From Ectothiorhodospiraceae bacterium (GTDB taxonomy: Bacteria > Pseudomonadota > Gammaproteobacteria > Nitrococcales > Aquisalimonadaceae): a stretch of 64,000 nt of DNA. The DNA lies in the NCBI GenBank assembly GCA_003565775.1, contig PXAT01000161.1, forward strand, positions 1 to 64,000. The letters run 5' to 3'. The notes beneath the pieces were generated by a model. That model did not search any database and was not told where the DNA came from. It saw only the letters and a program-made list of their open reading frames with translations. Of the stretch, positions 1 through 64,000 are shown in pieces (the stretch's first letter is position 1; every line of letters begins with the position of its first letter). A program made the translations under genes and the position numbers.

Positions 1-1609
1 GCGGAACATCCAGCAGAATCAGCATGCCGAGCAGACCGAGGCCTGCCGGCACGATGGTCATGGCAATCGACTGACGCCAGGGAACCGCCTCGGCATCACG
101 CACCTGAGGGTCCCAGCCGGTCGCCCGACCGCAGGCGATGCCCAGCAGAAACCAGCAGTGAAACAACATCATCAGCGGCGCCAGCAACACCGTCGCAAAC
201 GTTTCCAGCAGCGCGCTGCCGGCCAGCCGCCAGCGACCTTTCGCGGGCTTCGCGCCGGTCAGACACAGCACGATTCCCATCACGCGGGGGCCGAACAGCA
301 GCACCAGCGTACCGGCAAACAGCAGCATGGCGACTTCGTAGCGCTGCTCCGCGGCCAGCCGCGCCGCTGCGTCCGGGGCCAGTGTCACGGCCGCGCCGGC
401 ATCGGCGATAAAAGTCGGATCGAACCAGCTGGTCAACAGCAGCACCAGCCAGAGCAGCGAGACCAGGAAACTGGTGGCCCCCATCAGCAGATGCAGCCGA
501 CTCAGCGGATGCAACCCCGGTTCGCCGAGCAGCCGCAGATGCTGCAGATTACCCTGAGTCCAGCGCCGGTCACGGCGCGCATAGTCGATCACGTTCCCCG
601 GCAGCTCTTCATAGCTTCCGCCCAGTTCGGACAGGAACCAGACGTCCCAGCCGGCGCGCTTCATCAGAGCGGCCTCGACGAAGTCATGGCTGAGTATTTC
701 ACCGCCGAGTGGCGGATCTCCTGGCAAAACGGGGAGACCGCAGTGGGCATGGAACGGTGCCAGGCGGATGATCGCGTTATGGCCCCAGTAGTTGGCGGCA
801 CTGCCCTGCCAGAAGCTGCTGCCCGCCGCCAGTAACGGTCCGTACAGGGCGGCGCCGAACTGCATCAGGCGGCCGAACAGGGTGCGCTGACGCACCGGCA
901 TGGGTGCGGTCTGGATCAACCCGGCCCGCGGATTGCCTTCCATCAGCGAGACCAGCCGCACGACGGTCTCGCCCTGCATCAGGCTGTCCGCATCCAGCAC
1001 CACCATGTAGCGGAAGCGGCCATGCCAGCGTTCACAGAACTCCGCCAGATTGCCGGCCTTGCGACCGGCATTGTCCGGCCGCCGGCGGTAATGCAGCGAC
1101 AGTCCCGCGGGCAGACACTGCCGCAGTCGTTCGACGGCAAGCTCCTCACGCGCGGCGATCTCCGGGTCGTTGCTGTCACTCAACAGGAAAACGCTGAAAT
1201 GCGCCGCCTGGCCGGTTTCCGCGATGGACCGGCAGCAGGCCTCGAGACCGCGCACGGCACGCTCCGGATTCTCGTTGTAGACCGGCATGACCAGCGCCGT
1301 ACCGCCATGTTTCGCCAGTGCCTGATGCACTGGCACCTCGGCAGGCAGCCGGCGCAGGCTGAGCGGATCGCGGCGGCAAAGCCGCAGGACCAGACCGATC
1401 ACTGCGGTCCAGAAGGACTGCCCGATCCAGGCGAACAGCAGGGCAAACAGAATCAGGGACAGGGTGCTGCGGAAATCCAGCCCGTCCGGCCCGAGCACGA
1501 ACAGCATGCCGCTGACTGCCAGCGCCGTGGTCAGCAGCACCAGCCCGAAAAAGAGCAAGCGTCGAAGCTGCAGCGATGGCGCCGCCAGGTTCGATGACTC
1601 AGCGTTCAT
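1..1609 (-). CDS. opgH: Glucan biosynthesis glucosyltransferase H (partial, runs off left edge)
   Basis: Reverse frame from ATG at 1609 reads MNAESSNLAAPSLQLRRLLFF... with GT2 motifs (VMPVYNENPERAVRGLEACCRSI, VVLDADSLMQGETVVRLV, GGEILSHDFVEAALMKRAGWDVWFL, RRWTQGNLQHLRLL); lies directly after opgG, overlapping its end. Confidence 0.93.
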   Translation of the reverse strand, partial: MNAESSNLAAPSLQLRRLLFFGLVLLTTALAVSGMLFVLGPDGLDFRSTLSLILFALLFAWIGQSFWTAVIGLVLRLCRRDPLSLRRLPAEVPVHQALAKHGGTALVMPVYNENPERAVRGLEACCRSIAETGQAAHFSVFLLSDSNDPEIAAREELAVERLRQCLPAGLSLHYRRRPDNAGRKAGNLAEFCERWHGRFRYMVVLDADSLMQGETVVRLVSLMEGNPRAGLIQTAPMPVRQRTLFGRLMQFGAALYGPLLAAGSSFWQGSAANYWGHNAIIRLAPFHAHCGLPVLPGDPPLGGEILSHDFVEAALMKRAGWDVWFLSELGGSYEELPGNVIDYARRDRRWTQGNLQHLRLLGEPGLHPLSRLHLLMGATSFLVSLLWLVLLLTSWFDPTFIADAGAAVTLAPDAAARLAAEQRYEVAMLLFAGTLVLLFGPRVMGIVLCLTGAKPAKGRWRLAGSALLETFATVLLAPLMMLFHCWFLLGIACGRATGWDPQVRDAEAVPWRQSIAMTIVPAGLGLLGMLILLDVP

Positions 1610-3143
1610 CCGGATACCAGACATAGCTCCAGGTCTCGCTGAGCACGCCGTCATCACCCAGCAGACGCAGCCGAAGGTCCGCCGGTTCGGAACCGGCCGG
1701 CGTCAGCAGAAAGGTGGCGCGCAGGCCCTTGCCGTTCGGCAATTGCGACACCTGCACGTCCTCGACCTCGCCCCGGGAGATCGCGAGTTCGGCCTCGACC
1801 TGATCCGCCGACACATCCAGCGGCTGAAAATCGACGATGAACCGGCGGACGTCCTTCGGCGGCGGCTCGGACTCTCCCGGGATCGCGCCCCAGCCTGATC
1901 GGGCGCGCACCACGCGCGCCCTGCCATGCGTGACAGGAGCATGGTCCCGGGTCGTCACGCTATACCGGTAATGGCGACGGTCGCCGGCCTGCAGGTCTCG
2001 GTCGGCGACCCAGTAGGCGACGATGTTGTCTTCGGTTTCCGTCCCGGTAGGGATCTCCACCAGTTCCACGCGCCCACCGTCCGACCAGTCACCGGCCAGC
2101 GGCGTGACCCAGTAGCCTGGCCGCAGATGATAGTTCGCTTCCAGATCGAGGTAGCGGTCGAACGCCCGCTCGCGCTGCAGCAGACCGAAGCCACCAGGGC
2201 GCCCACCATCCAGCAGGCTGGTAATGCGCAGCTCACGACGGTTGCTGAGCGGTCGCCAGATCCACTCGCCAGTCGACGTCTGCATCAGCAGACCGTCGGA
2301 ATCATGCACCTGCGGGCGAAAGTCATCCGGCCTCTCGATGCTGGTCTGGCCATGCAGGAACATGCTTGTCAGCGGCGCAATACCTGCCTTTGGCACGTCC
2401 TCGCGAGCGAACAGATGGGCATCAACGAGCACCTCGGTATCGTCGTGCACTGCAAGGTCGAAGCGATAGGCGCCGGTCACTGACGGGCTGTCCAGCAGCG
2501 CCAGTACGGTGACCCTGTCGGACTCGTCGGAAGGCAGCAACCAGAATTCGCGGAAGGCCGGAAACTCTTCGCCCCCGGGTTCGGCCGTGTCTACGGCCAG
2601 CCCGCGCGCAGACAGGCCATAGACTTGTCCGGGACCGACCAGCCGGAAATAGGACGCGCCGAGAAAGACCGCGACCTCATCGTGATAATCCGGACGGTTC
2701 AACGGATAGTGCAGACGAAAACCGGCGTGGCCGCCGTCAGCGGCAGCAGCCTCTTCCAGCTCGGCGGCGGAGTGTTCGTAGTGGAACCGCTGCGCGTCGA
2801 ATTCCAGCTCCCGCAGATCTCCCTCGGTATCGGCGACGTGAATCCTAACCGGCTCCGGAAACAGGAATCCGGCGTGGAACAGCTGCACCCGGAATCCGTC
2901 ATCTTCCGTCCAGAGGGCCTGCTCGGGACGGAACCGGATGTTGCGGTACTGGTCGTAGCTCATGCTGTTAAGCGCTTGGGGCAAGCTATCCACCGGCGGC
3001 CGATAAGCGGTCTCGGCGAGAACCTCGGCCTGCTCGATCACCGCGTCAAAAGCCTGCTCCGCGTCCATCGCCGCCAGCGGACTGACCACGAAGCCCAGCA
3101 GCACGGCCAGCGACGACCGGGCACGGCGAGAGGAGACCCACAT
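1599..3143 (-). CDS. opgG: Glucan biosynthesis protein G (periplasmic)
   Basis: ORF 1599..3551; likely start MWVSSRRARSSLAVLLGFVVSPLAAMDAEQAFDAV with signal peptide; MdoG-family sequence (YDQYRNIRFRPEQALW, FLGASYFRLVGPGQVYGLSARGLAVDTAEPGGEEFPAFREFWL). Confidence 0.94.
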   Translation of the reverse strand: MWVSSRRARSSLAVLLGFVVSPLAAMDAEQAFDAVIEQAEVLAETAYRPPVDSLPQALNSMSYDQYRNIRFRPEQALWTEDDGFRVQLFHAGFLFPEPVRIHVADTEGDLRELEFDAQRFHYEHSAAELEEAAAADGGHAGFRLHYPLNRPDYHDEVAVFLGASYFRLVGPGQVYGLSARGLAVDTAEPGGEEFPAFREFWLLPSDESDRVTVLALLDSPSVTGAYRFDLAVHDDTEVLVDAHLFAREDVPKAGIAPLTSMFLHGQTSIERPDDFRPQVHDSDGLLMQTSTGEWIWRPLSNRRELRITSLLDGGRPGGFGLLQRERAFDRYLDLEANYHLRPGYWVTPLAGDWSDGGRVELVEIPTGTETEDNIVAYWVADRDLQAGDRRHYRYSVTTRDHAPVTHGRARVVRARSGWGAIPGESEPPPKDVRRFIVDFQPLDVSADQVEAELAISRGEVEDVQVSQLPNGKGLRATFLLTPAGSEPADLRLRLLGDDGVLSETWSYVWYPDER

Positions 3144-3300
3144 GGCATTTTCCCGGACTGATGGTGACTGAGGAGTCGAATCCCGCGGCACGGATGCACG
3201 TTCGACCAGAGCTGAGGGCCACTGCACTGCGCGGCCTCGACAGGATCTCGGACACTGCATATGCCAGTAAGGTTTCCGCGAACATGTCGAAGGAGAGCCC

Positions 3301-4947
3301 ATGAGCATAGCCTCTAATGGACGCATCAGCGCCCGACAACGCTGGCCGTTGCTGCGTCTCGCCCTGCTCTTCTGTCTACTGAACGTCGGTTTGCTGGCGC
3401 TGGAGTTGGCGCGCCATGACGGGTTCGGCCCGAACCGGCTGGCCGTCGAGGCCATGATGCTGACCGGCGTGTTCGGTTTGCTGGCTGGCCGCCGGATCGG
3501 ACAATGGCTCGCGGTCCTCGGCGCGATCCTCGCGACGGCCCTGCTGGCCATGGCGCTGGCGGATGCGCTGGCCCGGTACAGCCTGAACCGTCCCTTGAAT
3601 CTGGGACTGGACCTGGCACTCGTGGCTTCGGTTTTTCATCTGATTGCCGGCAATGTGTCCGTGATCGCCGCCTGGCTGGCGACGCTGCTGGTCGCAGCCC
3701 TGCTGCTGCTGATCGCCTGCGCCATCTGCTGGCTGCTGCGACGCCTGCCGGCCAGGGTCGCGGTGCGCAGCTGGACCGGCGCGATCGCCGTGCTATTGCT
3801 GCTTGCCGGCCTGGTCGGCCTGCTCGGGCGCGACCTGTTACCGAAACCCCCGCGCACCATCACCCCGGCCTTGACCATGCTGCAGGACCAGGTCCACTGG
3901 GTCGAACGAACCCGGCAGGAACGCGCCGAATTCGGCGCCATGCTGCAGCGACGCGACGACGCCGGCACGCGCCAGGCGATGACCGGCCTGGCGGAGATCG
4001 ACGTGGTGGTCGGTTTCATCGAATCATATGGCGTGTCGGCGGTGTTCGACGAGCGCTACGCGCCGGTTGTCCTGCCACAGCTCGAAAGCCTGGAGGAGCG
4101 CGCCGGAGCCGCCGGTCTGTCGCTGGTCAGCGGTACGGTGAACGCGCCGGTCTTTGGCGGCCAGTCGTGGCTCGCCCATGCAACTTTCCTGACCGGTCTG
4201 TGGATTGACTCCCAGCTCCGTTACGAATTGCTGCAGCAGACACGGCAGGACACGCTGGTGGACGATTTTGCCGCCAGCGGCCATCACACCGCCGCTTTGA
4301 TGCCGGCCATCACCATGCCCTGGCCTGAAGGCCGCTGGTACGGCTTCGATACCCTGCTGGAAGCTGCAGACTTCCCCTATGCCGGTCCGCCGTTCAACTG
4401 GGTCACGATGCCGGATCAGTACACCTGGTCGCATTTTCAGGAGACGGTTCGCGCGGCGGCACCGCGGCCGTTGTTCGCGCAGCTGGCGCTGATCAGCAGC
4501 CATGCGCCCTGGGTCCCGATTGTGCCCGTGATCGAAGACTGGTCGAGCATCGGTGACGGTGAAATTTTCAATCAGTGGGAGGGCAAGGGCGAGACGCCGG
4601 CCTCGCTGTGGCGTGACCATGACCGTGTGCGCGAGCATTTCGCCCGCTCGGTGGCCTATTCGCTGGAGGTCTCCAGTTCGTACGTGGCGGAGTTTCCCGA
4701 CCGGAACACGCTGCTGATTCTGATCGGCGACCACCAGCCGGCGCGAATGATCACCGGACCCGACCCGAGCGCCGGTGTGCCGGTGCACGTGATCAGCGCC
4801 GATCCGGCGCGGCTCGAGATCTTCCGGAAGCGGGGATTCGTCGACGGCGGCGTGCCGCCGGATGAATTCACCGATCACAGCATGGCGGATATCCGGAGCT
4901 GGTTGCAGGAAGCCTTCGGCGGCCGGGGTCTGTCGACAGCAGACTGA
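3301..4947 (+). CDS. Membrane-anchored sulfatase/alkaline-phosphatase-superfamily protein (LTA synthase/OpgB-like fold)
   Basis: 548 aa; several N-terminal TM segments then a sulfatase-like domain (VVGFIESYGV, FGGQSWLAHATFLTGL, LLILIGDHQPARMITG); divergent from opgGH. Confidence 0.75.
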   Translation: MSIASNGRISARQRWPLLRLALLFCLLNVGLLALELARHDGFGPNRLAVEAMMLTGVFGLLAGRRIGQWLAVLGAILATALLAMALADALARYSLNRPLNLGLDLALVASVFHLIAGNVSVIAAWLATLLVAALLLLIACAICWLLRRLPARVAVRSWTGAIAVLLLLAGLVGLLGRDLLPKPPRTITPALTMLQDQVHWVERTRQERAEFGAMLQRRDDAGTRQAMTGLAEIDVVVGFIESYGVSAVFDERYAPVVLPQLESLEERAGAAGLSLVSGTVNAPVFGGQSWLAHATFLTGLWIDSQLRYELLQQTRQDTLVDDFAASGHHTAALMPAITMPWPEGRWYGFDTLLEAADFPYAGPPFNWVTMPDQYTWSHFQETVRAAAPRPLFAQLALISSHAPWVPIVPVIEDWSSIGDGEIFNQWEGKGETPASLWRDHDRVREHFARSVAYSLEVSSSYVAEFPDRNTLLILIGDHQPARMITGPDPSAGVPVHVISADPARLEIFRKRGFVDGGVPPDEFTDHSMADIRSWLQEAFGGRGLSTAD

Positions 4948-4968
4948 GCAGAAAACAACCGGCCCGCG

Positions 4969-7005
<2,037 letters not shown>

Positions 7006-7179
7006 GTTTATACCTGCCTGAAATTACTCTATGATGTGCGGCTGCCTTTCGAGCCAACACGCATTGATTTGCCGCATGGGCGCAGCAGTCAATCCGTGTT
7101 TGCTTCATCGGACCGCATGGCGCAACAAGACGCCGACTTCTGCGGAGCCGCCCAGAAAACTTGCTGACTGGAGGTCATC

Positions 7180-8364
7180 TTGGACATTCGACTTGCGAAC
7201 CGGGTTCAACGGGTCAAGCCATCTCCGACCCTTGCCGTTACCGCCCGCGCTGCCGAGCTGCGCGCCGCCGGCAAGGACATCATCGGCCTCGGTGCCGGCG
7301 AGCCCGATTTCGATACGCCGGAGCATATCAAGGAAGCGGGCATCGAGGCGATCCGTGCCGGGAAGACCAAATACACCCCGGTGGATGGCACGCCGGAGCT
7401 GAAAAAGGCCGTCCAGCAGAAATTCGCCACGGAAAACGGCCTCGATTACGAGCTCAACCAGATCCTCGTGTCGTCGGGTGCCAAGCACAGCATCTACAAC
7501 CTGATGTGTGCGCTGCTGAATGCCGGTGACGAGGTGGTGATCCCGGCACCCTACTGGGTTTCGTACCCGGACATGGCCCTGCTGTGTGAAGCGGTGCCGG
7601 TGATCGTCGAAGCGGGCAAGGATCAGCGCTTCAAGATCACCCCGGATCAGCTCGACGCGGCGATGACCGACCGCACCCGGCTGGTGGTACTGAACAGCCC
7701 GTCCAACCCCACTGGCGTTGCCTACAGCAAGGCCGAACTTGCGGCGCTGGGCGAGGTGCTGCGCAAGTATCCCGACGCAGTGATTTTCACCGACGATATC
7801 TACGAACACATCCTCTGGACCGCCGAGGGCTTCTGCAACATCGTCAATGCCTGTCCGGACCTGAAGGATCGCACCGTGGTCATCAACGGCGTCTCCAAGG
7901 CCTATGCCATGACCGGCTGGCGTATCGGTTATGCGGCGGGGCCGGCACCGCTGATCGGTGCGATGAAGAAAATCCAGTCCCAGAGCACGTCCAACCCGAC
8001 CTCTATCGCGCAGGCGGCCTCGGTCGCCGCACTGACCGGCGATCAGAGCTGCATGGAGCCCATGCTCAAGGCATTCCGCGAACGCCACGACTATGTGGTG
8101 GACGCCCTCAATGCGATGGACGGTGTCGAGTGCCTGAAGGGTGACGGAACCTTCTATGCCTTCCCGTCCATCGCGGGTGCCATGAAGAAGCTTGGCATGA
8201 CTGACGACATGGCCTTCGCCGAACATCTGATCAACGAGGCCGGCGTCGCGCTGGTGCCGGGGTCGGCGTTCGGTCTGCCCGGCTACGCCCGGATTTCCTA
8301 TGCCACCAGCATGGAAAATCTGAGGAATGCCATGGAGCGGATGGCCAAGGTCGTGAACGGCTAG
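7180..8364 (+). CDS. Pyridoxal phosphate-dependent aminotransferase, class I (aspartate aminotransferase-like)
   Basis: 394 aa, TTG start with GGAGG at 7170-7174; SSGAKHSIYNLMCALL, VLNSPSNPTGVAYS, INGVSKAYAMTGWRIGYAAGP. Confidence 0.93.
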   Translation: MDIRLANRVQRVKPSPTLAVTARAAELRAAGKDIIGLGAGEPDFDTPEHIKEAGIEAIRAGKTKYTPVDGTPELKKAVQQKFATENGLDYELNQILVSSGAKHSIYNLMCALLNAGDEVVIPAPYWVSYPDMALLCEAVPVIVEAGKDQRFKITPDQLDAAMTDRTRLVVLNSPSNPTGVAYSKAELAALGEVLRKYPDAVIFTDDIYEHILWTAEGFCNIVNACPDLKDRTVVINGVSKAYAMTGWRIGYAAGPAPLIGAMKKIQSQSTSNPTSIAQAASVAALTGDQSCMEPMLKAFRERHDYVVDALNAMDGVECLKGDGTFYAFPSIAGAMKKLGMTDDMAFAEHLINEAGVALVPGSAFGLPGYARISYATSMENLRNAMERMAKVVNG

Positions 8365-8410
8365 GGTCGGTTGACGACCCCCTGCAAAACGGTAGAATAC
8401 GCGCCTACTT

Positions 8411-8486
<76 letters not shown>

Positions 8487-8490
8487 GATA

Positions 8491-8523
8491 AAAGAAAGCC
8501 CGCCTCAACGGCGGGCTTTCTTA
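8491..8523 (+). terminator. Rho-independent terminator after tRNA-Asn
   Basis: AAAGCCCGCC-TCAAC-GGCGGGCTTT followed by CTTAT. Confidence 0.8.
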
Positions 8524-8577
8524 TGGCCGGATGTTCGGCATCGACCCTGGCATCCGGGGCATGATTGTCCCGGTCGC

Positions 8578-9279
8578 TCAGCGTTTGCCGAACTGGCGCT
8601 CCCCGAACAGGGCCTCGCGGGCCTCCTCGCTGGGACTGCCGATCTTCATGACATCCGCCAGCAACGCGGTGCCTCGCTGGACGGCGGGCCGCTCCGCGAT
8701 TCTCTCCACCCAGTCCCGAAGATGCGGGAAATCGTCGATATTCATCTGATGGAGCTCGCGGATCTTTGGCATCAGCCAGGGGTAGGTGGCGACATCGGCA
8801 ATGGAATAGACGTCTCCGGCGAGATAAGACCGGCCCGCCAGGACCCGGTCCATGACACCGTAGAGCCGCCGTGTCTCGTCCTGATAGCGCTTCATGGCAT
8901 AGGGTACCTTCTCCGGCGCATACCCGAGAAAATGGCCGCATTGGCCGAACATCGGCCCGACATTGCCCACCTGGAAGAACAGCCATTGCAGCACCGTCGA
9001 TCGTGCGGCCGGATCCTGCGGCAACAAGCCACCGCACTTTTCCGCCAGATACATCAGGATCGCACCGGACTCGAAGACCGGGAAAGGTTCGCCGTCCGGA
9101 CCGTCATGGTCGACGATGGCAGGAATGCGATTGTTCGGACTGATGGCGAGGAACGCGGGTTCGAACTGCTCGCCCTCGAGGATGTTCACCGACCGCAGGC
9201 GATAATCGAGACCGCTCTCCTCGAGCATGATCGAGGCCTTGTGGCCATTGGGGGTGGGCCAGTAGTACAGATCGATCAT
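8578..9279 (-). CDS. Glutathione S-transferase family protein (YfcG/nu-like)
   Basis: 233 aa; LYYWPTPNGHKASIMLEESGLDY, NNRIPAIVDHDGPDGEPFPVFESGAILMYLAEK. Confidence 0.9.
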   Translation of the reverse strand: MIDLYYWPTPNGHKASIMLEESGLDYRLRSVNILEGEQFEPAFLAISPNNRIPAIVDHDGPDGEPFPVFESGAILMYLAEKCGGLLPQDPAARSTVLQWLFFQVGNVGPMFGQCGHFLGYAPEKVPYAMKRYQDETRRLYGVMDRVLAGRSYLAGDVYSIADVATYPWLMPKIRELHQMNIDDFPHLRDWVERIAERPAVQRGTALLADVMKIGSPSEEAREALFGERQFGKR

Positions 9280-10013
9280 CGCGTGCCATTCCTTTTCTGT
9301 GCTTCAAGAACCTCGGCCACCATCGCTTTGTGAAAGCGGGCCGATTTATCGCCCTGAAAGTCAACGTTATAGTGCGCTGTCACCGACGGCCTCGTGAGAG
9401 CCCCTTCATACCAGGCCTGCAAGCTAGGGTGGCCAACACGCCAGTCGAAGTTCGGCCGAACCGGGTCCTTGTCGCCGTAGAAAACAAAGCGAAACTCGGT
9501 ATAGCTGAGCATGTGCAGAGCGGCCGCGTGACCGATGTCGAACCGATCCCACCCGAGGGCGGCGCTCTGCTCAAGCTTGTCGAGACCGCGCTCGAGTTTC
9601 GGCCAGATCCACTCGTAAAGATCACGCCGCCGCTGTTCTTCCGGTTGCCACCCTTCCATGACCATCTGCACGGTCAATTCAAACATGGTGTCGCACAAGG
9701 CCAGCCTGGTCAGCGCATCCCAGCGATCCGGCCCGGCCTCCGGATAGAGCCGTTCGGCAATGCTGACGCTGTCCAGGTATTCGCAAATCGCCTGGCTGCC
9801 AAAGATCACCTGACCGGACTCAAGAGCAAGGGTCGGGACCTTGTCCAGCGGGTTCAGCGCAGCGATGCTGTACTGACCGGCAACATCTTCCCCGTCGTTG
9901 TTCTTGAACGGGAAGGTCGGAACGAAGGTGGTGTTGTCCCAGTTCCCCGTCTCATGCAGGGTTACGAGCACTTTGTGTATAAAGGAATGAAAAGGCGAGT
10001 AGAACAGCTTCAT
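9276..10013 (-). CDS. Glutathione S-transferase family protein
   Basis: Start MKLFYSPFHSFIHKVLVTLHETG; NPLDKVPTLALESGQVIFGSQAICEYLDS; overlaps the next GST by 4 nt. Confidence 0.88.
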   Translation of the reverse strand: MKLFYSPFHSFIHKVLVTLHETGNWDNTTFVPTFPFKNNDGEDVAGQYSIAALNPLDKVPTLALESGQVIFGSQAICEYLDSVSIAERLYPEAGPDRWDALTRLALCDTMFELTVQMVMEGWQPEEQRRRDLYEWIWPKLERGLDKLEQSAALGWDRFDIGHAAALHMLSYTEFRFVFYGDKDPVRPNFDWRVGHPSLQAWYEGALTRPSVTAHYNVDFQGDKSARFHKAMVAEVLEAQKRNGTR

Positions 10014-10150
10014 CAGTTGCCCCTTTTGACTCGATTGTTGTTCGGACTCTATGCAGACTACCCAAACGGCTGGTGCAGGAAGCAGTCCAGACACTTATGC
10101 TGCTGTTCTCAATGCCTTTTCGGCCAACGAACAATCCCCGAGCCATGCAA

Positions 10151-10173
10151 TTTTGTAACTAGCTGTTACAAAA
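10151..10173. promoter_or_regulatory. Perfect 9-bp inverted repeat (possible operator)
   Basis: TTTTGTAAC-TAGCT-GTTACAAAA. Confidence 0.45.
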
Positions 10174-10196
10174 AAGCCCGCGTGGTAGCGGGCTTC
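10170..10196 (-). terminator. Rho-independent terminator downstream of the 10223 cytochrome
   Basis: Minus strand: AAGCCCGC-TACCAC-GCGGGCTT followed by TTTT. Confidence 0.8.
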
Positions 10197-10222
10197 GGAA
10201 AACGGTTGGCGAGGACTGCTCG

Positions 10223-10600
10223 CTACTTGAGGTCTTCCTTGTCGACACCTGACTCGGTCAGCATGTAAACCAGTGAGGCAGCGACCTCCTCGTCACTGAT
10301 ATCGGCGCCGCCGCGAGCCGGCATCGCGCCCCGCCCGTTCAGCACGCTCTCATACAGGCCTTCATAGCCACGGGCCTCGACCAGGCTCTGCCAGGTCTCG
10401 TTGTGATCCTCGCCGACACCGGCCGCGCCCATGACGCCGGCGCCATGACATTGCAGACAGACGCTTTCGGTCACGCTCTGGGCATCGCCCCGGCTGACCT
10501 CGTCGAAAATACTGTCCGGATCGGGCGCGTCGGCCATTGCGCCGCTCATGCCCAGGGCCAGGCCTGCAATGGTCCCGCTCACCATTTTGAGTGTTCGCAT
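10223..10600 (-). CDS. Periplasmic monoheme cytochrome c (c5-like)
   Basis: Start MRTLKMVSGTIAGLALGMSGAMADA; CLQCH heme motif; GRGAMPARGG distal Met region. Confidence 0.9.
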   Translation of the reverse strand: MRTLKMVSGTIAGLALGMSGAMADAPDPDSIFDEVSRGDAQSVTESVCLQCHGAGVMGAAGVGEDHNETWQSLVEARGYEGLYESVLNGRGAMPARGGADISDEEVAASLVYMLTESGVDKEDLK

Positions 10601-10704
10601 TGTTTTCTCCTCGCTGTCACGAATTTTTCCTTCCCGGCACGATCCGCGTACACCGAACCGTTCCGTCATCGTAAACCAGATAACCAAAAAGCAAAGCGCG
10701 TGCC

Positions 10705-10735
10705 AAAAAAAAGCCGCACCCCGAGGGGTGCGGCT
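10705..10735 (-). terminator. Rho-independent terminator downstream of the 10761 cytochrome
   Basis: Minus strand: AAGCCGCACCCC-TCG-GGGTGCGGCTT followed by TTTTTT. Confidence 0.88.
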
Positions 10736-10760
10736 TGCGGTGTGGAAAAGCTGAAGACGC

Positions 10761-11138
10761 TTAGTGTTCCACTGCTTCCAGATCGACGTCACCGGTTTCC
10801 AGGAAGTACCGCACCGCGGCGGCAATCTGGGCATCGGTGGCATCACTGACACCGCCACGAGCCGGCATCGCGCCACGACCGCGGATCACGTTCCGGGTCA
10901 GAGTCTCGAAGCCCCGCGCATCGACCAGATGCTGCCAACCCGGTGCACCCTTGCCCTGTGCGCCCATGACACCGGCGCCGTGGCAGCGCACGCAGGCACT
11001 GTCGACGATCGACTTGCCCTCGCCACGCGTCACTTCATCAATATCGGTGACCTTGGGAATATCGTACTCGGCCTGGGCCGCGGTCACAGCCAGCAGGACA
11101 CCGCCGACCACTCCGAAGACATTACGCATGAAAACCAT
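10761..11138 (-). CDS. Periplasmic monoheme cytochrome c (c5-like)
   Basis: 125 aa; signal peptide; CVRCH heme motif; GRGAMPARGG; possible start at the second Met (11126). Confidence 0.9.
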   Translation of the reverse strand: MVFMRNVFGVVGGVLLAVTAAQAEYDIPKVTDIDEVTRGEGKSIVDSACVRCHGAGVMGAQGKGAPGWQHLVDARGFETLTRNVIRGRGAMPARGGVSDATDAQIAAAVRYFLETGDVDLEAVEH

Positions 11139-11347
11139 TCACCTTCTCCTCTTTATAATTACCTATTGGCCATTCAAAACCGTCATTTTCGGATTCCATA
11201 TCGCTAAAAATCATCAACTTAGAACCCGAGCATGAAAAAACAAAGCCGTGAGTCTACCACCGGGCCTGCCCCGGGAAAACTGTCTGTGGCCTTGTCCCAT
11301 GATTCTTGCGCCGGTACAGGATAGACCGGCAAGGAGGGGCAGTGTTC

Positions 11348-11416
11348 ATGGCTATGTGTAAAGAAGTGCAAAGCTTTGTCGAGAAGCTCGGAGCAGCGTC
11401 AAAAGCCGTCATGTGA
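11348..11416 (+). CDS. Putative small protein, 22 aa (MAMCKEVQSFVEKLGAASKAVM)
   Basis: Short ATG..TGA ORF with AAGGAGG at 11331-11337, 10 nt upstream of the ATG, in an otherwise unexplained intergenic region. Confidence 0.4.
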   Translation: MAMCKEVQSFVEKLGAASKAVM

Positions 11417-11480
11417 CTGCGTCAGCGCCCCCTTGAAGGGTGAGCACAAATGACACATGGGCCATATTGCATCACAAACC

Positions 11481-11500
11481 GCGGGGGCCGAAGCCCCCGC
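11481..11500 (-). terminator. Strong GC hairpin downstream of ComEA-like gene
   Basis: GCGGGGGC-TTCG-GCCCCCGC on minus strand, followed by GGTTTGT (weak T-tract). Confidence 0.5.
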
Positions 11501-11515
11501 AGAACGGGTCCTGAT

Positions 11516-11784
11516 TCAATCGACCACCACCCGGTCACGGTTGGCCTCAAGCGTGGATTGTCCGATTCCGCTCACCGCGGTCAGATCCTCAACGCTTTCA
11601 AAGGGGCCATGGGCATCCCGGTACTCGACGATCGCGGCTGCCCGCGCATCGCCAACGCCGGTCAGTTGCGTCGATAGCATCTGCGCATCGGCCTCGTTGA
11701 TGTTGACCGGGGAATCGGCCAGAACGGGGGAGGAAAAAGCACAAACCAGGGCGAGCAGCGCCCCTCTAAGAATCGCAGTCATGC
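11516..11784 (-). CDS. ComEA-family helix-hairpin-helix exported protein
   Basis: Start MTAILRGALLALVCAFSSPVLA; VNINEADAQMLSTQLTGVGDARAAAIVEYRDAHGPFESVEDLTAVSGIG. Confidence 0.9.
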
Positions 11785-11934
11785 GAACACTCCTTGTAGG
11801 TTCATCCGTGAAAGGGCTTCCATCCTGGAAACCCGACACCACAATCCGGCGGTGTCATCTGAAAATCTAGAACGGCCGCACGACGCTGTCAAAGTTCACG
11901 GCAGCCAACGCGCCGCAGTCACTCTGCAGTCAAG

Positions 11935-12003
11935 CAGCGCAACGCAGCAGCCGGGGAAATGCGATGCCAACGCGAACGTGCGAATAAATCAGCGTCTCCT
12001 TAA
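11935..12003 (-). repeat. Solo repeat end related to the 26792-27000 element
   Basis: CCGGGGAAATGCGATGCCAACGCGAACGTGCGAATAAATCAGCGTCTCCTTAAG aligns with CGGGGAAAATGCGGACTCCAACGCAGGCGTGCGAAGTACTTCGGCGTTTCCTTAAG. Confidence 0.6.
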
Positions 12004-12710
12004 GCACGCCCGAGTTCCCGCAGGATTTCCTGCAGCGCAAGATGCGGATCGGTCGCCCGGGTAATCGGACGACCGATCACCAGATAGCTGCTGCCAGCGA
12101 CCATTGCCTGCCGCGGGGTCATGATCCGTTGCTGATCGTCTCTGGCGCTCCCGGCCGGGCGGATACCGGGCGTGACGAGCACACCATCATCGCCCCAGCG
12201 CTGGCGTAGAAGCTGTGCCTCGCGCGCAGAACAGACCACACCATCCAGCCCTGCCTGTTGCGCCAGGTCACTGAGTCTCTCCACCTGTGACTGCGGATCG
12301 GCAGCGAGCCCGATTTCCTGCAGGGTCTCCGGACCGTGACTGGTGAGCACGGTGACCGCGATCAGGAGCGGCGACCGCGGTCTGCTCTGCACGGCGTCCT
12401 GCGCCGCTTCCATCATGGCGCGCCCACCGAGGGCGTGCACATTGATCATCCAGACGCCCAGATCTGCGGCCGCGCGACAGGCCGCCGCCACGGTATGGGG
12501 GATATCGTGAAACTTGAGATCCAGAAACACGGAGAAGCCGTCGTCGACGAGGCGTTCCACCAGCGCCGGGCCGGCACGGCAGAACAGCTCCTTGCCCACT
12601 TTCAGGCGACACTGCTCCGGGCGCAGGCGGCCGGCGAGCGTCAGCGCCTCGTCGCCGGAAGGGAAATCCAGCGCCACGATGACCGGTGACTCGGTGGTGG
12701 CGTCCATCAT
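12000..12710 (-). CDS. pyrF: Orotidine 5'-phosphate decarboxylase
   Basis: [92 protein letters not shown]. Confidence 0.97.
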
Positions 12711-13867
12711 TCTCCTTCCACACCCCGGATCGGGCGAATACTGGCCCAGCTGCGGCAACCCGGGCATTGCCAGTGCAACGAACGCGCGGAAAAGCCGCAC
12801 TGGTGACAGGCATACATGGCCTTGTCCTGCAGCAGCCGTGAAAAAAGGTCATGCAGGACCGCCAGTTCCGTTGGTTGCGGCGTCTCGGCGGACTGCAGAT
12901 TGAACTCGATCAGGCGGTCCAGTCCGCGCACGGAGGGGTGCCGTCGCAGGGCTTCGACCAGGAAGGCCTGTGCCGCGACATCGCCGTCGCGCTGCCGCCG
13001 CAGCTCGGTCTGACGAAGGATAACCGAGGCACCCTGCGCCGACTCCGGAACCGCGGCGAGAAAGGCCTCGAAATCCTGTTCACGTCCAAGGGCAGCATAA
13101 CTGTCGCCCAGCGTGTCGAGCACCACCGGCAGGAACTCCGGGTCCTGCTGGGTAATCCGGGTCAGGGCCAGCACCGCGCTGTCGTGGTTGCCCAGGCTGC
13201 GCTCGAGCTCGCCGATCAGCATGCTGGCGCGGACGCAGGCGGGATCGATGGTCAGCGCCCGGCGCAGGCATTGCCGGGCGGTATTGATCTCGCCCCGGTC
13301 CCGCTCAATTTCCGCTTGCTCACAGTGGAACTGCGCGATGACCAGACGCATCGGCGACCCGCTGGTCTGTTCGAGCCGCTCGGCCACCTCGATCGCCCGC
13401 GCCCATTCCTTTTCCTGCTGATAGATCTCCAGCAGGCTACGTAGCGCCGGTTCGACATGGGCATTCAGATCCACGACTTCCTGGAACAGACTCTCGGCCC
13501 GATCCAGCAGGCCCGCGCGGAGATAATCCTCGCCCAGTTCCAGTAGCGCGTAGGTCCGTTGATCCCGGCTCAGGGTCGGGCGGGCGATCAGATTCTGGTG
13601 AATGCGGATCGCGCGTTCGACCTCACCCCGGCGCCGAAACAGACTGCCCAGCGCAAGATGGGTCTCCACCGTGTCGGAATCCACCTGCACCATCCGGGTG
13701 AAGACCTCGATGGCCTTGTCGGGCTGCTCGTTCAACAGGAAATTCAGGCCCTGGAAGTAATCCCGGCGCAACAGGCCACCGCCGGCCTGGTTTTGCCGGC
13801 CTCGCCGGCCTGTCCACCAGCCGGTCAGGGCGGCGACCGGAAGCAGGAGCCAGAGCAGGTCGTGCAT
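12707..13867 (-). CDS. lapB: Lipopolysaccharide assembly protein B (TPR protein)
   Basis: 386 aa; N-terminal [60 protein letters not shown]-terminal rubredoxin-like CHQCGF..CPGC; next to lapA. Confidence 0.94.
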
Positions 13868-13868
13868 G

Positions 13869-14162
13869 CTACAGCTTGTCTTTCAGCGGTAACCGCCGCA
13901 GCTGCGTTACTTCCCGCTCGGTACTCGCCAGTTGCTTGCGCATGCGGCGCACCTGACTGGCCTTGCTCAGAAGCAGGGACAGGCAACCAAGAACCCCGAT
14001 CGCGGCACCGATGATCAGCATGAAAACCAGCAACAGGGATAACGGCAGTCCCAGCTCGCCAAAATAGTAATCAACGCTGACCGGGTGAGCATTGAGCAGG
14101 GCGAAACTGAGGCCGAAGAGTACGACCACGAGCAGGGCAATCAGTCCGATGATACGGCGCAT
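13869..14162 (-). CDS. lapA: Lipopolysaccharide assembly protein A domain protein
   Basis: 97 aa, two TM segments (FALLNAHPVSVDYYFGELGLPLSLLLVFMLIIGAAIGVL); upstream of lapB. Confidence 0.88.
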   Translation of the reverse strand: MRRIIGLIALLVVVLFGLSFALLNAHPVSVDYYFGELGLPLSLLLVFMLIIGAAIGVLGCLSLLLSKASQVRRMRKQLASTEREVTQLRRLPLKDKL

Positions 14163-14284
14163 CCGTTCACTCCCGAATCAGTCAAGGGGGTGGAAAGGCA
14201 GGCTGCCGGTCCGAGATGTGACGCGAGCTATCCGCAAGGGTCTGTCGACAGGCGGAAGACCGTCGGCGCAGCCGATTTCAGCCG

Positions 14285-14566
14285 TTACTCGCCGTTCACA
14301 CGTTGACGGAGCTGCTTCCCCGGTTTGAAGTGTGGCACATGCTTGCCCGGCAGTGCGACCGGATCGCCGGTCTTCGGGTTCCGACCGATGCGGGGCGGCC
14401 GGTGATGGAGGGAAAAGCTGCCGAACCCACGAATCTCGATGCGCTCCCCCGAGGAAAGCGCCTCGCTCATGTGTTCCAGCAGTGTCTTGACCGCCAGTTC
14501 CACATCCCGGTAAACGAGATGCTGCTGCTTTACCGCGATCAATTCGATCAACTCGGATTTCGTCAT
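14285..14566 (-). CDS. ihfB: Integration host factor subunit beta
   Basis: [17 protein letters not shown]...[51 protein letters not shown]; downstream of rpsA. Confidence 0.97.
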
Positions 14567-14631
14567 CGTCCTGAAAGTCCTGAGAATCCCCGAGAGAGCA
14601 CCGGCCCGGGACAGGCACGGTGCAAGATGTC

Positions 14632-14660
14632 GGGGGCAGCACCGTCACGGCCCTGCCCCC
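14632..14660 (-). terminator. GC-rich hairpin between rpsA and ihfB
   Basis: GGGGGCAG...CTGCCCCC stem, no T-tract; attenuator or processing site possible. Confidence 0.35.
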
Positions 14661-14684
14661 GGCACATCACTGACAATGGCGCAA

Positions 14685-16364
14685 TCAGTCGTCCTGATTA
14701 CCGTCCATCTGTTCCTTCAGCAGGTCACCCAGCGTGGTGGTCCCTGCCGGGGCGGAACGGCTGTAGTCCTGAACCGCCTTGACCTCCTCCTGCTGATCCT
14801 TGGCCTTGATCGACAGGCTGATGGCACGGTTCTTCCGGTCGACGCCCATGAACTTGGCTTCGACCTTGTCACCTTCCTTGAGATGCGTCCGCACATCCTC
14901 GATCCGCTCACGACCGACATCGGCGGCACGGATGTGACCCTCGATGCCCTCGCCCAGATCGACGATGGCGACCTTCGCATCCACTTCCTTGATGGTGCCG
15001 GTGACCACGGTGCCCTTCGGGTTCTCGGCCATCCAGCCGGAGAACGGATCCTGCTCGAGCTGCTTGATACCCAGCGAGATGCGCTCGCGCTCGGGATCCA
15101 CCGACAGCACCACGGCTTCGACCTCGTCACCCTTCTTGAAATCACGCACGGCTTCTTCGCCGGCGTCATCCCAGGACAGGTCGGACAGATGCACCAGACC
15201 GTCGATACCACCATCCAGGCCGACGAAGATGCCGAAATCGGTGATCGACTTGATGGCACCCGAAACCCGATCGCCCTTGTTGTAGTGGCTGCCGAACTCT
15301 TCCCACGGATTGGCCTGGCACTGCTTGATGCCCAGCGAGATGCGACGACGCTCCTCGTCGATATCCAGAACCATGACCTCGACTTCGTCACCGATGCCGA
15401 CCACCTTGGCCGGGTTGACGTTCTTGTTGGTCCAGTCCATTTCGGACACGTGCACCAGGCCTTCCACGCCTTCCTCGATTTCGACGAAGCAGCCGTAGTC
15501 GGTGATGTTGGTGACCTTGCCGAAGACCCGGGTGTTTTCCGGATAGCGACGGGCGATGTTTTCCCACGGATCCTCGCCCAGCTGCTTCAGGCCCAGCGAC
15601 ACGCGATTGCGCTCGCGGTCGAACTTGAGCACCTTGACCTCGATTTCCTGACCGACTTCCACCACTTCGGACGGATGCTTGACTCGGCGCCACGCCATAT
15701 CGGTGATATGCAGCAGGCCGTCGATGCCACCGAGATCCACGAACGCGCCGTAGTCGGTGAGATTCTTGACGATACCCTTGAGCTGCTGTCCTTCCTGCAG
15801 GCGCTCGAGCAGTGCTTCGCGCTCGGCGCTGTATTCTTCCTCGACCACCGCACGCCGGGACACCACAACGTTGTTGCGGCGCTCATCCAGCTTGATCACC
15901 TTGAACTCGAGATCACGGCCTTCCAGATACGTGGTGTCACGCACCGGCCGGATATCCACCAGCGAACCCGGCAGGAACGCGCGGATGTGCTTGAGATCGA
16001 CGGTGAAGCCACCCTTGACCTTGCCACTGATGATGCCGTTGACGGTGTCGTTGGCCTCGTACGCCTTCTCCAGGAACTTCCAGGCATGGGCACGCTTGGC
16101 CTTCTCGCGCGACAGCCGGGTTTCACCGAAGCCGTCCTCGACCGCGTCCAGCGCTACCTCGACGTCATCACCCACGGCCACTTCGAGTTCGCCGGAATCG
16201 CCGAAGAACTCGTTGACCGGAATGACCGCCTCGGACTTCAGTCCGGCGTTGACCACCACGTGATCGCCCTGAATGGCGACGACGCGGCCGGTGACGATGG
16301 AGCCGGGGCGCATGTCGGTCTGGGCCAGGCTCTGTTCAAACAGTTCTGCAAAGCTTTCGCTCAT
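14685..16364 (-). CDS. rpsA: 30S ribosomal protein S1
   Basis: Start [49 protein letters not shown]; repeated S1 domains. Confidence 0.98.
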
Positions 16365-16479
16365 GGGTGAGTCGTTCCTGGACAGCAACGGGGTGTCGCC
16401 ATCGATGGTTGAGTTGGAATAAACAGCAGCACCGGCCCGCAACAACGGGCTGGTGCGCCACGCATGACCAGTTAGCTGG

Positions 16480-17184
16480 TCAGTCAGGCGTCGGTACGCG
16501 GTAACCCTTCCGTGAAAGTAGCTCCCGCATGCGATCCAACACCTGATCGACGTTCAATCCGGTAGTATCGATCACTACCGCATCATCCGCCGGTACAAGA
16601 GGTGCCACCGAGCGCTCCCGATCGCGGGCATCGCGCTCGGTGATCTCCTGTAAAAGGGCAGTGAGGCTACCACTGACCCCCTGTTCCTTCAACTGTTTAT
16701 GACGCCTGCGCGCCCGCTCCTCGGCACTCGCGGTCAGGAACACCTTGGCAGCTGCATCCGGAAACACCACCGTGCCCATGTCGCGCCCGTCGGCAACCAG
16801 ACCGGGGGGCTCCCGGAAATCCCGCTGCCGCTGCAGCAAGGCCTGCCGCACCGCAGGGATGACGGCGAGACGCGACGCCTGGTTGCCGGTCTGCTCCTGA
16901 CGCAGCTCGGCGGTAACATCCTCGCCATCCAGCCAGACCACAACGTCGCCATCCGCCGTCGCCGGGGCCTCGAAACGCAGATCGAGTCGTGCCGCCACCG
17001 GTAGCAGCGCGGGGCCGTCGTCGGCATCGATGCCGCGGCGATCGGCAGCAATTGCAGCCGCACGATAGATCGCACCACTGTCCAGCAGATGCCAACCCAG
17101 GTCTCTCGCCAGCAGACGACAGATCGTGCCCTTGCCGGAGCCACCCGGACCATCCACGGTCAGAACGGGACTGGCCGTGGTCAT
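16480..17184 (-). CDS. cmk: Cytidylate kinase
   Basis: [63 protein letters not shown]. Confidence 0.97.
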
Positions 17185-18515
17185 TCCGCAGCCTCCTGCC
17201 GGATACCCAGCCCGTGGGCCGCCGACAGTTCCGCAAAACCGGGGAACGAGGTTTCCACGTTGGCACAGCGCTCGATACGAACCGGCCCGTCGGCGCGCAG
17301 GGCCGCCATGGCGAAAGCCATGGCGATCCGGTGATCGCCATGGCTGTCCACGGTGCCACCGCGCAGCTTCCCGCCGCGAATGACCATGCCGTCGTAGGTC
17401 GGCTGCGCGTCCACGCCCAATGCCTGCAGGCCTTCCGCCATCACGGCGATGCGATCGCTTTCCTTGACCCGGAGTTCCTCGGCACCGCTCAGCACGGTGG
17501 TGCCCTCGGCACAGGCGGCGGCGATGAAGATCGCCGGAAACTCGTCGATCGCCAGCGGCACGAGGTGCCGCGGAATCGTGATGCCGCGGAGGCCGCAGGA
17601 GTGGATACGCATATCCGCGACCGGTTCGCCACCGACCTCGCGCCGGTTGCGCAACTCGATGTCGGCGCCCATCAACGAGAGGATATCCAGCACCCCGGTG
17701 CGCGTCGGGTTGACACCCACATGCTCCAGGATGATCTCGGAACCCGCAGCGATAGTGGCACCCAGCATGAAGAAGGTGGCCGACGAGATATCCGCGGGGA
17801 CGTCGATATCGCCGCCTTGCAGCCGACCGCCGCCGGCAACGCCGACCCAGCCGTTCTCGCGCAGCACCGGATAGCCGAATCCGGCCAGCATGCGTTCGGT
17901 GTGATCACGCGTCGGCGCCGGCTCGCGCACCCAGGTCTCGCCAGTGGCGAACAGGCCCGCCAGCAACAGACACGATTTCACCTGCGCACTCGCCACCGGC
18001 ATGTCGTAGCGAATGCCGTGCAGCGGCTGACCGCCGCGGATGCTCAGCGGTGCGGTACCACCTTCACCGGTATCGATTCGCGCGCCCATCAGCGCCAGGG
18101 GTTCGGTGACGCGTTTCATCGGCCGCCGCGACAGCGAGCTGTCGCCGGTCAGGACCGAGTCGAACGACTGTCCGGCCAGGAGCCCGCTGAGCAGCCGCAT
18201 CGAGGTGCCGGAATTCCCCAGATACAACGTCTCCTCCGGTGGCCGGAGGCCATGCAGACCGACGCCCCGAATACGCACCCGACCGTGGGCGGGGCCCTCG
18301 ATCTCGACACCCAGCGCGCGAAACGTGGCCACGGTCGCCAGGGCGTCGGCGCCTTCGAGAAAGCCGCTGACCCGGGTTTCTCCCTCGGCCAGCGAGCCCA
18401 GCATCACCGCACGATGCGAGACGGATTTGTCGCCGGGCACCCGGAATCGGCCATGCAGGGTTCCGCCCGGTTCGACCATGAAGCTGCGCTCTTCGGTGAC
18501 TGCCTGTTGCGCCAC
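17181..18515 (-). CDS. aroA: 3-phosphoshikimate 1-carboxyvinyltransferase
   Basis: [54 protein letters not shown]. Confidence 0.97.
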
Positions 18516-18524
18516 GTTCTCTCC

Positions 18525-19409
18525 TCAGTTCTCGAGCATGGCCAGGAAGCGCTGACGCGCGTCACCGGCATTGCGGAATGCCCGCTCCAGGGCCTCGCCA
18601 TCCTGCCGCCGGACAGCATCTGTCATCGCACTCAGATCAGCGGTGTACCGCTCCAGAGCATCGACGACCGAGACATGGTTGGCGAGGCAGATATCCCGCC
18701 ACATCAGCGGGTCGCTGGATGCAATCCGGGTAAAATCCCGGAAGCCGCCGGCGGCATAGGCGAAGATCTCGTCGCGGTCACTCCAGCGCGACAGCGCATC
18801 GACCAGCGCGAAGGCCAGCACATGCGGCATGTGCGAGGTCGCCGCCAGCACCTCGTCGTGGTGTGCGACTTCCATACGGGAGACTCGCGCGCCCGCCACT
18901 TCCCACATCGACTGCACCGCATCCACTGCGGCTGCTTCGGTTTCGTCGATCGGCGTGAGAATCACGCGCCGCCCCCGGTAGAGATCGGGAAACGACGCCT
19001 CGACCCCGCTGTTCTCGGTGCCCGCGATCGGATGCCCCGGCACGAATCTCGGCAGGGCAGCGCCGAGTCGCGCCCGCGCCGCCGCCACCACGCTGGCCTT
19101 GGCACTGCCGCCATCGGTCACGATCGTGTTCTCGTCAAGAGCCGGCGCGATGGCCTGCATCACGGATTCCATCGCCCCCAGAGGCACCGCCAGCAGCACC
19201 ACGTCGGCATCGGCCACGGCCCTGGCCGGGTCGGTATCATAGCGATCGATAACGCCGAGGCTCACCGCGCGCTGCAGGTTGTCCAGCCCGCGACCGCAGC
19301 CGACGATCTCGTCCACCTGACCGGCCAGACGCAGCGCACGCGCCAGCGAACCGCCGATCAGACCGACCCCGACAATACACAGTCGGCGCAGTGGCAAGAC
19401 CGTACTCAT
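18525..19409 (-). CDS. tyrA: Prephenate dehydrogenase
   Basis: LCIVGVGLIGGSLARALRLAG, VPGHPIAGTENSGVEASFPDLYRGRRVILTP. Confidence 0.94.
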   Translation of the reverse strand: MSTVLPLRRLCIVGVGLIGGSLARALRLAGQVDEIVGCGRGLDNLQRAVSLGVIDRYDTDPARAVADADVVLLAVPLGAMESVMQAIAPALDENTIVTDGGSAKASVVAAARARLGAALPRFVPGHPIAGTENSGVEASFPDLYRGRRVILTPIDETEAAAVDAVQSMWEVAGARVSRMEVAHHDEVLAATSHMPHVLAFALVDALSRWSDRDEIFAYAAGGFRDFTRIASSDPLMWRDICLANHVSVVDALERYTADLSAMTDAVRRQDGEALERAFRNAGDARQRFLAMLEN

Positions 19410-20539
19410 CCTCGCCCCAGCTCCGTCCGCAGAGCATCGATGAAGCGCGCGTTCTCGGCCGGCAGCCCGACCGTGACCCGGAGATGGCCGGGCAGATCAT
19501 AGTTCGCCACCGGGCGCAGGATAACGCCGCGCTGCAACAGCCCCTGATACACGGCATCGGCAGCATCCCCGACCCTGAAACACAGGAAGTTGCCGGCCGA
19601 CGGCAGCACGGTCAGATCCAGCTCCTCGAGCTCGGCACGCAGCCAGTCACGCTGCTCTGCATTCAACGCCACCGCCTGCGCGATGTAGTCCCGATCCTGC
19701 AGCGAGGCCAGTGCCGCGGCCTGCGCCACGCTGCTGACATTGAACGGCTGTCGGACCCGGTTCAGCAGATCGGCGACCGCCGGGTGCGACAGGCCGTAAC
19801 CGACCCGGAACGCGGCCAGGCCATGCGCCTTGGAGAAGGAACGGGTCACCACCAGATTCGGGAAATCCGCCAGCCAGGCGGAGGCGTCCGGATAAGCGGG
19901 GTCATCGGCGTACTCGACGTAGGCCTCGTCCACCACGGCGATCACGTGCGTCGGAAGGCCCTCGAGGAAGGCCTGCAACGGCGCGCTCCGCAGCCAGGTG
20001 CCGGTCGGGTTGTTGGGGTTGGCGACGAATACCACGCGCGTCTGCTCGGTGACGGCCGCGGCCATCGCGTTCAGGTCATGGCCGTAGGGCATCGCATGTC
20101 GCGGACCGTTGGCCGGCACGACCACGGCGCGGGCGCCGGCCGCCTGGGTCACGATCGGATACACCGCAAACGCATGCGCGGAAAACACCGCCTCGCGACC
20201 CTCCTCGAGGAAAGCGTTGGCGACCATCGCCAGGACATCATTGGAGCCGTTGCCCAGGGTGACCTGCAGCGGGTCGACGTCGTGATGCCTCGCGAGGCCC
20301 TGGCGCAGTGCAAACCCCGCACCGTCCGGATACCGGTGCGCACCCCGCAGTTCCCCTTCCGCCGCGGCGACGGCACGGGCGCTCGGACCCATGGGGTTCT
20401 CGTTGGACGCCAGTTTGATGATGTCGTCGAGGCCATACTCGCGTTTCAGTTCGGATTCGGGTTTGCCCGGCTGATACGGCTGCAGGCCACGCACGCCCGG
20501 CACGGCGAGTTGGCTAAGATCGATGGTCCTGTCCAGCAT
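19406..20539 (-). CDS. hisC: Histidinol-phosphate aminotransferase
   Basis: YQPGKPESELKREYGLDDIIKLASNENPMGPS, VFVANPNNPTGTWL, VDEAYVEYADD, TRSFSKAHGLAAFRVGYGLS. Confidence 0.95.
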   Translation of the reverse strand: MLDRTIDLSQLAVPGVRGLQPYQPGKPESELKREYGLDDIIKLASNENPMGPSARAVAAAEGELRGAHRYPDGAGFALRQGLARHHDVDPLQVTLGNGSNDVLAMVANAFLEEGREAVFSAHAFAVYPIVTQAAGARAVVVPANGPRHAMPYGHDLNAMAAAVTEQTRVVFVANPNNPTGTWLRSAPLQAFLEGLPTHVIAVVDEAYVEYADDPAYPDASAWLADFPNLVVTRSFSKAHGLAAFRVGYGLSHPAVADLLNRVRQPFNVSSVAQAAALASLQDRDYIAQAVALNAEQRDWLRAELEELDLTVLPSAGNFLCFRVGDAADAVYQGLLQRGVILRPVANYDLPGHLRVTVGLPAENARFIDALRTELGRG

Positions 20540-20587
20540 GGTGCTATACGTCCTCGGTTCGAATGGCGACGGGGCGGCGCCTGTGGC

Positions 20588-21673
20588 TCAACGCGCGACG
20601 CGCGGATACGAGCCAAGCACTCTCAGCAGCGACGATTCCTCGCGCATGTCCTGTAACGCCTCGCGCACGGGCGACTCTTCGGCATGGCCCAGGAAGTCGA
20701 TGAAAAAGGCGTATTCCCAGACGCCCTGCCGCGACGGGCGGGCATCCAGCCGGGTCATGTTGATGCCATGCCGGCCCAGGGGTTCCAGCAGACGACACAG
20801 CCCGCCGGGCTGATCATTGCGCGAGATCAGCAGCGAAGTCTTGTCATCGCCCGTGGGCGGCGGCGACTGCTGACCAATGACCAGGAAGCGTGTGGTGTTG
20901 CCGGAAACATCCTCTATCCCCTCGGCAAGAGGCCGCAGTCCGTACATGTCCGCGGCAGCGCTGCTGGCAATCGCCGCGGAACCCGGCTCGGCGGTGGCCA
21001 GCCTGGCCGCCTCGGCGGTACTGCTGACCGTGATCCGTTCGGCATCCCGCAGGTGGCCGTCGAGCCAGCCGCGACACTGAGCAAGCCCCTGCTGATGCGA
21101 GTAGACGCGCCGCACACCGGCCAGGTCCGCCTCGCGACTGACCAGGTTATGCTGAATGCGCAGTTCGACCTCGCCGACGATCTGCAACGGCGAACTCATG
21201 AAGCAGTCCAGCGTGTGATTGACCACGCCCTCGGTGGAGTTCTCCACCGGCACCCCCCCGTAGTGCATCTCGCCGGACTCGACCGCGCGGAAGATGGCAT
21301 CAATGGAACTGACCGGCTGCAGGCGCGCATCGTGCCCGAACTGGGTCAGTGCCGCGGCCTGGGTGAACGTGCCTTCCGGCCCGAGGTAGGCCACCTTGAG
21401 CGGCATCTGCAAGGCCAGACAGGCCGACATGATCTCGCGGAACAGCCGGCTCACCGCATCATCGGGCAACGGGCCGGGGTTTTCCCGCAGCATCCGTCGC
21501 AGGATCTGCTGTTCCCGTTCGGGCCGGTAAAAGTCGCAGGTCTCGCCGGCGTCCCGCTTGATGCGCGCCACATCGCCGGCAAGCCGGCCGCGCTCACTGA
21601 CCAGACGCAGGATTTCGCTGTCCAGCGCATCGATGCGCGCGCGCACCTCCCTGAGCTTGTCCTCGTCTACCAT
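20588..21673 (-). CDS. pheA: Chorismate mutase/prephenate dehydratase (P-protein)
   Basis: 361 aa; N-terminal chorismate mutase helices; VAYLGPEGTFTQAAA, GGVPVENSTEGVVNHTLD, NTTRFLVIG, C-terminal ACT domain. Confidence 0.96.
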   Translation of the reverse strand: MVDEDKLREVRARIDALDSEILRLVSERGRLAGDVARIKRDAGETCDFYRPEREQQILRRMLRENPGPLPDDAVSRLFREIMSACLALQMPLKVAYLGPEGTFTQAAALTQFGHDARLQPVSSIDAIFRAVESGEMHYGGVPVENSTEGVVNHTLDCFMSSPLQIVGEVELRIQHNLVSREADLAGVRRVYSHQQGLAQCRGWLDGHLRDAERITVSSTAEAARLATAEPGSAAIASSAAADMYGLRPLAEGIEDVSGNTTRFLVIGQQSPPPTGDDKTSLLISRNDQPGGLCRLLEPLGRHGINMTRLDARPSRQGVWEYAFFIDFLGHAEESPVREALQDMREESSLLRVLGSYPRVAR

Positions 21674-21730
21674 GCTGCTGCTCTCCGCCCCCCGACGTGT
21701 CCGGCATCATGCCGCGCAGGCACGCCGCCA

Positions 21731-22900
21731 TCAACGAATGACGCGCACCCGCAGGACGCCGTCCATCGACGCCAGCTGATCGACCACTGCATCGCCGATG
21801 GTCCCTTCCACGTCGACCAGCGTGTACGCCACGTCGCCGCGGGACTTGTTGTACATGTCGTCGATGTTCAGCCCGGCATTGGCCAGCGTGGTCGAAATCT
21901 GGCCCAGCATGTTCGGTACGTTGGCGTTGACCACGGACATCCGGTCGCCCTTGCCACTGCGCGGCATGCTGATTTCCGGGAAATTGACCGAGTTGCGGAT
22001 ATTGCCGTTTTCCAGATAGTCGCGCAGCTGGTCGGCCACCATGATGGCGCAGTTCTCTTCGGCCTCCACGGTCGATGCGCCGAGATGCGGCAGCGTCACG
22101 CAGCGCGGGTGATGCCGCGTCAGATTGGTCGGGAAATCGTTGATGTAGGCGCTGAGGTGACCCGCGTCCAGCGACTCGATCACGGCGGCGTCGTCGACGA
22201 TGCCGGCACGCGAGAAATTGAGCAGCAGGCCACCCGGACGCATCATCTTCAGGCGCGCCGCATTGATCGTGTTGGCGGTGTTGTCATTGAAAGGCACGTG
22301 CAGGGTAATCGCATCGGCCCGACTGCAGACCTCCTCGATGCTGTGTGCCTGACGCACGCCGGATTCCAGCTCCCAGGCCCGATTGACGGTAATCCCAGGA
22401 TCGAAGCCCACCACGTTCATGCCCAGACCACGCGCCGCGTTCGCCACCTTCACGCCGATGGCTCCGAGGCCGATGACCCCAAGCGTCCGTCCGGGGAGTT
22501 CGCCACCGACGAAGTGCTTCTTGCCCGCCTCCACCTGACGACTGACCTCGGCATCATCTCCCTCCAGACCACGGACGAAGTCCCAGCCCTGGCAGAGATT
22601 GCGCAGCCCGAGCAGCAGGCCGGCGAGGACAAGTTCCTTGACCGCATTGGCATTGGCGCCCGGCGCGTTGAACACCACCACACCCTTGTGCGAACAGTCG
22701 TCTACCGGGATGTTGTTGACCCCGGCACCGGCGCGGCCGATGGCCAGCACCGTTTCCGGCAACGCCATGTCGTGCATCTTGTGGGAACGCACCATGATCG
22801 CGTCGGGGTGACCGATTTCCGAGGCGACCTCGTACCGGTCGCGCGACAGACGATCCAGGCCCTTGGCCGAGATGTTGTTCAGGGTAAGGATCTTGAACAT
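21731..22900 (-). CDS. serA: D-3-phosphoglycerate dehydrogenase
   Basis: Start MFKILTLNNISAKGLDRL; GRTLGVIGLGAIGVKVANAARGLGMNVVGFDP; C-terminal ACT domain. Confidence 0.94.
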   Translation of the reverse strand: MFKILTLNNISAKGLDRLSRDRYEVASEIGHPDAIMVRSHKMHDMALPETVLAIGRAGAGVNNIPVDDCSHKGVVVFNAPGANANAVKELVLAGLLLGLRNLCQGWDFVRGLEGDDAEVSRQVEAGKKHFVGGELPGRTLGVIGLGAIGVKVANAARGLGMNVVGFDPGITVNRAWELESGVRQAHSIEEVCSRADAITLHVPFNDNTANTINAARLKMMRPGGLLLNFSRAGIVDDAAVIESLDAGHLSAYINDFPTNLTRHHPRCVTLPHLGASTVEAEENCAIMVADQLRDYLENGNIRNSVNFPEISMPRSGKGDRMSVVNANVPNMLGQISTTLANAGLNIDDMYNKSRGDVAYTLVDVEGTIGDAVVDQLASMDGVLRVRVIR

Positions 22901-22929
22901 GAAGCTCTCCGTGAAATTCGGGACGGCAC

Positions 22930-24006
22930 TCAGCCGTGGCGGCGCGCGAAGTCCTGCATGAAAGACACCAGCGCATCGACGCCTTCCTGGGGCATGGCGT
23001 TGTAGAGGCTCGCCCGCATGCCGCCGACCGAGCGGTGACCGGCCAGGGTCTGCAGGCCGGCCTCGGTGGCTTCGGCCAGGAAGGTCTTGTCCAGCTCGCT
23101 GTCGGCCAGGATGAACGGCACGTTCATCCATGAGCGGCAGTCCGGATCCACCGGGTTGCGATAGAAATCCGACTGGTCGATGGCCTGATACAGGGTGTCG
23201 GCCTTGCGCCGGTTACGCTCGCCCATGGCCGTCAGGCCGCCATGCTCCCGGATCCACTCGAACACGAGGCCGGCGATATACCAGGCATAGGTCGGTGGCG
23301 TATTGAGCATGGAGTCGGCGTCGGCCTGGGCCTTGAAATCCCAGACTGCCGGCGTCTGCGGCATGGCATCGCCCAGGAGATCGTCGCGCACGATGACCAC
23401 AGTGATGCCGGCCGGACCGATGTTCTTCTGCGCGCCGGCGTAGATCATGCCGTAATCGGCGACGTTGATCGGCCGCGACAGAATGGTGGACGACATGTCC
23501 ACCACCAGCGGGACATCGACCTGGGGCACCCAGTGAAACTCGACGCCGCTGATGGTTTCGTTCGGCGTGTAATGCAGATAGGCCGGCTGTTCGGACAGTT
23601 TCCACTCCGCCTGCGGCGGAATGGTCAGCCGGCCTTCCGGGCTGGCAGCAGCCACATTCACATCGCAATACTTCTTCGCCTCGGCGATGGCCTTCTTCGA
23701 CCAGGCCCCGGTGTTGACGTAGTCCGCCACCCGGCCGCCACGCAGCAGGTTCAGCGGCGCCGCCGCGAACATGCCACTGGCGCCGCCCTGCAGGAACAGG
23801 ACGCGGTAGTTGTCCGGCACCTGCAGCAGATCGCGCAGCGTCTGCTCGGCGCGCGAAGCGATCTCGACAAACTGCTTGCCGCGATGGCTCATCTCCATCA
23901 CCGACATGCCGCTGCCATGCCACTCCAGCATCTCTTCGGCCGCCCGCTGCAACACCGGCTCCGGCAAGACCGCCGGACCCGCACTGAAATTGAACACACG
24001 TGCCAT
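22930..24006 (-). CDS. serC: Phosphoserine aminotransferase
   Basis: Start MARVFNFSAGPAVLPEPVLQRAAEEMLEWHGSGMSVMEMSHRGKQF; YGMIYAGAQKNIGPAG. Confidence 0.97.
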   Translation of the reverse strand: MARVFNFSAGPAVLPEPVLQRAAEEMLEWHGSGMSVMEMSHRGKQFVEIASRAEQTLRDLLQVPDNYRVLFLQGGASGMFAAAPLNLLRGGRVADYVNTGAWSKKAIAEAKKYCDVNVAAASPEGRLTIPPQAEWKLSEQPAYLHYTPNETISGVEFHWVPQVDVPLVVDMSSTILSRPINVADYGMIYAGAQKNIGPAGITVVIVRDDLLGDAMPQTPAVWDFKAQADADSMLNTPPTYAWYIAGLVFEWIREHGGLTAMGERNRRKADTLYQAIDQSDFYRNPVDPDCRSWMNVPFILADSELDKTFLAEATEAGLQTLAGHRSVGGMRASLYNAMPQEGVDALVSFMQDFARRHG

Positions 24007-24082
24007 GCTTCGCACTCCCGGATTGAAACGAAGGAATCTTGGAAAACGCGACGCTCTCCGCCGGTAAAGGCGGCGAGCGCAA

Positions 24083-26665
24083 TCAGACCGCGGGGTCCGG
24101 CTCGGACGGCGGATCGTCGTCGCCGTCCCCGGCATCCTCATCCAGTTGCAGCAGGCGCTGCAGCCCGACGAGGTGCTCCTTGTCGTCCAGCGAGATCAGC
24201 TTCACGCCCTGGGTCGCGCGGCTCATGCTGGAGATGCCGTGCACCGGCGTCCGGATCAGCGTGCCGCCCCGGGTGATCAGCATCACTTCGTCGGTCTCCG
24301 CCACCTGAACCGAACCCACCACCGCACCGTTGCGGCCGCCCGTTCGAATGGCGATGACACCCATGCCGCCGCGACCGCGCAGCGGGTAGTCGGCCAGCGG
24401 GGTTCGCTTGCCGTAACCGTTTTCGGTCGCCGTCAGGATGTCACCCTCGTCCAGGATCAGAAGTGCAATGACGAACTGACCAGGCTCCAGCCGCATGCCG
24501 CGCACACCGGACGACACGCGCCCCATCGGCCGCACATCGGATTCGGCGAAGCGGATCGCCTTGCCAGCGTTACTGACCAGCATCACCTCGCGGTTCCCGT
24601 CGGTCATGCCGACGTTGACCAGGTAGTCGTCACCCCGCAGATAGACCGCGATGATACCGTTGCTGCGCGGTCGCGAGAAATGCGACAGCGGAGTCTTCTT
24701 CACCGTGCCCGCACGGGTCGCCATGAACACGAAATGCTCGTCGTCGAAATCGCGTACCGGCAGGACCGCATTGATGCGCTCGTCGTCTTCCAGCGGCAGC
24801 AGGTTGACGATCGGTTTGCCGCGCGCCGCACGACTGCCCTGCGGCAGGTTATACACCTTCAACCAGTAGCACTTGCCATGGCTGGAAAAGCACAGCAGCG
24901 TGTCATGGGTATTGGCCACCCACAGACGATCGACGAAATCCTCGTCCTTCATGTTCGTGGCGCTCTTGCCACGACCGCCGCGACGCTGGGCCTGATAGGT
25001 ATCCAGAGGCTGATATTTCGCGTAGCCGTGATGGGACAGGGTCACCACCACATCTTCCGGCGTGATCAGGTCTTCCATGGTCAGGTCGATCCGGTCCTGC
25101 ACGATCTCGGAACGACGCTCGTCGGCAAACTGCTCGCGGATGCGGATCAACTCCTCGCGGATGACCTCCATAAGCCGCTCGGTGCTGTCGAGTATCTCGA
25201 TCAGTCCGATGATGCGGTCCAGCAATTCGCGGAACTCGCCGAGGATCTTGTCCTGTTCGAGGCCGGTCAGGCGATGCAGTCGCAGATCCAGGATCGCCTG
25301 TGCCTGTGCCTCGCTGAGATGGTAGTAACCATCGACCAGACCCAGCGACGCGGGCTGCCCCTGCAGACGTGACGCATTCGACCCGGCGCGCTCGAGCATT
25401 TCGCTGACCGCGCCCGGCTCCCAGGCTTCGGCGATCAGCGCCGCCTTGGCCTCGGCCGGCCCCGGCGAGGCCTTGATCAGCGCGATGACCGGATCGATGT
25501 TGGTCAGGGCAACGGCCAGGCCTTCCAGAACATGAGCCCGTTCCCGCGCCTTGCGCAGCTCGTAAACGGTGCGCCGGGTCACCACTTCGCGCCGGTGACG
25601 GATGAAGGCTTCCAGAATCTGACGCAGGTTCAGCAGGCGCGGCTGGCCATCGACCAGCGCCACCATGTTGATGCCGAACACGGTCTGCAACTGGGTATGC
25701 TGGAACAGATTGTTGAGCACGACCTCGGCCACTTCGCCGCGGCGCAGTTCGACGACCATGCGCATGCCGTCCTTGTCGGACTCGTCGCGCAGCTCGGTAA
25801 TACCGTCGATGCGTTTTTCCTTGACCAGCTCCGCGATCTTCTCGAGCAACCGTGCCTTGTTGACCTGGTACGGCAGTTCGGTAACGACGATACTCTGCTT
25901 GCCGTTGCGCTCGTCCTCTTCGATATGGCTGCGCGCGCGCATCAGCAGGCGACCGCGACCCGTGTGATAGGCCTCGTGAATCCCGGTGGTGCCGTTGATG
26001 ATCGCGGCGGTTGGCAGGTCCGGACCGGGCACATACTCGATCAGGTCGTCGACCGTCAGACTGTCGTCGTCGATCAGCGCGATGCAGGCGTCAACCACTT
26101 CGCCGAGATTGTGCGGCGGAATATTGGTCGCCATGCCCACGGCAATGCCGGAGCCGCCATTGACCAGCAGGTTGGGGATGCGCGTCGGCAGCACCGATGG
26201 CTCGGATTCGGAGCCGTCGTAGTTGTCGATGAAGTCGACGGTTTCCTTGTCGATGTCCGCCAGCAGTTCGGCCGCGATCTTGGCCATGCGCACTTCGGTG
26301 TAACGCATGGCGGCCGGGGCATCGCCGTCCACCGAACCAAAGTTGCCCTGACCGTCCACCAGCATGTAGCGCATCGAAAAGTGCTGCGCCATACGCACGA
26401 TGGTGTCGTAAACGGCGGAATCACCGTGCGGGTGATACTTACCGATCACGTCACCGACCACGCGGGCCGACTTCTTGTACGGCCGGTTCCAGTCATTGCC
26501 CAGTTCACGCATCGCGTGCAGCACGCGCCGATGAACCGGCTTGAGCCCATCCCGGACATCCGGCAGCGCCCGACCCACGATCACGCTCATGGCGTAATCG
26601 AGGTAGGACTGCCGCATTTCGTCTTCGAGATTGACCGGAAGGATTTCTTTCGCGACGTTTGCCAT
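24083..26665 (-). CDS. gyrA: DNA gyrase subunit A
   Basis: [70 protein letters not shown]; GyrA C-terminal repeats. Confidence 0.98.
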
Positions 26666-26791
26666 CAAGCGTTCCCGACTAGCGAATCATCACGCCCGTG
26701 CACCCGGCCTGCCGGGTCACTTTAGCGTTGCTGGAAAAGCGGGGAAGGATAGCACAGCCGGGCCGGAACGACCCGACTGCCTGACGCCTTT

Positions 26792-27000
26792 GAAGGAAAC
26801 GCTGAAGTATTACCGCGCCTGCGCCCGAGAACGGTTTTGGTCAGCTGGCAAGGCGCGGTGCCGATCCGGTAGTGAGGCTACCGGGCCGGTGGCGCAACGC
26901 CGCCAGGCGCCAATACCGGCCAGGCCCTTCAGTTTGGGCCGCATTCGGGGAAAATGCGGACTCCAACGCAGGCGTGCGAAGTACTTCGGCGTTTCCTTAA
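26792..27000. mobile_element. ~210-bp MITE-like element with imperfect terminal inverted repeats, no ORF
   Basis: Left end GAAGGAAACGCTGAAGTATTACCGCGCCTGCG; reverse complement of right end TTAAGGAAACGCCGAAGTACTTCGCACGCCTGCG; GC-rich hairpins inside (CCGGTAG-TGAGG-CTACCGG). Confidence 0.6.
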
Positions 27001-27023
27001 GAAGGGCGGCCGAAACCGTCGGC

Positions 27024-27611
27024 CTACTCTTGCCGACGGGCCTGTTTCACGACCACCGGCTCCTGCGGTACATCCTGATGCATGCCGTGGTTCCCGGTGC
27101 TGACTTCGGCAATCTGGTCAACCACATCCATACCGTCCACGACCCGGGCGAACACGGCATAACCGAAGTCGCGACTGCCGTGATCGAGGAAGGCGTTGTC
27201 GCTTAGATTGATGAAGAACTGCGAGGTCGCGCTGTCCACCTGCTGGGTTCGCGCCATCGACAGACTGCCGCGCGTGTTCTTGACGCCGTTGTCCGCCTCG
27301 TTGGTGATCGGCGGGCGGGTCTCCTTCTGCTCCATCGACTCGTTGAATCCGCCACCCTGAATCACGAAGCCGGGCACGACCCGATGGAACACCGTGCCGT
27401 CGTAGAATCCGTCATCCACGTACTGCAAAAAATTCTCCACCGTCACTGGCGCCTCGTCGGGCATCAATTCCAGCGTGATGTCACCGAAGTTTGTCTCGAA
27501 AACCACCATCGGTCCGTCCTCTTCCATCGTCTCGGCAACCGTTGTCAGCGGCAGCGCCGCGATTATCAATGAGGCCGCAAGGCCCCGAACCCACCGTTTC
27601 CAGAACGTCAT
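27024..27611 (-). CDS. Cyclophilin-type peptidyl-prolyl cis-trans isomerase, exported
   Basis: Signal peptide; [54 protein letters not shown]. Confidence 0.95.
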
Positions 27612-27676
27612 ATATCACGACCCCCAGGCCATCGCTTGGCGACTGGCCGACACCGCCGGCCATTCATCTATTCCGT

Positions 27677-28004
27677 CTAGTCGACAAGCCCGGGGTCCAA
27701 GGGTTCGTAGGCTTCCATCTCGACCCGGGTCGGCTGGCGCGGAAACACCGTCACCGAACCCCGGTAACGGCGGTCGCCGCGGGTCGCGAATTCGAACCGG
27801 TAACGCCGCTCCAGCGACAGGAACCCGCTGCGCGTGCGGCGCAAGCGCAGCCGCCCCAACACCACGGTATCATCCAGGAATTGCACCCCGGCCTGACGAC
27901 AGGCGCGCTTGCCGGCCTCCCGTGCGCGCTCCAGTGCTGCCATCGACGAACGCCAGACCAGGGCGGCAAGCCCGAGCACCAGCGCGCCGATGATGACCGA
28001 GCCG

Positions 28005-28012
<8 letters not shown>
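27677..28012 (-). CDS. DUF3301-like membrane-anchored protein
   Basis: N-terminal TM then [53 protein letters not shown]. Confidence 0.75.
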
Positions 28013-29057
<1,045 letters not shown>

Positions 29058-29301
29058 CATTACTCCGCGTTCGTGATCCGGCATTGTCCGGATCGGCGGC
29101 GATCCGGGGCGGTATTGTTGCACAGCACGGCGCTTGCTTCTCTGCGATCGGGCCGTATTTGCTCCGCCTGCGGCGCTGCGCTGCGTGACTGGTGAATGAC
29201 CACGGCGCGCTTCGTCACGAAAAAACGCGGCGCCCGGCAGGCGTGCGATTAGACCGGGCCTTCCATATACTCGCCCGCCAGGCATCAACCGGAGGCGCAC
29301 G

Positions 29302-30621
29302 ATGGAGCACGTCGACACGCTGATACACGGACGGTGGGTGATTCCGGTGGAACCCGACAACACCGTTCTGTCCCACCACAGCGTGGTGATCCACGAGGGC
29401 CGCATCCTGGCGATTCTGCCCACGGACGAGGCGCGCCGGCGGTATCAGCCGGAAACCGAGGTCGATCGCCCGAATCACGCGGTCATGCCCGGACTGGTCA
29501 ACGCCCACACCCATGCGGCGATGAATCTGATGCGGGGTCTGGCCGATGACCTGCCGTTGATGAACTGGCTGCAGGAGCATGTCTGGCCGGCGGAACAGAC
29601 CCATGTCGGCCCGGACTTCGTCCAGGATGGCAGCCTGTCGGCCTGCGCCGAGATGCTGCTCGGCGGCATCACATGCTTCAACGACATGTACTTTTTCCCC
29701 GAAGTCACCGCACGCACCGCCAGCCAGGTCGGCATGCGCGCCTCGGTGGGGATGATCGTGATCGACTTTCCGAGCGCCTACGCGGACAACCCGCGCGAAT
29801 ACCTGGACAAGGGTCTCGCCCTGCGCGACGAGCGACGAAGTGATCCACTGATCAGCACGGTGTTCGCGCCCCATGCGCCCTACACGGTGGGCGACGAGGC
29901 ATTACAGCGGATTGCAACGCTGGCCGGCGAACTGGATGCGCCGGTGCACATGCATATCCACGAAACCGCCTTCGAAGTGGCGGAGAGCGAGCGCCAGCAT
30001 GGCCATCGTCCACTGGCACGACTGGCCGGGCACGGCCTGCTGGGACCGTCACTGATGGCCGTGCACATGACCCAGCTCAGTGATGCCGAGATCGCGCAGG
30101 TGGCCGAGGCGAACAGCAGTGTCATCCACTGTCCTGAATCAAATCTGAAACTCGCCAGCGGCTTCTGTCCAGTACAGAAGCTGCTGGATGCCGGCGTCAA
30201 TGTGGCTATCGGCACTGACGGCGCCGCCAGCAATAACGATCTGGACATGTTCGGCGAAATGCGGACCGCGGCCCTTCTGGCCAAGGGCGTTGCCGGCGAC
30301 GCCGCCGCCCTGCCCGCCCACCAGGCCCTGCGCATGGCGACGCTGAACGGCGCGCGCGCCCTGGGGCTGGAACAGGACATCGGCTCGCTCGAGGTCGGCA
30401 AGTTTGCCGACGTGATCACCATCGACCTGGCCGGCATCGACACCGAACCGCTGTATCATCCATTGTCGCAACTGGTCTACGTGGTCAACCGGGACCGGGT
30501 CTGCGACGTCTGGGTGGCCGGGCGACAGCTGGTCCGCGAACGCGCGCTGACCACGATAAACAGTGATGATGTGCTGCAGCGGGTACGCGGCTGGCAGCAG
30601 CGCCTGATGGCGCAGGCCTGA
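29302..30621 (+). CDS. mtaD: Amidohydrolase, 5'-methylthioadenosine/S-adenosylhomocysteine deaminase type
   Basis: 439 aa TRZ/ATZ family; [67 protein letters not shown]; adjacent to mtnA. Confidence 0.9.
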
Positions 30622-30667
30622 ACCGGCTCACGCCCCGCCCACATCAGCAAGGGAGTCACGAGCTATC

Positions 30668-31396
30668 ATGAGCGAGGCAGAACCGGTCAACGCCAGCCGC
30701 GATGAAATCGACAAATTCGACGCCGTGGCCAGCCGCTGGTGGGATCCGGAAAGCGAATTCAAGCCGCTGCACCAGATCAACCCGCTGCGCCTGGCCTTCG
30801 TCCGCGAACAGATCGAGCTGCGCGGCCGTCGTGCTCTGGATGTCGGCTGCGGCGGTGGCATTCTGAGCGAGAGCCTGGCGCAACACGGGGCGCAGACCAC
30901 CGGTATCGACCTCAGTCCCGGCGCCATCGAAATCGCCCGACTGCATGCCCTGGAGTCCGGCCTCGAGATCGATTACCGACAAAGCAGCGTGGAGGCGATG
31001 GCGGCGGCGCAGCCGGCCGCTTTCGATCTGGTCACCTGCATGGAACTGCTGGAGCATGTGCCCGACCCGGCATCCGTGGTCTCGGCCTGCGCGCAGCTGG
31101 TCAGACCCGGTGGCGTCGTGGTGTTTTCAACGCTGAACCGCAACCCCAGGGCGTTTCTGCTGGCCATTGTCGGTGCCGAGTATCTGCTCGGCATGCTGCC
31201 CCGGGGCACGCACAGTTACGCCAAGTTCATCCGTCCCTCGGAACTGGATCGCTGGGCGCGACGGAGCGGGCTGCAGCAGCGCGATCAGCGGGGCATGCGC
31301 TACAACCCGCTGAGCCGAAGCTTTCATCTGGCGGAGGACGTCTCGGTCAACTATCTGATGGCCTACCGCAGACCCGAGGATCAGCATGCGAGCTGA
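30668..31396 (+). CDS. ubiG: Ubiquinone biosynthesis O-methyltransferase
   Basis: DEIDKFDAVASRWWDPESEFKPLHQINPLRL, ALDVGCGGGILSESLAQHGA, HSYAKFIRPSEL. Confidence 0.97.
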   Translation: MSEAEPVNASRDEIDKFDAVASRWWDPESEFKPLHQINPLRLAFVREQIELRGRRALDVGCGGGILSESLAQHGAQTTGIDLSPGAIEIARLHALESGLEIDYRQSSVEAMAAAQPAAFDLVTCMELLEHVPDPASVVSACAQLVRPGGVVVFSTLNRNPRAFLLAIVGAEYLLGMLPRGTHSYAKFIRPSELDRWARRSGLQQRDQRGMRYNPLSRSFHLAEDVSVNYLMAYRRPEDQHAS

Positions 31397-32075
31397 GGGC
31401 GGCATCGTGCGGGCGGTCCTGCTGGATCTCGACGGCACGCTGCTCGATACCGCCCGGGATCTCATCGCCTGCGCCAACCAGCTGCGCCGGGAACGCGGGC
31501 TGCCGGAGAAACCCGCGGGCAGCTACGGCCACAGCCCGTCACTGGGTAGCGCCGGACTGCTGCAACGCGCCTTTCACCTGCCACCGGATCATCCGGACAT
31601 GGCGCCGTTGCACCAGCGTTTTCTGGCCCTGTACCGCGCACAGATCAGCGATCGGACCAGGCTCTACCCGGGCATGCCGGAGGTCCTCGACGGGCTCGAA
31701 CAGCGCGGCATTGTCTGGGCGGTGGCGACCAACAAGCCGCAGGCCCTGAGCGAACCGGTGCTGGCCGCGTTCGACCTGCTGGAGCGGGGACGGCTGCTCT
31801 GCGGCGATCAGGTCACCCGCGCCAAGCCTCACCCCGAGATGCTGCTGCAGTTGTGCCGACAACTCGACGTGCCGCCACGGGAGGCGGTCATGGTCGGTGA
31901 CGCACAACGCGATATCGCTGCCGGTCACGCGGCCGGCACCCACACCCTCGCCTGCCTGTTCGGCTACCTCTGCGCCGAAGATCAGCCGGCCCGCTGGGGC
32001 GCCGATGCCCTGCTGCGCGAACCGCTGGATCTGCTGCGCTGGCTGGACAACATGCAGCAGCGGGAGGCGGCATGA
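31386..32075 (+). CDS. mupP: HAD-family phosphatase, MupP (MurNAc-6-P phosphatase)/Gph-like
   Basis: VLLDLDGTLLDTARDL, VATNKPQALSEPVLAAFDLLERGRLLCGDQVTRAKPHPEMLLQLC; ubiG-mupP-yciK context as in Pseudomonas. Confidence 0.82.
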   Translation: MRAEGGIVRAVLLDLDGTLLDTARDLIACANQLRRERGLPEKPAGSYGHSPSLGSAGLLQRAFHLPPDHPDMAPLHQRFLALYRAQISDRTRLYPGMPEVLDGLEQRGIVWAVATNKPQALSEPVLAAFDLLERGRLLCGDQVTRAKPHPEMLLQLCRQLDVPPREAVMVGDAQRDIAAGHAAGTHTLACLFGYLCAEDQPARWGADALLREPLDLLRWLDNMQQREAA

Positions 32076-33430
32076 GCGCCCTGTTCGACTCCCTGCTCGT
32101 GCCGCTCGGGCTCCTGCTGGCCCTGCTGGGCGGCGCACTGCTGGGTGCGGTCATGATGCACCAGCGCCGGCAGACGCGAATCGCCGCACTGGAACGTGAA
32201 ATCGCCGGTCTGGAAGGTCGCCTGATGGCGGAAGAACGAATCGCAGAGGAACGTCAGGCCGCCTTTGCCGACGCCCGCGATCAGCTTGCGGAACGCTTCT
32301 CCGCCCTGTCGGGCGAGGCCCTGCGCAAGAACAACGAACAGTTCCTGCAACTGGCGCGAGAACGACTGCAACAGCAGCAGGCTCAGGCGACCGCCGACCT
32401 CAGCCAGCGCGAAAAGGCCGTGGAGGCCCTGGTCAAGCCGATCGGCGAGGCGCTGAAACGTACCGAGGAACAGATTCGTCTGGTCGAGCGCGACCGCCAG
32501 AAGGCCTACGGCAACCTGGATCGCCACCTCACCAGCATGGCCCAGAATCAGGCCGCATTGCAGAGCGAGACACGCAACCTGGTCAAGGCACTGCGGCGCC
32601 CGGAAGTGCGTGGCCGCTGGGGCGAAATGACCTTGCGCCGCCTCGCCGAACTGGCAGGTATGGTCGAGCACTGTGATTTCGAGGAACAGACAAGCCTGCG
32701 CAGCGAGGGCAATCTGCAGCGGCCGGACATGATCGTGCGCATGCCCAACGGCCGTCAGGTGGTGATCGATGCCAAGACTCCGCTGGATGCCTACCTGGAA
32801 GCCGTCGAGGCGCCTGACGACGCCAGCCGCGACCTCGCCCTGGACCGGCATGCACGCAAGGTTCGCGAACGGGTCCGGGAGCTTGCCGGCAAGGCCTACT
32901 GGCAGCAGTTCGCCAATTCACCGGATTTCGTGGTCCTGTTCATCCCCGGCGAGCAGTTCCTGGCCGCGGCCCAGGACCGCGACCGTCGCCTGATGGAGGA
33001 CGCGCTGGCCGACCGGGTGGTGATTGCCACGCCGACCACCCTGGTGGCTCTGCTGCGCGCGGTCGCCTTCGGCTGGCAGCAGGATCTGGTCGCGGAAAGC
33101 GCCGAGAAGATCCGCGAACTGGGAGAAACGCTGTACAACCGGGTGGTCACGTTCACCGGCCATCTGGACAAACTGGGTCGCGGCCTCAACAGCAGCGTCG
33201 ATCATTTCAACAAGGCGGTTGGCTCGCTGGAGCGTCAGGTCATTCCGGGCGCGCGGAAATTCACCGAACTGGGCCTGCGACCGAAAAAGGAACTGAATTC
33301 AGTCGATCCGGTGGAACGCAGCGCCCGGCGCAGCAGCGCCGATGGCGAAACCGGCCCGACCCTGACCGAGGCACCGGACCCGACCGACGACGTTAACCAC
33401 AACAAGAAACCCGCGCCCCATGACGAGTGA
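32072..33430 (+). CDS. rmuC: DNA recombination protein RmuC
   Basis: N-terminal TM and coiled coil; EVRGRWGEMTLRRLAELAGMVEHCDFEEQ, QVVIDAKTPLDAYLEA, VVLFIPGEQFLAAA, ATPTTLVALLRAVAFGWQQ. Confidence 0.95.
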   Translation: MSALFDSLLVPLGLLLALLGGALLGAVMMHQRRQTRIAALEREIAGLEGRLMAEERIAEERQAAFADARDQLAERFSALSGEALRKNNEQFLQLARERLQQQQAQATADLSQREKAVEALVKPIGEALKRTEEQIRLVERDRQKAYGNLDRHLTSMAQNQAALQSETRNLVKALRRPEVRGRWGEMTLRRLAELAGMVEHCDFEEQTSLRSEGNLQRPDMIVRMPNGRQVVIDAKTPLDAYLEAVEAPDDASRDLALDRHARKVRERVRELAGKAYWQQFANSPDFVVLFIPGEQFLAAAQDRDRRLMEDALADRVVIATPTTLVALLRAVAFGWQQDLVAESAEKIRELGETLYNRVVTFTGHLDKLGRGLNSSVDHFNKAVGSLERQVIPGARKFTELGLRPKKELNSVDPVERSARRSSADGETGPTLTEAPDPTDDVNHNKKPAPHDE

Positions 33431-34247
33431 GTTACCGGACAACTACCGCGAGCGCCTCGCAGCGCCCGGGTCCGCGTTATATTACGCCCTGCGGTTCGCG
33501 CCGCCGGTGCAGCGAGCGCCACTGCTTGTGGTACATGCGCTCTGCGACGAAATCCTCGGCGTGCCCTGGACCGTCTCGGAAGCGGGCGTGGCGCAGGTCA
33601 AGCTGGAGTGGTGGCGCAGCGAAATCGATCGCATGTTTCGCGGCGAGGGACGCCATCCGCTGGCACAGCCCATGGCAGGGCTGATCACGCCGTACAACCT
33701 GCCGCGCCAGCCGTTCGAGACGCTGATCGACGGCGCCCTGATGGATGTGCAGTACGGCAGCTATCCGGATGGCGGCGGTCTCGCCACCTATCTGCATCAT
33801 ACCGGTATCCCACTGGCCGAGCTCGAACTGCACATCTGCCGGCCAGGCGACGCGCCGCTCGCGACCGCCGCCCACCACGCCGGCATGGGTCTGCGCCTGA
33901 CCACGCTGTTACGGGATCTCCGCCCGGCGCTGGAGCAGGGTCGCTGCTACCTGCCGGAATCGGACCTTGCCGCGATCGGCCTGTCCGCAGACAATCTGCG
34001 CCACCATGCGGACCATGCCGGCCTGGCGGGCGTCCTGGACTCCCAGGTCGAACAGGCGGAAAGCCTGCTTCGGCAGGCTGAAGAAGCCTTGCCGACACCG
34101 GCCCCCGACACCCGCTTCCTGCGCATCCGGCTACGGCTGGCCCGGGCCCTGCTGCAGGAGATGCGCAAGGCCGGGCTGCCGATGCTCGAACAGGGACTGG
34201 CCCTGACCCCGCTACGCAGGCTCTGGCTTGCCTGGCGCACGCGCTGA
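33420..34247 (+). CDS. Squalene/phytoene synthase-fold protein (NDUFAF6-like)
   Basis: YYALRFAPPVQRAPLLVVHALCDEILGVPWTVSEAGVAQVKLEWWRSEIDRMF...LRLTTLLRDLRPALEQGRCYLP. Confidence 0.8.
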   Translation: MTSELPDNYRERLAAPGSALYYALRFAPPVQRAPLLVVHALCDEILGVPWTVSEAGVAQVKLEWWRSEIDRMFRGEGRHPLAQPMAGLITPYNLPRQPFETLIDGALMDVQYGSYPDGGGLATYLHHTGIPLAELELHICRPGDAPLATAAHHAGMGLRLTTLLRDLRPALEQGRCYLPESDLAAIGLSADNLRHHADHAGLAGVLDSQVEQAESLLRQAEEALPTPAPDTRFLRIRLRLARALLQEMRKAGLPMLEQGLALTPLRRLWLAWRTR

Positions 34248-34262
34248 CCACTAGAGAGACTC

Positions 34263-35036
34263 ATGAGCGAACCGTTGCAGATCCCGCAGGACTTCGAGGC
34301 CGGACCGGACACGCTTGCCGGTCGCGTCATTCTGATTACCGGCGCGGCCGGCGGTGTCGGCAGCGCCGTCGCCAGAGCCTGCGCCAGAGCCGGTGCGCGA
34401 CTGATTCTTCTGGACAAGGCGCTGAAGAAACTCGAGGCCCTGTATGACGAGCTGGTGGCGCAGGGTGCCGACGAGCCCTTCCTGCATGCCATGGACCTGG
34501 AGGGCGTCGGACCGGCCGAGTTCCTGGAACTCGCGACTGCGCTGGATCAGCAGTACGGCCAACTGGACGGCCTCGTGCATTGCGCCGCCATGCTCGGCGA
34601 GTTGTCACCGCTGGAACAGTACAATGCGGAGTTGTGGGCACGGACCCTGCACGTCAACCTGAATGCGCCCTTTCTGCTGAACCAGGTGTGCCTGCCCTTG
34701 TTACGGCGCTCCGACGACGCCCGCATCATCCATACGTCCGACCGCAGCGGGCGCCAGGGCCTCGCGTACTGGGGGGCCTTCGGCGTGGCCCAGGGCGGGG
34801 GCGAGATCATGATGCAGACGCTGGCGGCAGAAGTCGCCCGCGGCCAGCGCATCCGCGTCACCAGTCTCGACCCGGGCCCGGTCAACACACCGATGCGGCA
34901 GCGGGCCTATCCGGCGGAACGGCCTGACAAACTGATCAACGCCGATGATGCCGCCAGGGACTACCTGTACCTGCTGTCGGAACGGGGGCGGCAGTGGCAC
35001 GGCAAGATGCTGACCGGCACGAACGCGGGATCCTGA
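34263..35036 (+). CDS. yciK: YciK-type short-chain dehydrogenase/oxidoreductase
   Basis: LAGRVILITGAAGGVGSAVARACARAGARLILLDK; DRSGRQGLAYWGAFGVAQGGGEIMMQTLAAE; DPGPVNTPMRQRAYP. Confidence 0.88.
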   Translation: MSEPLQIPQDFEAGPDTLAGRVILITGAAGGVGSAVARACARAGARLILLDKALKKLEALYDELVAQGADEPFLHAMDLEGVGPAEFLELATALDQQYGQLDGLVHCAAMLGELSPLEQYNAELWARTLHVNLNAPFLLNQVCLPLLRRSDDARIIHTSDRSGRQGLAYWGAFGVAQGGGEIMMQTLAAEVARGQRIRVTSLDPGPVNTPMRQRAYPAERPDKLINADDAARDYLYLLSERGRQWHGKMLTGTNAGS

Positions 35037-35141
35037 CGCGGTGAAAAAAGTGTCAGGCAATCGGCGACAGTTTGTCATGCCGTCATATACTGGCGTAGTA
35101 AGATGGCACATCAATGATTGCTCTGCAGCGAGGCACGAGTC

Positions 35142-35600
35142 ATGAGTGGCGCATTCAACCTTAGTCGGATCATTGACTCCGACTTCCGTATTGCCGCACT
35201 GGAAACACCATCACCGGACGCCATTCTGGACGTGTTCAAGCGTCTGACCCTGTCGACCGGACGGGCGATCTATGGCTGGTCACCGGAAAACGGGCTTTAC
35301 CGTCTCGGCACCGAGCGCATCTTCATCCCGCACACGCGCAGCGTCAGCGACGCGATCCGGTACGTGGCTGCAAGCCGGCATTACGGCATCTACGTGCTCA
35401 AGGACATGGCGGAGGCATTGGCCAACCCGAGCATTCAGCGCGGGCTGGAACGTCTGCTGCAGCGGGATGACAGCATCCGACGCCTGCTGATCATGATGGA
35501 CGAGAAGATCACCATTCCCGAGCGCCTTACCGGTCAGGTCGTGCGCATCCGGCATCAGGTGCCCGCTGCCAGCACGCATCCGGCTGCCAAGGCCGGCTGA
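35142..35600 (+). CDS. Standalone protein resembling the N-terminal (pre-AAA) domain of Ycf46-type ATPases
   Basis: 152 aa; LSRIIDSDFRIAALETPSPDAILDVFKRL...AIYGWSPENGL...YGIYVLKDMAEALANPSIQRGLERLLQRDDSIRRLLIMMDEKITIPERLTGQV; no Walker motifs before the stop. Confidence 0.6.
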   Translation: MSGAFNLSRIIDSDFRIAALETPSPDAILDVFKRLTLSTGRAIYGWSPENGLYRLGTERIFIPHTRSVSDAIRYVAASRHYGIYVLKDMAEALANPSIQRGLERLLQRDDSIRRLLIMMDEKITIPERLTGQVVRIRHQVPAASTHPAAKAG

Positions 35601-35638
35601 CAGCGAGTCCGGACTGCAACGAACGGGCACCGCGCCGT

Positions 35639-36289
35639 TCAGAACGAACCGGCACCAGGGCAATCAGCCGCCAGCGGGCAGACCTCGCAACGCGGTCTGG
35701 GACGGCATACGGCGTTACCGAGCGCGACGATCTGGGCGTGATAGTCCTGAAACAGGTCCAGCTCGCACGGCAGTTCTGCCGCAAACCAGGTCGCAAGTTG
35801 CTGATAGGGCTCATTCCCGGACACCATGCCCAGGCGGCTGAAGATGCGCCGGGTATAGGCATCGATGACGAATACCGGCCGATTGAGGGCGTACAGCAGT
35901 ATGCTGTCGGCGGTCTCCTCGCCGACCCCTTTCACCGCCAGCAACCGGCGCCGCAGGGCATCGGTTTCGATAGCCTGCCAGCAGTCCAGCCCGCCGTCCG
36001 CATGCAGCACATCCAGCAGGGCCCGCAGCCGTCGCGCCTTGACGTTGTAATAGCCCGAGGAGCGGATCAGTGGTGCCAGCTTCTCCGCCGGCAGGGCCTG
36101 CAAGGCGTCGAGGTTCAGGACCTGCTCCTCCCGCAGACGGGCAATCGCCTTTTCCACATTGGTCCAGGCCGTGTTCTGGGTCAGCACCGCCCCCACCAGG
36201 ACCTCGAAGGGCTGCTCTGCCGGCCACCAGCGCCGGTGGCCGAAATGGTTGCGCAGGCGCGCATAGATGACCGCGGGTGACGGGCGCAT
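35639..36289 (-). CDS. Endonuclease III-like HhH-GPD DNA glycosylase with [4Fe-4S] motif
   Basis: FEVLVGAVLTQNTAWTNVEKAIARL, LLAVKGVGEETADSILLYALNRPVFVIDAYTRRI; C-x6-C-x2-C-x5-C at C-terminus. Confidence 0.9.
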   Translation of the reverse strand: MRPSPAVIYARLRNHFGHRRWWPAEQPFEVLVGAVLTQNTAWTNVEKAIARLREEQVLNLDALQALPAEKLAPLIRSSGYYNVKARRLRALLDVLHADGGLDCWQAIETDALRRRLLAVKGVGEETADSILLYALNRPVFVIDAYTRRIFSRLGMVSGNEPYQQLATWFAAELPCELDLFQDYHAQIVALGNAVCRPRPRCEVCPLAADCPGAGSF

Positions 36290-36299
36290 GAGCCCGGAT

Positions 36300-37115
36300 C
36301 TAGCGACGCCGATGGGACGGCTTTTTCCGACGCCCCGCCGACGGTGCCGCAGCCCTGCCCGGCTTCGGCACTGCTGAAGCCAGGCCCACCGCGGCCGCCA
36401 GTTCGCGCACCGCCGGCTCGTTCAGGAACCGCCACTTGCCACGCGGCAGATCACGGGGCAGACGGACCGGGCCGTAACGCACGCGCATCAGCCGGCTGAC
36501 CTGGACGCCCTGGGACTCCCACAGGCGCCGGACCTCCCGCTTGCGCCCCTCCCGCAGCACCACATGGAACCACTGGTTGCCACCCTCGCCGCCACGCGGC
36601 TCGATACTGTCGAACGAGCCCAGCCCGTCCTCGAGGTCCACGCCCTGCTGCAACTGCCGGATCATCGAATCCGTGACCTCGCCGAATACCCGGACCGCAT
36701 ACTCTCGCTCCTGGGCATGGGAGGGGTGCATCAGGCGATTGGCGAGTTCGCCGTCGTTGGTAAAGAGCAGCAGGCCGATGGTGTTGAGATCCAGCCGGCC
36801 GATGCCGATCCAGCGGCCGGAGCCGAGCTTGGGGAGCGCGGCGAACACCGTCGGACGCCCTTCCGGATCATCCCGGGTGCACACCTCGCCCACCGGCTTG
36901 TGGTACATGAGCACCTTGCGCTCGTCCTGTCGGAGCTTCTCGCGCGGCACCAGGCGTCCGTTGCAGCGAATGCGCTCGCTACCGGTGACCCGATCGCCCA
37001 GCTTGGCCGGCTCGCCGTTGACCTGCACGCGGCCGTCGGCGATCAGGGCCTCGATCTCGCGTCGCGAGCCGTAACCGGCCCGTGCCAGCACTTTCTGAAG
37101 TTTTTCGTCATCCAT
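36300..37115 (-). CDS. rluB: 23S rRNA pseudouridine(2605) synthase
   Basis: [34 protein letters not shown] (S4), [28 protein letters not shown]; next to scpB. Confidence 0.94.
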
Positions 37116-37728
37116 CGGTCGAGTCCCGTGCTGAGGGTGCCGGACCGGCACCACCGGCCGGATCGGGGAAGCCCAGATCCAGTTCCGGATGCAATTCGTT
37201 GAGATCACGCAGCTCGCCCAGGGACGGCAACTGATCCAGGCTTTTCAGGTTGAAATGGTCGAGAAAGGACCGCGTGGTGCCGAACATGGCCGGGCGACCG
37301 GGGACATCCCGATGACCCACGACACGGACCCAGCCACGATCCTGCAGGGTACGCATGATTGTCGTGCTGATGCTGACCCCGCGAACCTCCTCGATCTCGC
37401 CACGGGTGACCGGCTGACGATAGGCAATCACCGCCAGGGTCTCGAGCAGCGCCCGCGAGTAACGGATCGGCTTTTCCTCCCACAGGCGCGACAGCCAGGG
37501 CGCCATCTCGGCGGCCACCTGAATGCGCCAGCCGCTGGCCACCTCGACCACCTCCAGTCCCCGCCCGGCATAGTCCTGCTGCAGATCCAGCAGGGCCCCG
37601 CGCAGTCTTGCCTTTTCGGGGCGGTCCGTATCCGGAAACAGCGCCTGCATGTGTTCCAGCGACAGGGCGTCACCGGCGGCCAGCAGCGCCGCTTCGAGGA
37701 TATGCTTGAGAGCGGGGGTCTGATGCAT
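37108..37728 (-). CDS. scpB: Segregation and condensation protein B
   Basis: [76 protein letters not shown]. Confidence 0.95.
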
Positions 37729-37751
37729 GGTCTCTCGTGCTCGCCGGTCGT

Positions 37752-38582
37752 TCAGGCCCGTGCGCGGACGTAAATCGGTGCGAACGGCTCGGCCTGGACC
37801 AGTTCCACCAGCGCTTCGCGAATCAGTTCGAGAATCGCCAGAAATCCCACGACGACGCCGCGCCGGCCCTCGTCGGCACGCAACAGCGAGGCGAAAGCCG
37901 TGAAGCGCTCGCTGTCCAGCTGTTGCAGCGTCCAGGTCATTCGCTCACGCACCGACAGCACCTCGCGCTGCACATGATGGTGACTGAACATCTCGGCCCG
38001 TGCCATGACATCGGCCAGCGCCATCAGCAAATCATCCAGGCTCACGGCCGGTGGCGGTGCCGCATGCCGGATCTCCGGCAGAGAGGCCGACGCCGGGTAC
38101 ACGTCGCGTCCGACCCGCGGCAGGCTGTCCAGATCTTCCGACGCGGTCTTGAAACGCTCGTATTCCTGCAGGCGGCGCACCAGTTCAGCGCGCGGGTCCT
38201 CCTCCTCGGCCTCGGCCTGCGGCGGTCGGGGCAGCAGCATGCGTGATTTGATTTCGGCCAGCACCGCTGCCATCACCAGATACTCTGCAGCCAGTTCCAG
38301 ACGCAGTTCCTTCATCAACTCGACGTAGGTCATGTACTGCCGGGTGATCGCCGCGATCGGAATATCCAGCACATCCAGATTCTGCCGGCGAATCAGATAC
38401 AGCAGCAGATCCAGCGGACCCTCGAAGGTCTCGAGAAACACCTCCAGCGCATCGGGCGGGATATACAGGTCGCGCGGCAGTTCGCGCAACGATTCGTTGC
38501 CGACCCGGACGCCCGCGACCGTTGTCGGCTCGTCGGTCACCGGTGCGTCGTCGGCGACCGCCCTGTCGCCCTCGGCGCTCAA
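37752..38582 (-). CDS. scpA: Segregation and condensation protein A
   Basis: LEVFLETFEGPLDLLLYLIRRQNLDVLDIPIAAITRQYMTYVELM; AAEYLVMAAVLAEIKSRMLLP. Confidence 0.96.
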   Translation of the reverse strand: MSAEGDRAVADDAPVTDEPTTVAGVRVGNESLRELPRDLYIPPDALEVFLETFEGPLDLLLYLIRRQNLDVLDIPIAAITRQYMTYVELMKELRLELAAEYLVMAAVLAEIKSRMLLPRPPQAEAEEEDPRAELVRRLQEYERFKTASEDLDSLPRVGRDVYPASASLPEIRHAAPPPAVSLDDLLMALADVMARAEMFSHHHVQREVLSVRERMTWTLQQLDSERFTAFASLLRADEGRRGVVVGFLAILELIREALVELVQAEPFAPIYVRARA

Positions 38583-39859
38583 CGGTAATCCAGCCCCATC
38601 ACGCGGCGCACCTCCTCCATCGTATCTCGCGCGACATCGCGTGCCGCCTCGACACCTTCATCGACGATCGCGCGCACGGCGTCCCGATCCCGCTCCAGTT
38701 CACGACCGCGCTTGCGGATGGGTGCCAGTTCTTCCTGCACCGCCTCGATCACCGGCTTCTTGCAGTCCAGACAACCGATACCCGCCGAGCGACAGCCCTG
38801 CTGCACCCACTCCTTCGTGCTGTCGTCCGAGTAAACCTGATGGAAGGCCCACACCGGACACTTCTCGGGCTCGCCCGGGTCGGTGCGCCGCACACGAGCG
38901 GGATCGGTGGGCATGGTGCGGATCTTCCGATCGACTTCGTCCGGCTCGTCACGCAGCGCAATGGTGTTGCCGTAGGACTTCGACATCTTCTGCCCGTCCA
39001 GCCCGGGCATCTTCGAAGCCGGCGTCAACATGGCCTGCGGCTCGGGCAGGATCACCACGCCGCTACCGTCGAGAAAGCCGTACAGGCGCTCGCGGTCGGC
39101 CAGGGTGATGTTCTGCTGTCCCTGAACCAGCGCCCTCGCCACCTCAAGGGCTTCCTGGTCACCATGCTCCTGATACTTGCGCCGCAGGTCCTGATAGAGC
39201 TTGTTGTTCTTCTTGCCCATGCGCCGGGAGGCATCCATCGCCTTCTGCTCGAAGCCCGGCTCCTGACCGAACATGTGGTTGAAGCGCCGGGCCACCTCCC
39301 GGGTGATCTCGACGTGCGCCACCTGATCCTCGCCCACCGGCACGCCCTGAGCCCGGTAAATCAGGATATCCGCCGACTGCAGCAGCGGGTAACCGAGGAA
39401 GCCGTAAGTGGCCAGATCCTTCTCGCGCAACTTGTCCTGCTGATCCTTGTAAGTGGGTACCCGCTCCAGCCAGCCCAGCGGCGTGATCATGGACAGCAAC
39501 AGATGCAACTCGGCGTGCTCCGGCACGCGTGACTGAATGAACACGCGAGCGAGACTCGGGTTGATGCCGCAGGCAAGCCAGTCGGTCAGCATTTCCCAGA
39601 CGCTGTCGGCGATGACCTCACGCTCGTCATAGTGCGTGGTCAGTGCATGCCAGTCGGCCACGAAGAAGAAGCATTCGTGCTCCTGCTGCAGTCGCAGCCA
39701 GTTCTTCAGCACGCCATGGTAATGGCCGAGGTGCAATTTGCCGGTCGGGCGCATGCCTGACAGCACCCGATTATGCGATGTCCCTAGCGAACTCAAGTCC
39801 AACTCCTTGTCGCTGCGGCACCGGGCCGCAAGCTCTGTTTCCGAAAAAACGCGGCGCAT
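38579..39859 (-). CDS. trpS: Tryptophan--tRNA ligase (long form; start could be downstream of 39859)
   Basis: VLSGMRPTGKLHLGHYHGVLKNW, DQVAHVEITREVARRFN, KMPGLDGQKMSKSYGNTI. Confidence 0.95.
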   Translation of the reverse strand: MRRVFSETELAARCRSDKELDLSSLGTSHNRVLSGMRPTGKLHLGHYHGVLKNWLRLQQEHECFFFVADWHALTTHYDEREVIADSVWEMLTDWLACGINPSLARVFIQSRVPEHAELHLLLSMITPLGWLERVPTYKDQQDKLREKDLATYGFLGYPLLQSADILIYRAQGVPVGEDQVAHVEITREVARRFNHMFGQEPGFEQKAMDASRRMGKKNNKLYQDLRRKYQEHGDQEALEVARALVQGQQNITLADRERLYGFLDGSGVVILPEPQAMLTPASKMPGLDGQKMSKSYGNTIALRDEPDEVDRKIRTMPTDPARVRRTDPGEPEKCPVWAFHQVYSDDSTKEWVQQGCRSAGIGCLDCKKPVIEAVQEELAPIRKRGRELERDRDAVRAIVDEGVEAARDVARDTMEEVRRVMGLDYR

Positions 39860-39952
39860 GTGAATGCATTGAGCGCGCCCTTAGCAACTGCCCTGTTCAG
39901 CCGGCATCATACCCGAAGGGGAACCGGTGCCCGACCTGTCACATACCGGTGA

Positions 39953-40582
39953 TCAAGCATCCTCACCGAATACGCTGACATCGCCGCAGCCGACGCGCAG
40001 AACCTCGGGCACGTTCTCCGTGAGATCCACCACCGTCGACGGTTCCAGACCGCAGGCGCCCCCGTCGATCACGAGATCCACCTGCTTGCCGATCGCCTCG
40101 ACGATGTCGTCGGCCTCGCTCATCGGTATGTCCTGACCCGGCAGCAACAGACTCGCGGTCATCAGCGGCTCGCCCAGCTCCTCCAGCAACGCGCGGGTAA
40201 TCGCGTGATCCGGTACACGGATGCCGATGGTCTTGCGCTTGGCGTGTTGCAGACGTCTTGGAACTTCCGAGGTGGCGCGCAACACGAAGGTATACGGTCC
40301 CGGCGTGAATGCCTTCAAGAGGCGGTACGCGGTTTTTTCCACCTTGGCGTAGGTGCCGATATCGGACAGGTCGCGACAGGCCAGTGTGAAATTGTGACGC
40401 TTGTCCAGGTTGCGCAGACTGCGAATGCGCTCCAGGGCATCTTTTTCGCCGAGCCCGCAACCCAGCGCGTAGGTGGTGTCGGTGGGGTAAACCACCAGCG
40501 CACCCTGACGAATCATGCGCACCGCCTGACTGATGAGCCGCGGCTGCGGCGTCTCCGGATGAATCGCGAAATACTGGCTCAT
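39953..40582 (-). CDS. yciO: YciO/YrdC/Sua5 family protein (threonylcarbamoyl-AMP synthase-like)
   Basis: LISQAVRMIRQGALVVYPTDTTYALGCGLGEKDALERI, PGPYTFVLRATSEVPRRLQHAKRKTIGIRVPDH. Confidence 0.9.
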   Translation of the reverse strand: MSQYFAIHPETPQPRLISQAVRMIRQGALVVYPTDTTYALGCGLGEKDALERIRSLRNLDKRHNFTLACRDLSDIGTYAKVEKTAYRLLKAFTPGPYTFVLRATSEVPRRLQHAKRKTIGIRVPDHAITRALLEELGEPLMTASLLLPGQDIPMSEADDIVEAIGKQVDLVIDGGACGLEPSTVVDLTENVPEVLRVGCGDVSVFGEDA

Positions 40583-40787
40583 GCATTTTCCATCAACGAT
40601 GTGCGCGGCCGCGAGGGTGCCGGCACTGGCGGAGAGCCCGACCGGAGCCCGCTGCCGACATGACGGAGCGGCCCGGACGGGACACGATTGCAACCGCGTG
40701 AGCGGCAATGCGGCGGAAGCCCTGTGATAAGCTCCGCCGCAGCCTGACAAGACGTCGAAGTGTCGCACAGGAGGACGCACAGTCACC

Positions 40788-41087
40788 ATGTACTACGTGA
40801 TCATTTCCGAGGACGTTGCCGACAGCCTGCCATTGCGCAAGGACGCCAGACCGGCGCATCTCAAGCGGCTGGAGCAACTGAAAGACGAGGGCCGTCTGAT
40901 GCTTGCCGGACCGATGCCGGCCATCGACGCGGAGGACCCGGGTAGTGCGGGCTTCGTCGGCAGCGTCGTGATTGCCGAATTCGGCAGCCTGGCCGAAGCG
41001 GAACAGTGGGCCGGCGCGGATCCTTATGTCGACGCCGGTGTCTACTCATCGGTACTCGTGAAACCGTTTCGCAAGGTCTTGCCGTGA
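40788..41087 (+). CDS. YciI family protein
   Basis: 99 aa [86 protein letters not shown]. Confidence 0.92.
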
Positions 41088-41377
41088 CAGCTGAACGCAT
41101 GCAACGCATCGAACAACGCCTCCGCGCCGCCCTGCCGGTGGAGCACCTGGAGATCGAGGACGAAGGTCACCTGCATGTCGGCCATGCCGGCGCCCGCGAC
41201 GGGCGTGGCCATTTTCGCCTGCTGGTGGTGAGCGAGGCCTTCGACGACAAGTCACCGCTGCAGCGTCACCGGCTGGTCAACGACGCCATCGGCGATCTGT
41301 TCGAAACCGACATTCACGCCCTGAGCATCCGCGCGCTGACCGATGCGGAGCGGGCCAGAGACGAACAGGACGCCTAG
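41084..41377 (+). CDS. BolA family protein
   Basis: GTG start overlapping the yciI stop (GTGA); [62 protein letters not shown]. Confidence 0.93.
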
Positions 41378-41380
41378 ACC

Positions 41381-42235
41381 ATGCGTTTCGCCGCGCCGCT
41401 ATTCATCCTGCTGATCAGTCTCGGTCTCGTCGCCTGTAGCAGCGAGACCGAATCCACCGGTGACGGCAGCGCAACGCCGGACGACAACGTCGTGGCCATG
41501 GTCAATGACGTCGCCATTACCGCCGACATGCTGGACCTCCACATCCAGCGTCGTGCCGGCCCGCGGGCGGCACGCCTGAGCGAAGACGAGCGCGAGACCC
41601 TGCTGCTGGAACTGGTGGAGATGGAACTGATCGCCCAGGACGCCCGCGATCACGAAATGGACGATAACGCACGGGTGAAGGCCCAGGTCGAGAACATGCG
41701 TCGGGCAGTACTGGCCCATGAACGCATCGAGCACCTGCATCGGGAACCGTTCGACGACGAGATGCTGGAACAGCTTTATGGCGAGCGCTTCGCCGACCGG
41801 CCGCACCGTGAATACCGCATTCGCCAGATTCTGCTGGAATCCCGCGACGATGCCGAAGCCATCCTCAAGGAACTCGCCGACGGCGCCGAGTTCGCCGATC
41901 TCGCGCAACGTTATTCTGCGGGCCCCGGCGCCAGCGATGGCGGTGATCCGGGCTGGATGGCTGCCGACCAGATGGCCGATGCCGTGGCCGAACGGGTGAT
42001 GGAACTGTCCCCCGGTGAATACAGCGAGCAGCCGGTGGAAACCAGTCACGGCTGGTATGTGATCAAACTGCAGACCATGCGCACCGCGCGTCCGCCGGAA
42101 TTCGACGCCGTCCGGGGGATCCTCCAGGCGATGTTGATGGACCAGCGGGTCAAGGCCTACCTGCAGGAGCTGCGGGATGCCGGCAACGTGATGCTCTATC
42201 GGCCGGAAAGCAACGAGCAGGAGGACGCGGACTGA
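41381..42235 (+). CDS. Parvulin-type peptidyl-prolyl isomerase, lipoprotein
   Basis: Lipobox LGLVACSS; REYRIRQILLESRDDAEAILKELADGAEFADLAQRYSAGPGASDGGDPGWM...TSHGWYVIKL. Confidence 0.92.
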   Translation: MRFAAPLFILLISLGLVACSSETESTGDGSATPDDNVVAMVNDVAITADMLDLHIQRRAGPRAARLSEDERETLLLELVEMELIAQDARDHEMDDNARVKAQVENMRRAVLAHERIEHLHREPFDDEMLEQLYGERFADRPHREYRIRQILLESRDDAEAILKELADGAEFADLAQRYSAGPGASDGGDPGWMAADQMADAVAERVMELSPGEYSEQPVETSHGWYVIKLQTMRTARPPEFDAVRGILQAMLMDQRVKAYLQELRDAGNVMLYRPESNEQEDAD

Positions 42236-42269
42236 TTGCCGCCCCACCGTCCGGCGCCGACGGCAGCGG

Positions 42270-44606
<2,337 letters not shown>

Positions 44607-45479
44607 TCAGTGCCGGTTACCGGCGGCCAGTCGGGCGCGCCGGCGATACTCTCGCAGCTCCTCACGCAGATGCTCGACCGCCTGGCTGGTAAGATCACAG
44701 CGCTGCTGATCCAGCACCTGCCCGCCGAGCAGATCGGCCAGCCGGCGCGCCGTCTCGAGCATCTTCTCGAATGCGGTCAGGCCATCGAACGGACCGGGCA
44801 GTTGCAGGAAGAACACCACACCGGGGGTTTCCAGCCGGTCCACGGTCTGCAGATCGAAGGTTCCGGGTTCGAGCATGTTGGCCACGCTGTAGAGCGGGGT
44901 CGCGCCACTGTGCGCATCGACGATGGCATGAAAAATGTCATGCATGCCGTGCTGCAGGCCGACCCGCTCCAGCGCATCCACCAGCGGCGGGCCGGTGAAC
45001 ACATAGCCTTCACCGGCAGTGACATGCAGAACCACCAGCTTTTCACCGGCATCCTGCCAGGCCGGATCGGCCTCCAGTTCACGGCCGGCGGCGTATTTCG
45101 GTTCGTCGGTCGGGGTCCGCGAGTCCCGGGACTCGCGCGATTGCCCGGTGACCGGGCGCACCCGCGGCGCCGACACCGTCTGCTGGGGGTCATCCCAGTC
45201 AACCGGAAACGGCCCGTCGTCACTGGAGATCGACAGATCCATGTCGGGCTCGTCGCCCATGTCCGGGTCGTCGATCACCAGGTCATCCAGGTCGCGCAGG
45301 GCCACGTCCACGTCCCGCTCACTGCGCCGGCTTCGTGCCGGCGTGTCACGGCGCCAACTGTTCCGCGACGGAAGCTGCAGGCGCCCCTCCTTCCAGCGAA
45401 AGTAGCCATAGAGACCGGCAATCACGGCCAGCCCGACAATCAGCAATATCCAGCGCAGCGCATCCATAAAGCCTGTCAT
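44607..45479 (-). CDS. zipA: Cell division protein ZipA
   Basis: N-terminal TM; LVVLHVTAGEGYVFTGPPLVDALERVGLQHGMHDIFHAI...FFLQLPGPFDGLTAFEKMLETARRLADLLGGQVLDQQ; between smc and ligA. Confidence 0.94.
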   Translation of the reverse strand: MTGFMDALRWILLIVGLAVIAGLYGYFRWKEGRLQLPSRNSWRRDTPARSRRSERDVDVALRDLDDLVIDDPDMGDEPDMDLSISSDDGPFPVDWDDPQQTVSAPRVRPVTGQSRESRDSRTPTDEPKYAAGRELEADPAWQDAGEKLVVLHVTAGEGYVFTGPPLVDALERVGLQHGMHDIFHAIVDAHSGATPLYSVANMLEPGTFDLQTVDRLETPGVVFFLQLPGPFDGLTAFEKMLETARRLADLLGGQVLDQQRCDLTSQAVEHLREELREYRRRARLAAGNRH

Positions 45480-45553
45480 TCCCCCGAGTTTCCGGCCATT
45501 GTCGTCGCGCCCCGGTAAACCACCGGGTCATTATGTCCGACAGCGTATCGCCG

Positions 45554-48500
45554 TCAGGCATCCACCATTTCGGCCGCCTCATCCACATCCACAGCCACCA
45601 GCCTGGAAACGCCCGGCTCGTGCATGGTGACGCCCATCAGATGCGAGGCGATTTCCATGGTGCTCTTGTTGTGCGTAATGAACACGAACTGTACTCGCTT
45701 GGACATCTCCTGCACCAGTTGACAGAACCGCCCGACATTCGCTTCATCCAGCGGCGCGTCGACCTCGTCGAGCATGCAGAACGGCGCCGGATTGAGCGCG
45801 AAGATGGCGAAGATCATCGCAACCGCGGTCATGGCCTTCTCGCCACCGGACAGCAGGTGGATCGTGCTGATCCGCTTGCCCGGCGGACGCGCCAGGATAC
45901 TGACCCCGGTATCCAGCAGATCCTCGCCGGTCAGTTCCAGATAGGCTTCGCCGCCGCCGAACAGCCGCGGATACATGTCGCTGAGTCCGGCGTTGACCCG
46001 ATCGAAGGTGTCCCGGAAGCGTAGACGGGTCTCGCGGTCGATGCGCCGCATGGCGCTCTCCAGCGTCTCCAGCGCCTCGTCGAGGTCGGCGTGCTGCTCG
46101 CCGAGATAGGTATCACGCTCGGCCAGCGCCGCATGCTCCTCGATCGCAGCCAGGTTGATGCTGCCGAGCCGGCTGATGCGGTCCTCGGTCTCCGACAGGC
46201 GCTTGAGCCAGGCCTCCTCGGTGGCGGACTCCGGCAGTTCCGCCTGCACCGCCTCAAGGTCGCGCTCGGTGTCGTCGAACTGCTCCAGCAGGGTCTGGCG
46301 CCGGGTGCGTTGTTCCTGGTGCTTGAGTCGCGCCGCCTCCAGGCTGGTGCGTAGTTCCTCGGCCCGGGTCTCGGCGCTCAGTCGCTGCTGGTCGAGTTCA
46401 CGCAGTTGCTGCTCGACCGCGCCCGCCTGCTGCCGGGCTTCGGTCAGGGCCGTCTCGGCCTCGCTCCGCCGGAGCAGGGCCTGTTCGCGCTCCTGTTCCA
46501 GGTCGACCGTGGGATCGCCATCGGCCGCCGTGGCCTGTTCCAGCTCCGCGGCCCGGCCTTGCAGGCGTTGCTGCTGACTGAGCAGTCGACCGACCTGCTC
46601 CTCCAGCGATGCGGTGACCGTGCGCGCCTCGCGCAGTTTCAACGCCAGCTGATGACGGGCCTCGCGGCGTTCCCGCAGGATCGCAGCGGCAGCATCCACG
46701 GCTTGCTGCGCTTCGGTCCGTTCCTGCTGCAGGCGCTCGCGTTCCTGCTCCAGCCCCTCGCCCTGATCCAGCGCCTCCTGCAGCCGCCGACGCGCGGCCT
46801 CGAGACGCTCGCGCGCCTCCTGGCGCTGCTCGGCGATATCCTCCTGCTCGCCGTCCAGTCGCTCCAGCCGTTCGCGCATGGCCTCCAGGCGTTGCTCCAG
46901 ACTCTGTCGGCGTGCGCGGACCCGGGTCAGAGCCTCGCTCTGTTCGGTCTGTTGCTCGCGGCTCTCCTGCAACAGGGCTTCTGCGCGCTCACGCTGCTGA
47001 CGCAGGCTCCTGCCTGCTTCCTGCATTTCGGCGACGGCCGTACCGGCGGTGGCAATGGCGCCGGCCAGTTCGTCCAGTTCGCGCTGTCGCAACAAGGTAC
47101 CGTCACGGGCCCCGCTGGCCGCGGTCCAGCGCATCCAGCGCGGGCCAAGCCAGTGGCCCTCGACCGTGACCAGGGATTCGCCCGCCGTCAGACGATGCCG
47201 CAGGGCCAGGGCCTGATCGAGGCTCTCGGCACAGTAGACATGGGCCAGCAGCTCGGCCGCGGGCCAGTCCGCCCGCACCCGCTCGGCGAGGGTCGGCAGA
47301 TCCAGGCGATGGTGGGCCGGGACGGCCGCAACGGCGGTGTCCACCAGGGTCAGGCCGCCGCGCTCGAGCGCGGCCAGCGCGACTGCGGCCTCCTGGTTCA
47401 GCGGACCGCAGACCGCCTGCAAACGGTCCTCCAGCACCCGTTCCACGGCATGCTCCCAGCCGGCGTCCACCTCGATCTGCCGCGCCAGCCGCGGGGCGTC
47501 CTCCAGGCCCAGCGTCCGCAGCATCGCGGTCACTGCGCCATCGCTGTCGCCGAGACTGTCCTGCTGCAATGTCTCCAGCGACTGCCGCCGGGCCTCGAGG
47601 CGCTGCAATTCCCCCTGCTGCTGCTGTAGCGCATCGGACTGTTCCTGTATCGCGTCACGCAGCTCGGCCAGACCGGCCTCGTGCTCCGTCAGTGCCTCGG
47701 TCAGGATTTCACGCCGGCGCTGGTGCTCGGTCTCGTCCTGAGCCAGCTGAGCCAGTTCCCGTTCCAGCGGCGCCGGCTCCAGTTCCTCGCGCTCCTGCTC
47801 CAGACGCTGCCGCCGCCGGCGCAGTTGCTCATCCTGCTCCTCGAACTGCTCGATGCGGGTGCGCTCGATCTCGGCCTGGCGCACCGACTCCGCGACCCGC
47901 GCATTGAACTGTTCCCAGGCCTTCTGCCACGCCTCCAGATCCCCGCGGCAGGCCTCCAGCGAGGCCACGGCCTGCTCCTCGGCCGCGGTCGCCGCGGCCA
48001 GTTCCGGCTCCAGACTCTGCAGGCGCTGCCGGAGAGCGGCCTGCTTTTCCTGATCCTGGCGCAGATTCTGCTGCAACTCCTCCAGCGCCTTGCGATTGGC
48101 ATCCTGCTCCTCGCTTCGACGGCGCTGCAGATCACGATGGTGGGCGATCTGCTGTTCGATGCGGGCGATATCGCTGCCGAGCTGGTAATAGCGCCCCTGC
48201 ACCGCATTCAGTGCTTCACTGCTTTCCGTTTGCCGCTCGCGGGTCGCAGTCAGATCACGTTCGGCCCGGCGCTGAGTCGTGATCACCGCCTCCAGGGCGT
48301 TCTGCCGCTGCCGCAGATCCTGCTCGCCATCCGCCACCGCCCGACCCATCCCGCGCAGGCGCAGCGCCAGCAGCTGGGCGCGCAGACTCCGCTCCTCGGT
48401 CTTCAACTCCCTGTAGCGCTCGGCGGTGCGTGCCTGCCGACTGAGCTTCTCGAGCTGCCGACTGACCTCCTCGCGCACATCGTTGAGCCGGTCCATGTTC

Positions 48501-49066
48501 TCGCGGGTATCGCGGATGCGGCGCTCGGTCTCGCGTCGGCGCTCCTTGTACAGCGAGATACCGGCGGCCTCCTCCAGATACACCCGAAGCTCCTCGGGCT
48601 TGGCCTCGATGATCCGCGAGATCATGCCCTGCTCGATAATCGCGTAACTGCGCGGGCCGAGACCGGTGCCGAGGAACACGTCGGTGACATCACGCCGCCG
48701 ACAGCGGGCACCATTGAGGAAATACTGGGACTGGGCCTCGCGATTGACCTGCCGCTTGACCGAGATCTCGGCGTAACTCGCATACTTGCCGCCGAGCCCG
48801 CCATCGCTGTTGTCGAACACCAGTTCGATGGAGGCCTGACCGACCGGCTTGCGGCTCCCGGACCCGTTGAAGATGACGTCGGTCATCGACTCGCCGCGCA
48901 GGTGGCGAGCGGAACTCTCGCCCATGACCCAGCGCACCGCGTCGATAACGTTGGACTTGCCACAGCCGTTGGGGCCGACAATGCCGACCAGTTGACCGGG
49001 CAGGTGCACCGCTGTGGGATCGACAAAGGACTTGAAACCGGCGAGTCGGATTGTCTTCAGCCGCAT
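45554..49066 (-). CDS. smc: Chromosome segregation protein SMC
   Basis: 1170 aa; [20 protein letters not shown]...[23 protein letters not shown]; coiled coils with hinge; [37 protein letters not shown]. Confidence 0.98.
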   Translation of the reverse strand: [1170 protein letters not shown]

Positions 49067-49179
49067 GCAGCATCACCGGTAAGGAAGGCGCTCGGAAAAT
49101 CGGATGCATGACCCGACGCAAGCGCTCATTATCCTGACCGCTCCGGCGCATGCAAAGGGACGCATGCGATACTGCGGCA

Positions 49180-50133
49180 ATGAGCGCCAGCCACACTCCG
49201 GACACTGCCCCCCGACCCGCTTTGCCCTACCGCGGCCGCTTTGCGCCGAGTCCGACGGGCCCGCTGCATGCCGGCTCGCTGCTGAGCGCCGTCTGCAGCT
49301 TTCTGGAGGCCCGTCGGCATGATGGCCGCTGGCAGGTGCGGATCGACGACATTGATCCGCCACGGGAAGTCGCCGGTGCCGCCGATGCGATCCTGCGCAG
49401 CCTCGACGCCCACGGCCTGCATGCCGACGACAGCATCGTCTTTCAGAGCCGACGACAGGCTGCGTATCTGGGCGCTCTGGATCGCCTGCGCGATGCGGGG
49501 GTGCTGTTCCCCTGTGCGTGCTCGCGACGCGAACTGAGAGCCCGCGCGACAGCGGGCCCCAACGGACCACTCTACCCCGGGACCTGTCGCGACGGCTTGC
49601 CGCCAGGCCGCGAGGCGCGGGCCTGGCGCTTGCGCGTGAATCAGGCCGAGGACCTGTTCGAGGATCGTTTTCAGGGTCTTGTCCGGACCCGCCTGGCAGA
49701 GACGGTCGGGGATTTCGTGGTCCGTCGGGCGGACGGGCTGCTGGCCTACAATCTCGCTGCTGCCGTGGATGACGGCAGCAGCGACATCAGCCACGTCATT
49801 CGCGGCCACGACCTGCTCTGGTGCACACCGCCGCAGCGTCTGATCCAGCGGGCACTGGGGCTGCGTTCCCCGGAGTACGGGCATCTGCCGGTGCTGGTGG
49901 ATCTGCAGGGGCAAAAACTCAGCAAGCAACAGGGGGCGCCCGCACTGGACGACCGCTCGGCGCCGGCCAACCTGTGGCTGGCGTTGCAGCGGCTGCAGCA
50001 GGAGCCGCCGCCAGCCCTGCGCCGCGCCTCGCTGGCAACCCTCTGGCAATGGGCGCATGCGCACTGGACACCGGATCGTCTGCTGGGACAGGAGACCATC
50101 CGGATCGATCACGACGAGGCCATCGGCGACTGA
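49180..50133 (+). CDS. gluQ: Glutamyl-Q tRNA(Asp) synthetase
   Basis: YRGRFAPSPTGPLHAGSLLSAVCSFLEARRHDGRWQVRIDDIDPPREV; short GluRS-like; CACSRRELRARA. Confidence 0.95.
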   Translation: MSASHTPDTAPRPALPYRGRFAPSPTGPLHAGSLLSAVCSFLEARRHDGRWQVRIDDIDPPREVAGAADAILRSLDAHGLHADDSIVFQSRRQAAYLGALDRLRDAGVLFPCACSRRELRARATAGPNGPLYPGTCRDGLPPGREARAWRLRVNQAEDLFEDRFQGLVRTRLAETVGDFVVRRADGLLAYNLAAAVDDGSSDISHVIRGHDLLWCTPPQRLIQRALGLRSPEYGHLPVLVDLQGQKLSKQQGAPALDDRSAPANLWLALQRLQQEPPPALRRASLATLWQWAHAHWTPDRLLGQETIRIDHDEAIGD

Positions 50134-50251
50134 CCGAGCCGGGCCCATCGCTGGTCTCTCCGGCGATCAGATGCTACCTTCAGTAACAAACAAAGACTGA
50201 TGCGGAGGTCGCGTCGGACAAAATGTCGTTCCGGACGGAGAGAGACGGACT

Positions 50252-50449
50252 ATGGCCCAGCCAACCGAGCAGGGGCCCGGCGCTGCCAGCGTCCTGCTGT
50301 TCCTGTTTGCACTGTTCCTGATCGCGTCGCCGTTCGCCACCTGGTGGATGCAGTTGCCGGCGCCCTGGTATGTCCCCTACCTCCTCTGGCTCCTGATCAT
50401 CGGCCTCAGCTGGAACGTGGTCCGTCGCACCCGACGCCATGGAGATTGA
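50252..50449 (+). CDS. Small two-TM membrane protein upstream of and overlapping the SLC5 kinase (CbrX-like position)
   Basis: 65 aa MAQPTEQGPGAASVLLFLFALFLIASPFATWWMQLPAPWYVPYLLWLLIIGLSWNVVRRTRRHGD; overlaps the 50439 start by 11 nt. Confidence 0.75.
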   Translation: MAQPTEQGPGAASVLLFLFALFLIASPFATWWMQLPAPWYVPYLLWLLIIGLSWNVVRRTRRHGD

Positions 50450-53381
50450 TCTCACCACGCTCTCGATCAGTGCCATTCTCTACCTGCTGCTGCTGTTCCT
50501 GATCGCGCATGCAGTTGAGCGGCGCTGGCTGCCGGCCCGGCTGGTACGCCATCCGGCGGTCTACGTCCTGTCGCTGGGCGTCTACGCCACCTCATGGAGC
50601 TACTACGGCAGTGTCGGCTTTGCCGAACAGCAGGGCTTGCTGTTCCTCACCATCTACCTCGGTGTGACCCTCGCGTTCGTGCTGACGCCGGTGCTGCTGA
50701 TGCCGATCCTGCGACTGAGCCGCACCTATCAGCTCACCTCGGTGGCCGATCTGTTCGCGTTCCGCTTCAACAGCCAGCCCGTGGGGGTACTTGTCACCCT
50801 GCTGATGCTGGCCGGCGTGCTGCCCTACATCGCCTTGCAGATCAGGGCGGTGACCGAGTCCACGGTGGTGCTGAGCCAGGATTCGTCGCCGCAGGTTCTG
50901 GCCTTCTGGTTCGTCATCATCGTCAGCCTGTTCGCGATCATTTTCGGCGCCCGTCATGTCACGCCGCGTGAAAAGCATGAAGGCATGGTGGTGGCCATTG
51001 CCTTCGAATCGCTGATGAAACTGCTCGCTCTGCTGCTGGTGACCGGCGTCGCCGTCTACCAGGCATTCGGCGGGCTCGGCGGCATGCAACAACACCTGAG
51101 CGAGAACCCCGAACTGGTGCGTGATCTCTACAAGCCGGCCGGCGAAGGGGCCTGGGCCAGCCTGCTGGTGCTGGCCTTCGCCGCCGGCTTCCTGCTACCG
51201 CGCCAGTTTCACATGCTGTTCACCGAGAACGTGAAACCGCGCCATCTGTATACCGCCAGTTGGGCCTTTCCCCTCTATCTGCTGGCCCTGACGCTGGTCA
51301 TCCCCCCGATCCTCTGGTCGGCCCAGGTGCTGCAGGCGGATACCTCGCCGGACTACCACGTGCTCGGACTGAGCCTGGCCAGCGGTTCGCCGACTCTGGC
51401 CATCATCGCCTATCTCGGCGGTATTTCGGCCGCCAGTGCCATGATCGTGGTGTCGACGCTGGCAATCTCGTCGATGGCTCTCAACCATCTGCTGCTGCCG
51501 ATGGCCGGACTGCAGCCACAGCATGATCTCTACGGTGCGCTGCGCTGGACACGCCGGGCCCTGATTGCCCTGGTGATTGCCGCCGGTTACGTATTCTATC
51601 TGCTGATGGAAGCCGGCACCGGCCTGGTCGGCTGGGGCCTGATTTCGTTTCTTGCCATGGCCCAACTGCTACCGGGCATTCTCGGGCTGCTTTTCTGGTC
51701 GCGCGCCACGGCTCACGGCTTCATCGCCGGCCTGCTCGCCGGCACGGCAGTCTGGGCCCTTACCGCCCTGTTGCCGCCGCTGACCGGGCAGAGCGCGCTG
51801 ACCTGGTTCGGTCTCGCTGCGGACGGCTCGCCCGGCTCGACCGAGATGTACCAGTCGGCCACCTTCTGGTCGCTCAGTCTGAACGCCATCCTGTTCGTGC
51901 TGGTGTCGCTGCTGAGCCGTCAGAGCGAGGCCGAACGGGAAGCCGCCAGCGCCTGCCGGGAACTGACCCCGGCTCTGCCCAGCGGCGATCTGCGTGCGGC
52001 ATCGCCACAGCAATTCATCGACCGACTGGCGGCGGTCATGGGCAACAACACGGCCACCGCCGAAGTCCAGCGCGCACTGAGTGATCTGGGCATGCACCGG
52101 GACGAGGACCGCCCCGGCGCCCTGCATGATCTGCGGGTCCGCATCCAGCGCAATCTGTCCGGCATGATGGGGCCGGTCCTGGCCCGCATGATAGTCGATC
52201 ACCAGCTGGAGCTGCAGACCGTCGACGCCAACGCTCAGGCCCAGAACGTTCGGCTGATCGAGGATCGGCTGGAGACGTCCAGCACACGCCTGCGCGGTCT
52301 CGCGGCGGAGCTGGATCGCCTGCGACGCTATCACCGGCAGATCATCGAGGATCTGCCGGTGGGCGTCTGCGCGCTGGCGCATGGCAACCGGCTGGTGCGC
52401 TGGAATCCGGCCATTGCCCGCCTCACCGGCATACCGCTGGCGGATGTTATCGGTCGTCGCCTGGACGAACTGCCCGCTCCCTGGGGTGCCCTGCTGAACG
52501 AGTTTCTCAATGGCGACGAGGATCACTGGCACAAGCAACAGGTGCAGGAACCCGGGCAGACCCGCTGGTACAGCCTGCACAAGGCAAGCATCGAGGAGCC
52601 GGGACGACACCGCAGCGGTGACACGGTACTGCTGATCGAGGACTTCACCGACCTTCAGGTCCTGGAAAAGGAACTGGCTCACAGCGAGCGCCTGGCATCC
52701 ATCGGCCGGCTGGCCGCAGGGGTCGCGCACGAGATCGGCAACCCCATCACCAGTATCAGCTGCCTGGCCCAGGAACTGCGCGAAGGGGACGACCCGCAGC
52801 AGGCCCGCGACTACGCCGAAGACATCCTCGACCAGGCCCAGCGCATCAACAACATCGTGCAGAGCCTGGTGCGCTATGCCCACGGCGGCAGCCCGCTGTC
52901 GGAAGACCCCCTGCAACCGGTCAATCTGCACGATACCGTGGCCGAAGCGACCCGCCTGACCATGCTCAGCCGCCGGGCACGCGACATGCGTTTCGAGAAC
53001 CGGATCCCGGTGGACATGCAGGTTCGCGCCAAACCGCAGCCTCTGGTGCAGGTCTTCGTCAATCTTTTCAGCAATGCCGCCGATGCCTGTCGCGATCGTG
53101 ACGACGGGCGTGTCAGCCTGAGCAGCGACAGTCAACGGGAACAGGTCTGCATCCGCGTTCGCGACAACGGTTGCGGTATCGAGCCGGGGGCCATGGCGCG
53201 GGTGCTGGAACCGTTCTACACCACCAAACAGCCGGGCAAGGGCACCGGCCTCGGGCTGCCGCTGGTCTACAACATCATCCGCGACTGTGGCGGGCGGCTC
53301 GATATCGACAGCGACGCGAGCGGCACCACCGTCAGTCTGACGCTCAAGCTGGCGTCGGAAGACACGACAGAGGAGGCCTAG
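50439..53381 (+). CDS. cbrA: SLC5/SSS-domain hybrid sensor histidine kinase (CbrA-like)
   Basis: 980 aa; N-terminal sodium:solute symporter domain, PAS, HisKA (SIGRLAAGVAHEIGNPITSI), HATPase (NLFSNAADACRD, RDNGCGIEPG, GKGTGLGLPLV); followed by an NtrC-type regulator. Confidence 0.9.
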   Translation: MEIDLTTLSISAILYLLLLFLIAHAVERRWLPARLVRHPAVYVLSLGVYATSWSYYGSVGFAEQQGLLFLTIYLGVTLAFVLTPVLLMPILRLSRTYQLTSVADLFAFRFNSQPVGVLVTLLMLAGVLPYIALQIRAVTESTVVLSQDSSPQVLAFWFVIIVSLFAIIFGARHVTPREKHEGMVVAIAFESLMKLLALLLVTGVAVYQAFGGLGGMQQHLSENPELVRDLYKPAGEGAWASLLVLAFAAGFLLPRQFHMLFTENVKPRHLYTASWAFPLYLLALTLVIPPILWSAQVLQADTSPDYHVLGLSLASGSPTLAIIAYLGGISAASAMIVVSTLAISSMALNHLLLPMAGLQPQHDLYGALRWTRRALIALVIAAGYVFYLLMEAGTGLVGWGLISFLAMAQLLPGILGLLFWSRATAHGFIAGLLAGTAVWALTALLPPLTGQSALTWFGLAADGSPGSTEMYQSATFWSLSLNAILFVLVSLLSRQSEAEREAASACRELTPALPSGDLRAASPQQFIDRLAAVMGNNTATAEVQRALSDLGMHRDEDRPGALHDLRVRIQRNLSGMMGPVLARMIVDHQLELQTVDANAQAQNVRLIEDRLETSSTRLRGLAAELDRLRRYHRQIIEDLPVGVCALAHGNRLVRWNPAIARLTGIPLADVIGRRLDELPAPWGALLNEFLNGDEDHWHKQQVQEPGQTRWYSLHKASIEEPGRHRSGDTVLLIEDFTDLQVLEKELAHSERLASIGRLAAGVAHEIGNPITSISCLAQELREGDDPQQARDYAEDILDQAQRINNIVQSLVRYAHGGSPLSEDPLQPVNLHDTVAEATRLTMLSRRARDMRFENRIPVDMQVRAKPQPLVQVFVNLFSNAADACRDRDDGRVSLSSDSQREQVCIRVRDNGCGIEPGAMARVLEPFYTTKQPGKGTGLGLPLVYNIIRDCGGRLDIDSDASGTTVSLTLKLASEDTTEEA

Positions 53382-53386
53382 GAATC

Positions 53387-54733
53387 ATGGCACGCATCCT
53401 GGTCATCGAGGACGAAGACATCATCCGTCGGGCACTGCGCCGACTGCTGGAACGCCAGCAACACCGGGTCCAGGACGCCGAATCCATCGAAGAGGCCCGT
53501 GCCTCGTGGGATCTGGCGGGCTTCGACCTGATCATCGCTGACCTGCGCCTGCCCGGAGAACCGGGCACCGCGGTGCTGACGCTGGCCCCCGAGGTACCCA
53601 GTATCATCATGACCAGCTATGCCAGCGTGCGCTCGGCCGTGGAGGCGATGAAACAGGGGGCGGTGGACTACATCGCCAAACCGTTCGACAACGACGAACT
53701 GCTGCTGACCGTGCAGCGCGCACTCAAGGAAAACCGTCTCGAGCGCCAGAACGCGGCACTGCAGGCGGATCTCGAGCGCAACTACCCGGTGGCGGGGATC
53801 GTTGGCAGCTGCGGCGCGATGCAGGACGTGTTCGACCGGATCGGCAAGGTCGCGCCGACCGACACCACGGTGCTGGTCCTCGGCGAATCGGGCACCGGCA
53901 AGGAACTGGTCGCACGCGCGCTGCACGCCAACAGCAAGCGTGCTGATGGCCCCCTGATCGCGGTGAACTGTGCCGCAATCCCGGAATCTCTGATCGAGGC
54001 GGAACTGTTCGGCCACGAGAAAGGCGCCTTCACCGGTGCCGTCGGCATGCGGCAGGGACTGGTCGAGGCTGCCAATGGCGGAACCTTGTTCCTTGACGAA
54101 ATCGGCGAACTGCCGCCGGCCGCGCAGGCGCGTCTGCTGCGCGTGCTGCAGGAAGGCGAGATCCGACGCGTCGGTTCGGCGGCCTCGCGTCAGGTGGACG
54201 TACGACTGGTTGCGGCGACCCATCGCGACCTGGCACGGCTGTCGGAGAGCGGGGAGTTTCGCGAGGACCTCTACTTCCGCATCAACGTCATGGAGATCCG
54301 CTTGCCGCCGCTGCGGGAACGGGGCGAAGACGTGGTCGAACTGGCACGGTTTCTTCTGGAGCGCGGCTGCGAGCGGCTCAATCAGCCGCCGATGCGCTTT
54401 TCCAACGGTGCGCTGGACGCAATCCGCAATTACAGCTGGCCCGGCAATGTGCGCGAACTGGAAAACGCCATCGAACGGGCAGTAATCCTCAGCGACACCA
54501 CCGTGCTGACGCCCGACCTGCTGGGCATGAACGACCGCAGCGCGAACAGTCGGCGGGAGAGTGCGACGCCGGACCTGTCACTGGAAGATTATTTCTGCCA
54601 GTACGTGCGCGAGCACGAAGACACCCTGACCGAGACGGAACTGGCGAGGCGGCTGGGTATCAGTCGCAAGGCGCTGTGGGAAAAACGTCAGAGGCTTGGC
54701 CTTCCACGAGCTCGCAAACAACGACAGACTTGA
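53387..54733 (+). CDS. cbrB: Sigma-54-dependent response regulator (CbrB-like, NtrC family)
   Basis: MARILVIEDEDIIRRALRRLLERQ receiver; GESGTGKELVARALH, ELFGHEKGAFTGAVGMRQGLVEAANGGTLFLDEIGELP; Fis-type HTH ETELARRLGISRKALWEKRQRLGLPR. Confidence 0.9.
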   Translation: MARILVIEDEDIIRRALRRLLERQQHRVQDAESIEEARASWDLAGFDLIIADLRLPGEPGTAVLTLAPEVPSIIMTSYASVRSAVEAMKQGAVDYIAKPFDNDELLLTVQRALKENRLERQNAALQADLERNYPVAGIVGSCGAMQDVFDRIGKVAPTDTTVLVLGESGTGKELVARALHANSKRADGPLIAVNCAAIPESLIEAELFGHEKGAFTGAVGMRQGLVEAANGGTLFLDEIGELPPAAQARLLRVLQEGEIRRVGSAASRQVDVRLVAATHRDLARLSESGEFREDLYFRINVMEIRLPPLRERGEDVVELARFLLERGCERLNQPPMRFSNGALDAIRNYSWPGNVRELENAIERAVILSDTTVLTPDLLGMNDRSANSRRESATPDLSLEDYFCQYVREHEDTLTETELARRLGISRKALWEKRQRLGLPRARKQRQT

Positions 54734-54912
54734 CCCGGTTCCGCGGACGGGCGGGCCGATGGCGTGGCGTTTGATGTCACAAACCGTAACACTGTATTGT
54801 CGGTGAACCGGTTCGCCGTCGGGAAGCCCTGGACGGAGGCGTGAATCCCGTGTCTTCCGGGCTTGTCGGAAGTGATGGATGACTCGCCAGGGACGGACCG
54901 TGTCGCACAGTA

Positions 54913-54934
54913 ATGCGCCGGCCATGCGCCGGAC
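54913..54934. repeat. Tandem 11-bp direct repeat in acs upstream region
   Basis: ATGCGCCGGCC ATGCGCCGGAC. Confidence 0.6.
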
Positions 54935-54943
54935 TGCTAGGCT

Positions 54944-55000
54944 AGCTGTAAGCGCCGCGAGGCGTGCATAACATAACGATCTCGGCGAGGCGCTAAAGCT
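54944..55000 (+). promoter_or_regulatory. Hairpin in acs 5' region
   Basis: AGCT-GTA-AGCGCC ... GGCGCT-AA-AGCT. Confidence 0.35.
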
Positions 55001-55047
55001 GTTCGTTGCCGGCGACCTTACCTTTTCCAGAGAGGAGGAACGACATC

Positions 55048-56985
55048 ATGGCAGAGAAGATCTATCCGGTTCCGGAAGCCGTTGCCAAGGCTGCTCATAT
55101 TGATCGAGCGGCCTACGAAGAGATGTATCGCCGGTCCATCGAAGACAGGGACAATTTCTGGGCCGAACAGGCCGAGCGCCTGCGCTGGACCAAACGCTGG
55201 GACAAGGTCGACAACTCCGATCTGACCGAGGGCCGGATCAGCTGGTTCGAGGGCGGCAAGCTGAACGTCGCCGACAACTGCCTCGATCGACATGTCGAGA
55301 CGCGCGGTGATCAGACGGCAATCATCTGGGAGCCGGATGATCCGAAAAAGGACGAGGCCCAGCACATCACCTACCGGGATCTGCACGAGCGGGTCTGCCG
55401 GTTCGCCAATGCCCTGAAGGAACATGGCGTCAAGAAGGGTGACCGGGTCTGCATCTATCTGCCCATGATTCCCGAGGCCGCGGTGGCCATGCTGGCCTGT
55501 GCCCGCATCGGCGCCGTCCATTCCATCGTCTTCGGGGGCTTCTCGCCGCAGGCTCTGCAGGACCGGATCCAGAACGCCGACTGTCAGGTGGTGATTACCG
55601 CCGACGAAAGCGCTCGCGGCGGCCGTGCCTTCCCGCTCAAGGCCAATGCCGACGTGGCGCTGGAAGAATGCCCGAACGTCAAGACCATGTTCGTGGTGAA
55701 GCGCACCGGCGGCAACGTGGACTGGACCGAAGGACGTGACGTCTGGTTCCACGAGGCCGTGGCCAAGGTATCCGCCGACTGTCCGGCCGAGGAAATGGAT
55801 GCCGAGGATCCGCTGTTCATCCTCTACACCTCCGGCTCCACCGGCATGCCGAAGGGCGTGCTGCACACCACTGGCGGCTATCTGCTCGGCGCCAGCATGA
55901 CCCACGAGTACATATTCGATTACAAGGATGGCGAGGTCTATTGGTGCACCGCGGATGTCGGCTGGGTCCCCGGCCACACCTACATCGTCTACGGCCCGCT
56001 GGCGAACGGCGCCACCACGCTGATGTTCGAAGGCGTGCCCACCTATCCGGACGCCGGCCGGTTCTGGGACGTGGTGGACAAGCACAAGGTTGCGATCTTC
56101 TACACCGCACCCACCGCAATCCGGGCGCTGATGGGTCAGGGTGACGATTTCGTCAATCGCGCCGATCTCGGCTCGCTGCGCCTGCTGGGCAGCGTGGGTG
56201 AGCCGATCAACCCGGAGGCCTGGGAGTGGTACTACCGGGTGGTCGGTAAGGAACGCTGCCAGATCGTGGACACCTGGTGGCAGACCGAAACCGGTTCGAT
56301 CCTGATCACGCCGCTGCCCGGCGCCACGGATCTCAAGCCGGGCGCAGCCAGCAAGCCGTTCTTCGGTGTCGAACCGCAACTGGTGGACAACGAAGGCAAC
56401 GTGCTGGAGGGCGCCACGTCCGGCAACCTCTGCATCACCCACGCCTGGCCGTCGATGATGCGCACCATCTACGGGGACCATAAGCGGTTCATCGAAACCT
56501 ATCTGTCTGCCTACAAGGGCAAGTACTTCACCGGCGATGGTGCGAGACGCGACGAGGACGGCTACTACTGGATTACCGGCCGCGTCGACGACGTGCTGAA
56601 CGTGTCCGGTCACCGCATGGGCACGGCCGAAATCGAGAGTGCCCTGGTGCTGCATTCCAGCGTGTCCGAGGCCGCCGTGGTCGGGTTCCCGCATGACATC
56701 AAGGGCCAGGGCATCTACGCCTATGTCACCCTGATGGCCGGGCAGGAACCGTCAGACGATCTCAAGCAGGAGCTGGTCGCCATTATCCGCAAGGAAATCG
56801 GCGCCATTGCCAAGCCGGACTTCATTCAGTGGGCACCGGGCCTGCCGAAGACCCGGTCCGGCAAGATCATGCGCCGCATCCTGCGCAAGGTCGCCTGCAA
56901 CGAGCTGGACAGCCTCGGCGACACCAGCACGCTGGCCGACCCTGCAGTGGTCGACGAGCTGATCGAGAATCGCGCCAACCGTTAA
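55048..56985 (+). CDS. acs: Acetyl-CoA synthetase
   Basis: [95 protein letters not shown]. Confidence 0.98.
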
Positions 56986-57016
56986 ATCCGGTGGTGAATC
57001 GACGCATGATCGGTCA

Positions 57017-57050
57017 AACGCCGTGGTTCTCCGGGACCACGGCGTTTTTT
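57017..57050 (+). terminator. Rho-independent terminator of acs
   Basis: AACGCCGTGGT-TCTCCGGG-ACCACGGCGTT followed by TTTT. Confidence 0.88.
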
Positions 57051-57182
57051 CATGTCCGACCGATCGCTGCGCCCGACACGGAAAAACGGTTACCCTTTCC
57101 ATTGCAACGATAAAAAGAACGCCCCCAGCGCATCATCAGAATGCGGGGGCAACCAGCCGCACCGGAGGAGCAGACTGCCATC

Positions 57183-57554
57183 ATGGCCAAACATATCCTG
57201 ATCGTGGATGACGAACCGAACATCGTGCTCTCGCTGGAGTTCCTGATGCGCAAGCGCGGTTACACCGTGACCACCGCGAGCGATGGCGAAGAGGCACTGC
57301 GTCTGGTGGATGAACACAAGCCGGACCTGGTGCTGCTGGATGTCATGATGCCTCGCATGGACGGCTACCAGGTCTGCGAGGTCCTGCGCGGACGCGATGA
57401 TCTCAAGGATCTGCGCATCATCATGCTGACCGCCAAGGGGCGGGACGTGGAGCGGGAAAAGGGACTGTCCATGGGTGCCGACGAATACATCACCAAGCCC
57501 TTCTCCACCCAGGAGGTGGTCACACGGGTCGAGCAGGTACTGGGCGGGGAATGA
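57183..57554 (+). CDS. Single-domain response regulator (receiver only)
   Basis: MAKHILIVDDEPNIVLSLEFLMRKRGY...DLVLLDVMMPRMDGY...MLTAKGRD...YITKPFSTQEVVTRVEQVLGGE; stops directly after the receiver; ATGA overlap with next gene. Confidence 0.92.
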   Translation: MAKHILIVDDEPNIVLSLEFLMRKRGYTVTTASDGEEALRLVDEHKPDLVLLDVMMPRMDGYQVCEVLRGRDDLKDLRIIMLTAKGRDVEREKGLSMGADEYITKPFSTQEVVTRVEQVLGGE

Positions 57555-58753
57555 TCGCCGACTGGCGATGGCCTTTGCTGGCGACCGGCGCCATCCTGGC
57601 GGCGGTGCTGCTCTGGCTGTCACTGGCCATTGCCGGCAATACCGGCTGGCGAACCGCAGGCCTGCTGGCGAGCGGAGTGATCATGGGCGCTCTGCCCTGG
57701 CGGTTTATTGCCCTGCGGCGAGGACGCGCCGAACGTCTGGAAGCGGTGCTGCGCGGTATCCGCGAAGGCGTCATCCTGTGCGACGAGCACGGCACCATCC
57801 TGTTCTGCAATCCGGCGGTCAAGCGCATCCTCGGGGACAACCGGCAGATCCGCCCCGGCGGCTCGCTGTACGGCGTCTGGACGCAGCGGCCCGTGGAACA
57901 GACGCTGCAGTTGCTGCGCCGACGTTGCCAGCGCAATCCGCGCGCAGACCGGCTCACGGAGTTCGTCTGTGCCACACGCGACGACGGCCTGCTGCTTCAC
58001 TGTCGCATGAGCCTGCTGCCCAGCGACTCCATCTGGTCGTCGTGTTTCCTGCTTTCGTTCGACGATATCGGCCGCCAGACCCACGCCCTGGGCCGCCGCG
58101 ATCGCAGTCTGCGCGAAGCGATAACCGCGCTCCGCGCGCCGCTGGCCAGCCTGCGGGCGGCAGCCGAAAATGTGGCGCTGGAGAAGGACCTGAGCGATGA
58201 CGATCGGCAACTGTTCGAGGCCATGATCGTCCGCGAGAGTCGTGAACTCAGCCGTCGTTTCGACTACATGGCAAGCGAAAGCGAAGTGGTGATCGCGGCG
58301 CCGTTCAGCATGGCCGACATCCATTCCAGCGACCTGCTCGCCAGTATCCGGCTGCGACGGGGACCGAGCCTGCCGCGCCTGATGGAACACGGCGAGCCCT
58401 GCTGGCTGCACGCCGAAACCCATTCCCTGAGCCTGATTCTGGATCATCTGCTGAGCCGTCTGCGCCAGGAACACGGGGTACGCGCAGCGCTGCTGCAGGT
58501 GCGGCCCGGCGACCGCCGCGTCTATCTGGAATGCCTCTGGCGCGGACGCCCGATCGCCACCGCGGTGCTCGAGCACTGGCTGACAGAGCCGCTGTGCGGC
58601 ATCAGTGGCTCCACCAACACGCGTGACGTGCTGGAACGGCATGACAGTACCGCCTGGAGCCGACGCCACCCCAGCTATCGCGATGCCGCGCAATTGACCA
58701 TTCCCTTGCCGGCGGCAAGACACCAACGTGAAAGGCTGCTACAGGCGGGATGA
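57551..58753 (+). CDS. Membrane PAS-domain protein with degenerate histidine-kinase region (predicted pseudokinase)
   Basis: 400 aa; two N-terminal TMs, PAS (EAVLRGIREGVILCDEHGTILFCNPAVKRILG), H-box-like ITALRAPLASLRAAAENV without His, no recognizable N- or G-boxes. Confidence 0.7.
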   Translation: MIADWRWPLLATGAILAAVLLWLSLAIAGNTGWRTAGLLASGVIMGALPWRFIALRRGRAERLEAVLRGIREGVILCDEHGTILFCNPAVKRILGDNRQIRPGGSLYGVWTQRPVEQTLQLLRRRCQRNPRADRLTEFVCATRDDGLLLHCRMSLLPSDSIWSSCFLLSFDDIGRQTHALGRRDRSLREAITALRAPLASLRAAAENVALEKDLSDDDRQLFEAMIVRESRELSRRFDYMASESEVVIAAPFSMADIHSSDLLASIRLRRGPSLPRLMEHGEPCWLHAETHSLSLILDHLLSRLRQEHGVRAALLQVRPGDRRVYLECLWRGRPIATAVLEHWLTEPLCGISGSTNTRDVLERHDSTAWSRRHPSYRDAAQLTIPLPAARHQRERLLQAG

Positions 58754-58808
58754 CGGCAACGACCGGGACAACGACTATCCTGAGCAGAAACCGGATGCGG
58801 AGAGCGGT

Positions 58809-59036
58809 ATGAGTGAGCAGCCCGGCCGGATACGAGAACGACTGATCGTGCTGGTGCTGCTCGGCGCCATCGCCTTCAACTTTCCGATCCTGGCCCTGTT
58901 TGCAAGGGAGGGGCAGATCGCCGGGATCCCGTTGCTGGTGATCTACCTGTTCCTCGCCTGGGCCGTTTTCATCGTCGCCACCTGGTGGATCGTCGGGCGC
59001 CGACCGAGAGAACGGACAACGCGGGGCCAGCGCTGA
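58809..59036 (+). CDS. Small two-TM membrane protein directly upstream of the SLC5 kinase
   Basis: MSEQPGRIRERLIVLVLLGAIAFNFPILALFAREGQIAGIPLLVIYLFLAWAVFIVATWWIVGRRPRERTTRGQR; stop one nt before the next ATG. Confidence 0.8.
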   Translation: MSEQPGRIRERLIVLVLLGAIAFNFPILALFAREGQIAGIPLLVIYLFLAWAVFIVATWWIVGRRPRERTTRGQR

Positions 59037-59037
59037 C

Positions 59038-61797
59038 ATGCCGCCATGGATTTTCCTGCTCGCTCCGTTCCTGTATCTGGCGCTGTTGTTTGCCATCGCT
59101 TATATGGCAGACCGGCGCGCTTACACCGCCCGTTCGCTGGTCAACAACCCGTACGTCTACACCCTGAGTATCGCCGTCTACTGCACGGCCTGGACCTTTT
59201 ACGGCAGTGTCGGCCGCGCCGCCGAGGATGGCGTCAGCTTCCTCACCATCTACCTCGGGCCGACACTGATGGCAGGCCTCTGGTGGATCGTGTTGCGCAA
59301 GATGATTCGTATCAGCAAGGTACACCGGATCACGTCGATCGCCGACTTCATCGCGTCGCGATACGGCAAGAGCATGCTGCTGGGGGGCCTGGCGACCTTC
59401 ATTGCGGTGATCGGCATCATTCCCTACATCGCGCTGCAGCTTAAAGCGGTGTCTGCGAGCTTCGACGTGCTACTGAGCTTCCCGGACGCGGCGCCCCCCG
59501 GCGATGTCGGTATCCTGCAGGACAAGGCGCTCTGGGTCGCCGCTCTGCTGGCCTTGTTCAGCATTCTGTTCGGCACCCGCCACATCGACACCACGGAGCG
59601 GCTCGAAGGCATGGTGGTGGCGGTGGCCTTCGAGTCCGTGATCAAGCTGCTGGCGTTTCTCGCGGTCGGCGTGTTCGTCACTTTCATGCTGTTCAACGGT
59701 CCGGCCGACCTGTTCGGTCAGGCCTCGGCCGTGCCGGCAGTCGGCGAGTTGCTGTCCTTTTCCGGCCTGCCCGGCGGTTACGGCAACTGGATGGCACTGA
59801 CCCTGTTGTCGATGGCCGCGATCCTGTTTCTTCCGCGGCAGTTCCAGGTCACGGTGGTGGAGAATGTCAATGAAGACCACCTGCGCACAGCCGCCTGGCT
59901 GTTTCCCCTCTACCTGCTGCTGATCAACCTGTTCGTGCTGCCGATCGCGATAGCGGGGTTGCTGTATTTCGGTGACGGCCAGGTGGATCCGGACAACTTC
60001 GTGCTGGCCCTGCCACTGGCCGAGGGACGGGAGATGCTCGCTCTGTTCGTCTATCTCGGCGGGTTTTCGGCGGCGACGGGCATGGTCATCGTCGCCTCCA
60101 TCGCGCTGGCCATCATGGTCAGTAACGATCTGCTGATGCCGGGCATCCTGCGCCTGCGCAACCGGCAGTTGCTGCAACGGGTCAATTTGCAGCGACTGAT
60201 CATCAACCTGCGCCGGGTGGTGATCGTCGCCGTCCTGCTGCTGGGCTACATGTATTTCCGGCTGATTGCAGATGCGTATGCGCTGGTGAGCATCGGCCTG
60301 ATTTCGTTTGTCGCGGTGGCCCAGTTCGCGCCGCCGATCCTGATCGGCATGTACTGGAAGGGCGCCAGCCGACTGGGCGCCCTGCTCGGCCTGACTGCCG
60401 GTTTCCTGATCTGGGCGTACACCCTGATGCTGCCGTCGCTGGTGGAGCCTGGCTGGCTGCCGGCCAGCTTCACCGACAGTGGCATCCCTGGTGCCGAGTG
60501 GCTGCACCCTTATCAACTGTTCGGTCTGACCGGAATGAACCCGATCACGCACGCCCTGTTCTGGTCGTGGCTGTTCAATATCGGCCTGCTGGTGACGGTC
60601 TCGGTGTTCGGCCGACAGACCGCCATCGAACGGATTCAGGCGGCGCTGTTCGTGGACGCCTTTCTGCGCTCCGAGCGGGATGTGCGCTTCTGGCAGGGCA
60701 CCACCAGCGTCAGCGATCTCGAGACCCTGCTGGCACGTTTCGTCGGTCCGAGCCAGGCGGCCAGCACCATCCGTCACTACAGTCGCGACGGCCGCAAGCA
60801 GCTGCGAGGCAATGATCAGGTACCGGCGGATCTGCTGAATCAGGCTGAACGGCTGCTGGCCGGCACCATCGGTTCGTCCTCGGCGCGGGTGCTGGTGTCC
60901 TCCATCGTCAAGGGCGAAGCCTTGACCATGGAGGGTGTCATGGAACTGCTCGACGCCACCTCGCGGGCCATCGAATACAGCCACCGACTGGAGGAAAAAT
61001 CCCAGGAACTGGAGCAGGCCACCAGCGAACTGCGGGCGGCCAACGAGCGGCTGCAGGAACTGGACCGGTTGAAGGACGAGTTCGTCTCCATGGTCAGTCA
61101 CGAACTGCGGACGCCACTTACCTCGATACGCGCATTCGCCGAAATCCTGCAGGATGACGCCGATATATCACGGGAGCAGCAGGAGGAGTTTCTCAGCGTG
61201 ATCGTCGCCGAGAGCGAACGGCTGACGCGACTGATCAACCAGGTGCTGGACCTGTCCAAGATCGAGAGCGGCTGGGGCGAATGGCGCCTGCGGGACCTGG
61301 AACTGGGCGAGATCATCGAAGTGGCACGGCGGGCCACCTCACAACTGTTCAGTGACAGCAACGTCGGCTTGAAAATGCACGATCCCGGCATCCCCTGCAA
61401 CATCAAGGGCGATGCCGATCGCCTGATCCAGCTGGTCATCAATCTGCTGTCCAACGCCGTGAAATTTACCGACCCCGCGGCCGGCGACGTGGAGATTTCC
61501 TGGGACCGGACGGCTCGCGGCATCGAACTGCGGGTGCGGGATCGTGGCCCCGGCATCGCCCCGGAAGAACAGGAAAGGATCTTCGAGAAGTTCCACCAGA
61601 TCAGCGACCAGCAGGCCGGCAAGCCCAAGGGTAGCGGCCTTGGTCTGGCGATCTGTCGGCGCATTGCCGAGCTGCACTGGGGTCATGTGCGACTGGAGAG
61701 TCAGCCCGGCGAGGGTGCGACCTTCATCGTGCTGCTGCCCGAGGCCGGCGGTGACCATTGCGACGTACAGACGGATGGCCGGCGCAGCGAAAGCTGA
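59038..61797 (+). CDS. SLC5/SSS-domain hybrid sensor histidine kinase (CrbS/MxtR-like)
   Basis: 919 aa; N-terminal sodium:solute symporter domain; HisKA DEFVSMVSHELRTPLTSIRAFAEIL; NLLSNAVKF, RDRGPGIAPEEQERIFEKFHQ, GSGLGLAIC; next to acs. Confidence 0.9.
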   Translation: MPPWIFLLAPFLYLALLFAIAYMADRRAYTARSLVNNPYVYTLSIAVYCTAWTFYGSVGRAAEDGVSFLTIYLGPTLMAGLWWIVLRKMIRISKVHRITSIADFIASRYGKSMLLGGLATFIAVIGIIPYIALQLKAVSASFDVLLSFPDAAPPGDVGILQDKALWVAALLALFSILFGTRHIDTTERLEGMVVAVAFESVIKLLAFLAVGVFVTFMLFNGPADLFGQASAVPAVGELLSFSGLPGGYGNWMALTLLSMAAILFLPRQFQVTVVENVNEDHLRTAAWLFPLYLLLINLFVLPIAIAGLLYFGDGQVDPDNFVLALPLAEGREMLALFVYLGGFSAATGMVIVASIALAIMVSNDLLMPGILRLRNRQLLQRVNLQRLIINLRRVVIVAVLLLGYMYFRLIADAYALVSIGLISFVAVAQFAPPILIGMYWKGASRLGALLGLTAGFLIWAYTLMLPSLVEPGWLPASFTDSGIPGAEWLHPYQLFGLTGMNPITHALFWSWLFNIGLLVTVSVFGRQTAIERIQAALFVDAFLRSERDVRFWQGTTSVSDLETLLARFVGPSQAASTIRHYSRDGRKQLRGNDQVPADLLNQAERLLAGTIGSSSARVLVSSIVKGEALTMEGVMELLDATSRAIEYSHRLEEKSQELEQATSELRAANERLQELDRLKDEFVSMVSHELRTPLTSIRAFAEILQDDADISREQQEEFLSVIVAESERLTRLINQVLDLSKIESGWGEWRLRDLELGEIIEVARRATSQLFSDSNVGLKMHDPGIPCNIKGDADRLIQLVINLLSNAVKFTDPAAGDVEISWDRTARGIELRVRDRGPGIAPEEQERIFEKFHQISDQQAGKPKGSGLGLAICRRIAELHWGHVRLESQPGEGATFIVLLPEAGGDHCDVQTDGRRSES

Positions 61798-61805
61798 ACG
61801 TCGAC

Positions 61806-62492
61806 TCAGCGGCTCCCTAGCAGATCCGGTACCGGTTCCAGCGTCGTCAGTTCCACATCCGGGGGCTCGGGCAACCGCTCGCGGACCGCACCGCTGCGAT
61901 TGATCCAGGCAACCCGAAAGCCGAACGCGGCCGCACCGGCCACGTCCCAGGCGTTTGACGAATGAAACAGGATCTCCGCGGCAGACACGTCCAGTGCGTC
62001 CACTGCCAGTTGATAGACGCGCGGATCGGGCTTGTAGATGCCGAGTGCATCCACGGAAAGAATCCGGTCCAGACTGTCATCCAGACCGGCACTGCGGCTG
62101 GCATGCGTCAGGGTCTGCTCGGTGCCGTTGGACAGGATCGCGGTTTGCATGCCGCGCTGCTGCAGGGTTCGCAGCGCGGCCGGCGCCTCCGGATAGCACG
62201 TCAACTCCCGATAGGCCGCCAGCAAGTCGTCGGTGAGACCTTCCGGCTCCACGCCGAAGGCTTCCAGCGCATGCAACAATGCATCTTCGGTGATGTGGTC
62301 GAAATCGGCGTATCGCCCCATCAGGCTGCGCAACCAGGTGTATTCGAGCTGCTTCTGCCGCCAAAGCGCGCTCACCGCCGACGCCTGGCTCCCCAGCCGC
62401 TCCCGGTGCCGCGCCACCGCGGAATGGACATCAAACAGGGTGCCATAGGCGTCGAAGACGCAGGCGCGGATCGCAGGTGAGAAACGTGACAT
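61806..62492 (-). CDS. Haloacid dehalogenase, type II
   Basis: ACVFDAYGTLFDVHSAVARH, QKQLEYTWLRSLMGRYADF, AILSNGTEQTL, YKPDPRVYQLAVDAL, FHSSNAWDVAGAAAFGFRVAWINR. Confidence 0.93.
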   Translation of the reverse strand: MSRFSPAIRACVFDAYGTLFDVHSAVARHRERLGSQASAVSALWRQKQLEYTWLRSLMGRYADFDHITEDALLHALEAFGVEPEGLTDDLLAAYRELTCYPEAPAALRTLQQRGMQTAILSNGTEQTLTHASRSAGLDDSLDRILSVDALGIYKPDPRVYQLAVDALDVSAAEILFHSSNAWDVAGAAAFGFRVAWINRSGAVRERLPEPPDVELTTLEPVPDLLGSR

Positions 62493-62880
62493 GGGAGACA
62501 CTCCTTTGTGGTCCTGCCGTCCCGAACGATCATCAGAAGTCTGTTGCCTCAGGGCTCAAGCATGCCACCCCCGCCCCCGGACCGCGACACGGACACCGGC
62601 AGAGCTCGTGGCGGCCCGGCTGTCCTGTGCCATCAGTGCGGGGCCGATGCTGCCAGGCATGTCGACAGATGACATGCCGGAGACGGCCGGCGTCTGAATG
62701 CCGATTCGGAGCAACGCGCCGTGATGTGCCCGGACGAGGATCGGTGGCTCAATCCACGCGTCACCGATGTCCAGCACATGCTGATCGATCGCGGCGGCGA
62801 CGGGATCACCCGGACCATCTCTCCGCTGCGCCAGGGTTCCGATAAAACGTCCCGTTTCACAAGCGTGTATCGAGACCTCG

Positions 62881-64000
62881 TCAGGCCTGAAGCCTGAATA
62901 CGCGAAGTTGTTCCTGCATGCCAGTGGTTAGCTGACCCAGCTCTTCGGCATCGGCACGGGCCGCGTCGGTCCTGCCGTACATCTCCTGTGCGGCCGTATT
63001 GATGGCGTTCAGGCGCCGATCAATCTCCTGCGCCACCTGACTCTGTTCGGCTGCCGCGCCGGCGATATGCGCGGCATGCCGCTCCAGTTCTTCCACGACG
63101 CGGACAACGCCAGCCAGCGATTCGTCAGCCCTGCGCATCTCTCCGGCACTCTCGGCCGTCTCTGCGACACCGTCGCGCATGGTTGAAGCGGCCTGCCGAG
63201 TCTGCTCCCGCAGTTCGGAAATCATGGTCTCGATCTCTTCGGTAGACTCGTGAGTCTGACGTGCCAACTGCCGAACCTCGCCGGCTACGATGGCGAACCC
63301 CCGTCCCTGCTCACCCGCCCGGGCCGCCTCTATCGCGGCATTGAGTGCCAGCAGATTCGTTCGTTCTGCCACGTTTCCAATCACTTCCAGAACCCGTCCG
63401 ATACCCTCACCCTGAGCCTCAAGGCGCAGGATTTGATCACTACTCCCCTCCAGTTTGCGCTCCAGGCTCTGAATCAGCCCGCTGGACCGCGACACCATGC
63501 CCTGCACCTGACGCAAACGGTCCAGCCCTTCACCGGTGGCCGTGGACATTTCCACGGCGTAACCGGCGACCTCACCCACCGACGTGCTCATCTCGGTCAC
63601 CGCCGTTGCCAGACCGCCGATATCATCCGACTGCTGCTGCGCGCTGCCCGCAACCTCGCCGGATGCGACGCTCAGTCGCCCGCCCAGTGCCGCGAGACTC
63701 CGGAATGTGCCGAGAGTCTTTTCGAGAGAGGACTGCACGGTATCCAGCGCCCCGCTCAGCAGGCCCGTGAGCGGGCTTTCGCCACGGCGGGGGCGTGACA
63801 GAAAGTCCACTTCATGACCATCGGCTACCAGCGACCTGGCGATCTCCTCGAGTTCCCCGGCCTGCAGAGCCTCCCGCCGCATGGTGGTCGCGAGGTACAC
63901 CAGAATTGCCGCCTCGAAGACGACGAAAGCCGCGTGAATCAATACCACCGTCATACCGGTATGACCGCGATCCAGCAGAAACACGCCGGTCCCCGCCATC
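62881..64000 (-). CDS. Methyl-accepting chemotaxis protein (partial, runs off right edge)
   Basis: C-terminal signalling hairpin [50 protein letters not shown]. Confidence 0.93.

Follow-up and report, generated by a model that had tools for sequence, protein, structure and literature searches.

Pseudo-histidine-kinases are known one by one, as in the cases of DivL of Caulobacter and RocA of group A Streptococcus. DivL reads DivK~P with neither kinase nor phosphatase activity, and its residue R553 is needed for DivK~P binding (PMC4211667). RocA is a membrane pseudokinase that is accessory to an active sensor kinase and paired with CovS (PMC7028121). A further described system is the PP_0353/PP_0354 operon of P. 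putida, which belongs to the MxtR/ErdR targets; PP_0354 is a direct ErdR target, and PP_0353, described only as a putative exonuclease of the RNase_T family, is needed for normal growth on pyruvate (PMC9927547). A described family combining PAS, kinase and DEDDh-exonuclease parts was not found in the open-access papers searched. Pseudo-histidine-kinases as such are already known; the nuclease-fused family is apparently undescribed, and the exonuclease-less form analysed here appears as a variant of that family.

The window, i.e. the whole stretch of 64,000 nucleotides that was analysed, comes from a soda-lake-type bacterium. It contains an ORF at 57551-58753 (+) of 400 aa, the boundaries of which are exactly those given in a preliminary description made from the sequence alone. 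The features of the locus are as follows:

55048..56985, +, acetyl-CoA synthetase (acs), upstream of the receiver (Pfam)
57183..57554, +, single-domain receiver (REC) (Pfam)
57551..58753, +, 400-aa PAS/pseudo-histidine-kinase protein; HAMP and the C-terminal exonuclease of its relatives missing
57569..57640, +, TM helix 1, residues ~7-30 (hydropathy; helix in the AlphaFold model, low pLDDT)
57650..57709, +, probable TM helix 2, residues ~34-53, running straight into PAS (hydropathy; comparison with relatives; model of a full-length relative)
57731..58066, +, PAS domain, residues 61-172 (Pfam, AlphaFold model, conserved-column test)
58067..58294, +, DHp-like two-helix hairpin, residues 173-248 (model, VicK profile match, Foldseek)
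58124..58126, +, Thr192 codon, the phospho-acceptor His position (VicK alignment, family tally)
58313..58714, +, CA/HATPase-like domain, degenerate, residues 255-388; N-box Asn, G1 Asp, G2 and ATP lid missing (model, VicK alignment, family tally)
58538..58540, +, Trp330 codon, the G1 Asp position (family tally)
58809..59036, +, small membrane protein, 75 aa, conserved in this operon place
59038..61797, +, SSS/CrbS-type sensor kinase with intact HisKA and HATPase_c (Pfam, synteny)

The window protein resembles DivL in joining a PAS domain to a DHp-CA fold without kinase activity, in having a single-domain receiver as its likely partner and in the presence of an active kinase nearby in the circuit. 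Unlike the window protein, for which receiver binding is predicted, DivL has a Tyr at the His position and a better preserved CA domain, and its case involves no nuclease-bearing relatives. Like RocA (PMC7028121), it is a membrane pseudokinase, and it may be accessory to an active sensor kinase. In RocA, however, a His is retained, though dispensable, and six TMs are predicted; RocA is not known to have a receiver operon of this kind. The PP_0353/PP_0354 operon pairs a DEDDh-type exonuclease with a CBS-domain protein in acetate/pyruvate regulation (PMC9927547), whereas the window protein represents the opposite half, without the nuclease. What the relatives of the window protein add to these cases is a whole family, spread over several phyla, with uniform catalytic loss, an invariant Trp for the G1 Asp, a receiver as gene partner and probably a nuclease as its output.

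Histidine-kinase fold and catalytic residues

The preliminary description had placed TMs, a PAS domain and a HisKA-like helix in this order, as is borne out here. The PAS domain is significant in Pfam (PF00989, E 4.7e-7, residues 61-173), the best 19-residue Kyte-Doolittle means reveal a clear TM1 (2.42) and a weaker TM2 (1.55), and the motif quoted for the helix lies at the place given. Pfam returned only a sub-threshold match to HisKA (E 0.034) and no match to HATPase in the window protein. Profile A3, built from 22 relatives (345 positions) and searched against PDB sequences, matched the sensor kinase VicK (4i5s) over positions 2-334 of the 345, spanning PAS, DHp and CA, with an E value of 4e-10. 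The AlphaFold (AF2) single-chain model, with a mean pLDDT of 80 and core blocks mostly at 80-97, consists of the PAS domain, helices 173-210 and 216-248 (DHp) and a Bergerat-like domain. The topology after the DHp, strand-helix-strand-strand-helix-strand-strand-helix-helix-strand-strand, is, in our reading of the model, that of a Bergerat domain with a reduced lid. The best Foldseek matches of the model are nearly all histidine kinases or their relatives (probability 1.00), including the pseudokinase DivL (4q20, 20% identity); overall TM-scores are low (0.25-0.37 by query length), presumably because the domains are placed differently. The comparison with HisKA-HATPase folds that had been proposed as a check was thus passed, as evidenced in the VicK profile match, the modelled DHp hairpin with its CA-like alpha/beta sandwich and the Foldseek matches to histidine kinases. 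The window protein has a histidine-kinase fold and is a pseudo-histidine-kinase, in support of the preliminary description, whose adaptor or receptor role for the protein is a putative one.

The absence of a His at the H position, of the N-box Asn and of DxGxG/GxGLGL, as noted from the sequence at the outset, was confirmed in alignment to VicK. Thr192 occupies the phospho-His position, and the next residue is Ala193 in place of the Glu of HisKA; Arg303 replaces the N-box Asn and Trp330 the G1 Asp, with no GxGLGL after it. The acceptor His, N-box Asn, G1 Asp and G2 of an active HisKA-type histidine kinase are therefore all absent from the window protein. A tally of 52 aligned members extends this to the family. 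The acceptor position is occupied by E (29), R (10), D (6), Q (3) or single other residues and by His in 0/52, while the position of the metal-binding Asn of the N-box is mostly R, H or Q and, among the residues listed for the 52 members, never a functional Asn. The G1 Asp position, readable in 51 rows, is Trp in every one of them. Homologues with a catalytic His had been named as evidence that would speak against a pseudokinase; none of the 52 aligned has the acceptor His, and relocation of a catalytic His was rejected, as the His that three members carry a few residues ahead of the acceptor position is not conserved. Since the His, N-box and G1 losses are shared across the family, catalysis was lost in the family ancestor and not in the window gene. 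Fixed as they are in 52 aligned members, the losses are not due to chance, and the window protein and its relatives are a pseudo-histidine-kinase family, uniformly without catalysis. Retained are the Gly two residues past the G1 position (G332) and a late His (H364), which from the VicK alignment would correspond to the His of the usual HGG motif, as well as an Arg at His+3 (R195), kept in 51/52 members. The fixed Trp at the G1 position may fill the former ATP pocket.

Exonuclease and HAMP loss, and constraint on the remaining protein

A fusion of related N-termini to DEDDh exonucleases near SSS/CrbS-type kinases, mentioned in the preliminary description, proved to be the rule in the family: 50 of the 51 other aligned members carry a C-terminal RNase_T/DEDDh-type domain in frame, and in the remaining one (G032) the exonuclease lies behind a frame break. 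At that locus (L032, G032:C1), the break ahead of the exonuclease is either a sequencing error or the mark of a young pseudogene. Alone among the aligned members, the window protein lacks the domain and, as had been stated, ends without an exonuclease: the stop codon stands directly after the last conserved motif of the core, followed by a 55-base gap and a small membrane ORF, an arrangement close to that in Methylonatrum. A search for an orphan copy of such a nuclease found none at the locus or in the rest of the genome, in which the best match is a full-length paralogue. Also missing is the HAMP/linker of ~80 aa between TM2 and PAS, which forms the TM2-HAMP helices in the structure model of a full-length relative. 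Both are clean domain losses without frame damage. The PAS/pseudokinase/DEDDh proteins of Methylonatrum, Halorhodospira and relatives are direct orthologues in the same operon place, with 62-63% identity between the window protein and the Methylonatrum-type orthologues over PAS and core. They keep the HAMP and exonuclease domains, with DEDDh residues nearly always intact, whereas the window protein has neither domain. The window protein is a derived, trimmed form of the PAS/pseudokinase/DEDDh-exonuclease family that has lost HAMP and the whole nuclease.

Surveys at three levels (order, 54 genomes; class, 369; phylum, 398) yielded no second exonuclease-less member. Other short forms were set aside: the frames of G003, G145 and G262 run into contig ends, that of G032 is broken, and a 645-aa frame of G502 was left out. 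Nuclease decay takes another form in the G011 orthologue (L019/L088, G011:C123, ~L088:6536-7054), in which the nuclease part is present and the ExoI Asp and Glu, ExoII Asp and ExoIII His are lost, with the pseudokinase core retained. A third sign is the replacement of the ExoIII His by Arg in Candidatus Desulfobia pelagia (L074). Judged from these sequences, nuclease function was lost at least twice, probably three times, while the pseudokinase core was kept.

Constraint was assessed on columns conserved at at least 90% in members other than the window protein, G011 and L074. The window protein retains 5/5 such columns in DHp, 15/17 in CA and 11/19 in PAS (8/19 lost), and the family GLGRS motif of its PAS domain reads RPGGS; the corresponding figures for G011 are 5/5, 14/17 and 10/19. 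Two close relatives with intact nuclease retain 14/19 and 15/19 PAS columns, so that drift in PAS lacks specificity. For the window branch against its sister, the relative-rate ratios (ranges from 30 bootstrap replicates) are 2.6 (1.5-5.0) for the pseudokinase core, 2.4 (1.6-4.2) for the SSS part of the neighbouring kinase and 1.0 (0.5-2.1) for the kinase catalytic part, with 4.8 (2.5-12.5) for PAS and 3.9 (1.6-9.9) for REC. The dN/dS of the core to the nearest relative is ~0.35 with dS near saturation, compared to 0.06 between sister species; the ORF is intact, and its GC3 (0.77-0.84) is like that of its neighbours. Rates and dN/dS speak for selection that continued but was somewhat changed, and do not date the loss. 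The faster PAS and REC on this lineage could reflect relaxed constraint.

Operon context and possible roles of the dead core

The receiver has its acidic pair, phospho-Asp, Thr and Lys all in place. Translational coupling of the two genes is plausible because the ATG of the pseudokinase gene overlaps the receiver TGA (ATGA, 57551-57554, 4 bases), and kinase 59038 is the likely phosphate donor of the receiver. From Gammaproteobacteria to Nitrospirota and Desulfobacterota, the pseudokinase gene is immediately preceded by a receiver gene. The full order of REC, PAS/pseudokinase/exonuclease, small TM protein and SSS-type kinase is kept in Ectothiorhodospiraceae, Nitrospirota and one Desulfobacterota MAG. 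Several phyla also retain, between the pseudokinase/exonuclease gene and the SSS kinase, the 75-aa membrane protein, for which neither Pfam nor NCBIfam gives a significant match. Pfam reports no SSF in the window kinase; the SSS-like label of the kinase N-terminus rests on 28-30% matches of an ActP query in L068, L070, L072 and L074.

By analogy, an arrangement similar to DivK-DivL-CckA, with a dead core that would read the phosphorylated receiver and act on the kinase, is the reading we tentatively prefer, at slightly less than an even chance. The active SSS-type kinase (59038) would phosphorylate the single-domain receiver (57183), which would then dock on the catalytically dead DHp-like bundle; unable to add or remove phosphate, the bundle would serve as a reader. 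In relatives, the reading would be passed on to the attached nuclease. In the window protein, which has none, the bound state would most likely feed back on the neighbouring kinase or buffer the receiver, so tuning the acetate response to which the operon is presumably linked. This receiver-reading model is favoured by the histidine-kinase fold with DivL among its structural matches, the lack of the acceptor His in all 52 members, the stand-alone REC with all phosphorylation residues, the gene overlap and conserved adjacency, by the core columns kept both here, with the nuclease gone, and in G011, with a dead one, and by the dN/dS of ~0.35. R195 appears, from its position, to stand at the place of DivL R553; an Arg at His+3 is common to many HisKA domains and for this reason lends docking weak support. 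Against the model, PAS and REC evolve faster on the window lineage than the kinase catalytic part, and the CA domain of DivL is better preserved than in the window family.

Another possibility, rather unlikely in our estimate, is a RocA-like modulator, in which the dead core would form TM/DHp contacts with the neighbouring SSS-type kinase in the membrane and, thus paired, shift the kinase/phosphatase balance of the latter, the receiver not being a ligand. An intact sensor kinase in the same operon would suit such a role; however, it is the receiver gene and not the kinase gene that is tightly linked to and overlaps the pseudokinase gene, and the lineage has an accelerated receiver without matching acceleration in the catalytic region of the kinase. 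The gene may instead be a remnant on its way out, functionless and drifting since the nuclease was lost, with the full-length paralogue at C128 doing the work. The singular exonuclease-less state, the PAS losses, the dN/dS of the core and the paralogue itself are in keeping with this, but the ORF is intact with the GC3 of its neighbours, dN/dS is well below 1, the DHp and CA columns are largely retained, two domains left cleanly with the frame undamaged, and the core is not accelerated beyond the SSS part of the kinase next to it (2.6 and 2.4), and we consider decay unlikely. It is most improbable that the nuclease part was merely dropped from the contig by assembly or binning: the genome is a draft of 215 contigs with 2.1% contamination, but such an artefact would have to account for two separate clean losses in one gene, for a stop right behind the last conserved motif, for a downstream gap and small ORF much as in Methylonatrum, and for the fact that no such nuclease occurs as an orphan at another place in the genome.

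The absence of the nuclease from the window protein points to a separate role for the dead kinase body in controlling acetate use. It is possible, if doubtful, that a dead histidine kinase that reads a phosphorylated receiver and controls an attached nuclease in acetate regulation is a widespread module, from which the nuclease has here been discarded to leave a pure signalling adaptor. If so, the window lineage is a natural domain-removal experiment. Members without a working nuclease provide a way to trace the regulatory function to one or another part of the protein. The family would also offer a testable explanation for the presence of a DEDDh-type exonuclease in the acetate/pyruvate regulon (PMC9927547).

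Several neighbouring genes were recorded in addition. In the same genus (G001:C24), DUF294/CBS and SSS transporter genes lie between acs and REC; they are absent from the window (56986-57182), and no orthologue of the two genes of that place was found in the window genome. A link between the absence of the nuclease and that of the DUF294/CBS neighbour is suggestive only, as G005 and G008 lack that orthologue yet keep the nuclease. The full-length paralogue of the same genome (C128) lies beside DUF294/CBS and ActP-like genes. Separately from it, at L037 (G000:C165, 1306-3389, -) of the same genome, a DUF294/CBS gene overlaps a short DEDDh-type exonuclease gene, like PP_0354/PP_0353. At 50439-54733, the window itself encodes another SSS-like sensor kinase, which contains PAS; a sigma54-type response regulator comes next, and the architecture resembles that of CbrA/CbrB.
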